Below, piece by piece: positions 1 to 52,315 of a stretch of DNA of 52,315 bases. The translations under genes were made by a program, and so were the position numbers. This DNA is from an uncultured Bacteroidota bacterium (GTDB lineage: Bacteria > Bacteroidota > Bacteroidia > B-17B0 > Aurantibacillaceae). The notes below the pieces were generated by a model, which saw only the letters and a list, made by a program, of their open reading frames with translations, had not been told where the DNA came from and did not search any database. Each line of letters begins with the position of its first letter. The first letter of the stretch is position 1. The stretch spans positions 1 through 52,315 of the forward strand of contig CAILKE010000041.1 of the NCBI GenBank assembly GCA_903834765.1, written 5' to 3'.

Positions 1-603
1 TAATTCAGTTTGTTTTTCTGCTTGTTTTATTAAAAAGTCTGCTACGTCAGCTCTATTAATTCCGCCTATATTAATTCCTTTGAATAATTTGTTTTCAATA
101 CGGTATTTCTCTGTCAATTCCTTGTCTAATAGCCTTCCTGGTCTCACAACTGTCCAATTCAGATCTGAATTAGTGACAATTTCTTCCATTTTAGTTTTGT
201 CAGCATAAACGTCTTTTAGAAAGTATTTTAAAAACATCTTTACAATCCAAGAAACATAATTTTCACTTTCTCCAGCTCCAAAACCAGTTACAAAAATGAG
301 TGGAATATCTATTTTTTTCTCTCTATGGATTTCCACAATTAATTTTGCGAAATCTGAAAAAAGGGTAGTAGCTTTCATATTCTTACCAGTCCCCAATGTT
401 ACAATTAGCGCATCTGCGTTTTGGATTGAATTTAATAGGTCAGCTTTATTAGTTGCATCACCAAGTATCATATTTAACGATTTTTTTTCTTCTATTTCAA
501 TTTCAGATCGAGAAAGAGTCGTTATCGAATGATTTCTATTTAATCCTCTTTTTACCGTTTCTAATCCTATTCCAGCCGAGGCTCCTATGATGGTTATATT
601 CAT
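1..603 (-). CDS. NAD(P)H-binding oxidoreductase (NmrA/SDR-like), 3' end cut by the window
   Basis: The reading frame starts at an ATG at 603 and stays open for 201 codons to position 1, so the C-terminus lies outside the window. The protein begins MNITIIGASAGIGLETVKRG, a beta strand followed by a GxSxGIG dinucleotide-binding loop. Further along are an acidic residue pattern (LGDATN, near residue 48), VTGFGAGES near residue 105 and WTVVRPGRL near residue 150. This order is typical of atypical short-chain or NmrA-like NAD(P)-binding proteins of about 210 residues, so little is missing. The substrate is unknown; relatives reduce quinones or act as redox sensors. The gene points the same way as all other units in the left accessory region and is followed upstream by a site resembling a degenerate attC. 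Family call is fairly sure, role is not. Confidence 0.75.
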   Translation of the reverse strand, partial: MNITIIGASAGIGLETVKRGLNRNHSITTLSRSEIEIEEKKSLNMILGDATNKADLLNSIQNADALIVTLGTGKNMKATTLFSDFAKLIVEIHREKKIDIPLIFVTGFGAGESENYVSWIVKMFLKYFLKDVYADKTKMEEIVTNSDLNWTVVRPGRLLDKELTEKYRIENKLFKGINIGGINRADVADFLIKQAEKQTEL

Positions 604-635
604 TATGCTTTATTAATTGATTTATGTTTTAATAT

Positions 636-755
636 GACCGCTAACTTTTCGGGTCTAGGCGATGCCACCGCTTCGCAAAACTTTATTCAAATCTACAAAA
701 ATTTCCTGGTAGCTGATAGAAATTCTATTGGACTAAAATAGGAGTTAGGGCAAAA
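636..755 (-). other. Degenerate attC-like site in the 604-971 gene-free stretch
   Basis: The 368 bp between the oxidoreductase and the phosphatase gene hold no credible gene. On the minus strand GCCCTAACTCC (about 752 to 742) and AAAGTTAGCGGTC (648 to 636) face each other like the R'' and R' boxes of the clearer sites downstream, about 120 bp apart. The inner arms pair poorly, so this is a weak call. An alternative outer box, GGCTACTGATAACACACGG, lies at 945 to 927. The stretch also contains a 9-bp hairpin, AATGAGAAA/TTTCTCATT, around 820 to 861. Confidence 0.3.
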
Positions 756-971
756 AGAAAAAATTGAAATTAATTTATGGTTGGTAAATTCTATGTTCAA
801 GAATTTACTATTTCAAACAATGAGAAACGCTCATGCCTTCGCATATCCGAATTTCTCATTATTTAAAAGAGTTGTAGTGTTGCTTCTTAAAAACTTGTTA
901 ATAATTTATTGATGCTTTACATAGGAGCCGTGTGTTATCAGTAGCCATTTTTTCGTGTGTCCCTTTTTTTA

Positions 972-2900
972 CTATACTTTCACGCCCATTACAAGTATGT
1001 CGTCTATTTGCTCTACTTCTTTTCTATATTCTGTTATGAACTTGTCTAACGCAATTCCTTGTTCCTGCAATGTTATGTTTTGTATGGACAAAATTAAATC
1101 TTTAAATCGTTTCTTGGTTAATTTCTTTTGCCCTGTTTCTCCACCAAACTGGTCGGCAAAACCGTCTGTGAAAAGATATATTATTTCGCCTTTCTGCAAT
1201 GTGAATTTATGGTTTGTAAAAGGTTTACTATTTTCATTCATACCTATTGGTTGCTTGTCTGCTTTAGTTTCTATGAGTTCTCCGTTTTGTAATAACCACA
1301 AAGGATTGTTAGCACCTGCCCATTGTATTGTTTTTGTTTTTGCGTTGTAAGCACAAAGCGAAATATCCATTCCGTCTTTTATATCCTCTTCACTTTTACT
1401 AAAGTTTTCTATTACTATTTCTGCTGTTTTATCAAGTATGGCGGCAGGTTGTGTTAAACCAAATTCTTTTACTGCTCGGTTAAGTGCATTATGACAAACT
1501 ACTGAAACCATTGCGCCTGGCACTCCGTGTCCTGTGCAATCACACGCTGCAAACAAAACTAAATCATCAGTTGTTTCCATCCAATAAAAATCGCCTGCAA
1601 CTATGTCTTTTGGTTTGTAAAGGATAAAGGAGTTTTCTAAATATTGTTTTACTATTTTTTTTGGTGGAAGTATTGCAGTTTGAATACGCAGAGCGTATTC
1701 AATACTGTCAAGGATTTCTTTTTGTTTTTCTTCTACCATTATTTTTTGCTCTACAATTATTTTATTTTGTTTATTTCTTATTCGAAGTGAACGAAATATA
1801 AAACCCGCAAATACTAATACAATTAATAAACCTAAACCAATAAAAACAATAATTAGTTTTTGTTTTTTACTTTCTGCTTTCGATAATGATTCTTTTTTCT
1901 CAAATTCATAATTCATTTGAGTTTGTATTGTTTTTTTTGTAGCTTCTTCATTAATTAAACTATCCCGATAAATAATGTAAAACTTGTAATCGTCATACGC
2001 CTCTTTGAAATTCCCCTGAACACTATCCAATGCTGATAGTCCACTGTAACTCCTTTTAATATCATCTTTATTTCCCATTTCTTTTGAAAGAGAAAGTCCA
2101 TCATATAAATATTTCTTTGCTTCCTCAAACTTGTGTAGTTTAATATTAAGAATACCAATGCTGATATAATTACCAGCTATTATATACTTCTCCCCGAGTT
2201 CTTCTGCTATTTTAAGAGAAGCTAAATTATTTTTCAAAGCCTCTTCATAATTCTTTTGCACTATATTAACTTCTCCAATGTTAGAATAAGCATAAGCGAC
2301 TCCTTGCTTATCTCCTATTTCTTCACTTAGTTTTAAAAAGGTCAAATAATATTTTAATGCCTCGGCATAATTGGCTTGATTTGAATAAACATTACCTATG
2401 TTGTTAATTGAATTAGCAATATCCTCTTTATCATTTATTTCAGTTCTTATTTTCAAGCCAGCGAAATGGTTTTTTAATGACTCGGAGTAATTGCCCAAAA
2501 GCATATAAATCATTCCGATTTTACTGTAACAATCTGCAATCCCTTTTTTATCCCCGGTTTCTTCTCTTATTTTAAAGCATATTAAAAATGTTTTCAATGC
2601 TTCCGGATAATTGCCTTGCAAACGATATACAATTCCAATATTCTTATACGCATTACCTATTCCTTTTTTAAAGGATAACTTTTCAGAAAGAGATAAGGCA
2701 TCCTTACCATATTGGATTGATTCATTTAAATTACCAAGGTGAGACAAGGTCCAGCTTAAAGCAGTTAATGTATTCACCTTGTTCGTATCCTCGTTTTCAG
2801 TTCCTAACACTGCTTTTAGAGAATCTAATTTCTTGTTTTGTGCAAAGGTGGGATGCTGAACCAAGTTTAAAATAATAAGAAGAAGTATTGTTTTTTTCAT
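972..2900 (-). CDS. TPR sensor protein with C-terminal SpoIIE/PP2C-type serine phosphatase
   Basis: The 642-aa protein has a signal peptide (MKKTILLLIILNLVQHPTFAQ), then about six tetratricopeptide repeats (residues 50 to 320, e.g. GNAYKNIGIVYRLQGNYPEA), one membrane helix near 350 to 372 (IVFIGLGLLIVLVFAGFIF), a short coiled linker, and a SpoIIE/PP2C domain from about 415. Metal-binding motifs are visible as GDFYW, DCTGHGVPGAMVS, DGMDIS and FTDGFADQFGG, ending in DDILVMGVKV. The layout suggests a periplasmic TPR input controlling cytoplasmic dephosphorylation of a seryl/threonyl protein, as in partner-switching systems. No anti-sigma or STAS partner is in the window. This class is common in Bacteroidota. 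Here it forms one unit of the cassette-like array, followed by a weak attC-like site. Domain calls are firm; partner and signal are unknown. Confidence 0.9.
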   Translation of the reverse strand: MKKTILLLIILNLVQHPTFAQNKKLDSLKAVLGTENEDTNKVNTLTALSWTLSHLGNLNESIQYGKDALSLSEKLSFKKGIGNAYKNIGIVYRLQGNYPEALKTFLICFKIREETGDKKGIADCYSKIGMIYMLLGNYSESLKNHFAGLKIRTEINDKEDIANSINNIGNVYSNQANYAEALKYYLTFLKLSEEIGDKQGVAYAYSNIGEVNIVQKNYEEALKNNLASLKIAEELGEKYIIAGNYISIGILNIKLHKFEEAKKYLYDGLSLSKEMGNKDDIKRSYSGLSALDSVQGNFKEAYDDYKFYIIYRDSLINEEATKKTIQTQMNYEFEKKESLSKAESKKQKLIIVFIGLGLLIVLVFAGFIFRSLRIRNKQNKIIVEQKIMVEEKQKEILDSIEYALRIQTAILPPKKIVKQYLENSFILYKPKDIVAGDFYWMETTDDLVLFAACDCTGHGVPGAMVSVVCHNALNRAVKEFGLTQPAAILDKTAEIVIENFSKSEEDIKDGMDISLCAYNAKTKTIQWAGANNPLWLLQNGELIETKADKQPIGMNENSKPFTNHKFTLQKGEIIYLFTDGFADQFGGETGQKKLTKKRFKDLILSIQNITLQEQGIALDKFITEYRKEVEQIDDILVMGVKV

Positions 2901-2960
2901 TTAATGTTTTGTCAAGTTCGTTTCGTTTACAAAGTACGTTCGGGTTTCGCAATGTTTACT

Positions 2961-3160
2961 GATAACGTTTTGCAGCTACCAGAAGTGCGGGTTTTTGAAA
3001 CCGTTTTCTACCGAACTGCTACTAACAAAGCTAAATATTTAATGGATATTTGCAAAGCAAAATATCCCGATAGCTATCGGGATATTTCGTGATGCGACTT
3101 TGTTTGCAAATGCTTAGATGTCTGCCCAAATAATATAAGCCGAGGTTTAGGTGCTGATTG
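2961..3160 (-). other. Degenerate attC-like site, possibly interrupted by a REP-like palindrome
   Basis: Position 2961 onward reads GATAACGTTTTGCAGCTACC, matching the R'-side half of the sites at 3678, 4816 and 6195. The conserved inner words GTGCGGG (2985) and TGTCTGCC (3118) also recur. The expected opposite box is only recognisable as CAATCAGCACCTAAACC on the minus strand (about 3163 to 3147), one base away from the usual TAACAGCACC. The middle is occupied by a perfect palindrome at 3060-3087. It lies directly 3' of the ParE-type toxin gene, where an attC of that cassette would be expected. Weak individually, supported by position. Confidence 0.4.
3060..3087. repeat. Perfect 28-bp palindrome
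   Basis: The 28 bases at 3060-3087 equal their own reverse complement. The core is CCCGATAGCTATCGGG flanked by AAATAT/ATATTT. It sits inside the degenerate attC-like site after the toxin gene. It could be a REP-type element, a bidirectional terminator or the remnant of an insertion. No second copy is seen in this window. Confidence 0.8.
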
Positions 3161-3162
3161 TT

Positions 3163-3444
3163 CTATTTAATTCTTCTTGCAGCGTTGTGAATTCGAAGAA
3201 TAGTAATTTTTTCTTTCTGTAGTCGATAAAAAATTCGGTAATTACCTTCTATTAATTCTCGGATTTCATTAACATTTTTTTCTGGCACCATGCGACCCGA
3301 TTCAGGAAATTCAATTAATTGGTCAACTCGACTTATTAGTTTAGATATAAAGCGTGCTGCGTAAAAGGATGAGTCAAGCGAGATATAATCGTTTATAGCC
3401 CGAAGATCTTTTAGGGATTTTTTTGTCCAACTTATTTGTGCCAT
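3163..3444 (-). CDS. ParE/RelE-family toxin
   Basis: This 93-aa protein (MAQISWTKKSLKDLRAINDY...) has the ParE/RelE layout: N-terminal strand, two helices (residues 10 to 45), the EFPESGR turn near 50, then the C-terminal sheet with RELIEGNYRIFYRL and ILRIHNAARRIK. Family members inhibit gyrase (ParE) or cleave ribosome-bound mRNA (RelE); the basic C-terminus does not settle which. It overlaps its 59-aa antitoxin gene by 13 bp, giving the usual antitoxin-first operon. It is clearly related to the second toxin at 27278-27604 (shared ..QLIEFP.SG.. and ..EGNY.I.Y.L..). In the cassette-like array it would serve as a stabilising addiction module, a frequent cargo of large integron arrays. Confidence 0.88.
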   Translation of the reverse strand: MAQISWTKKSLKDLRAINDYISLDSSFYAARFISKLISRVDQLIEFPESGRMVPEKNVNEIRELIEGNYRIFYRLQKEKITILRIHNAARRIK

Positions 3445-3611
3445 TTAGCTACCATTTTTTTCACCTTGTCATGACTTATGGTTTTGCCAGTTTTTGCCTC
3501 TTCCATACCTTCGTCAATTTTTTCAATTACAATTAGTTTTTCGAGGAAGTCGTCTAGATTAAATTTGCTAGGAAGCTCATTTAGGGTATGTATGATTGTC
3601 GATTTTTGCAT
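3432..3611 (-). CDS. Antitoxin partner of the ParE/RelE toxin (59 aa)
   Basis: A short frame from ATG at 3611 to TAA at 3432 encodes 59 residues, starting MQKSTIIHTLNELPSKFNLD and ending GKTISHDKVKKMVAKWHK. Its last 13 bp overlap the toxin start at 3444, which implies translational coupling. The N-terminal helix followed by a charged EEAK.GK.ISHDKVK tail matches the small antitoxins that pair with ParE/RelE proteins in Bacteroidota, and resembles the tail of the antitoxin at 27042 (GKLIDHKTVKSKF). It has no obvious complete DNA-binding fold, so autoregulation is uncertain. The call rests on position, size and this similarity. Confidence 0.8.
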   Translation of the reverse strand: MQKSTIIHTLNELPSKFNLDDFLEKLIVIEKIDEGMEEAKTGKTISHDKVKKMVAKWHK

Positions 3612-3677
3612 GGTATAAATTTACAAAAATAATAGAATTAATCAAAATGGTGTGATTCTATTCTTGCCCATACTATT

Positions 3678-3817
3678 TGCCACTAACGTTTTCTGCACTG
3701 GCGCTGTTTGGGATTTTGGAAATAAAATTTGTCGGTAAGACAATTGCTTTTTAAAAATATAATGGCTAAATTGACTTGAATAATCAAATAACTCCAGTGC
3801 GCTGTTATAACCAGTGC
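3678..3817 (-). other. attC-like recombination site
   Basis: On the minus strand the site opens with TGGTTATAACAGCGCACTGG (3813 to 3794) and closes with CAGTGCAGAAAACGTTAGTGGC (3700 to 3679). The arms CCAGTGC and GCACTGG pair, and the outer TAAC/GTTA boxes face each other as R'' and R' boxes do in attC sites. The spacing is about 140 bp. It lies immediately 3' of the GNAT-like/small-protein unit, as expected for the attC of that cassette. Confidence 0.65.
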
Positions 3818-3835
3818 TGAAGTTTAGAATAACTG

Positions 3836-3988
3836 TCAAGCAGCTTTAGATCGATCCGTTTTCTTGTTTTTCTGAGAAGCCAATTTCCGCTGTCTGATGA
3901 ATTCGCTTATTGCTTTTTCCTCTGCTACTGTTAATGAACCTTGTCCACCGATTACGTCAACATTCAGTTCTGTTTTTTTTGATTTCAT
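3836..3988 (-). CDS. Small basic helical protein (50 aa), paralogue of the next gene
   Basis: The likely start is ATG 3988 (MKSKKTELNVDVIGGQGSLT...), giving 50 residues. An upstream in-frame ATG at 4051 would add 21 residues that look non-coding. The segment LTVAEEKAISEFIRQRK near residues 19 to 35 matches LTEDEKHLISEFIRQDK of the 49-aa protein at 4080-4229, and both have lysine/arginine-rich tails ending in AA. The function is unknown. Two related 50-residue genes behind a GNAT-like gene suggest an accessory peptide, possibly an antitoxin-like partner. The stop lies just before the attC-like site at 3678-3817. Confidence 0.65.
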   Translation of the reverse strand: MKSKKTELNVDVIGGQGSLTVAEEKAISEFIRQRKLASQKNKKTDRSKAA

Positions 3989-4079
3989 GTTATGGATTTT
4001 GAAAATATTTATTAATAAGTTTAAGTGCGCTTTGTGTTTCAATTTTTGCAAAATCGGTAGTCAAGCCAAAGCTTTTATT

Positions 4080-4229
4080 TTAAGCAGCGGTACGTTTACG
4101 TTCGTTCTTTTTTCTACGCTTCTCTTTGTCCTGACGAATAAATTCACTTATAAGATGTTTTTCGTCTTCAGTTAACGGAGTAGGATCAAATGTTACATCC
4201 AAGTCGTCAAGTTTTAATTTCTTTTTCAT
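4080..4229 (-). CDS. Small basic helical protein (49 aa), coupled to the GNAT-like gene
   Basis: The start ATG at 4229 overlaps the TGA of the 175-aa gene in an ATGA arrangement, a strong sign of translational coupling. The 49 residues begin MKKKLKLDDLDVTFDPTPLT and continue with EDEKHLISEFIRQDK and a very basic KRRKKNERKR tail. It shares the LTxxExxxISEFIRQxK core with the 50-aa protein 91 bp downstream. No known domain is recognised. Tight coupling makes it the best candidate for a dedicated partner (inhibitor, chaperone or nucleic-acid binder) of the GNAT-like protein. Confidence 0.75.
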   Translation of the reverse strand: MKKKLKLDDLDVTFDPTPLTEDEKHLISEFIRQDKEKRRKKNERKRTAA

Positions 4230-4753
4230 TGTTTAAAATATTTTTCGATTAGTTTTAATGCTGCTTCAGTATTAATAATCATTAAATGTCCGCCATAATG
4301 AATTGCTCCAAGCGTCTCTGTGTAATGACTAATTAAATTTGTTTTTGAACGAAAAGAAACATAGCCTTCAGTACCTCTCAGAAATGATTGTCTACAAGCA
4401 AAAGCAACAAGATTACCAGGAACACCTTCATACATTTTGTTTTTTCCAAAATTAAAAGGAGCGGTCTCTATTAAATGCATGAAAACGTTATCGTGTTGTG
4501 GAGTTAAACTGATAAGTCCTTGAATGATGTCAACATTATTTACAATTACAAGTTTATATGCTGTTCGGTCAGAGGCTTTAAATTCGTCTGACCAATTAAA
4601 ACGCCACCCATTTTTTTTTATAATATTTTTTAAGTCTTTAGGACTTAAAGGTAAAATATCAGTCTTAAAACTGTCTTTAGTAATAACGTTTTCAATTGAG
4701 TTTGTCAATTTGTCGACATGAAAGTCAAGAAGATGTTTTATAGGCTTTTTCAC
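4226..4753 (-). CDS. GNAT-like acetyltransferase-fold protein (175 aa)
   Basis: The N-terminal 70 residues (MKKPIKHLLDFHVDKLTNSI..., then LSPKDLKNIIKKNGWRFNW) are not recognised. From about 70 the pattern is GNAT-like: a central strand (VFMHLIETAPFN), a degenerate acetyl-CoA loop (GKNKMYEGVPGNLVAFACR), a helix, strand GYVSF, and the terminal SKTNLISHYTETLGAIHYGG, matching the usual ..FYEKLGF.. end of GNAT folds. Some GNAT proteins act as toxins that acetylate aminoacyl-tRNA. That is conceivable here because the gene is coupled by 4 bp to a tiny basic protein, but it is inference. The unit ends in an attC-like site and is probably one mobile cassette. Confidence 0.65.
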   Translation of the reverse strand: MKKPIKHLLDFHVDKLTNSIENVITKDSFKTDILPLSPKDLKNIIKKNGWRFNWSDEFKASDRTAYKLVIVNNVDIIQGLISLTPQHDNVFMHLIETAPFNFGKNKMYEGVPGNLVAFACRQSFLRGTEGYVSFRSKTNLISHYTETLGAIHYGGHLMIINTEAALKLIEKYFKQ

Positions 4754-4815
4754 TCTTTAAAGATAAGTAAAACTTGTCAAAAATGAAAATTGTTATATGT
4801 AATTGTTCTAGCCTT

Positions 4816-4955
4816 GCCTATAACGGTTCGCAGCTACAAGAAGTTGGCGATTTCGAAGCACAAAACTGTCTGCCAGCACTGAACTTGATACGAAGCACAA
4901 AACTTCATTTAACCACTTAACCGCCAATTTCTTGTAGGTGCTGTTAGGGGCTGGT
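4816..4955 (-). other. attC-like recombination site
   Basis: Read on the minus strand it runs from CAGCCCCTAACAGCACC (4953 to 4937) to GAACCGTTATAGGCAAGGC (4829 to 4811). The inner arms are CTACAAGAA(G/A)TTGGCG at 4834-4849 and its complement at 4922-4937, with one mismatch; unpaired bases next to the outer boxes give the asymmetry typical of attC stems. The middle shares GAAGCAC..CTGTCTGCCAGCAC with the site at 6195-6337. The stop codon of the J-domain gene (4944-4946) lies inside the R''-like box, a common feature of integron cassettes. Confidence 0.72.
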
Positions 4956-5822
4956 TTTATTGTGTTTTGTTTCTGCTTTTTTCATCAAATATTTAGAAAT
5001 CTTTTCATCCCAATGTATTGTCAGTCCGAATAGAATAAATCCAAACACAACATTTAAAACCCATTGCCATATTTTTGCGCCTAAATCAGAAACAGTATAG
5101 TTAAGGTAAATTGAAAATACTATTATTAAAATTAGAAAAAATAAAAAATAAAACGGACTTCTTTTGTCAGTGCCTGTTGTGTAGCCTTTTAATTGATCAT
5201 TTAGTTTTTCTAATTTCTTTTTTAATTCTGCGACTTCCGTATCTATATTTTTAGCTTCATTTCGATAGTTCTCTGTAATTTTACATTTATCTTCTATAGT
5301 TTTGTTTATACTTTCAATTTGTTTTTCCGTTTCTTCTTTTTTTCTTTTTCTTTTCTCTTCAATTTCCTTTTCCTCGATTTCAGCTTCCCTTTTCTTTAAC
5401 TCAGCATCTTCTGCCAATTTTTGTTCTGGGGTTTGATATTTCTTTTTTATTTCTTCTTCTTTCCTTTTTATTTCGTCTTCTAAATTTCTTTCTTGTGATT
5501 TATACTTCTTTTTTAATTCATCCTCTTTTTTTCTTAATTCATTTTCGAATTTTACTTTTAGCTCTTCTTCAAATTGCTTTAGTTTTGCTGCATTTCCATC
5601 AGAATTTTTAAACATCCGCAAATTGTTATCGTATGATTTTCTCTTTGTGGCATTTGAAAGTGTTTCATAAGCCTCTTGTATTTCTTTAAATCGCTCTTCA
5701 AAGAATTTATCGCCCCCGTTTTTATCTGGATGGAACTTAATGGATAATTTTCGATACGCTGATTTAATTTCGATTTCAGTCGACATTTGACTAATGCCAA
5801 GTATGTAATAATAATCCCGCAT
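4944..5822 (-). CDS. Membrane-anchored J-domain protein with long coiled coil
   Basis: Residues 1 to 70 form a J domain: [20 protein letters not shown], the HPDKNGG motif near 32, then [20 protein letters not shown]. Thus it can stimulate Hsp70 (DnaK) ATPase activity. There is no Gly/Phe stretch, zinc domain or DnaJ C-terminal substrate domain, so it is a type III J protein. Residues about 75 to 215 are an unbroken charged coiled coil rich in K and E. Two membrane segments follow ([20 protein letters not shown] and a second around [20 protein letters not shown]), with a short basic tail. The N-terminus and coil probably face the cytoplasm. It follows the 106-aa gene by 9 bp, and its stop lies within an attC-like box. 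An accessory J protein on a cassette might serve plasmid, phage or defence functions; this is speculation. Confidence 0.85.
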
Positions 5823-5831
5823 TTGTTTTTT

Positions 5832-6152
5832 CTATTTAAGTCTATCAATTTCAGGTGAAATAGTAATGGCGGCTATACCTTTTTCGTCTCTGTCGCATTT
5901 TACATAATGCCCAAAAGCGAAATCAAATTTTTTACAAAGGCGTCCAACGTGCTCTTCGTGAGTTTTTGTATGGAAGTCAATAGGTATAAGTAAATATAAA
6001 ATTTTTATTCTGTCTTTGGTGATTGTGCAAACTTGATAATTGTGATTATCAAGTTGTAAATCAACGGTGTCGTTTAGAGAAAAACCTGCTGGAATTTTGT
6101 CTTGTAGTAAATGTAAAATCTGCTCCTTTTCTATTTTTTCAAATGTTGTCAT
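5832..6152 (-). CDS. Unrecognised 106-aa protein
   Basis: The protein begins MTTFEKIEKEQILHLLQDKI and looks like a compact soluble alpha/beta fold: a helix (1 to 18), strands around LNDTVDLQL, YQVCTITKDRIKILYLLIPI, a helix EEHVGRLCKKFDF, and closing strands HYVKCD and AAITISPEI. It has two cysteines but no metal-binding pattern, signal peptide or membrane segment. It lies 9 bp upstream of the J-domain gene in the same cassette-like unit, so the two are probably co-transcribed. I recognise no family. Confidence 0.7.
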   Translation of the reverse strand: MTTFEKIEKEQILHLLQDKIPAGFSLNDTVDLQLDNHNYQVCTITKDRIKILYLLIPIDFHTKTHEEHVGRLCKKFDFAFGHYVKCDRDEKGIAAITISPEIDRLK

Positions 6153-6194
6153 GGTCTTATTTGTTCTTATAAGTTGTTCTGTATTTTGTTAAAC

Positions 6195-6337
6195 TTGCCC
6201 CTAACGTCCCGCAGGCTTGTGCAGTGCGGGATTTAGAAGCACTTCATTGTCTGCCAGCACAAATATAATTAGAATTTCCAAAGTTCAATTTACCTCGTCA
6301 ACCCGCATTGCACAAGCGTGCTGTTATAGCCAGTGCC
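6195..6337 (-). other. attC-like recombination site (clearest example)
   Basis: On the minus strand it opens with CACTGGCTATAACAGCACGC (6335 to 6316) and closes with GGGACGTTAGGGGCAAG (6211 to 6195). Inner arms GCTTGTGCAGTGCGGG (6215-6230) and CCCGCATTGCACAAGC (6302-6317) pair over 16 bp with one mismatch, with extra unpaired bases toward the outer boxes. The intervening 70 bp shares AGAAGCAC...TGTCTGCCAGCAC with the site at 4816-4955. It follows the restriction-modification unit. The flank at 6338-6450 is non-coding. Confidence 0.72.
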
Positions 6338-6454
6338 TTCTTGTCTGCGTGTCAACTTTTTTATGTCGTGGTGCGTTTGCTTGCAAGCTCTTTTTATTTT
6401 TTATTGCGGTTGGTTTGTGATGCAAAAATAAAATGTGCTTGCAAATGCGTTGGC

Positions 6455-7435
6455 TTAGGATTTAAAAATGTTTGCACGATGGTAAACTAAATAATTTTCT
6501 CGTCCTTCAACTGGAAGCATCGGATACTTTTTGTCGTCTGCGATATTCAATTTTGAACAAGTCATTTTAGAAAGCCAAGGAGAAACTTTCATTTCTTTTT
6601 TGTCTGTGAAAGTTATGAAACCTCTGTCAAATAAAAAGTCATAAGTAGGAGTGAACATAAAACCATTCTTCGGGTCTAACTTTTCTTTTTCTCCTGATGC
6701 AACCCACGGTTTAATATGACTTGCAATTAATAATCTGTCGTCTGTTACCATTGTGATTGGACAAAACGGGCACTCATCTAAAACACCTTTGCGATATTTT
6801 CCTTGTCCCACTCTTGCATAACTGATTTCTTTTTTCTTCTCGTCTGTAATATCAACCTCGTCTGCAATTCTTTCTTGTTCTTCCTTCACAGCAAATGGAT
6901 GTTGTGCTTCACCAAAGTAGTCAACGAATAAACGGAAATAGAAAACGGTTTCACCATTTTGTGCTTTGAGTTTCATTGCTGACAAGTAAGTAATAAATGG
7001 CAATGAAAGTTCTCTGATTACATCGTATGCTTCATCGTCTGACTTCACATACATTCTTGGTCCAGCAATTTGAGTTTGTTCTGATAAAGTAAACCAAAGA
7101 ATGTCGTCAAGTTTATTTATTTCTTCAATTCTTTCCTTCCAATAACGGGGCATTTCATCCTTGTTCCTGTAATGTTGTTCAGGGTTTTTGTATTCACCTT
7201 CCGCATCTTTCATGTATTGCAGCAGATCTTTTTTTAGAAGAAAACATTTTAAGTTGAAACCTTTCTTGCCGAAAAAATCTCTTACTTCTTTGTTGTCGTT
7301 ACCAAGATAAAATTTTGCTTCACCGTTACCGGTCATGATTTTATTTTGTCGCTTAACAAAAGAATCAGCTACTGTCATTTTCTCTTTCGTGTCAACGATT
7401 GAGTAAGAAGTGTTATTGATTTTAATTGAAGTCAT
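6455..7435 (-). CDS. HNH restriction endonuclease
   Basis: This 326-aa protein carries a C-terminal HNH nuclease domain: DECPFCPITMVTDDRLLIAS gives the CxxC zinc ligands, HIKPWVASG the first His, and KNGFMFTPTYDFLFDRGFI the Asn and helix. HIKPW...NG..L....D.LFD is the signature of HNH type II restriction enzymes. The N-terminal 200 residues would hold DNA recognition and are not recognised. It starts 3 bp after the stop of the cytosine-5 methyltransferase gene, so it is the cutting partner of that system. Methyltransferase-first order allows protection before cutting. The recognition sequence cannot be read from the window. Confidence 0.88.
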   Translation of the reverse strand: MTSIKINNTSYSIVDTKEKMTVADSFVKRQNKIMTGNGEAKFYLGNDNKEVRDFFGKKGFNLKCFLLKKDLLQYMKDAEGEYKNPEQHYRNKDEMPRYWKERIEEINKLDDILWFTLSEQTQIAGPRMYVKSDDEAYDVIRELSLPFITYLSAMKLKAQNGETVFYFRLFVDYFGEAQHPFAVKEEQERIADEVDITDEKKKEISYARVGQGKYRKGVLDECPFCPITMVTDDRLLIASHIKPWVASGEKEKLDPKNGFMFTPTYDFLFDRGFITFTDKKEMKVSPWLSKMTCSKLNIADDKKYPMLPVEGRENYLVYHRANIFKS

Positions 7436-7438
7436 AAA

Positions 7439-8962
7439 TTATTTTGCGAATTGTGTTATGTCCATTTGTTTAAGTAAAGCAATAATCACATCTACAACAA
7501 TACTGTTTCCCGCTTGACGATACATTTGTGTGTCGCTAACTTTAATTTTAAAATCATCACCAAAACCCATAAGTCGCAAACATTCTTTTGGTGTGAGTTT
7601 CCTGATTTTTCCTTTATTGTGTGTAACGTAATTATCAACTCCAGCCCGGTGCATCTTGTGCATTGTTTGCAGAAGTGGTCTTGCTATTTCTAAATCCGTT
7701 TTAGTACTTGTCTTGAAATTTTTTGTTCCACCTGCTAAAACATAATTTCTTACTTTGTCGGAGAGATAATATTTTTCTTCAACCTTACTTACATCAAAAA
7801 TGAATTCATCAAACTCGTTTTCTTCAGCTTCCTTAAAAACAAAATCGCCATGCCAATTAAATTGTTGGTTTGCTTTTTGGCACAGCATTACATCACCGTT
7901 TATCTGTGTGTATCGCTTTGTTTTATTCTTGGAACTCGTTACGAATTTGATTCCTTTTTCCTTCAAAAAATATTTTGACCCTTTGTAATCCTCCAAAAAA
8001 TCTTGCATCGTATGTTCAAGTTTTATTTTGGTTGGGAATTCAAAATTTATTTTGTGGTCTTTGAAGCCAACACAAAAAATTCTTTCTCTATGTTGAGGAA
8101 TTCCATAGTCCTTGCTGTTAAGAATTTTTGAAAAAATATTATAACCTAATTCATGAAAAACATCTTGAACAATTTTCCATGTTTTTCCGTTGTCGTGATT
8201 GGTTAAACCTTTAACATTTTCATAAATGAAAACCTTCGGTTGTGTTTCATCAACAATTCTTGCAAAATCATAAAATAAAGTTCCTCTAATGTCTGCAAGT
8301 CCTTTACGTTTACCAACCATAGAAAATGCTTGGCAAGGACTGCCTCCCATTAGAATGTCAACTTTACCTTTGTATTTTTTTGCAGAAAATGTTGTTACAT
8401 CGTCATGCCAGTCACTTGCCGCTATTTCATAGTTAGCAAAATAACTTTGCTTTACATGAGGGTCAATGTCTCCAGCAAATGCGATTGAATGGTTTAATTT
8501 AAGTCTTTTAAAAGCAGCTTCTGCAGCACCAATTCCGCTAAACAAAGTCCCTATTCTAATTTGTCCTTCAGGTTTTGAAAACGTTTTTGTTCTCCAGTCA
8601 TCAACATTGAACAAATCAGGGTTGTCTTCTAAGATGTTGAGATTGTCGGATGTTCCGTTAATTTTTGACTTGCTGTAATATTTTACTTTTTGTTCTGCCA
8701 AAGTAAAAACTGTAGTATCAAGATTTTTTTCATAAACACTTTTCGCAAATTTTTCACTTATTATTTCCTTTTCCATTTCGGAAATATTAAGGTTGAAAAC
8801 CTTACACAGTTTTGGTAGACGTTTCAAGTCAAACTCTCGTTTACCATTCTCCACTTTACTAAGGTTTGCAGTGTCCATTTGCAACTTTGTCGCAAGTTGC
8901 GTTAGAGTGAAACCTTTTTGATTTCTTAAGTCCTTCAAATATTGTCCAAATGTGTCTTGCAT
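7439..8962 (-). CDS. C5-cytosine DNA methyltransferase fused to an N-terminal HTH regulator
   Basis: Residues 5 to 65 are an XRE-type helix-turn-helix (FTLTQLATKLQMDTANLSKVENGKREF). From about 135 the m5C methyltransferase motifs follow in order: I RIGTLFSGIGAAEAAF, IV GGSPCQAFSMVGKRKGL with the catalytic PCQ cysteine, VI ENVKGL, VIII around QHRERIFCVGF, then a variable target-recognition region, and IX/X as KLTPKECLRLMGF and QAGNSIVVDVI. At 507 aa it exceeds the usual 330 to 430 because of the HTH. Such fusions, as in M.SsoII/M.EcoRII-type enzymes, repress their own promoter and so time restriction after entry into a new host. A dyad just upstream of the start fits this. It is co-transcribed with the HNH gene and lies between two attC-like sites, as a movable restriction-modification cassette. 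Confidence 0.93.
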   Translation of the reverse strand: MQDTFGQYLKDLRNQKGFTLTQLATKLQMDTANLSKVENGKREFDLKRLPKLCKVFNLNISEMEKEIISEKFAKSVYEKNLDTTVFTLAEQKVKYYSKSKINGTSDNLNILEDNPDLFNVDDWRTKTFSKPEGQIRIGTLFSGIGAAEAAFKRLKLNHSIAFAGDIDPHVKQSYFANYEIAASDWHDDVTTFSAKKYKGKVDILMGGSPCQAFSMVGKRKGLADIRGTLFYDFARIVDETQPKVFIYENVKGLTNHDNGKTWKIVQDVFHELGYNIFSKILNSKDYGIPQHRERIFCVGFKDHKINFEFPTKIKLEHTMQDFLEDYKGSKYFLKEKGIKFVTSSKNKTKRYTQINGDVMLCQKANQQFNWHGDFVFKEAEENEFDEFIFDVSKVEEKYYLSDKVRNYVLAGGTKNFKTSTKTDLEIARPLLQTMHKMHRAGVDNYVTHNKGKIRKLTPKECLRLMGFGDDFKIKVSDTQMYRQAGNSIVVDVIIALLKQMDITQFAK

Positions 8963-8971
8963 ATAGCTGAG

Positions 8972-8988
8972 TTGTCAGTTTATGACAA
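8972..8988. promoter_or_regulatory. Candidate operator dyad of the HTH-methyltransferase
   Basis: TTGTCA GTTTA TGACAA is a perfect 6-bp dyad with a 5-bp spacer, centred about 18 bp upstream of the methyltransferase ATG at 8962. XRE-type regulators of restriction-modification systems bind such short dyads near their own start. Assignment is by position and symmetry only. Confidence 0.5.
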
Positions 8989-9201
8989 AAGTATGGAATC
9001 CGACTTTTAGTATTAGAATTCTTTCAAGATAGTTTTCAACAAAAACATGTCGAAACTTTTTTCCGCTGTCTTTGCGCGGTTGGGCAAAATTTAATGTGGT
9101 GTTTTTTGTGTCGGCAAGTGTGTTGGGAAACACCTCTTTTAATTTTGCGAAGTGTCGGCTGTTAACATTTTTATGTCTGTGTTTTGTCGTCTGCAAGCAT
9201 T

Positions 9202-9291
9202 GGCTATAACTACCATATAGTCGCTACTTTATAGCGCATATTTGTCATATTTTGCAATATATGCGCTATAAAGTAGCGCATAGTTATAATG
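9202..9291 (-). other. attC-like site with a perfect 20-bp stem
   Basis: Arms CGCTACTTTATAGCGCATAT (9222-9241) and its exact complement (9259-9278) surround a 17-nt loop. Outside them lie GGCTATAACTA (9202) and TAGTTATAATG (9281), which read on the minus strand as a TATAAC box and a GTTATAGCC box. Size (about 90 bp) and layout match the other attC-like sites, though the stem is more perfect. It lies 3' of the kinase/49-aa unit and upstream of the restriction-modification unit. The 8989-9201 flank is gene-free. The hairpin could also terminate the kinase transcript. Confidence 0.6.
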
Positions 9292-9304
9292 TAAATATAT
9301 AGCA

Positions 9305-9454
9305 TTAAGGGTTAATTTTAACTATTTTTCCTTCTTTTAAAATAACTAATTCGCTATTCATTTTACGTTTAAACTCCAAAAGCTTTTTATAGGCCTTTTC
9401 TAAACCTTTTAATAGCTTTTCCTGATCAATCATATTCTCATTGTCCAATTTCAT
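9305..9454 (-). CDS. Small partner protein of the zeta-like kinase (49 aa)
   Basis: The frame opens at ATG 9454, inside the last 17 bp of the kinase gene, and encodes 49 residues: MKLDNENMIDQEKLLKGLEK, then AYKKLLEFKRKMNSELVILK and EGKIVKINP. It is a charged helix followed by a short strand pair (SELVILKEGKIVKI). The overlap suggests translational coupling. In Bacteroidota, zeta-like kinases are often accompanied by such tiny genes, and an antitoxin role is plausible but unproven. Unlike the epsilon antitoxin of epsilon-zeta systems it is downstream and much shorter. Confidence 0.7.
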   Translation of the reverse strand: MKLDNENMIDQEKLLKGLEKAYKKLLEFKRKMNSELVILKEGKIVKINP

Positions 9455-10025
9455 GATATACCTTTTTTAACAAGTTAAATGTAAGCGCATCTTCTACTTT
9501 AATTTCTTGATTTATTTTTTTTGTTGCCATTAAGTGATGTATTCCTTCTGAATTATCAAATAGCAGGGCTTCATCAACGACATCTAAATAAATATTAAAT
9601 AAATTAGAAATGCCATTTTTATACCTTCGTTCTATTACATCGTCATCTATATAATGCCCTCCTTCTATTACCCTTGTTTTAACCCTTTCTTTGGCTAAAT
9701 TAATAGTTTGTAACCAAAAAAATAAAACAGTTACTGTATAGCCTTGCTCTTGTGCAGTTAAAATTAAATTTTTATAGCTTTTTGTAGCTAATGTTGTTTC
9801 AAATGCAAAAGTTTCGTTTTGATGTAATAATTCTTTAATTCTTTTTAGCATAATTCTTCCAGCTTCAAATGATACTTTGTCCGGCTGAAACGGGGATAAT
9901 CCTCTTGCAATTTCATCAGCATTTACAAATTCTTGACAATTTAAAATTTCGGGTAATATTGTAAAAGATGCCGTTGTTTTACCAGCTCCATTACAGCCCG
10001 AAATAATGTAAAGATGTTTGTTCAT
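9438..10025 (-). CDS. Zeta-toxin-like P-loop kinase
   Basis: The 195-aa protein opens MNKHLYIISGCNGAGKTTAS with a Walker A motif at residues 10 to 17. It continues with EFVNADEIARGLSPFQPD and FAFETTLATKSYKNLILTA, the ET/F..E pattern typical of zeta toxins that phosphorylate UDP-N-acetylglucosamine, and a lid-like segment with RVKTRVIEGGHYIDDDVIERRY. Proper zeta toxins are about 270 aa; this shorter form is the frequent Bacteroidota zeta toxin family, for which toxicity is rarely shown. It starts 50 bp after the recombinase frame ends and overlaps the 49-aa gene. It would be the recombinase-proximal unit of the array. Confidence 0.85.
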   Translation of the reverse strand: MNKHLYIISGCNGAGKTTASFTILPEILNCQEFVNADEIARGLSPFQPDKVSFEAGRIMLKRIKELLHQNETFAFETTLATKSYKNLILTAQEQGYTVTVLFFWLQTINLAKERVKTRVIEGGHYIDDDVIERRYKNGISNLFNIYLDVVDEALLFDNSEGIHHLMATKKINQEIKVEDALTFNLLKKVYHEIGQ

Positions 10026-10075
10026 TTAACAAATATAATTAAATAAATTTTAAATAAGATCTATACTATTTGATA

Positions 10076-10696
10076 TTACATATCATCAAAAGGACTTTTG
10101 ATATGTTGTATGCTTTTGGTACTCACATGGGTATATATTTCGGTTGTTGTACTTCTGCTATGTCCCAATATCTCTTGTATGTATCTCAAATCAGTACCCT
10201 GCTCCAATAAATGAGTAGCGTAACTATGCCTTAACCAATGTAAACTTACTGGTTTATGTATTTCACATTTAGCAATAGCTTGTTTTAACACTTGTTGTAA
10301 GCTTCTTGCATCATACATAGTTCCCTTTGCCTGCCCTTCAAATAAATATATAGAAGGCTTATAAATAGCATAATAATTTCTAAGCATAGCAATTGTCTTT
10401 TCGCTTAGTGGAGCTATCCTATCTTTTCGGCCTTTGGCTTGTTTTATCATTAACACATGTCGGTTACTATTTATGTGCTCTGGTTTTAATTGCAATAATT
10501 CGCCACACCTCAAGCCGCAAGCGTAAATTAAACTTAGCATGGCTTTGTGTTTAATATTGCCATGTGCGTTTAGTATTAATTTTATTTCCTCTTTACTCAA
10601 AACATTAGGTAATAGTTTTTGGGTTTTTGGCCGATGAATTAATTCGGGCTGTAATTGTTTATTTTCAACGCTTCTAAAAAATAATTTTACAGCATT
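10076..10696 (-). pseudogene. XerD-like tyrosine recombinase, C-terminal catalytic part (disrupted)
   Basis: The frame is open from the insertion boundary at 10696 (NAVKLFFRSVENKQLQ...) to the stop at 10076; an internal TTG at 10600 could start a shorter protein. All catalytic residues are present: Arg in ACGLRCGELL, Lys in AKGRKDR, HWLRHSYATHLL (HxxR), GHSRSTTTEIYTHVS with the second His and the Tyr nucleophile. The end KSPFDDM resembles the SPLD/SPFD tail of integron integrases and related Bacteroidota recombinases, but the extra helix between the Lys and HxxR motifs that defines IntI is absent. The N-terminal half lies at 10962-11501. Joining the two by removing 10697-10988 gives one continuous frame. 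The gene is therefore inactive as it stands unless the halves complement each other. Confidence 0.85.
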
Positions 10697-10959
10697 AACC
10701 CCGTAGGATTAAAATATTTGCGAAGCCTATTCTTGATATAAATTTTTCCATTCCCGGATTTTAAATATTTTTCTCTTCTTGTAGCATCTTTTTGATTTAA
10801 ACATGCTTCAAAATATAGTAATTTTAAAGGTCTTCTATCTTTTGTGGAGTTTACTAAGCCATTTTCATGCGCTATTAATCTTTGCTTTAGATTACTTGAA
10901 TATCCGGTATAAAAAAGACCATCTTTCTCACTTATCAGCACGTATACATAAAAAAACAT
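10687..10959 (-). CDS. GIY-YIG endonuclease inside the split recombinase
   Basis: The 90-aa protein MFFYVYVLISEKDGLFYTGY has the GIY-YIG core as YVYVLIS...FYTGYSSNLKQRLIAHENG, with the conserved Arg in LKQRL, then TKDRRPLKLLYFEACLNQKDATRREKYLKSGNGK. This is the small stand-alone UvrC-N/YhbQ-like type, single-domain nucleases that nick or cut DNA. Its last codons (NPTGLML) are encoded by the terminal inverted repeat, and its stop lies 10 bp into host recombinase sequence. The ATG is only 3 bp after the truncated recombinase stop, so it may be translated from recombinase mRNA. Its placement inside a small inverted-repeat element suggests it takes part in the element's movement, by analogy with homing endonucleases. 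Confidence 0.88.
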   Translation of the reverse strand: MFFYVYVLISEKDGLFYTGYSSNLKQRLIAHENGLVNSTKDRRPLKLLYFEACLNQKDATRREKYLKSGNGKIYIKNRLRKYFNPTGLML

Positions 10960-10988
10960 AATTATATAGATTTTAATCCAACGGGGTG
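10697..10988 (-). mobile_element. 292-bp GIY-YIG mini-element with terminal inverted repeats
   Basis: The ends TTAACCCCGTAGGATTAAAA (10695-10714) and TTTTAATCCAACGGGGTGAA (10971-10990) are inverted repeats matching at 18 of 20 positions. Deleting 10697-10988 rejoins GTT (Val190 counted from ATG 11558) to AAT GCT GTA AAA and restores an uninterrupted recombinase (..YQNQIVNAVKLFFRS..), so the boundaries are defined to within 2 to 4 bp. The target reads TTAA. A TTAA/TGAA pair at the ends could be a mutated 4-bp duplication, or there may be none. The only gene inside is the GIY-YIG nuclease; no DDE or HUH transposase is present. Confidence 0.75.
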
Positions 10989-11501
10989 AACAATTTGATT
11001 TTGATAAGAGGCCGAATAATGGTTTGCTAAAATGTAGTCGTTATTAAAATTAATGAGGTCTTCATTAGTAATGTCGTTCATGTTTTTAGAAGCGTAATAC
11101 CTCAAAAAGGTTTGTATCGCATCTATATATGTTCCAATGGTACTTTCGCTATAGCGCTTGCTTTGTAGCCAGTACTTAAATTGCTTTATCTTTTCTTTTT
11201 GAGTTTGGTTCAAGTCGGGTAGGGCATCTGTTGGCTTTTTTAGGTTGAGTGGGCGAGGTATTATTACATCGTCGTAATTATTTACGATATTAATTTGCAC
11301 ATCATTATCCCTAAATACATGTTTTATTGAGTTCACAGCTTCTGGATAATAACCTATGTGCCAACTTTTTACTGTTTGGCTCCATTTAACACCAGGCAAG
11401 GTTTTTACAAGCTCAATGGCTTTAGCATCATAATTAAATTTCATAAATAACTGCACTCGGCTGTTATGCAGCGCATGCTCAATATTAATTTCTTTTATCA
11501 T
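10962..11501 (-). pseudogene. XerD-like tyrosine recombinase, N-terminal part (disrupted)
   Basis: Most likely start is ATG 11501 (MIKEINIEHALHNSRVQLFM), with an upstream ATG at 11558 possible. Residues 1 to about 75 form a small domain with KTLPGVKWSQTVKSWHIGY, a pattern found at the N-terminus of some Bacteroidota recombinases. Then comes the SAM-like core-binding domain (EKIKQFKYWLQSKRYSESTIGTYIDAI...). The last eight residues, HPVGLKSI and stop, derive from the inserted element's inverted repeat and not from the recombinase. With the C-terminal part at 10076-10696 the intact protein would be about 377 aa. It stands at the head of the cassette-like array and reads in the same direction. 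Confidence 0.85.
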
Positions 11502-11648
11502 AAACCAAAGTTCATTAAAAATAGAGCAACTGCTTGCTATATTTTGTAGCAATACCAATTAGGGTAAAATAGCGTTTGCTATAAGCAGATGGGACTATTC
11601 CTATTTTTATAGAGCTGTTGTAATAAATGTATACACGCTTGTGTAATT

Positions 11649-11890
11649 GTACCTCACGACCAGTCCACGTTTGCATCACTACTAGTGCACTTGTGCATCA
11701 CTACTAGTGCACTTGTGCATCACGACCAGTCTACTTGTGCATCACGACTAGTTCACTTGTGCATCACGACTAGTTCACTTGTACATCACGACTAGTCCAC
11801 ATGTACATTACCACCAGTCCACGTGTACCTCACGACTATTGCACTTGTGCACCACGACTAGTGCACTTGTACCTCACGACTAGTTGCGGT
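11649..11890. repeat. 22-bp minisatellite, 11 units
   Basis: Eleven units of exactly 22 bp without spacers, consensus about GTGCATCACGACTAGTNCAC followed by TT. Units differ at a few positions (GTAC/GTGC at the start, ACTAGT/ACCAGT in the core). The ACTAGT and GTGCAC words are themselves palindromic. No gene covers it, and 22 bp is not a codon multiple. It fills part of the 970-bp gene-free gap between the recombinase and the OmpA-family gene. The flank 11559-11648 shows nothing recognisable. Confidence 0.92.
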
Positions 11891-11981
11891 GTATTCGAAC
11901 TATAATTGTTTTGCGTTTCAGTCACTTCGCGTTTAGTCAAGCTCAGGAAAAGAGTAGCGAGCTACGAGTGTATCGAAAAGG

Positions 11982-12333
11982 GCTTTTTTAATGGGTTATC
12001 GTTCTCGATACAGCGCAAAAGATACAGCGCTTACTCGAACTGACTGATATTTAAAGAGGCAGAATTTTTTACTCGAATAGACTGCGATTTGCTTTGTTAA
12101 TGGGTTATCGTTCTCGATACAGCGCAAAAGATGCAGCGCTTAGTCGAACAGACTGAGAATTGCTTTTTTAATGGCTTATCGTTCTCGATACAGCGCAAAA
12201 GATACAGCGCTTACTCGAACTGACTGAAATTTAAAGAGGCAGAATTTTTTACTCGAACAGACTGCGATTTGCTTTGTTAATGGGTTATCGTTCTCGATAC
12301 AGCGCAAAAGATACAGCGCTTACTCGAACTGAC
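11982..12333. repeat. 180-bp higher-order tandem repeat
   Basis: The word ATGG(G/C)TTATCGTTCTCGATA occurs at 11991, 12100, 12171 and 12280, with spacings of 109, 71 and 109 bp. The true period is therefore 180 bp made of a long and a short sub-unit. Each copy continues CAGCGCAAAAGATACAGCGC, then a TACTCGAACTGACTGA-type tail; the long sub-unit adds AAGAGGCAGAATTTTTTACT. Copies are over 95 percent alike by eye. The remaining 12334-12527 has no gene and a weak TGGTTAA/TTAACCA hairpin at about 12479-12507. Confidence 0.9.
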
Positions 12334-12527
12334 ATTGAATTAGATAAGTGGTCTACTTAATAAAAAAAGAGAGGCATGATTCATCATTTCTAAAGGATAA
12401 AATATTACTGCGTCTTTAATCCTGAAGAAAGTTCTGAATGACCGCAAAATTACTTTTTTAGCCAGCCTCCTTTTTTTGTGGTTAACATACTGTTGTTTAA
12501 TTAACCATTATCGTTTTATATAGGCTC

Positions 12528-14453
12528 TTAATTTATTTTTTTTGCCATGTTCGATCCGTTTATCTTTGTTGCTTTAAATTCGGTTCTTCTGTTTTGTTGA
12601 TGCTCTAGTTCTGTACAATATACTCCATTTGTGCAGTGATTTACTAATTGACTTTCGCCGTAACCTTTCCATGTTAAACGCTTTGCATCTATTCCTCTAG
12701 ATACGAGGTAACCTACAGCTGCCTTTGCACGCTTATCAGATAATACCAAATTATATTGATCGCCAGCTCTCGAATCGGTGTGTGAACTCATTTCTATATG
12801 GAGTTTAGGATTATCATTTAAAACTTGCACCACACGATCCAACTCTTTAGCAGCATCAGGTCTGATGGCCCATTTATCCAAATCGTAATAAATGTTTTCC
12901 AGCACTATCGGTTTTTCAATAACAATTTGATCTAACTCGAAATTAGCTGTAAAATTTTCCGAAATCTTTTTCCCAATCAAATTAATGGCTATTGGCTGAG
13001 TGATGATGAAATACATAGGTTTACTTGCTTTTATTAAATAATTGCATTTAGCATTTAATTTGGCTTTATAAGTTCCAGATCTATTCGTTAATAAAGTTTC
13101 TTTTGTATTTTCAGTTATATTTTGAATTTCAATTATTGCAGAATCTATAACTATACTTGGTCTTCCTTTTTGATTAACGTAACCAGACACAAAAAATGTA
13201 GGATCGTTTTTGGTAATTTCAAAAATCTTATCATCCGATCCTCTATTAGATGAAAGATACCCTGTTTTATCATCATCACTTAATACATAAGCAAAATCAT
13301 CTTTAGATGTATTTAAAGGATAGTTTAAGTTTTCTACCTGCAACCATTTTGTGCCATCAAAAGAACTCATAAATACATCTAAGCCTCCTAAGTTATTATG
13401 CGCATTTGATGAAAAATAAAAGGTTCCATCATGATGCATATATGGGAACATTTCGTTACCACCAGTATTAATTACATTTCCTAAATTTTCAGGTTTACTA
13501 TATGTTTTACCATCATATACTGTTTTGTAAATGTCGGTTCCACCGGCACCGCCAGGCATATCCGAAATAAAATATAAGGTTTTGTCGTCGGCAGCAAGAG
13601 ATGGATGTCCGCAAGAATACTCATCACTATTAAATGGTAATTCAGTAAGATTGGTCCAATTAGTACCTATTAATTCTGCTCTGTATAACTTTAAGTTATT
13701 TTCGCCCTTCGAACTTTTTATCAATTTTCTTTTCTTGTAATTACTTCTTGTAAAATAAACCACATCGCCTGATTTATTAAAACAAGCAGGGCCTTCGTGG
13801 TATTGCCCATTCACATTTCCCTTAAGTAACATTGGGCTTAACCATTTACCGTTTTCATCTTTTTGAGAAAAATAAATATCCAAATACGAACGACCTGTCC
13901 AGTTTGATGTATTAGAATTTTTAAAAGTTACTTTATCTCCCGTAAACATGATGCCATCTTTATAGGGTACTTGGGCAAACACAGTTGCCATTTCAGGCAT
14001 GTTCACTTCTTTAATGGTATATAAAGAAGTATCTTTTTTAAAGGAAGCAACAGATTGGCATGAAGACAATAACATTTCTGCTACAAAATCATCCGGAACT
14101 TTGTCAAGGTATTTATTAAACCATCCAGCAGCATCTTTATAATTCTCTTGTCCCATTAACATTTTACCATAGTAAAACATATTTATAGGTTCTGCTTCTG
14201 GTAATTCAACAATTTGAGAAAACCATTTTTCGGCATTAGGTATGTCGTTTACTAAACGATAGGCATTGGCTAATTTTATTTTAGCGTCAGCAGGTTCATC
14301 CTTTTTAGTAAGGTATTTTTCAAAGTTATCGATTGATTTATGATATGCGAAATTATCATAATTTTTAACCCCTTTTTTATACAAACTGTTTGTACAGCTA
14401 CTCAGTAATAAGGTGGTTGCAAGTGTTGAGTATATAATTTTTTTCATCATCAT
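12528..14453 (-). CDS. OmpA-family outer-membrane lipoprotein with TPR and beta-propeller repeats (PorE-like)
   Basis: Start chosen at ATG 14453, 4 bp after the PorP stop; the in-frame ATG at 14513 would overlap PorP. The protein then begins MMMKKIIYSTLATTLLLSSC, a lipoprotein signal with a lipobox. TPR-like repeats follow to about 130, then a WD40/PD40-type propeller (GDVVYFTRSNYKK, LYFISDMPGGAGGTDIY, FYFSSNAHNNLGGLDVFMS), a CNA-B-like domain with TNRSGTYKAKLNA, and a C-terminal OmpA peptidoglycan-binding domain (IYYDLDKWAIRPDAAKELDR, SSHTDSRAGDQYN, NRRTEF). This architecture is that of PorE and related T9SS accessory proteins, which tether PorP-type proteins to peptidoglycan. Last gene of the putative adhesin operon. 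Confidence 0.9.
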   Translation of the reverse strand: MMMKKIIYSTLATTLLLSSCTNSLYKKGVKNYDNFAYHKSIDNFEKYLTKKDEPADAKIKLANAYRLVNDIPNAEKWFSQIVELPEAEPINMFYYGKMLMGQENYKDAAGWFNKYLDKVPDDFVAEMLLSSCQSVASFKKDTSLYTIKEVNMPEMATVFAQVPYKDGIMFTGDKVTFKNSNTSNWTGRSYLDIYFSQKDENGKWLSPMLLKGNVNGQYHEGPACFNKSGDVVYFTRSNYKKRKLIKSSKGENNLKLYRAELIGTNWTNLTELPFNSDEYSCGHPSLAADDKTLYFISDMPGGAGGTDIYKTVYDGKTYSKPENLGNVINTGGNEMFPYMHHDGTFYFSSNAHNNLGGLDVFMSSFDGTKWLQVENLNYPLNTSKDDFAYVLSDDDKTGYLSSNRGSDDKIFEITKNDPTFFVSGYVNQKGRPSIVIDSAIIEIQNITENTKETLLTNRSGTYKAKLNAKCNYLIKASKPMYFIITQPIAINLIGKKISENFTANFELDQIVIEKPIVLENIYYDLDKWAIRPDAAKELDRVVQVLNDNPKLHIEMSSHTDSRAGDQYNLVLSDKRAKAAVGYLVSRGIDAKRLTWKGYGESQLVNHCTNGVYCTELEHQQNRRTEFKATKINGSNMAKKIN

Positions 14454-14457
14454 AATA

Positions 14458-15393
14458 TTAAAAATAGCGTGGTGTTTTTTCTTTGATGTAATTTTTTCCG
14501 AAATCATATCCAATCATAATTTCATGCGTGCCTGCCGAATAGTTTCTAATTTTTGAAGTGGTTAAGTCAAACGCGTAACCAACTCTGAAACGGCTATTGG
14601 TTTGATACTCTATCATAAACACAACTGCATCCAAGGAACGGTATGATGCGCCAATCCAAAATTTATCCATATATAATAAATTCAAATTGATGTCTGCTTC
14701 TATCGGAGCTGATGGTAAATATTTGATTAGCGTTGATGGTTTTAATTTAAATTTTTCGCTTAATTTGAATACATAGCCACCATATAAATAATAATGTCTG
14801 TTTAAAAAAGAACCCTTATTCACATCAAAACTAAAATCATGATTAGAATCGTAAGCAACTAAGGTGGGTACTGATATACCTGCATACCACTTATCGCAAA
14901 AATAATAAGCACCGAAACCAAACTTTGGTAACCAAGCTGTTTTTTTTGCAGCAAATACTTGATCATTGGCATCCCAAACAGTTACGTTGTCGCTTTTGAA
15001 AACATAATTAGATACGCCAGCTTTTAAACCAAAGGCTAATTTCCCTTTTTTAATTTTTAGCATATAGGAGTAATTGGCATAAATATCTGTTTGTTGTGTT
15101 GCACCAATTTGATCGTGTATTACAATTAAACCTAATCCCATGTTTTCTGCTTTAGAAGGTATCATTCCATCTACAGCCAATAACAATGTTTTGGGAGCTC
15201 CTGAAAAATTAACCCATTGGGTTCGGTGTAATAAACTTGAAGTAATATATTTATGACTGCCTGCATAGGCTGGGTTTAAAAATAAACCATTAAACATATA
15301 CTGGCTTATCATAGGGTCTTGCTGTGCTTTTGCTGTAATGTTTAACATTAAAGCAAAAATGATAATTATTGATTTTTTCATTTTCATTTTCAT
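14458..15393 (-). CDS. PorP/SprF-family outer-membrane protein
   Basis: This 311-aa protein has a signal peptide (MKMKMKKSIIIIFALMLNIT.. AKAQQ) followed by DPMISQYMFNGLFLNPAYAG, the hallmark of the PorP/SprF family. It ends in beta-barrel strands with FRVGYAFDLTTSKIRNYSAG and HEIMIGYDF. SprF is needed for secretion or anchoring of SprB, the gliding adhesin, and PorP acts with PorE in T9SS. Genomes of this phylum carry many porP-like genes, each next to a large type B sorted adhesin. This copy follows the SprB-like gene by 11 bp and precedes the OmpA lipoprotein, so it is probably the dedicated partner of that adhesin and not the core PorP. Confidence 0.94.
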   Translation of the reverse strand: MKMKMKKSIIIIFALMLNITAKAQQDPMISQYMFNGLFLNPAYAGSHKYITSSLLHRTQWVNFSGAPKTLLLAVDGMIPSKAENMGLGLIVIHDQIGATQQTDIYANYSYMLKIKKGKLAFGLKAGVSNYVFKSDNVTVWDANDQVFAAKKTAWLPKFGFGAYYFCDKWYAGISVPTLVAYDSNHDFSFDVNKGSFLNRHYYLYGGYVFKLSEKFKLKPSTLIKYLPSAPIEADINLNLLYMDKFWIGASYRSLDAVVFMIEYQTNSRFRVGYAFDLTTSKIRNYSAGTHEIMIGYDFGKNYIKEKTPRYF

Positions 15394-15404
15394 TTTTAAG
15401 TTTA

Positions 15405-18400
15405 TTATCGTCTTAATTCAACGTATCCTTTTAAAACTATATCTCCATTATTTACTTCGAGAATTGCAAAGTAGGTGGCGTCAGGTAAGGCTTCACCACT
15501 CTTGTTGCTACCGTTCCATTCATTTAAGTATCCTATTTTGGAATAAACAATATTTCCCCAACGATTATATATAGTTAATTCATTATTTGGATAAGCTTCG
15601 ATACCATGAACTACAAACAGATCGTTCTTTACATCACCATTTGGTGAGAAACCTTGAGGCATTTCAAGAACTAATGGTTGTGTTATTGTAATCTCTGCAG
15701 AAATTCGACAACCGTTTGTATCCATAACGGTTACATAATAATTACCAGAATTTAAGTTAGTGATGTTTTGAGTTGTACTGCCATTCGACCATAGATAGTT
15801 GTATGGAACTCTTCCACCACTTACAACTAAATCTGCAGATCCATCATTACCTTGGGTAGTAGACACGTTATAGCCATTACTCAATACAGGACTATATATG
15901 AGAACTTGCATTGGCGAAGGTTCAGTGATTTTTGTACTATCCCTATAGATACAGTTGTTTGCATCTGTAAGAATCAAGCGATAATATCCACTAGGTATAT
16001 TAATTAAATCTTTTGAAATACTGCCATTTGACCATAGGTATGAGTAAGGCATTGTTCCACCTGTTGGATTAATAAAAATGTTAGCAATGGTATCACCATA
16101 ACATTTTAAATTATCTACATGCTTACCAATTATCATTGTATCTGGTTGATTAACTTTAACAATGGCAAGGTTGTTACAGCCGTTCATATCACTATAATTT
16201 AATGTATAAGTACCTGCACCAATATTTGATAAATCTTCAGTAGTTGCTGAGTTAGACCATAAATAAGTGAATGGAGATACACCACCAGCTATAGTTGCAT
16301 TAATTGAGCCTGTAGGTATACCGTGACATTTTAAATCTGTAACTACAGAAGAGAATGTTAATGCAGATGGCCCAGTTATAATGGCACTTAAGGTTGCTGT
16401 GCATTTATTTAAATCGGTTACAATAAAAGAATAGTTACCAATTCCAACGTTTGTTAAATCCTGATTAGAACTATTATTGCTCCAAGCATAAAGGTAGTTA
16501 GCTACTCCTCCTGTAACAGAAACATAAACACCACCATTTTGAGAACCAAAACAACTAACGCCATATCCGTTATAATTACTAATTGAATCGACCGATGCAA
16601 CTAATGGAGTAGGCTGAGTTAATATAGTTGTTAAAGTATCATGGCAACCATTATTATCTGTCACAATTACTGAATAAGTTCCAGAACTTATATTTATGAT
16701 ATCTTGAGTTGTTGCAGTGTTAGACCAATTATATGTATATGGTGCAGATCCGCCGCTAACAGATAGATAAATAGAACCAGTTGAATCGCCGAAGCATTTT
16801 ATAGCACCAATTGTATTAATTAAAACGAGCGCTTGCGCTGGTTCGCTAATTGTAATATTAGTGGTATCCTTACATGCATTTGCATCCGTAAAAATCACTG
16901 TATAAGTCCCTGCTCCAATATTTACCAAATCCTGATTATTAGATCCATTAGACCAAATATAACTATAAGGTGTTGTGCCACCATTTATGGTTAAGTCAAT
17001 TGACCCAGTTGAAACACCTTTACACACTGGGTTTATAGCTGAATAAGTAAAAGATAGGGCGGCAGGTTCGGAAATAAGAGTGTCAATAGGAATTTGGCAA
17101 CCATTTGTATCAGTTACAACCAGATCATAACCCCCGGCATATAACCCTGAAATGTTTTGGTTATAAGATGTATAATTATTTGGTCCTCTCCACCAATAAA
17201 CATAACCTTGCACGCCGCCATTAACATTCAAATTAATTGAGCCGGAAGCATTACCGTTGCAACCAACATTAGTTACACTTAATATACCTGTTAATGCAAT
17301 GGCTGGTTGGATTAAGGTGATGGTTGATGTATTAGTACAGCCATTTGTATCAGTAACAGTTACAGAATAACTACCTGCAATGATATTATTAAAATTCTGA
17401 GTGGTAGCAGAAAAACCTGCAGGACCATTCCAATTATACATATAGCCTGGAGTTCCTCCATTAACAGTGTTATAAACAACGCCAGATGAATCTCCTTTAC
17501 ATCTTATATTTACTCCACCTATATATATCTGTGTTGTTAAAGATTGGGTTAATGGTGATGGCTCTGTAAGCGTTATCATATTTTGTTTTTGACAGCCATT
17601 AATATCTGTAACTAAAACCGAGTAAGTGCCAGCAGCTAAATTACTTAATGATGTTGCTGTTGATGTAAAGGCAGATGGTCCAGACCAAGTTTGAATATAA
17701 GGATTTGTTCCACCGTTAATAGTTAATTGAATGATACCATTGTTTGAATTAAAACAACTTAAATTGGTTCCACCTATAAATAAGGGGCTAACTAACGTAT
17801 CTTTTATTTCGGTTGGTTCACTTAATATTTCACTTAAATTAAAGATGCAATTATTAGCATCGGTAATGGTAACCGAATAAGTTCCTGCATAAAGCGAACT
17901 AATGTTTTGAGTTGTTGCAGTGAAAGAATTAGGGCCTGTCCAAGCATAGTTGTAAGCAGATGTTCCGCCTGCAGGAATAAGATTGATGGTTCCGTTATTA
18001 TTTCCAAAACAACTGATGTTATAGCCTCCAGCATAAACTGTACTATTTCCAACAGCAGTTAATGTAGCCGGCTGAATTAAATTAATAACAGAATTTGTTG
18101 TACAGTTATTCGCATCAGTAATTGTTAGTGAATAAGATCCCGCACCTATGGAATTGATATTGGCCGTTGTAGCTGAAAAACTTGATGGTCCAGACCAAGC
18201 ATACTGATAAGTTTGAGTACCACCATTAACCGTAGTTGTAATTGCTCCATTTGTTAATCCATAACAACTGATGTTATTGCCACCAGTATATGTAAAACTA
18301 CTTACGCTATTTACTAATACAGCAGGCTGAGTAAGATTTATGGATGTTGTATAAGAACAGTTATTTATATCATTAACAATAGCTGTATATGTTCCTGCAA

Positions 18401-21400
18401 CAACATTGTTTAAATTTTGAGAAGTAGTGGTAAAGCTTGATGGGCCTGTCCAATTATATGAATATGGACTTGTTCCGCCAATAGCTCCTAAGGATATTGT
18501 ACCTGTAGCATTGCCATTACAATTAATATTATAACCACCATTAAAGGATGGACTATTTGCTGATGCAAATAAAGTAGCTGGTTGAGTAAGGGTAATGGTA
18601 TTAGTAATCGTGCAATTATTTGCATCTGATATAATAGCAGTGAATGAACCAGCTGCAACGTTAGTAACGTTTTGAGTTGTTGATCCATTACTCCAAATAA
18701 TAGTGTAAGGTAATGTACCACCACTTAACGTTTGGGTGATGACTCCGTTATTAGCATTATTACAAGTAATGTTATAACCGCCATTAACTATAGGGCTATT
18801 AATACTTCCAAGCATGGCATTAGGTTGCGTTAATGTAATGCTAGATGTAAGTGGACAAGCATTCGCATCATTAATACTCACACTATAAACTCCAGCTACT
18901 AAACCTGATGGACTTTGTACATTTGATGTGTAACTCGAAGGACCGCTCCAGCTGTAGGTATAACTTGGAGTTCCACCACTGTTACTCAAAATAATAGTGC
19001 CATTGTTACTTCCGTTGCAAGTAATATTATATCCTCCAGCATAAGTTGGACTATTTATAATTAAATTCATTACTGGCGGTTCAGTTAAAGTGATACTTGA
19101 ACTTGTGATACAGCCATTTGCATCTGTTACCGTTACTTGGTAAACACCAGCCTTTAACCCAACTGGATTTTGAACATTGGAAGTATAAGTTAAAGGTCCA
19201 CTCCATAAATAACTATATGCGCTTGTTCCGCCATTCACAGTTAAGTTTATGGCACCGTTTAACAATCCATTACAGCTAATGTTATAGTTTCCATTAAATA
19301 CAGGGCTAGTTACATTTGATGTTAAATTAGTTGGTTGAGTGATGGTGATGCTTGCTGTAGTTGTACATTTATTTGCATCATATACTATCACGTTATATGT
19401 TCCAGCAATTAATCCGGTTGGATTTTGTGAGTTACCTGTATATGCATTAGTTCCTGTCCATGAATATGAGAAATTTGGAGTTCCTCCATTTACGGTTAAA
19501 TTAATGGATCCGTTGTTGTTACCATTACAACTAATGTTATACCCACCAATTACAGTTGGACTCGCAGCAGAAGCTAATAAACTGTTAGGTTGAGTTAAAG
19601 TGATGCTGTTACTGGTTACGCAACCATTAGCATCAGTTAAAACAATACTGTAAGTTCCAGCAGAAACATTTGTTGGATTTTGAGAAATGGAAGTATAACT
19701 CAATGGCCCTGTCCAAGAATAGGAATAAGTAGGTGTACCTCCAGAATTTGTCAAATTAATATTTCCATTACTTAAACCATTGCAGGAAATATTATATCCA
19801 CCCGATACGGTTGGGCTTGTTACGCCTGTTGTTAAAATAGTTGGTTGAGTTAAAGTTATAGTACTTGTTCCATTACAAGAATTTACATCTGTTACAGTTA
19901 AGGTGTAGGTTCCTGCAAATAAAGTATTTATATTTTGGCTAGTTGCAGTATATGTTGACGGGCCTGTCCAGCTATAATTATAAGCAGGGGTTCCGCCAGT
20001 TGATAAACTCGTTAAACTGCCTGTTGATGCACCATTACATGTAATGTTATAATTTCCAGCAAAAACAGATGGCGTTAAGGTGTTTGAAATGGCATTTGGT
20101 TGGGTGAGTGTAATTAATTTGTTAGCAGCGCAGCCAGCATTGTCAGTTACAACCAATTGATAATTTCCAGCATATAACGAAGATATATTAGCTGTAGTCG
20201 CTGTAAAACTTGATGGTCCAGTCCATAAGTAAGAATAAGCAGGTGTGCCTCCAGTTACATTAACGGCACTGATGGCGCCATCATTATAACCATAACAACT
20301 AATGTTTTTTCCTCCACTGAAAGACGAAACGGTATTTGTAATAACTATAGCACCTGGCTGTGTTACTGTATACACAGCTGATTTAGTACAACTATTTTCA
20401 TCCGTTACTGTTAAAGAATAATTTCCAGCAACTAAAGTACCAATACTAGCTGTAGCAGCAGTATAACTTGCAGGCCCAGCCCATGAATAAGTGTAGGTTG
20501 CTGTACCACCGCTTAATCCAATGGAAATAGCTCCATCATTAAAAGATGGGCATGTTGCTGGTGTTACAGTTGATGATAGACTTAATATGGTTGGTTGAGT
20601 TAATGTAGTTGTATAATTTTTAGTACAAGCATTTGCATCGGTAATCAATACACTATAAGTTCCAGCAATTAATGTGTTGATGTCTTCTGAAGTAGAAGAA
20701 TATCCTGATGGACCTGTCCACGCAAAAGTATAGCCCGAAGTTCCACCTGAAGGTGTTAGATTAATAGTTCCATTATTTCCACCAAAGCAGGAAATGTTAT
20801 TGCCATTAAATAAAGTACTACTTGAAGTTGCCGTTAAAACAGATAATGGTTCAGTGATACTAACTGTTTTGGTAACAGGTACAACACACCCATTATTATC
20901 AGATACAATTACTGTATAGTTACCGGCAACTAAATTACTAGCAACTACGGTTGTTTGAGTTGGTGTAGAGTTCCAAGAGTATGAATAAGAACCGCTTCCT
21001 CCAGAGGTGGCAACTGTTGCAGCACCAGTAGCATTGGTTTTACATTTTACATTAAAACTATTTGTAATAGTTGCGCTTATTGCTGACGGTGGTTGAGAAA
21101 TATTAACAGATGTAAGTATTGAACAATTATTGGCATCTTTAACTGTTACTGTATAATTTCCAGCAGCTAAACCAGTAGCAGTTGATAGTGTTTGGGTAGG
21201 AGTTGTACTCCAAATATAAGTATATCCACCAACACCTCCGCTTGCAGAAACGGCAGCTGTAGCAGAATTTGCCCCATAACATAGTACGTTGTTATGAGAA
21301 CTTATAGATGCTGTTACCGCTGATGTTGGTTGAGAGATGCTGACTGTTTTTGTCGCACTACAATTATTTACATCTTTTATTGTTATTGAATAAATTCCAG

Positions 21401-24107
21401 CTGTTAAACTAGTTGCAGTTGCAGAGGTTTGAACAGGACTGCTACTCCAACTATAAGTATAAGGTGCAGTTCCTCCAGTTGCTGATGCAGTGGCGCTTCC
21501 TGAATTATTTCCGAAACACAAGACATTACTTTGTGAACTTATACTTGCTGTTATAGCAGCTGATGGTTGAGTAATAGTAGTTTGAATGCTATAATTACAA
21601 TTATTAGCATCCTTTATACTAACTATATAAGTACCAGCATTTAAATTGATTGCTGTAGCCGTAGTTTGCGAAGGAACAGAACTCCAGCTATAAGTATATG
21701 CTGGAACGCCACCAGAAGCTAATACGGTGGCTGAGCCATCATTAAATCCGAAACAAGAAACATTACTTTTAGAACTGATAACAGCAGAAACATTCGTAGC
21801 TGGTTGACTAATGGTAACAGGAGCAGTAGTTGTACAGTTTTTTGCATCGGTAATAGTTGCAACATAACTGGCAGCAACTAAATTGACAGCTTGAGCATTA
21901 GTTTGAGCAGGAGTACTATTCCATGAATAAGAATAAGGAGTTGTTCCGCCAAATACTGAAACACTTGCCGAACCTGTTGCATTACCTTGACAAGCTACAT
22001 TTGTTTGAGACGCAATATTTGCAATCAAAGCCGCCGTAGGCTGAGAGATACTTAATGTTTTTGTTTGCGCACAATTATTAGCATCCTTAATGCTTACTGT
22101 ATATTGTCCAGCGCTTAAATTAGAGGCAATGGCATTGGATTGAACGGGTGTTGTGTTCCAAGTATAAGTGTATGGGGATGTTCCTCCAGATGTGCTTAAG
22201 GTTGCCGCGCCAGTTGCATTACCAAAACAGTTTACGTTTTGTTGAGCTGTAATAGAAGTTGTGAACGTATTTGGTTGAGTTAAATTAATGGTTTTTGTTA
22301 ATACACAATTATTAGCATCCTTTATTGTTAACGTATAATTACCACCAACTAAATTTGAGGCTGTTGCTGTTGATTGTGAAGGTACAGAAGACCAAGTATA
22401 TGTGTATGGAGCAGTTCCTCCGGCAACAAGTGAAGAAGCAGATCCTGAATTCCCACCATTACACGCTACATTAAATCCACCGTTATAGGTAGGACTCGAT
22501 ACGGTAGTTGTAACAGCTGCTGGTTGACTAATAGAAACGGTTCCTGTTTTTGTACATCCTTTTTTGCCAGTAACACTGACTGTATAAACGCCTGGAGCTA
22601 AAGAATTTATAGTTTGCGTGGATGCGCTAAAAGAACCTGGTCCACTCCAACTAAAGGTATATGGCGAAAAGCCATTAGTGACCGAGAGATTAACAGCGCC
22701 ATTATTTGCGCCGTTGCAGGATACATTGGTTGGTGTAAAACTTAAATTTATATCACTGACATTTATTTTAGAATACCTATTCATAAGACAGGTACTTGCT
22801 GTAGTAGTTAATGTATAAATGGTTGTAGCACTTGGTGTTGCTATAGGATTTTTAATTCCAGCATTACTTAGGCCAGAAGAAGGAAGCCAATTAAAGGCGC
22901 TACCACCTCCAGTTGTGTTAATTGAAACACTTTGTCCTTTGCAAATTGAATCAATAATAGGTGTAATGGATGTAAATAAGGAATCTTGAATGTAAAATCT
23001 TAAGCTGTCTAAAATTTGATTGGAGCATAAAGGGTTTCCTAAATATACGGTAAGATATTCTGTACCTTCATTTATTCCATCAGCAATAGGATTAATATTT
23101 AATGTAGCGCTTGTTTGACTTGCAGGAATAACAATTGTTTTCGGATTAGAAGGACTTGGAGAACTACCTATTAAAGGATAATCTGTTCCATTGATAGCAG
23201 TGCCGCCTAACCAATAATTAATAGATAGAGCTGTTGGAGCAGCAGTTGGTCTTTTAAAAATAACTTGCCCATTATTACAACCCTCGACCATATTAGCAAT
23301 ACCGCCTGCTGTTTGACTTAATAATAGAATAGTGTTAGATGAAATTTTTTCAATAAATACACCTGAGTCCCATAATTTATCCGATACATCGGCTACAACT
23401 AATTTTAAATGATATGATTGACACGGTGTTACTTTAGAAATAGCCTTTAAGCCTCTTGTAAATCCATCGTATTCTACTGAAGTACCATTATTGTTGTTTT
23501 GATAATATTGAGTATTTGAGCTTTGGTTAACATTATTAATAGTAACGGGTATTGTAGTATTAGGAAGTAAAGCAATGTTATGATAAACGCCCGCACCAGC
23601 ATCACCTGTAATACCAGGTCCACTGATAAAAAAACCAAATACATCATTGTATTGTGAGCCTACCCATTCCTCATATTCTTCGGAAGCAAAAACGAAATCA
23701 AATTTGATAGTATCCCCCTGAGGAACAATATCAAATTCAAATTCACAATATTCATAGGTTGTTCGACCCGTATAATTATTTAAAAGACTATAAGTACTAG
23801 CGGTAGTTTTATTTCCGAAATACCAAGTAGTATTAGTTGAGTCGTTAGGACCAACTGCGTTTGATATTTTACCTGTCGTTAATAATAATCCCTCTGTAAT
23901 ATTTAAATTACTAGAGGTCGCATTGTATTTGCCGTATCCATTAGCTCCGCAATGCACCACAGGGTTTGTAATTTGAACCCCAGGCCCAGAGATAAGTTGA
24001 GCTAATTGCGTTGGCGTTAAAGTGTTAGAAATAATCAATTGAGCCTTGGTATTAAAACTTAATAATATCGAAGTAACTGAGACGATGTAAATAAATATTT
24101 TTTTCAT
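15405..24107 (-). CDS. Giant SprB-repeat surface adhesin with T9SS type B sorting domain
   Basis: The 2900-aa protein has a signal peptide (MKKIFIYIVSVTSILLSFNT..), a choice-of-anchor L-like domain (about 28 to 265; FVFASEEYEEWVG, FGFFISGPGITGDAGAGVYH), a Calx-beta-like segment and an Ig-like segment. About 29 SprB repeats of 70 to 80 residues follow from roughly 456 to 2790. Each contains N(I/V)SCNG.N.G.I.L...GG, then PY.Y.W, then L.AG.Y.V.VTD.N.C; one (the last) lacks the cysteine. The C-terminus from about 2812 (QGFSPNGDVKNDLFVVHG ... IYNRWGNIVY ... YFAILE) is the type B (gliding-motility-associated) sorting domain. The repeats likely form a long filament moved on the cell surface or used for attachment. 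Followed by its porP/sprF and porE-like partners. Confidence 0.95.
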   Translation of the reverse strand: MKKIFIYIVSVTSILLSFNTKAQLIISNTLTPTQLAQLISGPGVQITNPVVHCGANGYGKYNATSSNLNITEGLLLTTGKISNAVGPNDSTNTTWYFGNKTTASTYSLLNNYTGRTTYEYCEFEFDIVPQGDTIKFDFVFASEEYEEWVGSQYNDVFGFFISGPGITGDAGAGVYHNIALLPNTTIPVTINNVNQSSNTQYYQNNNNGTSVEYDGFTRGLKAISKVTPCQSYHLKLVVADVSDKLWDSGVFIEKISSNTILLLSQTAGGIANMVEGCNNGQVIFKRPTAAPTALSINYWLGGTAINGTDYPLIGSSPSPSNPKTIVIPASQTSATLNINPIADGINEGTEYLTVYLGNPLCSNQILDSLRFYIQDSLFTSITPIIDSICKGQSVSINTTGGGSAFNWLPSSGLSNAGIKNPIATPSATTIYTLTTTASTCLMNRYSKINVSDINLSFTPTNVSCNGANNGAVNLSVTNGFSPYTFSWSGPGSFSASTQTINSLAPGVYTVSVTGKKGCTKTGTVSISQPAAVTTTVSSPTYNGGFNVACNGGNSGSASSLVAGGTAPYTYTWSSVPSQSTATASNLVGGNYTLTIKDANNCVLTKTINLTQPNTFTTSITAQQNVNCFGNATGAATLSTSGGTSPYTYTWNTTPVQSNAIASNLSAGQYTVSIKDANNCAQTKTLSISQPTAALIANIASQTNVACQGNATGSASVSVFGGTTPYSYSWNSTPAQTNAQAVNLVAASYVATITDAKNCTTTAPVTISQPATNVSAVISSKSNVSCFGFNDGSATVLASGGVPAYTYSWSSVPSQTTATAINLNAGTYIVSIKDANNCNYSIQTTITQPSAAITASISSQSNVLCFGNNSGSATASATGGTAPYTYSWSSSPVQTSATATSLTAGIYSITIKDVNNCSATKTVSISQPTSAVTASISSHNNVLCYGANSATAAVSASGGVGGYTYIWSTTPTQTLSTATGLAAGNYTVTVKDANNCSILTSVNISQPPSAISATITNSFNVKCKTNATGAATVATSGGSGSYSYSWNSTPTQTTVVASNLVAGNYTVIVSDNNGCVVPVTKTVSITEPLSVLTATSSSTLFNGNNISCFGGNNGTINLTPSGGTSGYTFAWTGPSGYSSTSEDINTLIAGTYSVLITDANACTKNYTTTLTQPTILSLSSTVTPATCPSFNDGAISIGLSGGTATYTYSWAGPASYTAATASIGTLVAGNYSLTVTDENSCTKSAVYTVTQPGAIVITNTVSSFSGGKNISCYGYNDGAISAVNVTGGTPAYSYLWTGPSSFTATTANISSLYAGNYQLVVTDNAGCAANKLITLTQPNAISNTLTPSVFAGNYNITCNGASTGSLTSLSTGGTPAYNYSWTGPSTYTATSQNINTLFAGTYTLTVTDVNSCNGTSTITLTQPTILTTGVTSPTVSGGYNISCNGLSNGNINLTNSGGTPTYSYSWTGPLSYTSISQNPTNVSAGTYSIVLTDANGCVTSNSITLTQPNSLLASAASPTVIGGYNISCNGNNNGSINLTVNGGTPNFSYSWTGTNAYTGNSQNPTGLIAGTYNVIVYDANKCTTTASITITQPTNLTSNVTSPVFNGNYNISCNGLLNGAINLTVNGGTSAYSYLWSGPLTYTSNVQNPVGLKAGVYQVTVTDANGCITSSSITLTEPPVMNLIINSPTYAGGYNITCNGSNNGTIILSNSGGTPSYTYSWSGPSSYTSNVQSPSGLVAGVYSVSINDANACPLTSSITLTQPNAMLGSINSPIVNGGYNITCNNANNGVITQTLSGGTLPYTIIWSNGSTTQNVTNVAAGSFTAIISDANNCTITNTITLTQPATLFASANSPSFNGGYNINCNGNATGTISLGAIGGTSPYSYNWTGPSSFTTTSQNLNNVVAGTYTAIVNDINNCSYTTSINLTQPAVLVNSVSSFTYTGGNNISCYGLTNGAITTTVNGGTQTYQYAWSGPSSFSATTANINSIGAGSYSLTITDANNCTTNSVINLIQPATLTAVGNSTVYAGGYNISCFGNNNGTINLIPAGGTSAYNYAWTGPNSFTATTQNISSLYAGTYSVTITDANNCIFNLSEILSEPTEIKDTLVSPLFIGGTNLSCFNSNNGIIQLTINGGTNPYIQTWSGPSAFTSTATSLSNLAAGTYSVLVTDINGCQKQNMITLTEPSPLTQSLTTQIYIGGVNIRCKGDSSGVVYNTVNGGTPGYMYNWNGPAGFSATTQNFNNIIAGSYSVTVTDTNGCTNTSTITLIQPAIALTGILSVTNVGCNGNASGSINLNVNGGVQGYVYWWRGPNNYTSYNQNISGLYAGGYDLVVTDTNGCQIPIDTLISEPAALSFTYSAINPVCKGVSTGSIDLTINGGTTPYSYIWSNGSNNQDLVNIGAGTYTVIFTDANACKDTTNITISEPAQALVLINTIGAIKCFGDSTGSIYLSVSGGSAPYTYNWSNTATTQDIINISSGTYSVIVTDNNGCHDTLTTILTQPTPLVASVDSISNYNGYGVSCFGSQNGGVYVSVTGGVANYLYAWSNNSSNQDLTNVGIGNYSFIVTDLNKCTATLSAIITGPSALTFSSVVTDLKCHGIPTGSINATIAGGVSPFTYLWSNSATTEDLSNIGAGTYTLNYSDMNGCNNLAIVKVNQPDTMIIGKHVDNLKCYGDTIANIFINPTGGTMPYSYLWSNGSISKDLINIPSGYYRLILTDANNCIYRDSTKITEPSPMQVLIYSPVLSNGYNVSTTQGNDGSADLVVSGGRVPYNYLWSNGSTTQNITNLNSGNYYVTVMDTNGCRISAEITITQPLVLEMPQGFSPNGDVKNDLFVVHGIEAYPNNELTIYNRWGNIVYSKIGYLNEWNGSNKSGEALPDATYFAILEVNNGDIVLKGYVELRR

Positions 24108-24132
24108 TGTGGAGTTGGATTAATTGTAAAAA

Positions 24133-24486
24133 TTAGTGTATGGAACGATTGGCTGAACAGATTTCTTCCGCCTCTTTAATAGTAGCCTCTTGTAATTGTA
24201 AAAATTGAATGGAATTATTTGCTTTTTGTATTCTAAGCTGTATTTCTTCTTTTTGTGTCAATGTAATTGCAGTATTAGACTGAAATACTAATAACCCCTC
24301 AGGAATACAGGTGTAAACAATCTTAATAGAATTATCTTTGGAAAATTCTTTTTGGATAAGCCTGTCTGTTTCAACAGAATAAGAAGTGATTTTATAAATA
24401 GCTTGCTTCTCATCTTGAGAAAATAAAGGTTTATTTATTAATAGACCGAGCAAGACAATGGCTAGAAGTTTAAATGAAGTTATCAT
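24133..24486 (-). CDS. Small exported protein of unknown function
   Basis: 117 aa with an N-terminal signal peptide (MITSFKLLAIVLLGLLINKP..LFSQ). The mature part has a strand-rich start (AIYKITSYSVETDRLIQKEF), IKIVYTCIPEGLLVFQS, and a helical C-terminus of glutamine and glutamate residues with a final cysteine (EEICSANRSIH). It lies 25 bp upstream of the SprB-like gene on the same strand and is probably the first gene of that operon. It might help assembly of the adhesin, but I recognise no family. Confidence 0.75.
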   Translation of the reverse strand: MITSFKLLAIVLLGLLINKPLFSQDEKQAIYKITSYSVETDRLIQKEFSKDNSIKIVYTCIPEGLLVFQSNTAITLTQKEEIQLRIQKANNSIQFLQLQEATIKEAEEICSANRSIH

Positions 24487-24732
24487 AGTTAGTTATTTTA
24501 TTATTGAGACAAAACTATTTAATCAGCTATTTTTAATAAATGATTTCAGCTATTTTTTATAATGAGAATAATCATTTGATTCAGTTGAAACGATTGGCTA
24601 TTTAAGCTGCCACTACTAATTTATTAGCTGACAAATAATTATACAGGTAGCACTTACTTAAAGAGTATTTTAAAAATATAGCAATCTATGAATACGTATT
24701 ATTTTGTACATTTAAGTCTTATAGTATAACCC

Positions 24733-26844
24733 ATGAATAAAATTATTTTCACTCTTACTTTGGCATTAGTGTCGACTATTGCTTTTTCTCAAACCAATTT
24801 GTTGTATTGTGGTGCGGATGAAATGCGCATCAATACACTTAAGCAAAATCCTGAAATTGCTAAGGCAGTTATTAAGCGCGATGCACAATTAGAAAGTTTT
24901 ACGCAATCTTTTGTACAAAATTTACAAGCGAATAATCAAGCAAAAAAAACAACTACTGCGTCAGCCACTTATATTATTCCTATTGTCTTTCATGTCATCC
25001 ATAATTATGGTACCGAAAATATTACCGATGCTCAGTTAAAAGATGGTATTGATATGTTGAATAAAACTTTTCGTAAACAACGAGCTGATACAGCTTCTAT
25101 TGTCTCTGTCTTTAAGGGCATTCACGCTGATTGCGATATTGAATTTCGATTAGCTCAAAAAGATCCAAATGGTAATTGCCATAGTGGTATCAATCGAATT
25201 GCTTCAACCTTAACTAACTTAGGTCAACACGATGTGAAGAATTTAATTCATTGGCCTCCAACAAAATATTTGAATGTATATGTTGTAGCTAACATTCCCA
25301 ACCTAGCAGGTCACTGCGTATTGCCAGCAGATGCCGATACCATTCCTTTATGGGATGGGATTGTATTAGCACATAATTATGTGGGAACCATTGGCACATC
25401 TAGTTTAACTCGATCAGTTGCCTTTGCTCATGAATGCGGACATTACTTGAATTTACAACATATTTGGGGTGGCAATAACGTGCCGGGCTTTTATTATTAT
25501 CCATGTGCAGTGGCAACGAAAGATTGTAACATTGATGATTTAGTGGCAGATACACCACCAACTATTGGCTGGCAAACTTGTAATTTAGCAGGAGCTTCTT
25601 GCGGCAATATAGTTGATAATGTGCAAAATGCGATGGATTACAGTTATTGCAATATCATGTTCACACAAGGGCAAAAAGCACGAATGCACGCTTGCTTGAA
25701 TTCATCTATCGCTGGGCGAAATAATTTATGGCAAACATCCAATTTGATTGCCACAGGAGTATATACAACGGCTCCATTATGTAAAGCCGATTTTGTAAGT
25801 GATAAAATAATGATCTGTCCAAGTAATACAGTCAACTTTTCTAATACATCTTATGGAGGAACATTCACATCTTACGCTTGGAAATTTGAAGGAGGTTCAC
25901 CGGCAACATCTGCTGTTGCTAATCCAACTGTAACTTATGCTTCTGCAGGTAGTTATAGCGTGGAATTGAAAGTAAAAAACGGAACAGATTCTGCAACTGT
26001 CATTAAGCAAAATTACATAGGTGTGCAAACAACCATAGGCACAGCATATCCGTATGCAGAAGGATTTGAGTCAGTAGCAACTTTAAACGGTTCAGAATGG
26101 TTAACAAATAATTTAGATACCTCTAATACTTGGCAGTTGACAAATATGGCTTTTGCCAATGGAAGTAAATCAGCTATGCTCAATAATTTCAGTAGTACCC
26201 TTGATGGCAAGGATGAATTGTATAGTAGAGCCATAAATTTAACAGGAGCCTCATCTCTTAATTTGAGTTTTAAATATGCCTTTGCTCGAAAGGATACCAG
26301 TAATAAAGATCAATTGCAATTATACTGTATTACAGGTTGTAACGGAACAGCACTTCCACGATTTTCAGCTGTTGGCAGTGCATTAGAAACAGTGCCACCA
26401 CAAACAACGGCTTTTTATTCTACGTCTCCATCCGAATGGAAAACAACAACGATTGCTATTCCTTCTTTATTTTATACTAATGGGTTTAGGTTTAAATTTG
26501 TCTTCAGTCGCCATGGTGGAAATAACATCTTTATTGATGATATTAATATTGCCGTTGATGCAGGTATACGCGATGTGACAGAAGATATAAGTTTACTATC
26601 ATTATTTCCTAATCCAACAAATGATAATTGTACGTTGCAGTTTACTTTACAATTACCTAAAACATTATCGCTTTCGGTTGTTAATGTATTGGGACAAAAA
26701 GTAATGACCATTGGAAATATCTTGTATAACGAAGGAGAAAATTCGGTAAATTTGAAGACCTCTAATTTACCACAGGGTATATATACCATTCAATTGTCTG
26801 ATGGCTTGAGGTCTATTAATAAACAATTAGTTATTTCTAAGTAA
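24733..26844 (+). CDS. Secreted M43-family zinc metalloprotease with PKD domain and T9SS type A tail
   Basis: 703 aa with signal peptide (MNKIIFTLTLALVSTIAFSQ). The protease domain (about 75 to 335) has FAHECGHYLNLQHIWGG, the HExxHxxxxxH zinc site, preceded by ITDAQLKDGIDMLNKTFRKQ and followed by NAMDYSYC, the Met-turn of pappalysin-type (M43) enzymes. A PKD domain follows (YAWKFEGGSPATSAVANPTV), then a jelly-roll-like region (DELYSRAINLTGASSLNLSF ... FIDDINI), and a type A sorting domain from about 617 (LFPNPTNDNCTLQF ... PQGIYTIQL). It would be exported by T9SS and digest extracellular protein. Transcribed alone, divergent from the adhesin operon. Confidence 0.93.
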   Translation: MNKIIFTLTLALVSTIAFSQTNLLYCGADEMRINTLKQNPEIAKAVIKRDAQLESFTQSFVQNLQANNQAKKTTTASATYIIPIVFHVIHNYGTENITDAQLKDGIDMLNKTFRKQRADTASIVSVFKGIHADCDIEFRLAQKDPNGNCHSGINRIASTLTNLGQHDVKNLIHWPPTKYLNVYVVANIPNLAGHCVLPADADTIPLWDGIVLAHNYVGTIGTSSLTRSVAFAHECGHYLNLQHIWGGNNVPGFYYYPCAVATKDCNIDDLVADTPPTIGWQTCNLAGASCGNIVDNVQNAMDYSYCNIMFTQGQKARMHACLNSSIAGRNNLWQTSNLIATGVYTTAPLCKADFVSDKIMICPSNTVNFSNTSYGGTFTSYAWKFEGGSPATSAVANPTVTYASAGSYSVELKVKNGTDSATVIKQNYIGVQTTIGTAYPYAEGFESVATLNGSEWLTNNLDTSNTWQLTNMAFANGSKSAMLNNFSSTLDGKDELYSRAINLTGASSLNLSFKYAFARKDTSNKDQLQLYCITGCNGTALPRFSAVGSALETVPPQTTAFYSTSPSEWKTTTIAIPSLFYTNGFRFKFVFSRHGGNNIFIDDINIAVDAGIRDVTEDISLLSLFPNPTNDNCTLQFTLQLPKTLSLSVVNVLGQKVMTIGNILYNEGENSVNLKTSNLPQGIYTIQLSDGLRSINKQLVISK

Positions 26845-27041
26845 ATATAAAACCTTGTCCTTTAACCTCATATCCTAATTTAAAGATTCTACAATTTTAA
26901 ATATTTAGTCACTATATTTTTTTGTAAATTTACTTTATACAAATATTTTTTATTTATTATCAAGCTTTTAAGAGTTAGATGATTTGTTGAAAAAATATTT
27001 ACTAGATTAAACATTATAACCATTTTATATCAATTGAAAGT

Positions 27042-27278
27042 ATGACAACAACTGCCATAAAAAAACAAATTCACTCAGCTATAGATATTATTGAAAGTGA
27101 GCAATTATTGAAAGCTATATATATGATTTTGAATCAAGAGATTAAAAATAAAAAAGATATTTTAAAACAATTTACATTAGATGAGTTTTATGAAAGGAAT
27201 AATCAATCACAAAAAGAAATATTGCAAGGGAAATTAATTGACCACAAAACCGTGAAATCAAAATTTGCTTCTAAGTAA
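27042..27278 (+). CDS. Antitoxin of a ParE/RelE-type module (78 aa)
   Basis: The protein starts MTTTAIKKQIHSAIDIIESE, with a helical N-terminus, QLLKAIYMILNQEIKNKKDI, and a charged tail ending GKLIDHKTVKSKFASK. The layout is that of the small addiction-module antitoxins that precede ParE/RelE genes in Bacteroidota, and the tail resembles that of the 59-aa antitoxin at 3432-3611. Its stop overlaps the toxin start by one base (TAATG), so the two are coupled. The N-terminus may bind DNA for autoregulation, but no clear motif is seen. Confidence 0.82.
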   Translation: MTTTAIKKQIHSAIDIIESEQLLKAIYMILNQEIKNKKDILKQFTLDEFYERNNQSQKEILQGKLIDHKTVKSKFASK

Positions 27279-27604
27279 TGAAAAAAACAACTCTGTTTTG
27301 GACGCCTTTTGCACTAAAAGCTTTAAATCATATTTTCAATTATATAAAAACAGAAACCTATTCTGAATCAATTGCTAATAAATATATTTTAAAACTAATT
27401 AATAGAGTTGAACAGTTAATAGAATTTCCTAATTCAGGACAAGAAGAGGTTTTATTAAAATCATTAAATCAAAACAGTCGTTATTTAGTAGAGGGGAATT
27501 ATAAAATAATATATCAACTTCAAGATAATAAAATTATTATTACAGATGTATTTCATATAAAACAAAATCCTAAAAAATTAATTAAACGGAATTCTAAGAA
27601 GTAA
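27278..27604 (+). CDS. ParE/RelE-family toxin
   Basis: 108 aa: MKKTTLFWTPFALKALNHIF, two helices, LINRVEQLIEFPNSGQEEV, then SRYLVEGNYKIIYQLQDNKI and the C-terminal strand IITDVFHIKQNPKKLIKR. The fold pattern and the SRYLVEGNYKIIYQ segment fit ParE/RelE toxins. It is related to the toxin at 3163-3444, so two homologous modules occur in the window on different kinds of element. It lies 20 bp upstream of uvrB; transcription from the module may run into uvrB. Confidence 0.9.
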   Translation: MKKTTLFWTPFALKALNHIFNYIKTETYSESIANKYILKLINRVEQLIEFPNSGQEEVLLKSLNQNSRYLVEGNYKIIYQLQDNKIIITDVFHIKQNPKKLIKRNSKK

Positions 27605-27624
27605 TTATTTTATAAACCCAACCC

Positions 27625-29637
27625 TTGTCCTTTAACCTCATATCCGAATTTCAGCCTACCGGCGATCAACCTACCGCTATTAAGCAATTAGTAGAAGGGT
27701 TAAATAATAATACTAAACATCAGGTGTTGTTGGGTGTGACAGGTTCTGGTAAAACATTTACCGCCGCTAATGTCATACAGCAAGTGAATAAGCCTACACT
27801 TATTTTAAGTCATAATAAAACCTTAGCAGCACAATTATATAGCGAGTTCAAACAATTCTTTCCTGATAATGCCGTTGAATATTTTGTAAGCTACTACGAT
27901 TATTACCAGCCTGAAGCTTATTTACCAACGACTGGTACGTACATTGAAAAAGATTTACAAGTCAACGATGAGATTGAAAAATTACGTTTAAGTGCTACGT
28001 CGGCTTTGCTATCGGGTAGGAGGGACGTGATTGTGGTTTGTTCAGTTTCTTGTATTTATGGTATTGGTAATCCAACGGATTTCAGAAAAAATATTATCAC
28101 TATTGAAGTTGGGAAAGTTATTTCACGTAATAAATTATTACATCAATTAGTAGGAGCTTTATATTCCCGCACCACGGATATCTTTTCTCGCAGTACTTTT
28201 CGAGTGAAAGGTGATACAGTAGATGTGAATTTATCTTATGCGGATTACTGTGTAAGAATTTCTTTTTTTGGAGACGAGATAGAATCTATTGAAACCTTTG
28301 ATGACAAAAATGGATTTGTTATTAAGCAGTTTGATTCGTTTACCATATATCCTGCTAATATCTTTGTAACAGCACCTGATACGATGCAAAACGCCATGCA
28401 GGCCATACAAGATGATATGGTAAAACATGTGGCATTTTTGAAATCAGAAGGAAAAGACTTAGAGGCGAAACGTATTGAAGAACGCGTTAATTATGATTTG
28501 GAAATGATGCGTGAATTGGGTTATTGCAGTGGAATCGAAAATTATTCGCGCTACATGGATGGTCGATTACCTGGCACGCGTCCTTTTTGTTTAATGGATT
28601 ATTTCCCTGAAGATTATTTATTGATGATTGACGAAAGCCATGCTACCATTGGTCAAATTAGAGCCATGTATGGTGGTGATTTATCGCGTAAACAAAATTT
28701 AGTGGAATACGGTTTCCGTTTACCATCCGCCTTGGATAATCGTCCCTTAAAGTTTGAAGAGTTCGAAGCACTGGAAAATCAAGTTATTTATATATCTGCT
28801 ACACCTGCCGACTATGAATTAGAAAAAGCAGGAGGAGTGCTTGTGGAGCAATTGATAAGACCTACAGGTATTTTGGATCCTATTATAGAAGTTCGCCCTT
28901 CAGCTAATCAGGTGGATGATTTGTTGGATGAAATTCACAAAGTGGTGGATCGAGATGAACGGATTTTGGTAACAACACTTACTAAACGAATGGCGGAAGA
29001 GTTGTCTAAATATTTAACCAAGTTGCAAATTCGTTGCCGTTACATACATAGCGAAGTAGATACTTTGGAGCGTGTTGAAATTTTACGGCAGTTACGTGTC
29101 GGTATGTTTGATGTGTTGATTGGAATTAATTTATTACGTGAAGGCTTGGATTTACCTGAGGTTTCCTTGGTATGTATTTTAGATGCCGATAAAGAAGGTT
29201 TTTTACGTAACGTGAGAAGCTTGGTACAAACAAGTGGACGAGCAGCTCGTAATGTGAATGGGCGAGTAATTATGTATGCCGATAAAATGACAGATAGTAT
29301 GCGAACAACTATTTCTGAAACAGAACGTCGACGTAAAAAACAAATAGAATATAATTTCAAAAATGGCATTACGCCAGTGCAAGCAGGTAAAAAAGCTTTA
29401 TTGTCGCCAAATTCAGGAGTAGAAGTAACCGTTGATGGTAAATTAGTTAGAACATATATTGAACCCGATGAAATTAGTTTTGCGGCAGATCCTGTGACAC
29501 AATACATGAGCAAGGATGAAATTAAAAAGCAAATTACAAAAATTAAAACTGCCATGTTGCGCGCTTCAAAGGAAATGGATTTTAACGAAGCAGCTCGCTT
29601 ACGCGATGAAATGTATGCTTTAGAGAAATTGTTGTAA
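27625..29637 (+). CDS. uvrB: Excinuclease ABC subunit B
   Basis: UvrB, 670 aa, the damage-verifying helicase-like subunit of nucleotide excision repair. Motifs include GVTGSGKTFTAANVIQ (Walker A), SYYDYYQPEAYLPTTGTYIE with the beta-hairpin region, MIDESHATIGQIRAMYGGD (DESH), ISATPADYELE, LTKRMAEELSKYL, GINLLREGLDLPEVSLVCIL, QTSGRAARN, and a UvrC-interacting coiled coil at the end (EMDFNEAARLRDEMYALEKL). The start is TTG at 27625 (MSFNLISEFQPTGDQPTAIK), matching the family N-terminus; there is no upstream ATG. This start codon sits in the right-hand direct repeat of the toxin-antitoxin insert, so the native promoter has probably been displaced. Confidence 0.98.
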   Translation: MSFNLISEFQPTGDQPTAIKQLVEGLNNNTKHQVLLGVTGSGKTFTAANVIQQVNKPTLILSHNKTLAAQLYSEFKQFFPDNAVEYFVSYYDYYQPEAYLPTTGTYIEKDLQVNDEIEKLRLSATSALLSGRRDVIVVCSVSCIYGIGNPTDFRKNIITIEVGKVISRNKLLHQLVGALYSRTTDIFSRSTFRVKGDTVDVNLSYADYCVRISFFGDEIESIETFDDKNGFVIKQFDSFTIYPANIFVTAPDTMQNAMQAIQDDMVKHVAFLKSEGKDLEAKRIEERVNYDLEMMRELGYCSGIENYSRYMDGRLPGTRPFCLMDYFPEDYLLMIDESHATIGQIRAMYGGDLSRKQNLVEYGFRLPSALDNRPLKFEEFEALENQVIYISATPADYELEKAGGVLVEQLIRPTGILDPIIEVRPSANQVDDLLDEIHKVVDRDERILVTTLTKRMAEELSKYLTKLQIRCRYIHSEVDTLERVEILRQLRVGMFDVLIGINLLREGLDLPEVSLVCILDADKEGFLRNVRSLVQTSGRAARNVNGRVIMYADKMTDSMRTTISETERRRKKQIEYNFKNGITPVQAGKKALLSPNSGVEVTVDGKLVRTYIEPDEISFAADPVTQYMSKDEIKKQITKIKTAMLRASKEMDFNEAARLRDEMYALEKLL

Positions 29638-29709
29638 TGGTTTTGTAGTAATCAATAATTACATCAATATATATTTATATTGTCTGAGAATAGAAATTTT
29701 ACTTAATAA

Positions 29710-29747
29710 AAAGGGACTTAGTTCTATTTTTGAGCCTAAGTCCCTTT
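29710..29747 (-). terminator. Intrinsic terminator of the tRNA-Ser gene
   Basis: AAAGGGACTTAG (29710-29721) and CTAAGTCCCTTT (29736-29747) form a perfect 12-bp stem with a 14-nt loop. On the minus strand it lies 4 bp after the tRNA and is followed by a T-rich run. Confidence 0.85.
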
Positions 29748-29750
29748 GAG

Positions 29751-29837
29751 CGGAGAAGGTGGGATTCGAACCCACGATACAGTTTCCCGTATACAAACTT
29801 TCCAGGCTTGCTCGTTCGACCACTCTGACACCTCTCC
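29751..29837 (-). tRNA. tRNA-Ser (anticodon GGA)
   Basis: The minus strand folds as a class II tRNA: acceptor GGAGAGG with CTTCTCC, D-arm GTCAGAGTGGTCGAACGAGC, anticodon loop CTGGAAA (GGA, reading UCC/UCU), a long variable arm (ATACGGGAAACTGTAT region), and the T-arm GTGGGTTCGAATCCCAC. The discriminator is G, correct for serine. CCA is not encoded. Confidence 0.96.
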
Positions 29838-29850
29838 GAAATTTGTGGCG

Positions 29851-29883
29851 TAAAAGTAGGCTTTGATAAGCAATAAAGCAAAA
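29851..29883 (-). promoter_or_regulatory. Promoter of tRNA-Ser
   Basis: On the minus strand TTTTG (29883 to 29879) and TACTTTTA (29858 to 29851) are spaced 20 bp apart and lie 13 bp before the tRNA. They approximate the Bacteroidota -33 TTTG and -7 TAnnTTTG boxes. Confidence 0.5.
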
Positions 29884-31077
29884 CTAAAAATCCTTATATA
29901 ATAAATATTTTTTACGTATCACTTTAAATGCATCAATTCCAGGCTTCCACGATAAGCGTATTTCTTCAGGAGAAAAGCTTTGTATGATTTGTTGCTCCAA
30001 TTCATCATTTCCAACATGATAATTGAAATTTTTATCAAAAAATTGTGCTTGCTTATTTTTACTATGAATGTAAAACTCATTTAGTAAAGTTAAGTTAATG
30101 GAATTTCGTTTTATTAATGATGATACTTGTTGTTTAGCATTTACACCATAACATAAGGTATCTTGGTATTTTGGTTTTTTTGTAATAGCAGTCGAAGTTG
30201 GCTTGAATTTATATGTAAAAAAAGTAGAATCGGCATACGGATTTCCTAATACCTGAAAAGGATTAGGGGTTCCTCTGCCTAAACTCATAATTGTTCCTTC
30301 AAACAAACCTAAAGAAGGGTATAATAAAATAGCTGTATCGTTGGGTAAATTAGGCGATGGTTTTACAGGTAAGCCTGAAACAAACTTTGTTCTATCGTAA
30401 TTTTTAAGTGGTATAATTGTTAAGTGACACTTTATATTATTTTTTAACCAACCTTCGCCGTTAACCATTTGAGCGTATTCTCCGCAAGTCATGCCATAAA
30501 CAATAGGCACATTATGTAATCCTAAAAAGGATTTATAAGCATCAGTCATAACCGGTCCATCAATGTAAAATCCATTCGGATTTGGTCTGTCTAAAATAAG
30601 CAGCTCCTTATTATTTTCTGAACAAGCCTCCATTACGTAGGTCATTGTAGAGATGTAAGTATAAAAGCGAACTCCAACATCTTGTATGTCGTAAACTACG
30701 ATATCAATACCTTTTAAATCTTCTTTAGTTGGTTTTTTGTGAGAACCGTATAGCGATACAACAGTAATATTTGTTTTAATATCTTTACCTGACTTTACTT
30801 TCTCTCCTGCATCAGCAGTTCCTCTAAAGCCATGCTCTGGGCCAAATATTTTGACGATATGAATATGGTGTTTCAAAAGTGTATCCACTAAATGATTATT
30901 TCCGATAATACCCGAAGCGTTCGTAACAATGGCAACTTTTTTATTATTAAGTTTCGGCAAATATTCTGCAGTTTGCTGTGCACCAGTAGTTATGCTTGCA
31001 TAAGCTTGACTAGATACTTGCGAAAAAGCATTATAAAAGGTTAAAAAAAATAAGTATAAAAAAATATAAAATCGCAT
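29884..31077 (-). CDS. NamZ-like exo-beta-N-acetylmuramidase (DUF1343 family)
   Basis: Start chosen at ATG 31077 (MRFYIFLYLFFLTFYNAFSQ), which gives a clean signal peptide; an in-frame ATG at 31116 would put 13 odd residues in front. The mature protein shows the DUF1343 signature: VAIVTNASGIIGNNHLVDTL, FGPEHGFRGTADAGE, DIQDVGVRFYTYISTM, LILDRPNPNGFYIDGPVM, GMTCGEYAQMVNGEGWL, SPNLPNDTAILLYPSLGLFE and LGRGTPNPFQ. Characterised NamZ enzymes release terminal MurNAc from peptidoglycan fragments, so a periplasmic role in cell-wall recycling is likely. The neighbouring permease gene is divergent, sharing the 31078-31153 gap. Confidence 0.92.
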   Translation of the reverse strand: MRFYIFLYLFFLTFYNAFSQVSSQAYASITTGAQQTAEYLPKLNNKKVAIVTNASGIIGNNHLVDTLLKHHIHIVKIFGPEHGFRGTADAGEKVKSGKDIKTNITVVSLYGSHKKPTKEDLKGIDIVVYDIQDVGVRFYTYISTMTYVMEACSENNKELLILDRPNPNGFYIDGPVMTDAYKSFLGLHNVPIVYGMTCGEYAQMVNGEGWLKNNIKCHLTIIPLKNYDRTKFVSGLPVKPSPNLPNDTAILLYPSLGLFEGTIMSLGRGTPNPFQVLGNPYADSTFFTYKFKPTSTAITKKPKYQDTLCYGVNAKQQVSSLIKRNSINLTLLNEFYIHSKNKQAQFFDKNFNYHVGNDELEQQIIQSFSPEEIRLSWKPGIDAFKVIRKKYLLYKDF

Positions 31078-31153
31078 ATAATAGTTTAGATTTACCATGT
31101 AAATATACACATACACTTTTTACTATAATCATAAATAAGTTTAATAATTACGT

Positions 31154-32425
31154 TTGAATTTTTCTAATTACATAGCCCGTAAAATTTTAAACAAAGGCGA
31201 GACAAAAAAGAATATGTCGAGCCCCATTGTTAAAATTGGCATTACGGGCATCGCTTTAGGTGTAGCTGTTATGATTATCACCATGGCTGTTGTGACTGGG
31301 TTTCAGAATCAAATTACGCATAAAATCATTACGTTTAACTCGCATCTTCAAATTAGTGATTACAACCAAAATAAATCAGACGAGCCAAATCCTATTACGT
31401 TTGAAGATAATTTTTTGAAAAAAATATCGGCTACAGATAATGTTAAGCATATCCAACCTTTTGCCACAAAAAACGGTATTTTAAAAACAAAAACCGAAAA
31501 CGAAGGAATTGTTTTGAAAGGAGTTTCTGATAAATTTGATTGGAGTTATTTAAAACCATATATCACTGAAGGCTCTGTATTGTCTTTTAATAAAGAATCT
31601 GCAAGCAATGACATATTAGTCTCTAAAACCATATCCACTAAATTGAATATTAAATTGAATCAAAAGTTGTCTGTTTATTTTTTAACTAAAAAAAAATTAG
31701 CAGATACAACTATGAGTGGCGAAAATTATGTTGATTATGAATTTAGATCGCGTGTATTTATCGTCAAAGGAATTTTCAATACCGGTTTTTCAGACTTTGA
31801 TAAAAATTTAGTGTTTGTTGATTTAAAACAAATTCAAAATTTGAATTATTGGAAACCTAATGAGGTAGCTGGTTACGAGGTATATCTCAATGATTTTAAT
31901 CAATTAGAATCATCCTTAGAAAAATTAAACGATGTTGTTGGATATGATTATACAGTGGCATCAGTTAAACAAATTCAGGCTGCTATATTTAGTTGGTTAG
32001 AAATGATAGATGTTAACGCCATCATCATCATTACCTTAATGGTTCTTGTGGCAGCCATTAACATGATTTCAGCGCTTTTAATTCTGATTTTAGAACGCAT
32101 TAATATGGTCGGAATATTAAAAGCATTAGGTTTAGCAAATGCTAATGTACGCCAAATATTTTTTTATGTATCCGTTCAATTGTTGTTAAAAGGCTTATTA
32201 ATAGGGAATATCATAGGCATAGGACTATGTTGGCTGCAATTACAGTTTCAGTTTGCAACATTAAATCCTGAAACGTATTATTTGGATTTTGTACCTGTAA
32301 ATTTATCTGTTATGCATATCGTATTAATTAATGCCGGAACAGCTTTAACTTGTTTATTAATGATGTTTTTGCCTACTTTGATCTTAAATAAAATTACGCC
32401 TATCAAAGCAATACGATTTAGTTAA
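31154..32425 (+). CDS. LolC/LolE-type ABC transporter permease
   Basis: 423 aa, TTG start at 31154 (MNFSNYIARKILNKGETKKN), chosen because LolE-like proteins begin with a short ..FIARRI.. segment before the first membrane helix (IGITGIALGVAVMIITMAVV). A large periplasmic MacB-PCD-like domain follows (about 50 to 270), then three helices (IIIITLMVLVAAINMISALL; VQLLLKGLLIGNIIGIGLCW; VLINAGTALTCLLMMFL). These permeases extract lipoproteins from the inner membrane for transfer to the outer membrane. The LolD ATPase is not adjacent, which is usual in Bacteroidota. A role in other FtsX-type export cannot be excluded. Confidence 0.87.
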   Translation: MNFSNYIARKILNKGETKKNMSSPIVKIGITGIALGVAVMIITMAVVTGFQNQITHKIITFNSHLQISDYNQNKSDEPNPITFEDNFLKKISATDNVKHIQPFATKNGILKTKTENEGIVLKGVSDKFDWSYLKPYITEGSVLSFNKESASNDILVSKTISTKLNIKLNQKLSVYFLTKKKLADTTMSGENYVDYEFRSRVFIVKGIFNTGFSDFDKNLVFVDLKQIQNLNYWKPNEVAGYEVYLNDFNQLESSLEKLNDVVGYDYTVASVKQIQAAIFSWLEMIDVNAIIIITLMVLVAAINMISALLILILERINMVGILKALGLANANVRQIFFYVSVQLLLKGLLIGNIIGIGLCWLQLQFQFATLNPETYYLDFVPVNLSVMHIVLINAGTALTCLLMMFLPTLILNKITPIKAIRFS

Positions 32426-32479
32426 TTGCTTTTGAAAAACAATAATATTTTTATGAAATTAAAAGTTTAATTTATTGTT

Positions 32480-32487
32480 TATATTTG
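32480..32487 (+). promoter_or_regulatory. -7 box of the pyrF promoter
   Basis: TATATTTG matches the Bacteroidota -7 consensus TAnnTTTG and lies 45 bp upstream of the pyrF ATG. The -33 element is weak. Confidence 0.5.
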
Positions 32488-32531
32488 AATCGTATTATTA
32501 CCTAATTATTATACAAAACCTCACTATACTT

Positions 32532-33344
32532 ATGACTAGAGCCGAATTAATAAATGAAATTAGAACAAAAAAAACATTTTTATGCGTTGGTTTAGATCCA
32601 GATATAGATAAAATTCCCAAGCATTTATTAGAAGAGGATGATCCGATTTTTGAATTTTGTAAAGTGATTATTGATGCTACTGCCGATTATTGTGTTGCTT
32701 TTAAGCCAAATACGGCATTTTTTGAAGCTTATGGTTTAAGTGGCATTACAAGTATGGAAAAAACCATCAAATACATTAAGCATAATTTTCCTACTCATTT
32801 TTTAATTGCTGATGCCAAACGCGGAGATATTGGAAATACATCGGCCATGTATGCCAGAGCATTTTTTAATCGTTTACATTCAGATGCGATTACCGTAGCA
32901 CCTTATATGGGAAGCGATTCGGTAAAACCATTTTTAATGTTTGAAGGTAAATGGGCTATCGTATTAGCTTTAACATCTAACGAAGGTGCTAATGATTTTC
33001 AATTAGATATAGGTAAAAACGAAGCTTTGTACAAACACGTTTTAAGAACCTCCAGTGCATGGGGAACTATTGATAACATGATGTATGTGGTAGGCGCAAC
33101 TAAAGCAGAAATGCTAACAGAAGTGAGAGCAATTGTTCCTAATCATTTTTTATTAGTACCTGGTGTTGGCGCTCAAGGCGGAAGCTTAGCGGATGTATGT
33201 AAATATGGTTTAACGAAAGATATAGGATTATTAGTGAATTCCTCTCGCGCTATTATTTATGCATCAAGCGAAACTAATTTTGGTGAAGCCGCTGCCGTTG
33301 AAGCCAAAAAAATGGCTTTAGAAATGGCTCAATTCATTAAATAA
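32532..33344 (+). CDS. pyrF: Orotidine 5'-phosphate decarboxylase, type 2
   Basis: 270 aa, starting at ATG 32532 ([20 protein letters not shown]); upstream in-frame codons lie within the promoter region and were excluded. Catalyses the last step of UMP synthesis. Visible motifs: [27 protein letters not shown], the active-site [19 protein letters not shown] (Asp-x-Lys-Arg-Gly-Asp of the type 2 family), [13 protein letters not shown], and the phosphate loop VPGVGAQGG ... [11 protein letters not shown]. Length agrees with the 270 to 280 aa type 2 enzymes of Bacteroidota. Apparently monocistronic. Confidence 0.97.
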
Positions 33345-33365
33345 ATTTTCTAAAATTAATTTTAC

Positions 33366-33442
33366 TGTCATTCTGAACTTGTTTCAGAATCTATTCTTGA
33401 TAAAATTAAATGTTTCGATATGCTGAAATAAATTCAGCATGA
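33366..33442. repeat. REP-like inverted pair of imperfect palindromes
   Basis: TGTCATTCTGAACTTGTTTC.. (33366) and its inverted relative ..AATAAATTCAGCATGATA (about 33416-33442) are each imperfect palindromes (TTCTGAA/TTTCAGAA; ATGCTGAA/TTCAGCAT) and face each other. This GTCATNCTGAA-type element is a familiar dispersed intergenic repeat in Bacteroidota. Between convergent pyrF and the esterase gene it may act as a bidirectional terminator. Confidence 0.6.
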
Positions 33443-33449
33443 TAAGATT

Positions 33450-34658
33450 TTATTTTACCTCCACCCATATTTTACAGGGAACTTCTATACATCCGTTTTT
33501 TGACGTTTCGTTCACTTCTATAAATCCACCGGCATAATCAAAATTAACATTGATGCTATTGCTATGGGCTTCTCCTTGAATCCAAACTCCTGATGGCGTT
33601 TTCCAGGAATAATAAGAACCCTCTGAAGCTGTAATAGAGTAGGTGAGATTTGTAGCTTCGTGAACAACTTTTGTTTCACCTGTTATTTGATAGGTAGGCT
33701 TAATAATTCCAAAAAAATGTGCTGCCCAAAATGTACTGTGAAAATTTTTGTCAACGGCAAACATACCTGTTTTTCCGCCTTGAGTTGAACAAGATCCTGT
33801 ATCAATAGCTACCGCATGTGCCATGTTTTTAATTTTATAATACCTCACAATGTCTTGTTGTTTGTTGTTTTTATAAACAGTTAATTCTACATCTTTATTT
33901 CGCATAAATTCTTCGTAATGTTCATCCTCTTTATAATCTGCTTGATGAATGTTTGTCCATTGTTTAACTAACTGATTGGCATTATTAATATTGACTACAT
34001 AATCTAAATTACCATGAAAGACTATGAGTTCGGGATAATCACCTTTATAATGTGGATTTTCAGAACGAATCAAATCACCCCAATTTTCAGGCGATTTAGC
34101 CACAATACCTAACATGGAAGCTCCGCCTTTTACAGCGGATTCGGCCGCTTTGTATGGTCCACCACCAATAACACCTCCCTTATCAAATAATTCAGGATAA
34201 ACAGACATCATGATTGAACTCATTGCGCCACCAGCAGATAAGCCTATAATGTATATTCGCGTGGAATCAATGTTTTTATTTTTCTTTAAATAATCAATCA
34301 TTTGTTTAATAGAACCTGGTTCTCCTTTATCTCGAGTTTGATCTTTTTCTTTATACCAATTGAAACAGTTTTCAAGATTATTCAAAATAATTTGTTCGGG
34401 ATATAACACATAAAACTGATGTTGTTTCGCCAATTTATTCCAACCAGTTTGTTCGGCGCAGGTTTTTGCAACTTGGGTGCAACCGTGCAAAACAACTACT
34501 AATGGTGATTTTTCAGTAATGTTAGGTGGTTCGTATAACATTAATTTTAAATTACCTGGATTGGTTCCAAAAGGACGAATTTGTTGTAACTCATCCTGAG
34601 CAAAGCCAACACTTGATAGTAATAAAAATGATAGAATAAATTTTAATAATGAAGTCAT
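33450..34658 (-). CDS. Secreted PHB-depolymerase/feruloyl-esterase-like hydrolase
   Basis: 402 aa with signal peptide (MTSLLKFILSFLLLSSVGFA). The alpha/beta-hydrolase domain shows PLVVVLHGCTQVAKTCAEQT (oxyanion region with HGC), FYVLYPEQ, CFNWY, the nucleophile elbow YIIGLSAGGAMSSIMMSVYP (GLSAGG), ELIVFHGNLDYVV with the acid residue, and MAHAVAIDTG with the catalytic His. This is the extracellular PHB depolymerase/esterase family (lipase box G-x-S-x-G). From about 325 a small Ig/PKD-like domain follows (YSWKTPSGVWIQGEAHSNS). No T9SS tail is seen, so it may stay in the periplasm or use another route. Substrate unknown: polyester, feruloyl ester or acetylated polysaccharide. Confidence 0.88.
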   Translation of the reverse strand: MTSLLKFILSFLLLSSVGFAQDELQQIRPFGTNPGNLKLMLYEPPNITEKSPLVVVLHGCTQVAKTCAEQTGWNKLAKQHQFYVLYPEQIILNNLENCFNWYKEKDQTRDKGEPGSIKQMIDYLKKNKNIDSTRIYIIGLSAGGAMSSIMMSVYPELFDKGGVIGGGPYKAAESAVKGGASMLGIVAKSPENWGDLIRSENPHYKGDYPELIVFHGNLDYVVNINNANQLVKQWTNIHQADYKEDEHYEEFMRNKDVELTVYKNNKQQDIVRYYKIKNMAHAVAIDTGSCSTQGGKTGMFAVDKNFHSTFWAAHFFGIIKPTYQITGETKVVHEATNLTYSITASEGSYYSWKTPSGVWIQGEAHSNSINVNFDYAGGFIEVNETSKNGCIEVPCKIWVEVK

Positions 34659-34721
34659 AAAATGTTTTTTATATAAATCTTTACGAACCTTTTATGCTCT
34701 GTATTTATAATGTAATTGATA

Positions 34722-35726
34722 TTATCTAAATAAAGAAATGTGTCCGTTACGAATGATTTTTTTATCAGTATTTTTTTGAATCGCTTCTAAGTGGTATACA
34801 TATACATCATCCGGACACGGATTCCCTTTAAAACGCCCGTCCCATTTACCATTTATGTTTGTTGAGCTATAAACCATATTGCCCCATCGATCTGTAATGA
34901 CAAGTAAAAAATAGCCATAATCGCATTGAAAAACGGGAGAAAATACATCATTTCTATCGTCATCATTTGGTGTAAAACTATTAGGAATATAAACTTCACA
35001 TTCGCAGTTTTTATATTTTACCGTTACACTATCTGTTTTTGTACCACAGGTTTTGGAAATACTTTTTACCCAATAAATTCCTTCTTTTGTGGCATTAATA
35101 CTTGGTGTAACAGCACCTGTATTCCAATACAATTTAACGTCGTTAGGTGCTTTAATGGATAATGTTTTATTTGGTTCACTTTCGCAAACTAATAATTCTT
35201 TACCAAAATTTGGTGCTGAACCAATTGATGTTATTACTCTGAATGTATCCGAATAAGCGCAGCCTTTGTTATTTATTTTAACCCAATATTTTCCTGGTCT
35301 TTCAATTTTAATATGATCTGTAGATTCGTTTGTACTCCATGAATATTTGTAATTTTTATTCTTAGTATTAATGATGAGTGCACTGCCACTGCATAATATG
35401 GTATCTCTTATATTTAACTTAGGTTTATCATATTGTTTAACATAGGTTGTATCATAATATATTTTCTTTCCATCAGTAATTTTAATAGTGTATTTTCCCT
35501 TATGTTTTACTGAGAATTGTTTAGCGTGATAAATAATACTATATGGCGTATTCCATTGAAAGGTAGCAGTTTTACTAAATTGATCTTCTGGAAATTTAAC
35601 TAAAACAGAATCACCAACACAAACAATAGTCGTGTCTGATAATAAGTTTAATGGTTTAGTTTGAGCATAGTAACCACTCATTAAAACACTAAATAAGATC
35701 AAAAATATATGTTGTTTTTTAGTCAA
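34722..35726 (-). CDS. Secreted protein with Ig-like domains and T9SS type B sorting domain
   Basis: 334 aa with signal peptide (MTKKQHIFLILFSVLMSGYY..AQ). Three Ig/PKD-like modules follow, each with a cysteine and a W/Y core (VCVGDSVLVKFPEDQ; DTILCSGSALIINT ... YSWST; LLVCESEPNKTLSI ... LYWNTG). The C-terminal type B sorting domain starts near 245 (YIPNSFTPNDDDRNDVFSPV ... ITDRWGNMVYSS ... CPDDVYVYHLEA). Surface-exposed or released. It begins 7 bp after the stop of the histidine kinase gene and is presumably co-transcribed with it. Confidence 0.9.
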   Translation of the reverse strand: MTKKQHIFLILFSVLMSGYYAQTKPLNLLSDTTIVCVGDSVLVKFPEDQFSKTATFQWNTPYSIIYHAKQFSVKHKGKYTIKITDGKKIYYDTTYVKQYDKPKLNIRDTILCSGSALIINTKNKNYKYSWSTNESTDHIKIERPGKYWVKINNKGCAYSDTFRVITSIGSAPNFGKELLVCESEPNKTLSIKAPNDVKLYWNTGAVTPSINATKEGIYWVKSISKTCGTKTDSVTVKYKNCECEVYIPNSFTPNDDDRNDVFSPVFQCDYGYFLLVITDRWGNMVYSSTNINGKWDGRFKGNPCPDDVYVYHLEAIQKNTDKKIIRNGHISLFR

Positions 35727-35733
35727 TGATGTT

Positions 35734-38682
35734 TTAGTCTAATTGTAAAGTAATAGTAATTCGTGTTCCTTGTTCTGGTTTAGGCAAATCTAATTTGTCT
35801 ATTATTTCCACTTTTTGTTTTTTGCCAGTAAGCTTTGTGTTTAATTCTAAAATATTCTCAATGGTTCGTGTACCAAGTGATTTATGGCCCGCTTTTGCAT
35901 TTTCTTTTGCTTTATGAAAACCAATTCCATCATCTTCAATAATTATTAATAAGGTATGTTCTCCATCTTTTTTGAAACGGATATGTAAATTACCATGTTC
36001 GTGTTTTGGTAAAATGCCATGTATGATTGAGTTTTCGGCATAAGGCTGAATAATCATATTTGGAATTTTAATTTCTAATGTATTAACGTTTTCATCCACC
36101 GTTACAAAAAAATCAAATTTCCCTTTAAAGCGTTCTTTTTCTAAATCTAAATAATAATTCAAACGTGTTAATTCTTCGTGAAGCACAATATCGCTTTGAG
36201 CTGCTTTTTCTATAATCATACGGATGAGTCGTGAAAACTTAGCTAAGTATTCACTGGCTCGCAACGAATCATTCAGATTAATATAATTTTGAATAGACGT
36301 TAAAGAATTAAAAATAAAATGTGGACTCATCAAAGAATTCATTGCTTGATGTTTCAATAAATTGACTTGACGTTCTTCTTGAACCTTTCTAGTTGTTTTA
36401 ATGCGAACACGTCTTAACCAAAAATAAGCTGCAGCCACAATAATGATAAGCAATCCAAAAGCTATGCATAATGTAAAGTAGATGGTTTCTTTAAATGGAA
36501 TATCTTTTTGTATGGAAATCATAATTGGTTTAGACCAATTGATGTTATCGTATGAGCAAACAATTTCTACTTGATGATTACCACCTTCAATAGAGGTTAA
36601 ATGAACTTGAGTGTTTTCTAAACTTGACCACTTTCCATTATCATATTTATATTTATAATACTGTTTATTAGGTTTTACAAATAAGGGGCTTGAGAAATTA
36701 ATCGTCACATCAGATTGTGAACTGGATAAAGGAAGTAAATTGTTTTTTAATTCTATTGGCTGATCATCAATATCTACTGAAGTAATAAATAATTTATCGG
36801 CAACACGAATGTTTTTTAGTAAATTTTCGATGCCACATAAGGTAATGCCTTTATCACTGCAAATACAACAATTTGAGCCATTAAATACGATATCGTTTAT
36901 TGTATTTGATTGCAGTCCATTTGATTTATTATAAATCACAATAGGTTTAAATTGTTGGTCGCAAATAAATAATCCATCCAAAGTGGCAATCCAAATTTTA
37001 TTTTGATAAAATTTTATTTTCTTAACTGCAGTTAATTGCTGATCTCCAATTTGTTGAATATGCAGCGAATCTTCAAATACTGTAATACCATTTTCATGAG
37101 CTAAGTAAGTTTTATTAGCATGATTTTCAATATCATTTATGCCGTAAGAAAATATCTGATTGGTATAATTATTTATCTTTTTATTTTTCTTATTATAAAT
37201 GGTTAAGCCTTCGGATGTTCCAATGTACAAGGAATTATTATCATCATACAATGTATTAATTCGCGTTCGATAATCAGGAAAAGAAACTAGGGTGTCAAGT
37301 ATGGTAAATTTTTCTTCAGAATAATTTTTAATTTTAAACAGTGTGCCGGTGCCATCTCCTAAATAGGCTTCATTTGCACTTGGGCAATAATGGAATAACC
37401 TTGCGGCTATTGGAGAAAAATTATAATTCGTATTGTTAATTAAAAAAGAACGTTTGCTATTTGCGACTGAATTTATTTTCGAATACATCACAGTTTGTTG
37501 ATTGGGATGTATTCCAAAGACAGTTTCTGAAAATAAATTATCGGGAGAAATAACAGTTTGTGTATTATTGTGATCATAATCGTAGATGAACAATCCATTA
37601 TTGGTACCTACAACGATGCTATTTTTAATAAAAGAAGCACAAGTAACTGGTAATATTTTTCTACCTGCAGTGAATGATATATTTTGTAATGCAGGGTTTT
37701 GAATAAAATATACACCATCATTAAATGTTCCAATCCAAATATGATCTTCCGAATCTTTAAAAATACAATTAATCAATACTTTGTCAATACCAAGTAAATC
37801 AAAAGCATCATAGGTCATATTGTTTTCTATCAAATACAAATTATCATCTGGTGTATTTGTAAACCAAATTCGATTGTATTTATCTACCAAAATTTTACTT
37901 ACGCGTGCTATATTATTTGCACCAAAAAAACTATTTGCTTGTTGTGTTTTTATAGGTATGGTTTTGATTATTGTATTCTCTTTTACACATATTATTGCAT
38001 TATCAGTTCCTAAGTATATTAAGCCTGATGCATCTTCGGTAATAGAGTATACTGGAAAGATCTTCCCAGATAACAGCTTTATCTGTTTGCCTTTAACAAA
38101 TTGATACAAACCATCACTTCTACCAACCAATATGGTGTTATTAAAAGTTTTATATATGGCAAAGGCTTGATTACTATTATTTGTATTTTTTAATTCATCT
38201 TCAATTATTTTTTTACCTTTAATATCATAGGCAGCTACTGATATTTGCTCGTTAAGAGCATAGTCATATTCTGTTTCAAAAATTAACTCATCAACAGAAG
38301 TATTAAAAGCAAGGTCTTTAATTAAAGAAACTGTATTACTCTGTTTATCGTAATTATAAATTCCTTCTCGGCGATTAATAATCACCAATTTTGAGTTCAA
38401 ATCAAAGCCAATATTTCTTATAAAATTTGACTTAAGCGGTACTTTAGGTTTTATTTTTGTGAAATTATATCCGTCAAAATCGTAAACACCATTTTCTGTT
38501 GCCAAATACAGGATATTGTTTTGATCTTGTTTGATAGAAAAGACATTGGCATTACTTAAGCCTTCTTCCGGCCCATAGTGCTGAAATGAAAAACTTCGAT
38601 TTTGAGCATGAGAAATGATGCCAAATTGAAATAATAAAAATATAAAGTAATATGATTTTCTTAAATTCATAGAATGACTCAT
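35734..38682 (-). CDS. Hybrid-type periplasmic beta-propeller sensor with LytS-like histidine kinase
   Basis: 982 aa. A signal sequence lies near the start (ATG 38670, MNLRKSYYFIFLLFQFGIIS, is also possible). About 700 residues of two-component-regulator propeller repeats (GLSNANVFSIKQDQNNILYL; LYLGTDNAIICV..; HIWIGTFNDGVYF) follow, then a Y_Y_Y-type domain near 700 to 745 (NKQYYKYKYDNGKWSSLENT), a membrane helix (IYFTLCIAFGLLIIIVAAAY), and a His_kinase/HATPase pair: NSLMSPHFIFNSLTSIQNYI with the phospho-acceptor His, PNMIIQPYAENSIIHGI (N box), IIEDDGIGF and GHKSLGTRTIENIL. LytS-type kinases usually pair with a LytTR response regulator, but none is nearby. The signal may be a surface sugar or wall fragment. 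Confidence 0.93.
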   Translation of the reverse strand: MSHSMNLRKSYYFIFLLFQFGIISHAQNRSFSFQHYGPEEGLSNANVFSIKQDQNNILYLATENGVYDFDGYNFTKIKPKVPLKSNFIRNIGFDLNSKLVIINRREGIYNYDKQSNTVSLIKDLAFNTSVDELIFETEYDYALNEQISVAAYDIKGKKIIEDELKNTNNSNQAFAIYKTFNNTILVGRSDGLYQFVKGKQIKLLSGKIFPVYSITEDASGLIYLGTDNAIICVKENTIIKTIPIKTQQANSFFGANNIARVSKILVDKYNRIWFTNTPDDNLYLIENNMTYDAFDLLGIDKVLINCIFKDSEDHIWIGTFNDGVYFIQNPALQNISFTAGRKILPVTCASFIKNSIVVGTNNGLFIYDYDHNNTQTVISPDNLFSETVFGIHPNQQTVMYSKINSVANSKRSFLINNTNYNFSPIAARLFHYCPSANEAYLGDGTGTLFKIKNYSEEKFTILDTLVSFPDYRTRINTLYDDNNSLYIGTSEGLTIYNKKNKKINNYTNQIFSYGINDIENHANKTYLAHENGITVFEDSLHIQQIGDQQLTAVKKIKFYQNKIWIATLDGLFICDQQFKPIVIYNKSNGLQSNTINDIVFNGSNCCICSDKGITLCGIENLLKNIRVADKLFITSVDIDDQPIELKNNLLPLSSSQSDVTINFSSPLFVKPNKQYYKYKYDNGKWSSLENTQVHLTSIEGGNHQVEIVCSYDNINWSKPIMISIQKDIPFKETIYFTLCIAFGLLIIIVAAAYFWLRRVRIKTTRKVQEERQVNLLKHQAMNSLMSPHFIFNSLTSIQNYINLNDSLRASEYLAKFSRLIRMIIEKAAQSDIVLHEELTRLNYYLDLEKERFKGKFDFFVTVDENVNTLEIKIPNMIIQPYAENSIIHGILPKHEHGNLHIRFKKDGEHTLLIIIEDDGIGFHKAKENAKAGHKSLGTRTIENILELNTKLTGKKQKVEIIDKLDLPKPEQGTRITITLQLD

Positions 38683-38737
38683 AAAAATAAGAAAAATTAC
38701 CGAAAGACATTGTCTATTCGTCGATTAGTAATTAAAT

Positions 38738-39730
38738 TTATAACTTCAAAAACCTCATGGTATTAGATCCAATGCTTGAAGTCACTTTAATTAAATAAAT
38801 ACCGGATTGTAATTCGTTTGTTTTTACTGAATAATTATTGCTTAAGTTTTTGAATTCAGCTATAGTCTCGCCAATTAAATTAGTTATAAAAATAGAGTAG
38901 GGCACATTCCCGTTATTAACTGAAATATGAATGACATCATTTACAGGATTAGGATAAATGCTTGACGAGATGATTGTTTGTTCACTTAAGTCAACAGTAT
39001 TTAAGAGATTATGAATTACACCAACGGCATCTAAATCAAAACCACCACTGTTGTATGGAGTTGGCCACGGATCGTTTATTTTATGATGATTGTTGTCGCG
39101 AGAGCAGTATTGATCTTGTATAGAACCAATCACGTCAATCAATTTCACGTGAGTGATATAGTTTTTATTTAATAAGGAATTGTTTGGTATATCCTCTAAA
39201 TCAAAGGGTGTTCCATATAGAGCTTTGTATTTCCCTGCCAGATTATAAAGCTTCGTTGGATCTGAATAATCAAATGGTCCTACTTGGGTTGTGGTATCGA
39301 AATTACTGATTGCGGGAAATCTAAAATAATGAATGCCATCGCTGCTAACTTCTACAAAAGCTAACTCTAAAAAATAATCACTGAAACTATTTTCAAATAC
39401 AGCAAAATCATTACCCTGCCCATCACTAATTGGTGAATCAAATTGTAAGATCGCAATGCCACTATCTCCTAAACTAACTACTCCTGTGGTTCCTGCTATA
39501 CCTATGGCCGAAGAACTATCTCCTAAAGTAGCGTAATTATCTAATGGTATTGATATTTCTTGTAATCCACGTTTAATTTGGCATTGGGTTGCCCAGGCTA
39601 CAAAAGCTGAACTATCCTTATACATGGCTGTTGTACCCATAGTTCCTGGAGGACCAGAAAATTGAGCAAGACTTTTTTTATAGCAAAAACAAGCCAAAAA
39701 AAATAATACGACAGAAAAAATTCGTGTCAT
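38738..39730 (-). CDS. Riboswitch-controlled secreted surface protein, T9SS type A
   Basis: Start chosen at ATG 39730 (MTRIFSVVLFFLACFCYKKS..LAQ), giving a signal peptide; the in-frame ATG at 39781 would begin just before the riboswitch and is unlikely. The 330-aa protein has a beta-rich domain (GDSSSAIGIAGTTGVVSLGD, ISDGQGNDFAVFENSFSDYF, ELAFVEVSSDGIHYFRFPAI, GGFDLDAVGVIH) and a type A sorting domain (SIYPNPVNDVIHISV ... SGIYLIKV). A cobalamin riboswitch precedes it, so it is made when B12 is scarce. In Bacteroidota such cell-surface proteins commonly accompany BtuB-type loci and are thought to capture corrinoids outside the cell. Here no TonB receptor is adjacent. Corrinoid binding is inference. 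Confidence 0.88.
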   Translation of the reverse strand: MTRIFSVVLFFLACFCYKKSLAQFSGPPGTMGTTAMYKDSSAFVAWATQCQIKRGLQEISIPLDNYATLGDSSSAIGIAGTTGVVSLGDSGIAILQFDSPISDGQGNDFAVFENSFSDYFLELAFVEVSSDGIHYFRFPAISNFDTTTQVGPFDYSDPTKLYNLAGKYKALYGTPFDLEDIPNNSLLNKNYITHVKLIDVIGSIQDQYCSRDNNHHKINDPWPTPYNSGGFDLDAVGVIHNLLNTVDLSEQTIISSSIYPNPVNDVIHISVNNGNVPYSIFITNLIGETIAEFKNLSNNYSVKTNELQSGIYLIKVTSSIGSNTMRFLKL

Positions 39731-39789
39731 TATAAGTTGATACAATGTCTTTATGAGTTTTCTCCCCGAAACTCTAAACATCGATTTAT

Positions 39790-39921
39790 TGGCAGGTCTT
39801 CTGACTTGTTCTTGTTATGCGCCTTCCCGAAACCTAAAGTTTCAGTGGCAAATAAGGCATAACAACTTTAAGAACTTACAGCTGCGGGTACAGTTTTGGA
39901 TTTACACCAAATTCCCTTTTA
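39790..39921 (-). ncRNA. Cobalamin (B12) riboswitch
   Basis: The minus strand reads, in order, GGGAATTTGGTGTAAATCC, ACTGTACCCGCAGCTGTAAG, TTATGCC...GCCACTG, GGGAAGGCGCATAAC, and the B12 box AGTCAGAAGACCTGCC. These are the conserved elements of the cobalamin riboswitch in correct order and spacing. The B12 box ends 60 bp before the surface-protein start at 39730, consistent with repression by adenosyl- or other cobalamins, probably at translation. Confidence 0.96.
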
Positions 39922-39948
39922 GTTTTGAGGCTAAAAATTCCAACGTAG

Positions 39949-39956
39949 CAAATATA
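39949..39956 (-). promoter_or_regulatory. -7 box of the riboswitch transcript
   Basis: On the minus strand TATATTTG matches TAnnTTTG and lies 27 bp before the first conserved riboswitch bases. No good -33 box was found. Confidence 0.5.
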
Positions 39957-39988
39957 TCAAATTTATTTAAAGAAAGAGACTTCTTTTT

Positions 39989-40942
39989 CTAACTAGCCGC
40001 TCTAATTAAACGGTCGTTGATAGCCAATCCAAGATTTACTTCAGGTAATAACTCACACAAAATAATGTCAACATTTGAATCATCTAGTTCTCGTAGAAAA
40101 GAAAATAAGTTGATAGCCGCCTCTTTATAGTTATAAGTTGGAGAGAGATTTTTAATGACTATATTGGATTGAGAAAAATGTCTGTCCCCAAAGGTGATAG
40201 CACCTATTTTTTTATCAGCGTGTCGTTTGATTAATTCAGTGATGTTACCAATAAAAATAGGCTTTTTAGGGGCATAATGGCTTTTTAACTGACCAGGTGC
40301 TTTTGGATTACTTGATTGATTTAATTGAACGGAAACATCTCCTATTACTTCTTTTATAGATTCAATAGCCAAACCTCCTAAACGGTAAATGATTATTTCG
40401 CCATGTTCCTCACCTACAATTGTTGATTCTAAGCCCACCTGACAAGAACCACCATCTAAGATGTATTCTATTTTTGAACCTAATTGGTCATTCACATGCT
40501 TTGCACTTGTTGGGCTAATATATCCGAATGGATTAGCACTAGGAGCTGCTAAAGGAAAGGGCAATTGTTTTAATAATTCAAGAGTAAGTGGGTGGTTTGG
40601 TATCCTCACGCCAACTCTATCTAATCCAGAGGTTACTAAGTCGGGTATGATACTCTTTTTAGAAAGTAATAAGGTTAATGGACCTGGCCAAAAGATTTGA
40701 GCTAATTTTATTAATTTAGGATGTATATTCTCTGCAAATTCATTTAATGTTTCAAAACTATGGGTATGAACAATTAAAGGATCAAAGGTAGGACGTTTTT
40801 TTGCATCAAAAATGCGAGTTACAGCCTCAATATCAAAAGCATTAGCTGCTAATCCATATACCGTTTCGGTTGGTATTGCTACCAATTGACCAATTTTCAG
40901 TAGTTGTTTGGCTTGTCCTATGTTTGTTCCTATTGTTGCCAC
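39989..40942 (-). CDS. Threonylcarbamoyl-AMP synthase (Sua5/YrdC type)
   Basis: 317 aa. Makes threonylcarbamoyl-AMP from threonine, bicarbonate and ATP for the t6A modification of ANN-decoding tRNAs. The YrdC domain (1 to about 200) shows LVAIPTETVYGLAANAF, IFDAKKRPTFDPLIVHTHSF, FWPGPLTLLL, VGVRIPNHPL, PLAAPSANPFGYISPT and the basic-pocket segment. A linker SNPKAPGQLKSHYAPKKPIF leads to the C-terminal Sua5 domain. The two-domain length (310 to 350 aa) identifies the Sua5 form as opposed to the short TsaC. Essential in most bacteria. It shares the short 40943-41011 gap with the divergent TPR gene. Confidence 0.95.
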   Translation of the reverse strand: MATIGTNIGQAKQLLKIGQLVAIPTETVYGLAANAFDIEAVTRIFDAKKRPTFDPLIVHTHSFETLNEFAENIHPKLIKLAQIFWPGPLTLLLSKKSIIPDLVTSGLDRVGVRIPNHPLTLELLKQLPFPLAAPSANPFGYISPTSAKHVNDQLGSKIEYILDGGSCQVGLESTIVGEEHGEIIIYRLGGLAIESIKEVIGDVSVQLNQSSNPKAPGQLKSHYAPKKPIFIGNITELIKRHADKKIGAITFGDRHFSQSNIVIKNLSPTYNYKEAAINLFSFLRELDDSNVDIILCELLPEVNLGLAINDRLIRAAS

Positions 40943-41011
40943 AACGCAAATATAATTTTTAAAACCAAATAATTTTATTTATCTTCGCATCTCAAAATTT
41001 TAAAAAATATT

Positions 41012-41770
41012 ATGGCTGAAGATTTAGTACAAAACGAACAAGAGGAAATTGTTGAAATAATTAAGGAAAAATCACCTAAAAAATCATCTTCTGATAAATT
41101 AGATTTAGGTGGATTGGAATTGTTTTATGAGAAAAATAAAAAAGCTATAACTTATGGTGGCGGCTCTCTTTTAGCTATTGTTGCAATTTTTGGTTTTTTT
41201 AAGTTTTATTGGTTACCTGGTCAAGAAACAGAAGCTAATACAGAAGCATTTTTTGCTCAAACATATTTTGAAAAAGATAGTTTTAATATAGCTCTTAATG
41301 GAGGGTTAAGCGTTACTACAACTGAAGGTCCAAAAACTATGATGGGTTTTAAAGACATTGCCGATAATTACGGTATGACAAAGACTGGAAATTTAGCTAA
41401 TTATTATTCAGGTATCTGTTTACTGCGTACTGGTAAATTTGCTGAAGCAATTGAATATTTAGAGAAATATAAAGGAAATGATGAAATGGTAGCTCCAGTT
41501 GCTATTGGTGCTATTGGTGATGCAAATATGGAATTGAATAATGTAGATGAAGCAATTAAATTTTATTTAAAAGCAGCAGAAAAATCTAATAACAATTTTA
41601 CAACGCCTGTATATTTAAAGAAAGCTGCGTTTGGCTATGAGTTAAAAGCAAATTATACTGAAGCTTTAGCAACTTATGAGCGATTAAAAAATGAATTCGC
41701 GATGAGTACTGAAGCAAGAGAAGTTGATAAATACATTGCACGAGTAAAAACATTAGGAAACATTCAATAA
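41012..41770 (+). CDS. Membrane-anchored TPR protein
   Basis: 252 aa. The N-terminal cytoplasmic segment is acidic and basic (EQEEIVEIIKEKSPKKSSSD), then one membrane helix near 48 to 68 (ITYGGGSLLAIVAIFGFFKF), then about four TPR units (NLANYYSGICLLRTGKFAEA; GAIGDANMELNNVDEAIKFY; KAAFGYELKANYTEALATYE). The arrangement resembles YfgM, a periplasmic TPR protein associated with the Sec translocon, and similar proteins are conserved in Bacteroidota upstream of ribH. Its exact job here is unknown. Promoter-like TATCTTCG at 40980-40987; an intrinsic terminator follows. Confidence 0.85.
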   Translation: MAEDLVQNEQEEIVEIIKEKSPKKSSSDKLDLGGLELFYEKNKKAITYGGGSLLAIVAIFGFFKFYWLPGQETEANTEAFFAQTYFEKDSFNIALNGGLSVTTTEGPKTMMGFKDIADNYGMTKTGNLANYYSGICLLRTGKFAEAIEYLEKYKGNDEMVAPVAIGAIGDANMELNNVDEAIKFYLKAAEKSNNNFTTPVYLKKAAFGYELKANYTEALATYERLKNEFAMSTEAREVDKYIARVKTLGNIQ

Positions 41771-41790
41771 TCAGAATGACAACGTAAATT

Positions 41791-41819
41791 AAAAGGTGGT
41801 ATTTTATCACCTTTTTTTG
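41791..41819 (+). terminator. Intrinsic terminator after the TPR gene
   Basis: AAAAGGTG (41791) and CACCTTTT (41809) form a stem with a short AT loop, followed by TTTTTGTTTT. It separates the TPR gene from ribH. Confidence 0.85.
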
Positions 41820-41878
41820 TTTTATAAAATTTAAACTTCAGAACTAAATAATCATCAATAAAAAACTAAACCAAAGTT

Positions 41879-42394
41879 ATGGCAAGCGAACAAAAAAATC
41901 TATCAACTTTTGAAGGAAGCGCTATTGCTGATGCTTCTGAAATGAAATTTGGTATTGTATGGGCAGAATGGAATCATGCTATTACTCATGCTTTAATGCA
42001 GGGCGCTACGAATACGTTATTGAAACATGGAGCAAAATCAGAAAATATTATCACTAAAACTGTTCCTGGAGCATTCGAATTGACATTAGGTGCTCAGTAT
42101 TTAGCGGAGTACGAAAATGTTGATGCGATTATTTGTATAGGTTGTGTGATACAAGGAGATACCAAACATTTTGATTTTATATGTGATGCGGTAGCAAAAG
42201 GCATTACCAATTTAAACATCAAGCATAATAAACCTTTTATATTTGGTGTATTAACTGTAAATACTCAAGAACAAGCAGAAGATCGAACAGGCGGAAAGCA
42301 TGGTAATAAAGGCGATGAAGCTGCCGTTACTGCTATAAAAATGTTAGATCTAAAAAATAGTTTTGAACAGCACAAAGGTAAGATAGGCTTCTAA
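41879..42394 (+). CDS. ribH: 6,7-dimethyl-8-ribityllumazine synthase
   Basis: 171 aa. Condenses 5-amino-6-ribitylaminouracil with 3,4-dihydroxybutanone phosphate in the penultimate step of riboflavin synthesis. Motifs: [39 protein letters not shown] with the substrate-binding PGAFE(L), [20 protein letters not shown] with GDT..H, and [20 protein letters not shown] near the end. Length fits the family (155 to 170 aa). Other rib genes are not in the window, so the pathway is scattered, as is usual in Bacteroidota. Confidence 0.97.
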
Positions 42395-42708
42395 GTTGTA
42401 TCATTAGGTAAATGATATATGAAATTTAGTATAAATATATTAAATTTTAAACATAAATAAATCATGCAATTTTCTTTGGATTTTCTCGCCACTTCAATAA
42501 AAAAACAATGACCTGTACGTAGTTTTACAGCCAGGATTATCTCTTACGAAACTTAAGGCATATTCAAATTAAATCCTAAGCTGAAAGCAAAATAGTAAAT
42601 TATAATTCGTGTTTTTTTAATTATAAAACTAAAATCAAATAATATAAAGAGTAGCGAAACTTATATTGAATGATGAAAGAGGGCTAATTAGAAATTTATT
42701 ATAGACTC
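42395..42708. other. Intergenic stretch without recognisable gene
   Basis: Between the convergent ribH and DHH phosphoesterase genes. It holds a small hairpin, TATCATT/AATGATA at 42399-42417, without a T-run, and otherwise A/T-rich sequence with stops in all frames. Nothing else is seen. Confidence 0.7.
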
Positions 42709-43728
42709 TTATTTCTTTAAAATATCTTTTTTATATTTTGGTAATAATTCTAAAAACTGATTAACTGTTTTTTGCAAATCATTCAAATCGCCTCTTCCCC
42801 CAGCTGCATTGATGTGCCCGCCACCATTAAAGTATTTACGGGCAAACTGATTCACGTCAAAGCTACCCTTGCTTCTGAAAGAAATTTTTATTTTCCCTTC
42901 GCCTTCCGTAAAAAATGCACAAAAGGTGATTCCTTTGATTGAGAAGGGATAATTTACAATTCCTTCCGTATCGCCTTTTTGATAATCAAATTTTTGCAAT
43001 TCTTTTTCAGTTAACGCCATGTAAGCCGTTTGTAATTCAGGAATTACAACCATTTTTTCTGTAAGGCAATAACCTAATAACTTTACGCGGCTTTGGCTAT
43101 ATGTATCATAAATAGCCGAATGCACAGTACTTGGTTTTAAACCAGTACTTAGTAATTCGGCCAGAATTTTATGAGTTGTAGGAGTAACGCTATCAAAACG
43201 AAACGACCCTGTATCTGTCATAATACCTGTATATAGACAAGCAGCAATATCTTGATCAATTAATTTTCTACCCCCTAAGCCACATATAAATTCATACACT
43301 AATTCGCAAGTAGAACAAGCCGCTACATCATGATAAATAAGGTTTGCATAACTCTCTGGTTGTTGGTGATGATCAATCAAGATTTTTTTAGCGAGAGATG
43401 TTTTTAATAAATCGCCTAGGGATTCTAAACGAGATAAGCTATTAAAATCTAATGTGAAAATTAAATCGCTTTTATGAACAATTGCTGTTGCCTTTTTTTG
43501 TTGCTTGGTATAAGCAATTACTTTTTTATTTCCAGGAAGCCATTGCAAAAAGTCGGGATATTCATTTGGAGTAATTACAGTAACGATTTTATCTATTTTC
43601 ACTAAATAATTATACAAAGCCAATGAAGAGCCCATCGCATCGCCATCAGGATTATAGTGAGTTACAATAACGATGTTGTTTGATTTATTAATTAAGCTTT
43701 TAAATTTAGTAAAGGAGTCTTTTTGCAT
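42709..43728 (-). CDS. DHH-family phosphoesterase (NrnA-like nanoRNase/pAp phosphatase)
   Basis: 339 aa. The DHH domain (1 to about 190) shows IVIVTHYNPDGDAMGSSLAL (D-x-D-x-x-G metal site), FTLDFNSLSRL (second Asp), KKILIDHHQQP (DHH motif) and YTGIMTDTGSFRFDS. The DHHA1 domain ends in SFRSKGSFDVNQFARKYFNG with GGHINAAGG, the substrate-binding GGG(H)..A motif. NrnA degrades 2- to 5-mer RNAs and dephosphorylates pAp from sulfate assimilation. Divergent from ndk with only 85 bp between them. Confidence 0.93.
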   Translation of the reverse strand: MQKDSFTKFKSLINKSNNIVIVTHYNPDGDAMGSSLALYNYLVKIDKIVTVITPNEYPDFLQWLPGNKKVIAYTKQQKKATAIVHKSDLIFTLDFNSLSRLESLGDLLKTSLAKKILIDHHQQPESYANLIYHDVAACSTCELVYEFICGLGGRKLIDQDIAACLYTGIMTDTGSFRFDSVTPTTHKILAELLSTGLKPSTVHSAIYDTYSQSRVKLLGYCLTEKMVVIPELQTAYMALTEKELQKFDYQKGDTEGIVNYPFSIKGITFCAFFTEGEGKIKISFRSKGSFDVNQFARKYFNGGGHINAAGGRGDLNDLQKTVNQFLELLPKYKKDILKK

Positions 43729-43765
43729 GGTAAAAATTTAGAGAGACAAATTTAGGTTATTTTAA

Positions 43766-43795
43766 TTTGCAATCGTAACAATATTTGTATCTTTG
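43766..43795 (+). promoter_or_regulatory. ndk promoter
   Basis: TTTG at 43766-43769 and TATCTTTG at 43788-43795, 18 bp apart, match the Bacteroidota -33/-7 promoter pattern and lie 18 bp upstream of the ndk ATG. Confidence 0.75.
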
Positions 43796-43813
43796 CGCCC
43801 TAAAAAAACAACA

Positions 43814-44233
43814 ATGGTAGGAAACATCACCTTTACAATGCTTAAGCCAGATGCAGTAGAAGCAAACAACATCGGCCCAATCTTAGCTAAAATAAACCAA
43901 GCAGGTTTTAGAATTGTAGCTATGAAATATTTAAAATTATCCAAAGACACTGCGGGTAAATTTTATGAAGTTCATAAAGAGCGTCCTTTTTATGGAGAAT
44001 TAGTAGATTATATGAGCAGCGGCCCAATCGTAGCTGCAGTTCTTCAAAAAGACAATGCTGTTGCTGATTTCAGAACGTTAATTGGAGCAACTGATCCATC
44101 AAAAGCTGAAGAAGGAACTATCCGTAAATTATTTGCAAAATCAATCGCAGCTAATGCTGTTCATGGTTCTGATAGTGATGAAAATGCAGCAATTGAAGCT
44201 AATTTTTATTTCTCTCAAATCGAGCGTTTCTAA
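43814..44233 (+). CDS. ndk: Nucleoside diphosphate kinase
   Basis: 139 aa from ATG 43814 ([20 protein letters not shown]); the frame also contains an ATG at 43793, but that lies within the promoter -7 region. It transfers phosphate between nucleoside tri- and diphosphates through a histidine intermediate. Motifs: [49 protein letters not shown] and the active-site [20 protein letters not shown]. Full family length. A terminator follows. Confidence 0.97.
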
Positions 44234-44259
44234 ATAATAATAATTTAGAATAAGACAAT

Positions 44260-44297
44260 AAGAGCTCATCTATATATTGATGGGCTTTTATTATTTT
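44260..44297 (+). terminator. Intrinsic terminator after ndk
   Basis: AAGAGCTCATC (44260-44270) and GATGGGCTTTT (44279-44289) pair over 11 bp with two G-U pairs and an 8-nt loop, followed by ATTATTTT. Confidence 0.8.
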
Positions 44298-44344
44298 GGA
44301 GATGATGATATTCTTGTAACTTTACCACTAAACTAATTGAGTTT

Positions 44345-45358
44345 ATGTTTAAAGCATTAAAGCCCTATTATCGTTTTTTTATTCCCTTAGGTGTGCTACT
44401 CGCCCTATGGATTGTAGGTACTATAGGGTATGTATTAATAGATAATTACTCTTGGTTTGATGCCTTTTACATGACAATTATTACAGTTGCAACTGTAGGT
44501 TATGGAGAAGTTCAACCATTAAGCATTTCAGGAAAATTATTTACGGCCTTTCTAATTATCACAAGTTTTGGTACATTTGCTTATGCTGTGTCGTCTATAA
44601 CTAAGTTTGTATTTGACGGTGAGTTTAATGATTTTTTTAAAAACAGAAAATTGAACGCAACAATCGAAAAATTAAGAGATCATGTTATCATATGTGGATA
44701 TGGTCGTAATGGAAGACAAGCAGCTCAAGTCTTAAAAAAGCACCATAAGCGTTTTGTAGTAATCGAAAATAACTCTAAGTTAAACGAATCAATTACTCAT
44801 CAATTTAAAGAACTCGTATTAACGGGAGATGCAACACAAGATGAAATATTATTGAAAGCTGGTATAATGCATGCAAAAGCTTTAATAACAACACTTCCTG
44901 TTGATGCCGATAATTTATTTATTGTATTAACAGCTCGTAACCTCAACAAAAATTTAACCATTATCTCACGCGCAAGCGAAGATAATTCTGATGCTAAACT
45001 TAAAATAGCTGGAGCGAATAATGTAATTATGCCAGATAAAGTAGGGGGTGCTCACATGGCATCTTTAGTTATGAAGCCAGATGTGATGGAATTTATTGAT
45101 CATATTACTGCAGAAGGTGGAGCTAATATCAGTCTTGAAGAAATATCATTTGAGCGAATCCCAGATGCTTTAAAAAATAAAACATTAAAAGATTTAGAAA
45201 TTAGAAACCGTTCAGGAGCCAATATTATAGGCTACAAAACGGCTATGGGCGAATACATAGTGAATCCAAGTGCTGATACAAGAATTATTCCTCAATCTAA
45301 ATTATTTGTTTTAGGAACTCCAGAACAAATTACTGCACTCAAAAATATATTAAGCTAA
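44345..45358 (+). CDS. K+ channel with RCK (TrkA-N/TrkA-C) domain, MthK-like
   Basis: 337 aa. Two membrane helices (FFIPLGVLLALWIVGTIGYV; FTAFLIITSFGTFAYAVSSI) flank a pore helix and the selectivity filter TVATVGYGEV (TVGYG). The RCK domain starts near 112: HVIICGYGRNGRQAAQVLKK with the GxGxxG nucleotide loop, VVIENN, LTGDATQDEILLKAGIMHAK, and a TrkA-C domain from about 255 (SLEEISFERIPDALKNKTLK). The architecture equals MthK-type ligand-gated potassium channels. Probably involved in K+ homeostasis or membrane potential. Transcribed alone; a frequent core gene in Bacteroidota. Confidence 0.95.
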   Translation: MFKALKPYYRFFIPLGVLLALWIVGTIGYVLIDNYSWFDAFYMTIITVATVGYGEVQPLSISGKLFTAFLIITSFGTFAYAVSSITKFVFDGEFNDFFKNRKLNATIEKLRDHVIICGYGRNGRQAAQVLKKHHKRFVVIENNSKLNESITHQFKELVLTGDATQDEILLKAGIMHAKALITTLPVDADNLFIVLTARNLNKNLTIISRASEDNSDAKLKIAGANNVIMPDKVGGAHMASLVMKPDVMEFIDHITAEGGANISLEEISFERIPDALKNKTLKDLEIRNRSGANIIGYKTAMGEYIVNPSADTRIIPQSKLFVLGTPEQITALKNILS

Positions 45359-45474
45359 TGTTTTATCGATATATAAGCTTCCTTTATCAGTAATTTTTTA
45401 GTAACTTGTATATTAAATCGTTATTTTTTTCAATTAAATTTTATATTTTTAGTGGTTAATAAAAACACCCTCTT

Positions 45475-48261
45475 ATGAAATTATTTTTTACAACTATTAT
45501 TTCAATTATTTCGATTACTGCTTTAGCTCAAGCGCCTCAAAAGGTTAGTTATCAAGCTATTGCTAGACAAGCCAGTGGAGTGGTAATTTCAAATGCACCT
45601 ATCGGTGTTAAATTTATAATTTATCAAGGCTCTATTGGTGGCACTATTAGCTACGAGGAAACCCATAATCCAACAACAAATCAGTTTGGCTTATTTACAT
45701 TATTTATTGGAGGCGGTTCGCCTTCAATTGGTGCATTTAATACTATTAATTGGGCAATTGGTCCTTATTTTATTGAAACACTAATTGACCCTGCAGGTGG
45801 AACTTCTTATTCTTCAATCGGTACTCAACAATTCATGAGCGTACCTTATGCATTATTTGCTGAAAAAGCAGGTAATGCAAGTCCAACACCAACTATTACA
45901 GGGAATGGTTTAGCGATTGTTACCCCAACAACTGGCTCTTTGTTTTCAGTATCAGTTCCAACTCCAGCATTAAATTATACGCCAGGAACTAACGTATTAT
46001 CTCTTACTCAAGGCACAAGTGTTACAACCACAACATTAAGTGGTTCAGGTTCTAATACAATAACGATAACTGGTTTAGGTGCAACAACAGTTACTCCAAA
46101 TGGTGCAGGCAGTATATTTACAATAAATACACCATCCTATACAGCAGGTTCGGGCATTTCTATATCTTCAGGAATTATAACAAATACGGCAACCTCAATT
46201 ACTCCAACAATTAATATTAATTCGCCTAATTCTATTACTAATCCTTTGTCAGGAGTTTATAATATTTCAGTTCCATCTTATACAGCAGGTTCGGGCATTT
46301 CTATATCTTCAGGAATTATAACAAATACGGCAACTTCAATTACTCCAACAATTAATATTAATTCGCCTAATACTATTACTAATCCATTGTCAGGAGTTTA
46401 TAATATTTCAGTTCCATCTTATACAGCAGGTTCGGGCATTTCTATATCATCAGGAATTATAACAAATACGGCAACCTCAATTACTCCAACAATTAATATT
46501 AATTCGCCTAATACTATTACTAATCCATTGTCAGGAGTTTATAATATTTCAGTTCCGTCCTATACAGCAGGTTCGGGCATTTCTTTATCATCAGGAATTA
46601 TAACAAATACGGCAACCTCAATTACTCCAACATTGATAGCGGGTACAAATATGATTGTAAATCCTACTATTGCTAGTAATAGTTATACGGTTTCTTCCCC
46701 AAATTATTCATTATCTACCCCTTCAAATACATTACTTTTATTAAGTAACGGCATCAATAATTCAACAGTAATTATTCCTACTCAATTACTTTCTTTATCT
46801 GGAAGCACTTTAACATCTGGTATTTCAACCAATTCTATTAATTTATCAGCGCTTCCCGGGTTGTGGACAGCATCTGGAGGTAGCTTATACCCAACTTCAG
46901 CAAGTCGAATCGGTATTGGAACAACAACTCCAAACAATTCAATTCAAGTTGCTGGTTTAATTAATTTTGAAAATAATGGCTCAAATACAGGATTAGGTTA
47001 TAATACAGGTTCAGGGATAGGGCCTAATAATATATATAATACATTTTTAGGATATTTTGCTGGACAGGCTGTAGGAACAGGCACTGCCTCTGGTAATACA
47101 TTTGTTGGATATAATTCTGGAATAAATAGTTTGAATGGCAATAATAATTCTTTTTTAGGAATGAATTCAGGAATAAATAATACTACTGGATATTATAATA
47201 CCTTTTTAGGAGTAGGTGCCGATTTATTTTCATCAACTCAAAGAACAAATGCGACAGCAATTGGTTATAATGCTAAGGTTGATACCAATAATGCCATTGT
47301 TCTAGGAAGTTCGGGTGTGAATGTGGGGATAGGAACTAATAAACCAACTTCATCACTTCATATTACTAATAATATTGGTTCTCAAATAAAGTTTGGACAT
47401 ATTAATCAGCCCAATCTGGAATGGTATTTTGATGTTAGTGCTATCTCACACATGGGATTAAGAAATGAAAACAATGGTACAGCTCTAAATGTTATGGATT
47501 TTAATACGGGAACAGGCTATGTTGGAATTGGTGTCACAAATCCTGGATACAAATTATCTGTGATTGGAGCTTCTGGAGATGATAACGCAAGTATTTATGC
47601 TTCTAATAGTTCGTCAAATACAACCGTTGCTTCTCACGGTGTTAGTGGTTTAGCGCAAAGTACGCATAGTTTGTCATCTGGTATTTATGGAAATAGTATA
47701 TATGGTCCAAGTATATATGGATACAAAACAAGTTTACAAACTGGAATTGCGGGAAGATTTGAAATAGCAAATACCACTAATAGTGCAGATGCTGTTTTTG
47801 CGCTAACTGTTGGAACAGGAGCAGCGGTTCATGCAGCTTCTGGAACAACAGTTTCTTCTAGTCCTGCTCTAGCTCTTTTAGTAGAAGAAGGTCATATTAA
47901 ATCAAAACAAGCGACTGCACCTACCACAAGCACCATTTCCGTTTCTGGTGGAGGTATTTCTGGAGTATCCGTATCATTAACAAATGGAACAGATGTAAAA
48001 GGTACACTAAATGCGGTTTTAACTACTACTACATTAATAAATGCTAATAATAATGCAGCTATAAAAGTTACTTTTAATAAGCCGTATTCAATAATTCCAA
48101 CTGTTGTAGTTACACCATTGACCGATATGCTTGGAATGAGTTATTATCTTTCAAACGTTAGTACAACTTCATTTCAGTTAAATATTAAAAATACTACGGG
48201 TTTAAACTTATCTACTACTGCAAGTATGCCAATTAACTTTAACTATATAGTAATTGAATAA
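45475..48261 (+). CDS. Large repetitive surface protein with YadA-head-like repeats
   Basis: 928 aa with signal peptide (MKLFFTTIISIISITALAQA). The N-terminal domain (APQKVSYQAIARQASGVVIS ... FMSVPYALFAEKAGN) is the conserved head of many Bacteroidota tail-fibre-like surface proteins. Then come threonine/serine-rich repeats including four 47-aa units (SYTAGSGISISSGIITNTAT...). Residues about 520 to 620 form left-handed-roll, YadA-head-like repeats (NTFLGYFAGQAVGTGTASGN, NTFVGYNSGINSLNGNNNSF, TAIGYNAKVDTNNAIVLGSS). The C-terminal region has STSSLHI-type and GIYGNSIYGPSIYGYK segments and a final beta domain. No T9SS sorting tail is visible. Overlapping or abutting the next gene (ATG 48266, 4 bp after its stop), so the two are co-transcribed. 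Confidence 0.85.
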   Translation: MKLFFTTIISIISITALAQAPQKVSYQAIARQASGVVISNAPIGVKFIIYQGSIGGTISYEETHNPTTNQFGLFTLFIGGGSPSIGAFNTINWAIGPYFIETLIDPAGGTSYSSIGTQQFMSVPYALFAEKAGNASPTPTITGNGLAIVTPTTGSLFSVSVPTPALNYTPGTNVLSLTQGTSVTTTTLSGSGSNTITITGLGATTVTPNGAGSIFTINTPSYTAGSGISISSGIITNTATSITPTININSPNSITNPLSGVYNISVPSYTAGSGISISSGIITNTATSITPTININSPNTITNPLSGVYNISVPSYTAGSGISISSGIITNTATSITPTININSPNTITNPLSGVYNISVPSYTAGSGISLSSGIITNTATSITPTLIAGTNMIVNPTIASNSYTVSSPNYSLSTPSNTLLLLSNGINNSTVIIPTQLLSLSGSTLTSGISTNSINLSALPGLWTASGGSLYPTSASRIGIGTTTPNNSIQVAGLINFENNGSNTGLGYNTGSGIGPNNIYNTFLGYFAGQAVGTGTASGNTFVGYNSGINSLNGNNNSFLGMNSGINNTTGYYNTFLGVGADLFSSTQRTNATAIGYNAKVDTNNAIVLGSSGVNVGIGTNKPTSSLHITNNIGSQIKFGHINQPNLEWYFDVSAISHMGLRNENNGTALNVMDFNTGTGYVGIGVTNPGYKLSVIGASGDDNASIYASNSSSNTTVASHGVSGLAQSTHSLSSGIYGNSIYGPSIYGYKTSLQTGIAGRFEIANTTNSADAVFALTVGTGAAVHAASGTTVSSSPALALLVEEGHIKSKQATAPTTSTISVSGGGISGVSVSLTNGTDVKGTLNAVLTTTTLINANNNAAIKVTFNKPYSIIPTVVVTPLTDMLGMSYYLSNVSTTSFQLNIKNTTGLNLSTTASMPINFNYIVIE
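46135..46640 (+). repeat. Four in-frame 141-bp near-identical repeats
   Basis: Units begin at 46135, 46276, 46417 and 46558, exactly 141 bp (47 codons) apart; the fourth is incomplete, diverging after about 80 bp. Copies differ at only a few bases per unit, mostly silent or T/S and S/T changes, which points to recent duplication or gene conversion. Confidence 0.93.
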
Positions 48262-48265
48262 TACA

Positions 48266-49042
48266 ATGAAATACTATTTAATTATCATATTTGTTTTTGG
48301 AATTGTTGTAAAACAATTAGCTCAAACTATCTCTCCGCAGGTTATCAACTCTGCTGGTGGTGTTGGAGCTGTTGGTTCTAGTGGCGTAGAGGTTTATTAT
48401 AATATTGGTGAACCTTTAACAAATACTATAAGTAATGGAGTTAACTTATTGACTCAAGGTTTTTTACAACCAGATATTTTAGGAAATTTTGGACTAAATA
48501 TTTCTCCTTTATTTTCAAATGAAAGTTGCTTAGGTAAAAATGATGGAAAAATAAATTTAATTTTAAATGCTCAGCCTCCAAGTGCTATAACAATTAAATA
48601 CATATGGTCGCCTTACTTTGTTTGTCCTGGAGATAATTGCTCCAGTGTCGACAGTTTACCTCCAGGAAATTATTCAGTATTCATAAAAGCACTAAATAGT
48701 TCGGGTAATATGATAGATTCAATTACCAAACAGTTTACGATTATTGCTAATACTGATCCTTGTCAAATTATAGTGTTTACTGGCCTTAGTCCAAATGGTG
48801 ATGGATTGAATGATAATTGGATAATAGAAAATATTGAAAACTTCCCTAACAATTCTGTAAATATTTATAACCGCTGGGGAAACCGAATTATTGGCATTAA
48901 TAATTACAATAACACAAATAATACTTGGAATGGACAAAGCTCTTCTGGTTCAGTTTTACCAAATGGCACTTACTTTTATGTCATAGAGTTAAATAATGGT
49001 TCGGGGGTAAAAAAAGGTTGGGTAGAGTTAACTGGAAAATAA
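48266..49042 (+). CDS. Secreted protein with T9SS type B sorting domain
   Basis: Start chosen at ATG 48266 (MKYYLIIIFVFGIVVKQLAQ), giving a signal peptide; a TTG at 48254 would overlap the previous gene. 258 aa: a short domain with VINSAGGVGAVGSSGVEVYY and NIGEPLTNTISNGVNLLTQG, typical of small Bacteroidota surface proteins, an SprB-like segment (ESCLGKNDGKINLILNAQPP), and the type B tail (FTGLSPNGDGLNDNWIIENI ... VNIYNRWGNRIIG ... LPNGTYFYVIEL). It may anchor or accompany the large protein encoded just upstream. Confidence 0.9.
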   Translation: MKYYLIIIFVFGIVVKQLAQTISPQVINSAGGVGAVGSSGVEVYYNIGEPLTNTISNGVNLLTQGFLQPDILGNFGLNISPLFSNESCLGKNDGKINLILNAQPPSAITIKYIWSPYFVCPGDNCSSVDSLPPGNYSVFIKALNSSGNMIDSITKQFTIIANTDPCQIIVFTGLSPNGDGLNDNWIIENIENFPNNSVNIYNRWGNRIIGINNYNNTNNTWNGQSSSGSVLPNGTYFYVIELNNGSGVKKGWVELTGK

Positions 49043-49498
49043 TAATCTAACAATTTTGAAATATAATGATTTTTTGAACTATTAAATTCTTTTATGTATG
49101 AGTCTTCTTCCAAAATAATTTAAACTATTCTGCTTTGATAATATTAGAAATGAGAAAATTTATGTTGATTAAATTGCTGATGAAGCTATAAAAATAGCTT
49201 TAATTAAATATAGATTTTTTTAATAATTAAATAATCAATTTATCCAATAAAATCTATTCAGTTTACTTAATTTTGTATAAATTTAACAATTAGTATTTTC
49301 TCGAAAAGAAAATGATTAAAAACACTATTTAATATATTTTTTGATTCAAAATTTAATCGTTTAAAATCAAGAAAGAAATTAAAACAAAACGGAATGAAAA
49401 AACTTTTACTCGTACTTTTTATTTGACATTTAAGTTCAATTGTTTTATTAAAATAATGAAAAAGATTAGATAGAATTAACAGAAAAAAATATTATAAA
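49043..49498. other. 456-bp A/T-rich intergenic region
   Basis: No gene of useful length. A tiny frame at 49394 encodes MKKLLLVLFI and then stops, resembling the start of a signal peptide; it could be a decayed gene remnant or chance. No clear terminator follows the upstream gene. The promoter of the next gene must lie here, but no convincing TAnnTTTG box was found near its start. Confidence 0.6.
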
Positions 49499-52315
49499 AT
49501 GATAAACAAAACATTTATAAAAAAAATATCCTCATTAATTCTCTTAGTAGGATTAATTTGTTTTCAAGTTAAACTATATTCTCAAACCATTCAAACATTT
49601 GCTACAGCCGGAGCAACAAGTTGGACGTGCCCATTTGGTGTTACCACTATTACAGTTGAATGTTGGGGCGCTGGTGGTGGCGGCGGCGGCGGTGGGTCTG
49701 TTATTAATGCTGCCGGTGGTGGCGGTGGCGGTGGGGCTTATGCTAGTTCTGTCATTACTGTAGCTTCAGGAAATATTTATACAATAACTGTTGGTGCAGG
49801 TGGTGCAGCTGGTGGAAGTTTTGGCACCACAGGTGGAAATGGAAGTAATTCAAGTTTTAATTCAACTATTGTGATGGCCGCTGGTGGTAATGGCGGTATT
49901 GGCTCTGGAGGTGGAGGAACTGGTGGCATCGGAGGTGCAGCAACTTCTTGCACAGGAACCTTTAAGTATTCGGGCGGAAATGGTGGAAGTGGAAATGGCG
50001 GTATTGGTGGTGGCGGTGGAGGTAGTAGTGCGGGTTCATCAATTAATGGAAATACTGCAAGTCAATATATAGGTGGAGTTGCACCAGCAGGCGGTGTTGC
50101 AGGAACTTCCGCAAGCACTTTGGCAGCAGGGGCTGTTGGGAATGTTGGTTTAAGTGGCGGTGGTGGTGCTTCTGCTGGCAGAAGAGGTTCAAGTGGTATT
50201 GATAATGCAGGCGGAGCGGGCGGAGCGGGAAAAGTAGTGTTAAGTTATTGCACTGCAATGTCTATAACATCAACCCAAACTAATGTAAGTTGTACAGGTG
50301 GCAATAATGGATTTATTGATGCTACTGTTACAGGAGGAATTCAAAACAGCGGCAGTATAATATTAGACATTCAAACCGTTGATGATATTTGTGCAGCTGG
50401 CGGTAATGACTCTTGGCAATCTTTTACTCCAAATCTTACTGCCAGGTTAGCGGCTTTTGAAGTTAAATTAGACGGACCTGATAATGGCAATTGGTACCTT
50501 TACAAAGGCACTGGAGTTGGTGGGGTATTATTAGCTTCTGGAACTTATACAGCAACAGCAGCAGGTTATAAATACATATCAATACCATCATTACCGCAAT
50601 TAACTGCTGGTCAGATTTGTACGTTCAGATTAACAACTCCTATGGTAGATTGGTTGGTTTCGTGCTCGGCTAATTATAGTGGTGGGCAAGACAATAATAA
50701 TAACGCATTTGATAGAGTTTTTAAAACACATATGGTTTTAAATCCATATAGCTATCTATGGTCAAATGGAGCTGTAACGGAAGATATTAGTAATTTAGTG
50801 GCGGGTTCATATACGCTCACAGTTACCGATGCAGTTGGTTGCAGTGCTGTTGATACAAAAACGATTACCAGTCTTGGTCCTTTAGTTATAACAGCTTCAG
50901 CATCACCCACTACTATTTGTGCTGGCTCTACAAGTACCTTAACGGCCTTTGGTCCGCTTACTTTAGATCAAAAATCTATTCCGGGCTCCCAAACCGGATC
51001 ATGGGCTGCAACAAATGCAGAACAACAAACATTCATTCCATCAACGACTGGCTTACTTAGAAAAGTTAGAATTCAAACTGCTACTTATGGTTCTGCAACA
51101 AATATTACAGTAAATATTAAATCAGGAACTCCTACAACTGGATCTTTATTAACAACAGTAACCTATTTTAAAGCGGCAAATTTAAATTCGTGGGATGATG
51201 TTATATTACCAGGCTCTGGAGTCAATTTAACAGCTGGTACCACTTATTATATCGAAATAGTTAGTGGAAGCCAGGTAGATTGGATTTATAATTCAACCGA
51301 TACCTATTCAAATGGAAATGCATCTAGAGGCGGAACTAATTATACTTGGGATTATAATTTTGAAACCTACATGGATTTAAATACTTATGTATGGAATCCT
51401 GGCGCATTAAGTAATCCTGTAATCGCAGTAAATCCAACTATTACCACCAATTATACGTTAACAGTAACAAGTCCTCTAAGTTGTTCAAATTCGCAAATCG
51501 TAACTGTAAATGTTGATCCGGTTAGTGTTGGTGGAACTGCATCTGCTAATCAATCTATTTGCATTGGTCAAATTTCTGCTCCTATTACATTAACTGGATC
51601 AATAGGTGCGATACAATGGCAATCATCTCCAAATAATACTACATGGACAAATATTTCTGGTGCTACCACAAATATTTTATCAAGTGCACAAATTGGTCCT
51701 TTAATTTCTACAACTTATTATAGAGCCACGGTCACTAGTGGTTTATGTACTGCAGTGGTATCAAATGTAATTACAATTACTGTTAATGCATTTCCTTCTA
51801 TTAGTGCAAATAGTGCAACTATTTGTTCAGGAACATCAGTTGTATTAACAGCAAGTGGAGCCTCAACATACTCTTGGAGTTCAGGAGCCACAACATCCAC
51901 TATATCTGTTTCACCTACATCTACTTCAGTTTACTCTGTCACAGGCACAACAAATGGCTGTTCGTCATTAAATACAGCAACAGTATCAGTAAATCCTACT
52001 CCAACCCTAACAGCTGTAGCATCTCCAACAGCAATGTGCATTTTTGCTTCCGCAAATTTAACAGCAACGGGTGCATCAACGTATACTTGGAATCCAGGTC
52101 CAATAACCGGTTCAATAGTAAGTGTGAGTCCAAGTGCTACAACTATTTATACAGTAACAGGTACAAGTGCAGCAGGATGTATTAATACTCAAACAACAAG
52201 TTTAACAGTAAATAATAATCCAACGTTAACAGCAACGCCATCATCAACAGCAATTTGTATTGGTGCTTCTGCAAATTTAACAGCAACGGGTGCATCAACG
52301 TATACTTGGAATCCA
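49499..52315 (+). CDS. Giant glycine-rich, Ig-repeat surface protein, 3' end outside the window
   Basis: The frame starts at ATG 49499 and is open for 939 codons to the window edge. It begins with a signal peptide (MINKTFIKKISSLILLVGLI..). Residues about 30 to 255 are a glycine-rich domain (VTTITVECWGAGGGGGGGGS ... AGGAGKVVLSYC). Next is an SprB-like repeat (TNVSCTGGNNGFIDATVTGG ... YLWSNGAVTEDISNLVAGSY) with about 130 extra residues in its middle, and an Ig-like domain (TTICAGSTSTLTAFG ... YVWNPGALSNPVIAVNPTIT) with about 145 extra residues at the equivalent place. Further Ig-like repeats follow (TICSGTSVVLTASGASTYSW; CIGASANLTATGASTYTWNP). By analogy it should end in a T9SS sorting domain, but this lies beyond the window. 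Confidence 0.88.
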   Translation, partial: MINKTFIKKISSLILLVGLICFQVKLYSQTIQTFATAGATSWTCPFGVTTITVECWGAGGGGGGGGSVINAAGGGGGGGAYASSVITVASGNIYTITVGAGGAAGGSFGTTGGNGSNSSFNSTIVMAAGGNGGIGSGGGGTGGIGGAATSCTGTFKYSGGNGGSGNGGIGGGGGGSSAGSSINGNTASQYIGGVAPAGGVAGTSASTLAAGAVGNVGLSGGGGASAGRRGSSGIDNAGGAGGAGKVVLSYCTAMSITSTQTNVSCTGGNNGFIDATVTGGIQNSGSIILDIQTVDDICAAGGNDSWQSFTPNLTARLAAFEVKLDGPDNGNWYLYKGTGVGGVLLASGTYTATAAGYKYISIPSLPQLTAGQICTFRLTTPMVDWLVSCSANYSGGQDNNNNAFDRVFKTHMVLNPYSYLWSNGAVTEDISNLVAGSYTLTVTDAVGCSAVDTKTITSLGPLVITASASPTTICAGSTSTLTAFGPLTLDQKSIPGSQTGSWAATNAEQQTFIPSTTGLLRKVRIQTATYGSATNITVNIKSGTPTTGSLLTTVTYFKAANLNSWDDVILPGSGVNLTAGTTYYIEIVSGSQVDWIYNSTDTYSNGNASRGGTNYTWDYNFETYMDLNTYVWNPGALSNPVIAVNPTITTNYTLTVTSPLSCSNSQIVTVNVDPVSVGGTASANQSICIGQISAPITLTGSIGAIQWQSSPNNTTWTNISGATTNILSSAQIGPLISTTYYRATVTSGLCTAVVSNVITITVNAFPSISANSATICSGTSVVLTASGASTYSWSSGATTSTISVSPTSTSVYSVTGTTNGCSSLNTATVSVNPTPTLTAVASPTAMCIFASANLTATGASTYTWNPGPITGSIVSVSPSATTIYTVTGTSAAGCINTQTTSLTVNNNPTLTATPSSTAICIGASANLTATGASTYTWNP

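Follow-up and report, generated by a model that had tools for sequence, protein, structure and literature searches.

Split SprB and Ig/PKD-like stalk domains host one family of predicted beta-sandwich guests in a putative T9SS surface protein of an uncultured Bacteroidota bacterium

The closest described systems are the RTX adhesins, in which Ig-like stalk domains are split and hold ligand-binding domains out from the stalk, according to two reports (PMC12077191, PMC10865825). The protein investigated here resembles MpIBP of M. primoryensis, FrhA of Vibrio and AhLap of Aeromonas, as portrayed there, in its large size, its tandem Ig-like extenders and an Ig-like stalk domain that is interrupted by a guest; in the RTX proteins this guest binds a ligand. 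As in an RTX split unit, a foldable guest is inserted into an Ig-like host, on the basis of complementary HMM halves, a structural model and swap controls. In contrast to the type I secreted RTX adhesins, relatives here have T9SS type B sorting domains, SprB, Ig/PKD-like and HYR domains serve as hosts, and the guest belongs to another family. The nesting trick as such is known from RTX adhesins and is realized here with other parts and another export system; that the likeness results from convergence is a guess. Among the matches listed in the open-access literature, no title or opening of an abstract describes the nesting of this guest in SprB, Ig or HYR hosts, and the main text of a paper on fibrillar adhesins (PMC9210967) contains no mention of nested or inserted domains, SprB, "Bacteroid-" or T9SS.

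The window, i.e. the whole analysed stretch of 52,315 nucleotides, is one contig of a 3.6 Mb source genome in 79 contigs. It terminates at position 52315 within a repeat array, and the adhesin-like ORF at its end is therefore incomplete and lacks its C-terminal portion. The start of this ORF resembles a signal peptide as judged by eye. An earlier note on this DNA had proposed that two domains of the encoded protein are interrupted by inserts, and the frame, breakpoints and coordinates that it gave match the ORF translation. In unit 1, the host breaks off with FIDATVTGG at 50338 (aa 280) and resumes with PYSYLW at 50744 (aa 416); in unit 2, it breaks off with STLTAFG at 50953 (aa 485) and resumes with TYVWNPG at 51383 (aa 629). 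The interrupted domains are termed hosts and the inserts guests. The features of the locus are:

48254..49042, + strand: upstream neighbour gene with T9SS type B sorting domain (TIGR04131, E 1.5e-16)
49499..52315, + strand: adhesin-like protein ORF, 939 aa, frame without stop up to the contig end
49604..50248, + strand: Gly_rich_2 domain (aa 36-250; Pfam scan, E 2.1e-13)
50243..50338, + strand: N-terminal piece of the interrupted SprB repeat, aa 249-280 (positions 1-24 of 37 in Pfam)
50339..50743, + strand: guest 1 in the SprB host, 135 aa (aa 281-415; profile match aa 289-413)
50744..50878, + strand: C-terminal piece of the interrupted SprB repeat, aa 416-460 (positions 27-36 of 37 in Pfam)
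50879..50953, + strand: Ig/PKD-like domain, N-terminal part (aa 461-485; Ig HMM, MAFFT, model)
50954..51382, + strand: guest 2 in the Ig host, 143 aa (aa 486-628; profile match aa 489-626)
51383..51523, + strand: Ig/PKD-like domain, C-terminal part (aa 629-675; Ig HMM, MAFFT, model, superposition)
51788..51994, + strand: intact Ig-like repeat (65.7 bits, Ig model)
51995..52210, + strand: intact Ig-like repeat, uninterrupted counterpart of unit 2 (79.6 bits, Ig model)

The two interruptions are documented by comparison with SprB and Ig host HMMs that were built from intact repeats only, with the guests and 90 residues around each of them masked. In unit 1 the left flank corresponds to positions 2-27 and the right flank to positions 30-73 of the SprB HMM, and in unit 2 the flanks correspond to positions 4-26 and 29-71 of the Ig HMM. 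As the covered positions do not overlap, neither flank represents a complete domain; the proposed interruption was thus confirmed in that the flanks are complementary halves of one SprB and one Ig domain, and at the sequence level they are not two separate complete domains. The directly joined halves reach 66.5 bits in unit 1 (69.6 with a two-residue linker; better half alone 45.2) and 67.6 bits in unit 2 (76.3 with a two-residue linker; better half alone 44.0), and shuffling of either host half (20 shuffles) lets the joined score fall to about that of the other half. Host 1 matches the Pfam SprB repeat (PF13573) once excised, but it is cut between positions 24 and 27 of 37: the left half scores 30.2, the right half 14.7 and the joined domain 44.6 bits, compared with a cut-off of 28 and with 29.4 bits when the guest is left in. 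The split repeat is missing from the domain list of the whole-ORF Pfam scan. With Ig_7 (PF19081, cut-off 27.3), the excised host 2 obtains 12.9 bits and the whole protein including its intact repeats 15.2 bits; because the latter score is also below the cut-off, host 2 is named Ig/PKD-like and not Ig_7.

The protein provides an internal control for unit 2, namely the intact repeat at 51995..52210, which reads LTATGASTYTWNPG where unit 2 has LTAFG, the guest and TYVWNPG. In a MAFFT alignment with intact Ig repeats, one long gap extends across guest 2 in 17 of 17 rows, and its ends vary by at most two residues. When intact SprB repeats were aligned with unit 1, MAFFT set them on the wrong half, and this alignment was discarded. 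Within 25 bases of its borders guest 1 has one shared 6-base word and guest 2 has no such word, and the GC contents of guest 1 (37.8%) and guest 2 (35.2%) stand beside 36-44% in the host pieces; regarding target-site duplication and GC shift, the borders show no sign of a recent mobile insertion.

The suspicion that both inserts belong to one family could be substantiated by the profile comparison that the earlier note had called for. An hhalign comparison of the guest-1 clade with the guest-2 clade (5 + 5 sequences) resulted in a probability of 97.8 and an E value of 1.2e-12 over 129 columns, documenting a common guest family rather than unrelated inserts, and the motif pairs named in the note occupy the same alignment columns. 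The identity between the two clades amounts to 22-31%, and Q510, F512, G548, Y603, G606, D618 and F621 (guest 2 numbering) are invariant in an alignment of 13 guests. Two cysteines are common to guest 1 and its four relatives (5/5) and absent from guest 2; they perhaps form a disulfide. Of the named families, choice-of-anchor R and DUF4082 are nearest to the guests, with PHR as a weak relative, and the matches to all three stay under the curated cut-offs. Choice-of-anchor R (NF041539) is matched by 4 of the 13 guests with a best E value of 2.4e-6, its curated cut-off of 30 bits is missed by guest 2 (26.1 bits) and guest 1 has no match; among 198 sampled genomes of the class, 26 have a match at E 0.001 and none exceeds the cut-off. 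DUF4082 (PF13313) is matched by 2 of the 13 guests and by neither window guest at E 0.1; weak matches were obtained for half of the 10 guests checked (5/10; best 20.8 bits vs a cut-off of 28.4), and an HMM of 64 guests recovers 3 of 6 DUF4082 loci at E <=5e-6, which is a small set. Pfam PHR weakly matches one of the 13 guests (E 0.0017). No Pfam family is above its cut-off for either window guest. A PDB sequence search with guest 1 gave no match; 11 weak dehydrogenase matches of guest 2 (best E 0.27) and a single laccase match of the guest profile (E 0.44) were treated as chance.

Structure prediction, also proposed in the note, was run for unit 2 alone and yields one closed host only with intact Ig rows. 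Based on five nested homologues, the AlphaFold2 model has a mean pLDDT of 57.8 with a guest core of 77-86, and the host is not confidently folded (residues 1-25 and 169-216 below 50). Addition of 17 intact Ig rows resulted in a second model with a mean pLDDT of 80.2 and a pTM of 0.75, in which the host blocks range from 78 to 97, the guest core from 85 to 94, and two guest loops stay below 60. Host strands 7-11 and 21-26 precede the guest and residues 171-214 follow it, which places the guest between host strands 2 and 3. The guest borders the two host halves with its first and last strands (30-32 and 163-168 of the model). The superposition aligns 71 model residues (between 3 and 215) with 80 contiguous residues of Aureispira GhpA (9flv_A 2562-2641; Z 10.1, 1.6 A), 79 residues with the PKD domain of ColG (4tn9_A; Z 9.8, 2.7 A), and a further match is 4l9d_A (Z 8.2). 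In the PKD/Ig superpositions the aligned model range spans from the left to the right host half. The 71 and 79 superposed residues, compared with a host of about 72 residues, are read as both halves forming one domain. The model supports the closure of the unit 2 host as a single PKD-like domain around a predicted sandwich guest, but as the added Ig rows presuppose an Ig host, it does not prove this independently. The restored host finds some of its best structural matches in repeat domains of GhpA (Z 9.5-10.1), a likeness that concerns the host domain only. The guest has a predicted sandwich fold similar to that of PHR domains, which differ in occurring in eukaryotic proteins (MYCBP2, BTBD2) and in their weak sequence relation; the Z scores of 7.5-8.7 (3no8_A 8.7 and 7.9) are at a level that the common arrangement alone can reach, and the latter may also suffice for the matches with carbohydrate-binding modules (7zvo Z 8.3 and 8.1, CBM6 about 7). 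Two phage chains score higher with the guest than both of these groups (9euj_G Z 10.1-11.1; a mycobacteriophage fibre about 9).

A search for the nested pattern in other proteins, as the note had advised, documents its recurrence in other Bacteroidota. Each window guest alone has a match in 6 of 87 genomes of the order, and the guest profile has matches in 48 genomes of a class sample of 395 and in 22 of a phylum sample of 395 (own genome included in both). A second genome (G080) possesses both nested units in one open frame with guests that are 87% and 70% identical, both units are also present in the uncultured Bacteroidetes MAG KT_bin-0184 (L097), on a contig as long as that of G080, and nested units are located well within longer contigs of G069, G075 and G079. 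The regions were fetched for the stronger class rows (40 regions), with few rows beyond about 1e-8 and none of those newly matched in the phylum; the 49 fetched regions and the window contain 64 guest copies at E <=1e-6. Their guests were excised and the flanks rejoined and rescored with SprB, Ig and HYR models for 63 of the 64 copies (one right flank is too short), with a gain of at least 5 bits as the threshold. This gain is reached by 17 of the 63 copies; the remaining 46 gain less than 5 bits with the three host models, and some of them may be nested in hosts of other kinds. Mismatched flank pairs served as a control: a gain of at least 5 bits occurs in none of 1936 pairs in which neither side is host-labelled and in 37 of 1691 pairs in which one side is unlabelled.

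The host labels were assigned after a first joined-match scoring, and the counts per host are hence descriptive. This scoring gave a joined host match for 20 of the 64 guests, of which 17 were kept: L090 (position 78) was rejected because its right piece alone scores higher and no match crosses the junction, L021 because it lost bits and L057 because it gained less than 2 bits. Halves of the same host type from different proteins are interchangeable in 42 of 42 (HYR), 22 of 30 (Ig) and 17 of 20 pairs (SprB), and swaps between Ig and SprB halves in either direction reach the 5-bit threshold in 41 of 60 cross pairs. The latter shows that both hosts are cut at an equivalent loop, and together with the position between strands 2 and 3 in the unit 2 model it bears out the claim that the breaks fall at the same structural point. 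Between HYR halves and those of Ig or SprB, the threshold is reached in 10 of 154 pairs, and for HYR2 with a labelled partner in 1 of 30 (SprB left, HYR2 right). With an unlabelled partner, the same gain is seen for labelled left halves in 19/308 (HYR), 7/264 (Ig), 4/220 (SprB) and 1/44 pairs (HYR2), and for labelled right halves in 3/270 (Ig), 3/45 (HYR2), 0/315 (HYR) and 0/225 pairs (SprB). In HYR hosts the cut falls near position 22-25 of 79, apart from one host with the cut at about 55. The idea that the guest family nests in Ig loops accordingly holds for SprB and Ig hosts, but its scope is wider: HYR domains are also split, some guest copies stand alone behind the N-terminus, and others occur in fibre-like proteins and several unrelated contexts. 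A phmmer test for matches crossing the junction (28/64 crossed) was discarded, as tandem arrays can cross by phase and the N-terminal guest of L065 crossed too. By eye, guests also appear nested in a Big-like domain (L061, L082, L083, L084) and in front of a C-terminal W-D motif of fibre-like proteins (L058, L060, L085); no seeds were found for models of these hosts, and the guests were therefore not counted.

With respect to export, one relative (L020) ends in a TIGR04131 T9SS type B sorting domain (E 1.5e-18). By eye, L019, L022, L023 and L024 have C-terminal ends similar to it. The Pfam scan of the sequenced part of the ORF, which is without its C-terminus, contains no RTX families. The window protein is a truncated copy, and the sorting domain known from the relative and the upstream gene suggests that it may be exported by T9SS. 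The C-terminus of a T9SS type B protein is located at the cell, so that the N-terminal part would represent the tip. Of the 13 counted split-host guests in frames that no contig end cuts, 12 begin within the N-terminal third of the frame; the 13 cases are not independent, as six are close HYR relatives.

We regard it as probable that the locus encodes a T9SS type B-like stalked adhesin whose split hosts hold sandwich guests, most likely ligand-binding, near the tip. The window protein would be a secreted, stalked surface protein with the SprB repeat and the Ig/PKD-like domain as split hosts, each interrupted in a BC-type loop between the second and third strands by a guest of one beta-sandwich family that has choice-of-anchor R, DUF4082 and PHR domains as relatives. 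The guest would fold autonomously, as suggested by those copies that stand alone behind the N-terminus, and leave and re-enter the host at one point, such that the host could close around it and the guest would project sideways from the stalk. As RTX split domains present binders and the guests are located near the presumed tip, they are taken as sideways-displayed binding domains; by analogy with these split domains, the guest would most likely be the ligand-binding, probably glycan-binding, part of the protein. A sandwich fold as such does not reveal a function.

Alternatively, the guests could be structural branches or spacers that provide rigidity, shielding or docking of partners within the same fibre and have no external ligand, the nesting merely tolerating a domain whose ends lie together. 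All invariant guest residues (Q, F, G, Y, G, D, F in 13 rows) could be structural, and the presence of the guest in fibre-like proteins and several unrelated contexts fits such a role; we nevertheless consider it fairly unlikely, given that the counted split-host guests are mostly found near the N-terminus, the presumed free end, and that the guest clades diverge strongly (22-31% identity). Recognition parts tend to diverge strongly. The guests in split RTX hosts are moreover binders (PMC12077191, PMC10865825). A tandem order, in which the guest simply lies between two independent domains that are truncated or degenerate, is very improbable. Such an arrangement would agree with the unfolded host of the first model (5 rows) and with the match of each half by itself to its host model, but in both units the halves are complementary and do not overlap, a gain of 5 bits or more is seen in 17 of 63 own pairs compared with 0 of 1936 (neither side labelled) and 37 of 1691 mismatched pairs (one side unlabelled), and the restored host of the second unit 2 model superposes on single PKD/Ig domains. 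Practically negligible is an assembly or binning artefact by which unrelated reads were joined within a repetitive gene: the window contig does end inside a repeat array and the G080 contig in the same gene, yet G080 has both units in one open frame with guests 87% and 70% identical, and the nested units of G069, G075 and G079 are well inside longer contigs.

The evolutionary history of the guests was investigated with a 64-row tree, whose bootstrap is not settled. SprB-nested guests form one clade (100/99), as do HYR-nested guests (99/94), and Ig-nested guests require three changes. The best tree places the SprB guests apart from the guest-2 clade, which includes the stand-alone guest of L022; a joint clade of SprB guests and guest-2 clade is not rejected (p-AU 0.335). 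Duplication of one ancestral nested unit, followed by a change of host, could have produced both units of the window, a scenario that we view as rather doubtful. It accords with the non-rejected joint clade and with G075, where the guests of two adjacent SprB hosts are 85% identical, which indicates that nested units do duplicate as units. However, the hosts of the window belong to two families, SprB and Ig, and the separate SprB clade as well as the position of L022 within the guest-2 clade oppose it at the present state of the bootstrap. That the guests entered different hosts separately is likely, though not proved. In extension of the stalked adhesin with nested binders, we tentatively propose that the strand 2-3 loop of Bacteroidota stalk domains may be a general socket, which would have been entered several times (SprB, Ig, HYR) by an undescribed lectin-like family, thereby giving T9SS adhesins an RTX-like display of binders by convergence.

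Giant T9SS surface proteins consist mostly of stalk, and their binding part is usually unknown. Annotation overlooks units of the kind described here: the split SprB repeat is close to the cut-off (29.4 vs 28 bits), and the window guests are without a Pfam family above cut-off. If a guest within a split stalk domain marks a binder, as it does in RTX adhesins, excision, rejoining and rescoring would be a way to find candidate binding domains in the adhesins of Bacteroidota.

A homologue was found in the sampled genome G075, within region L020:

L020 7973-16396, homologue with two SprB hosts side by side that carry one guest each

The two guests of these neighbouring SprB hosts are 85% identical to each other, and the same protein comprises a long tandem Ig array with a type B sorting domain at its end. 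In the AlphaFold2 model of unit 2, which combines the Ig/PKD-like host with guest 2, the predicted fold of the guest part resembles a baseplate chain of phage phi812 (9euj_G) and a mycobacteriophage fibre chain (Z of about 9 to 11), and against this modelled part both phage chains outscore the PHR domains.

Two further proteins of the window were noted, the first of which is another giant adhesin of the SprB type:

15405-24107, minus strand, protein of 2900 residues comprising 28 SprB stretches together with a type IX secretion domain (CHU_C)
45475-48261, plus strand, fibre-like protein of 928 residues with near-identical long repeats (SYTAGSGISISSGIITNTATSITPTININSPN), recognized by eye

The fibre-like protein shows a weak, below-cut-off match to H_lectin. 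Both the window contig (end at 52315) and the contig of genome G080 break off within the repetitive gene of the truncated adhesin-like protein that carries guests 1 and 2; such breaks are usual for short-read assemblies.

Individual proteins harbor as many as four guests (L061). By eye, the guest location in L061, L082, L083 and L084 resembles the final loop of a Big-like domain. The fibre-like proteins of L058, L060 and L085 exhibit a KFQGY-type stretch, followed by the guest and a C-terminal W-V/I-D motif; this stretch and motif possibly represent a further split host.
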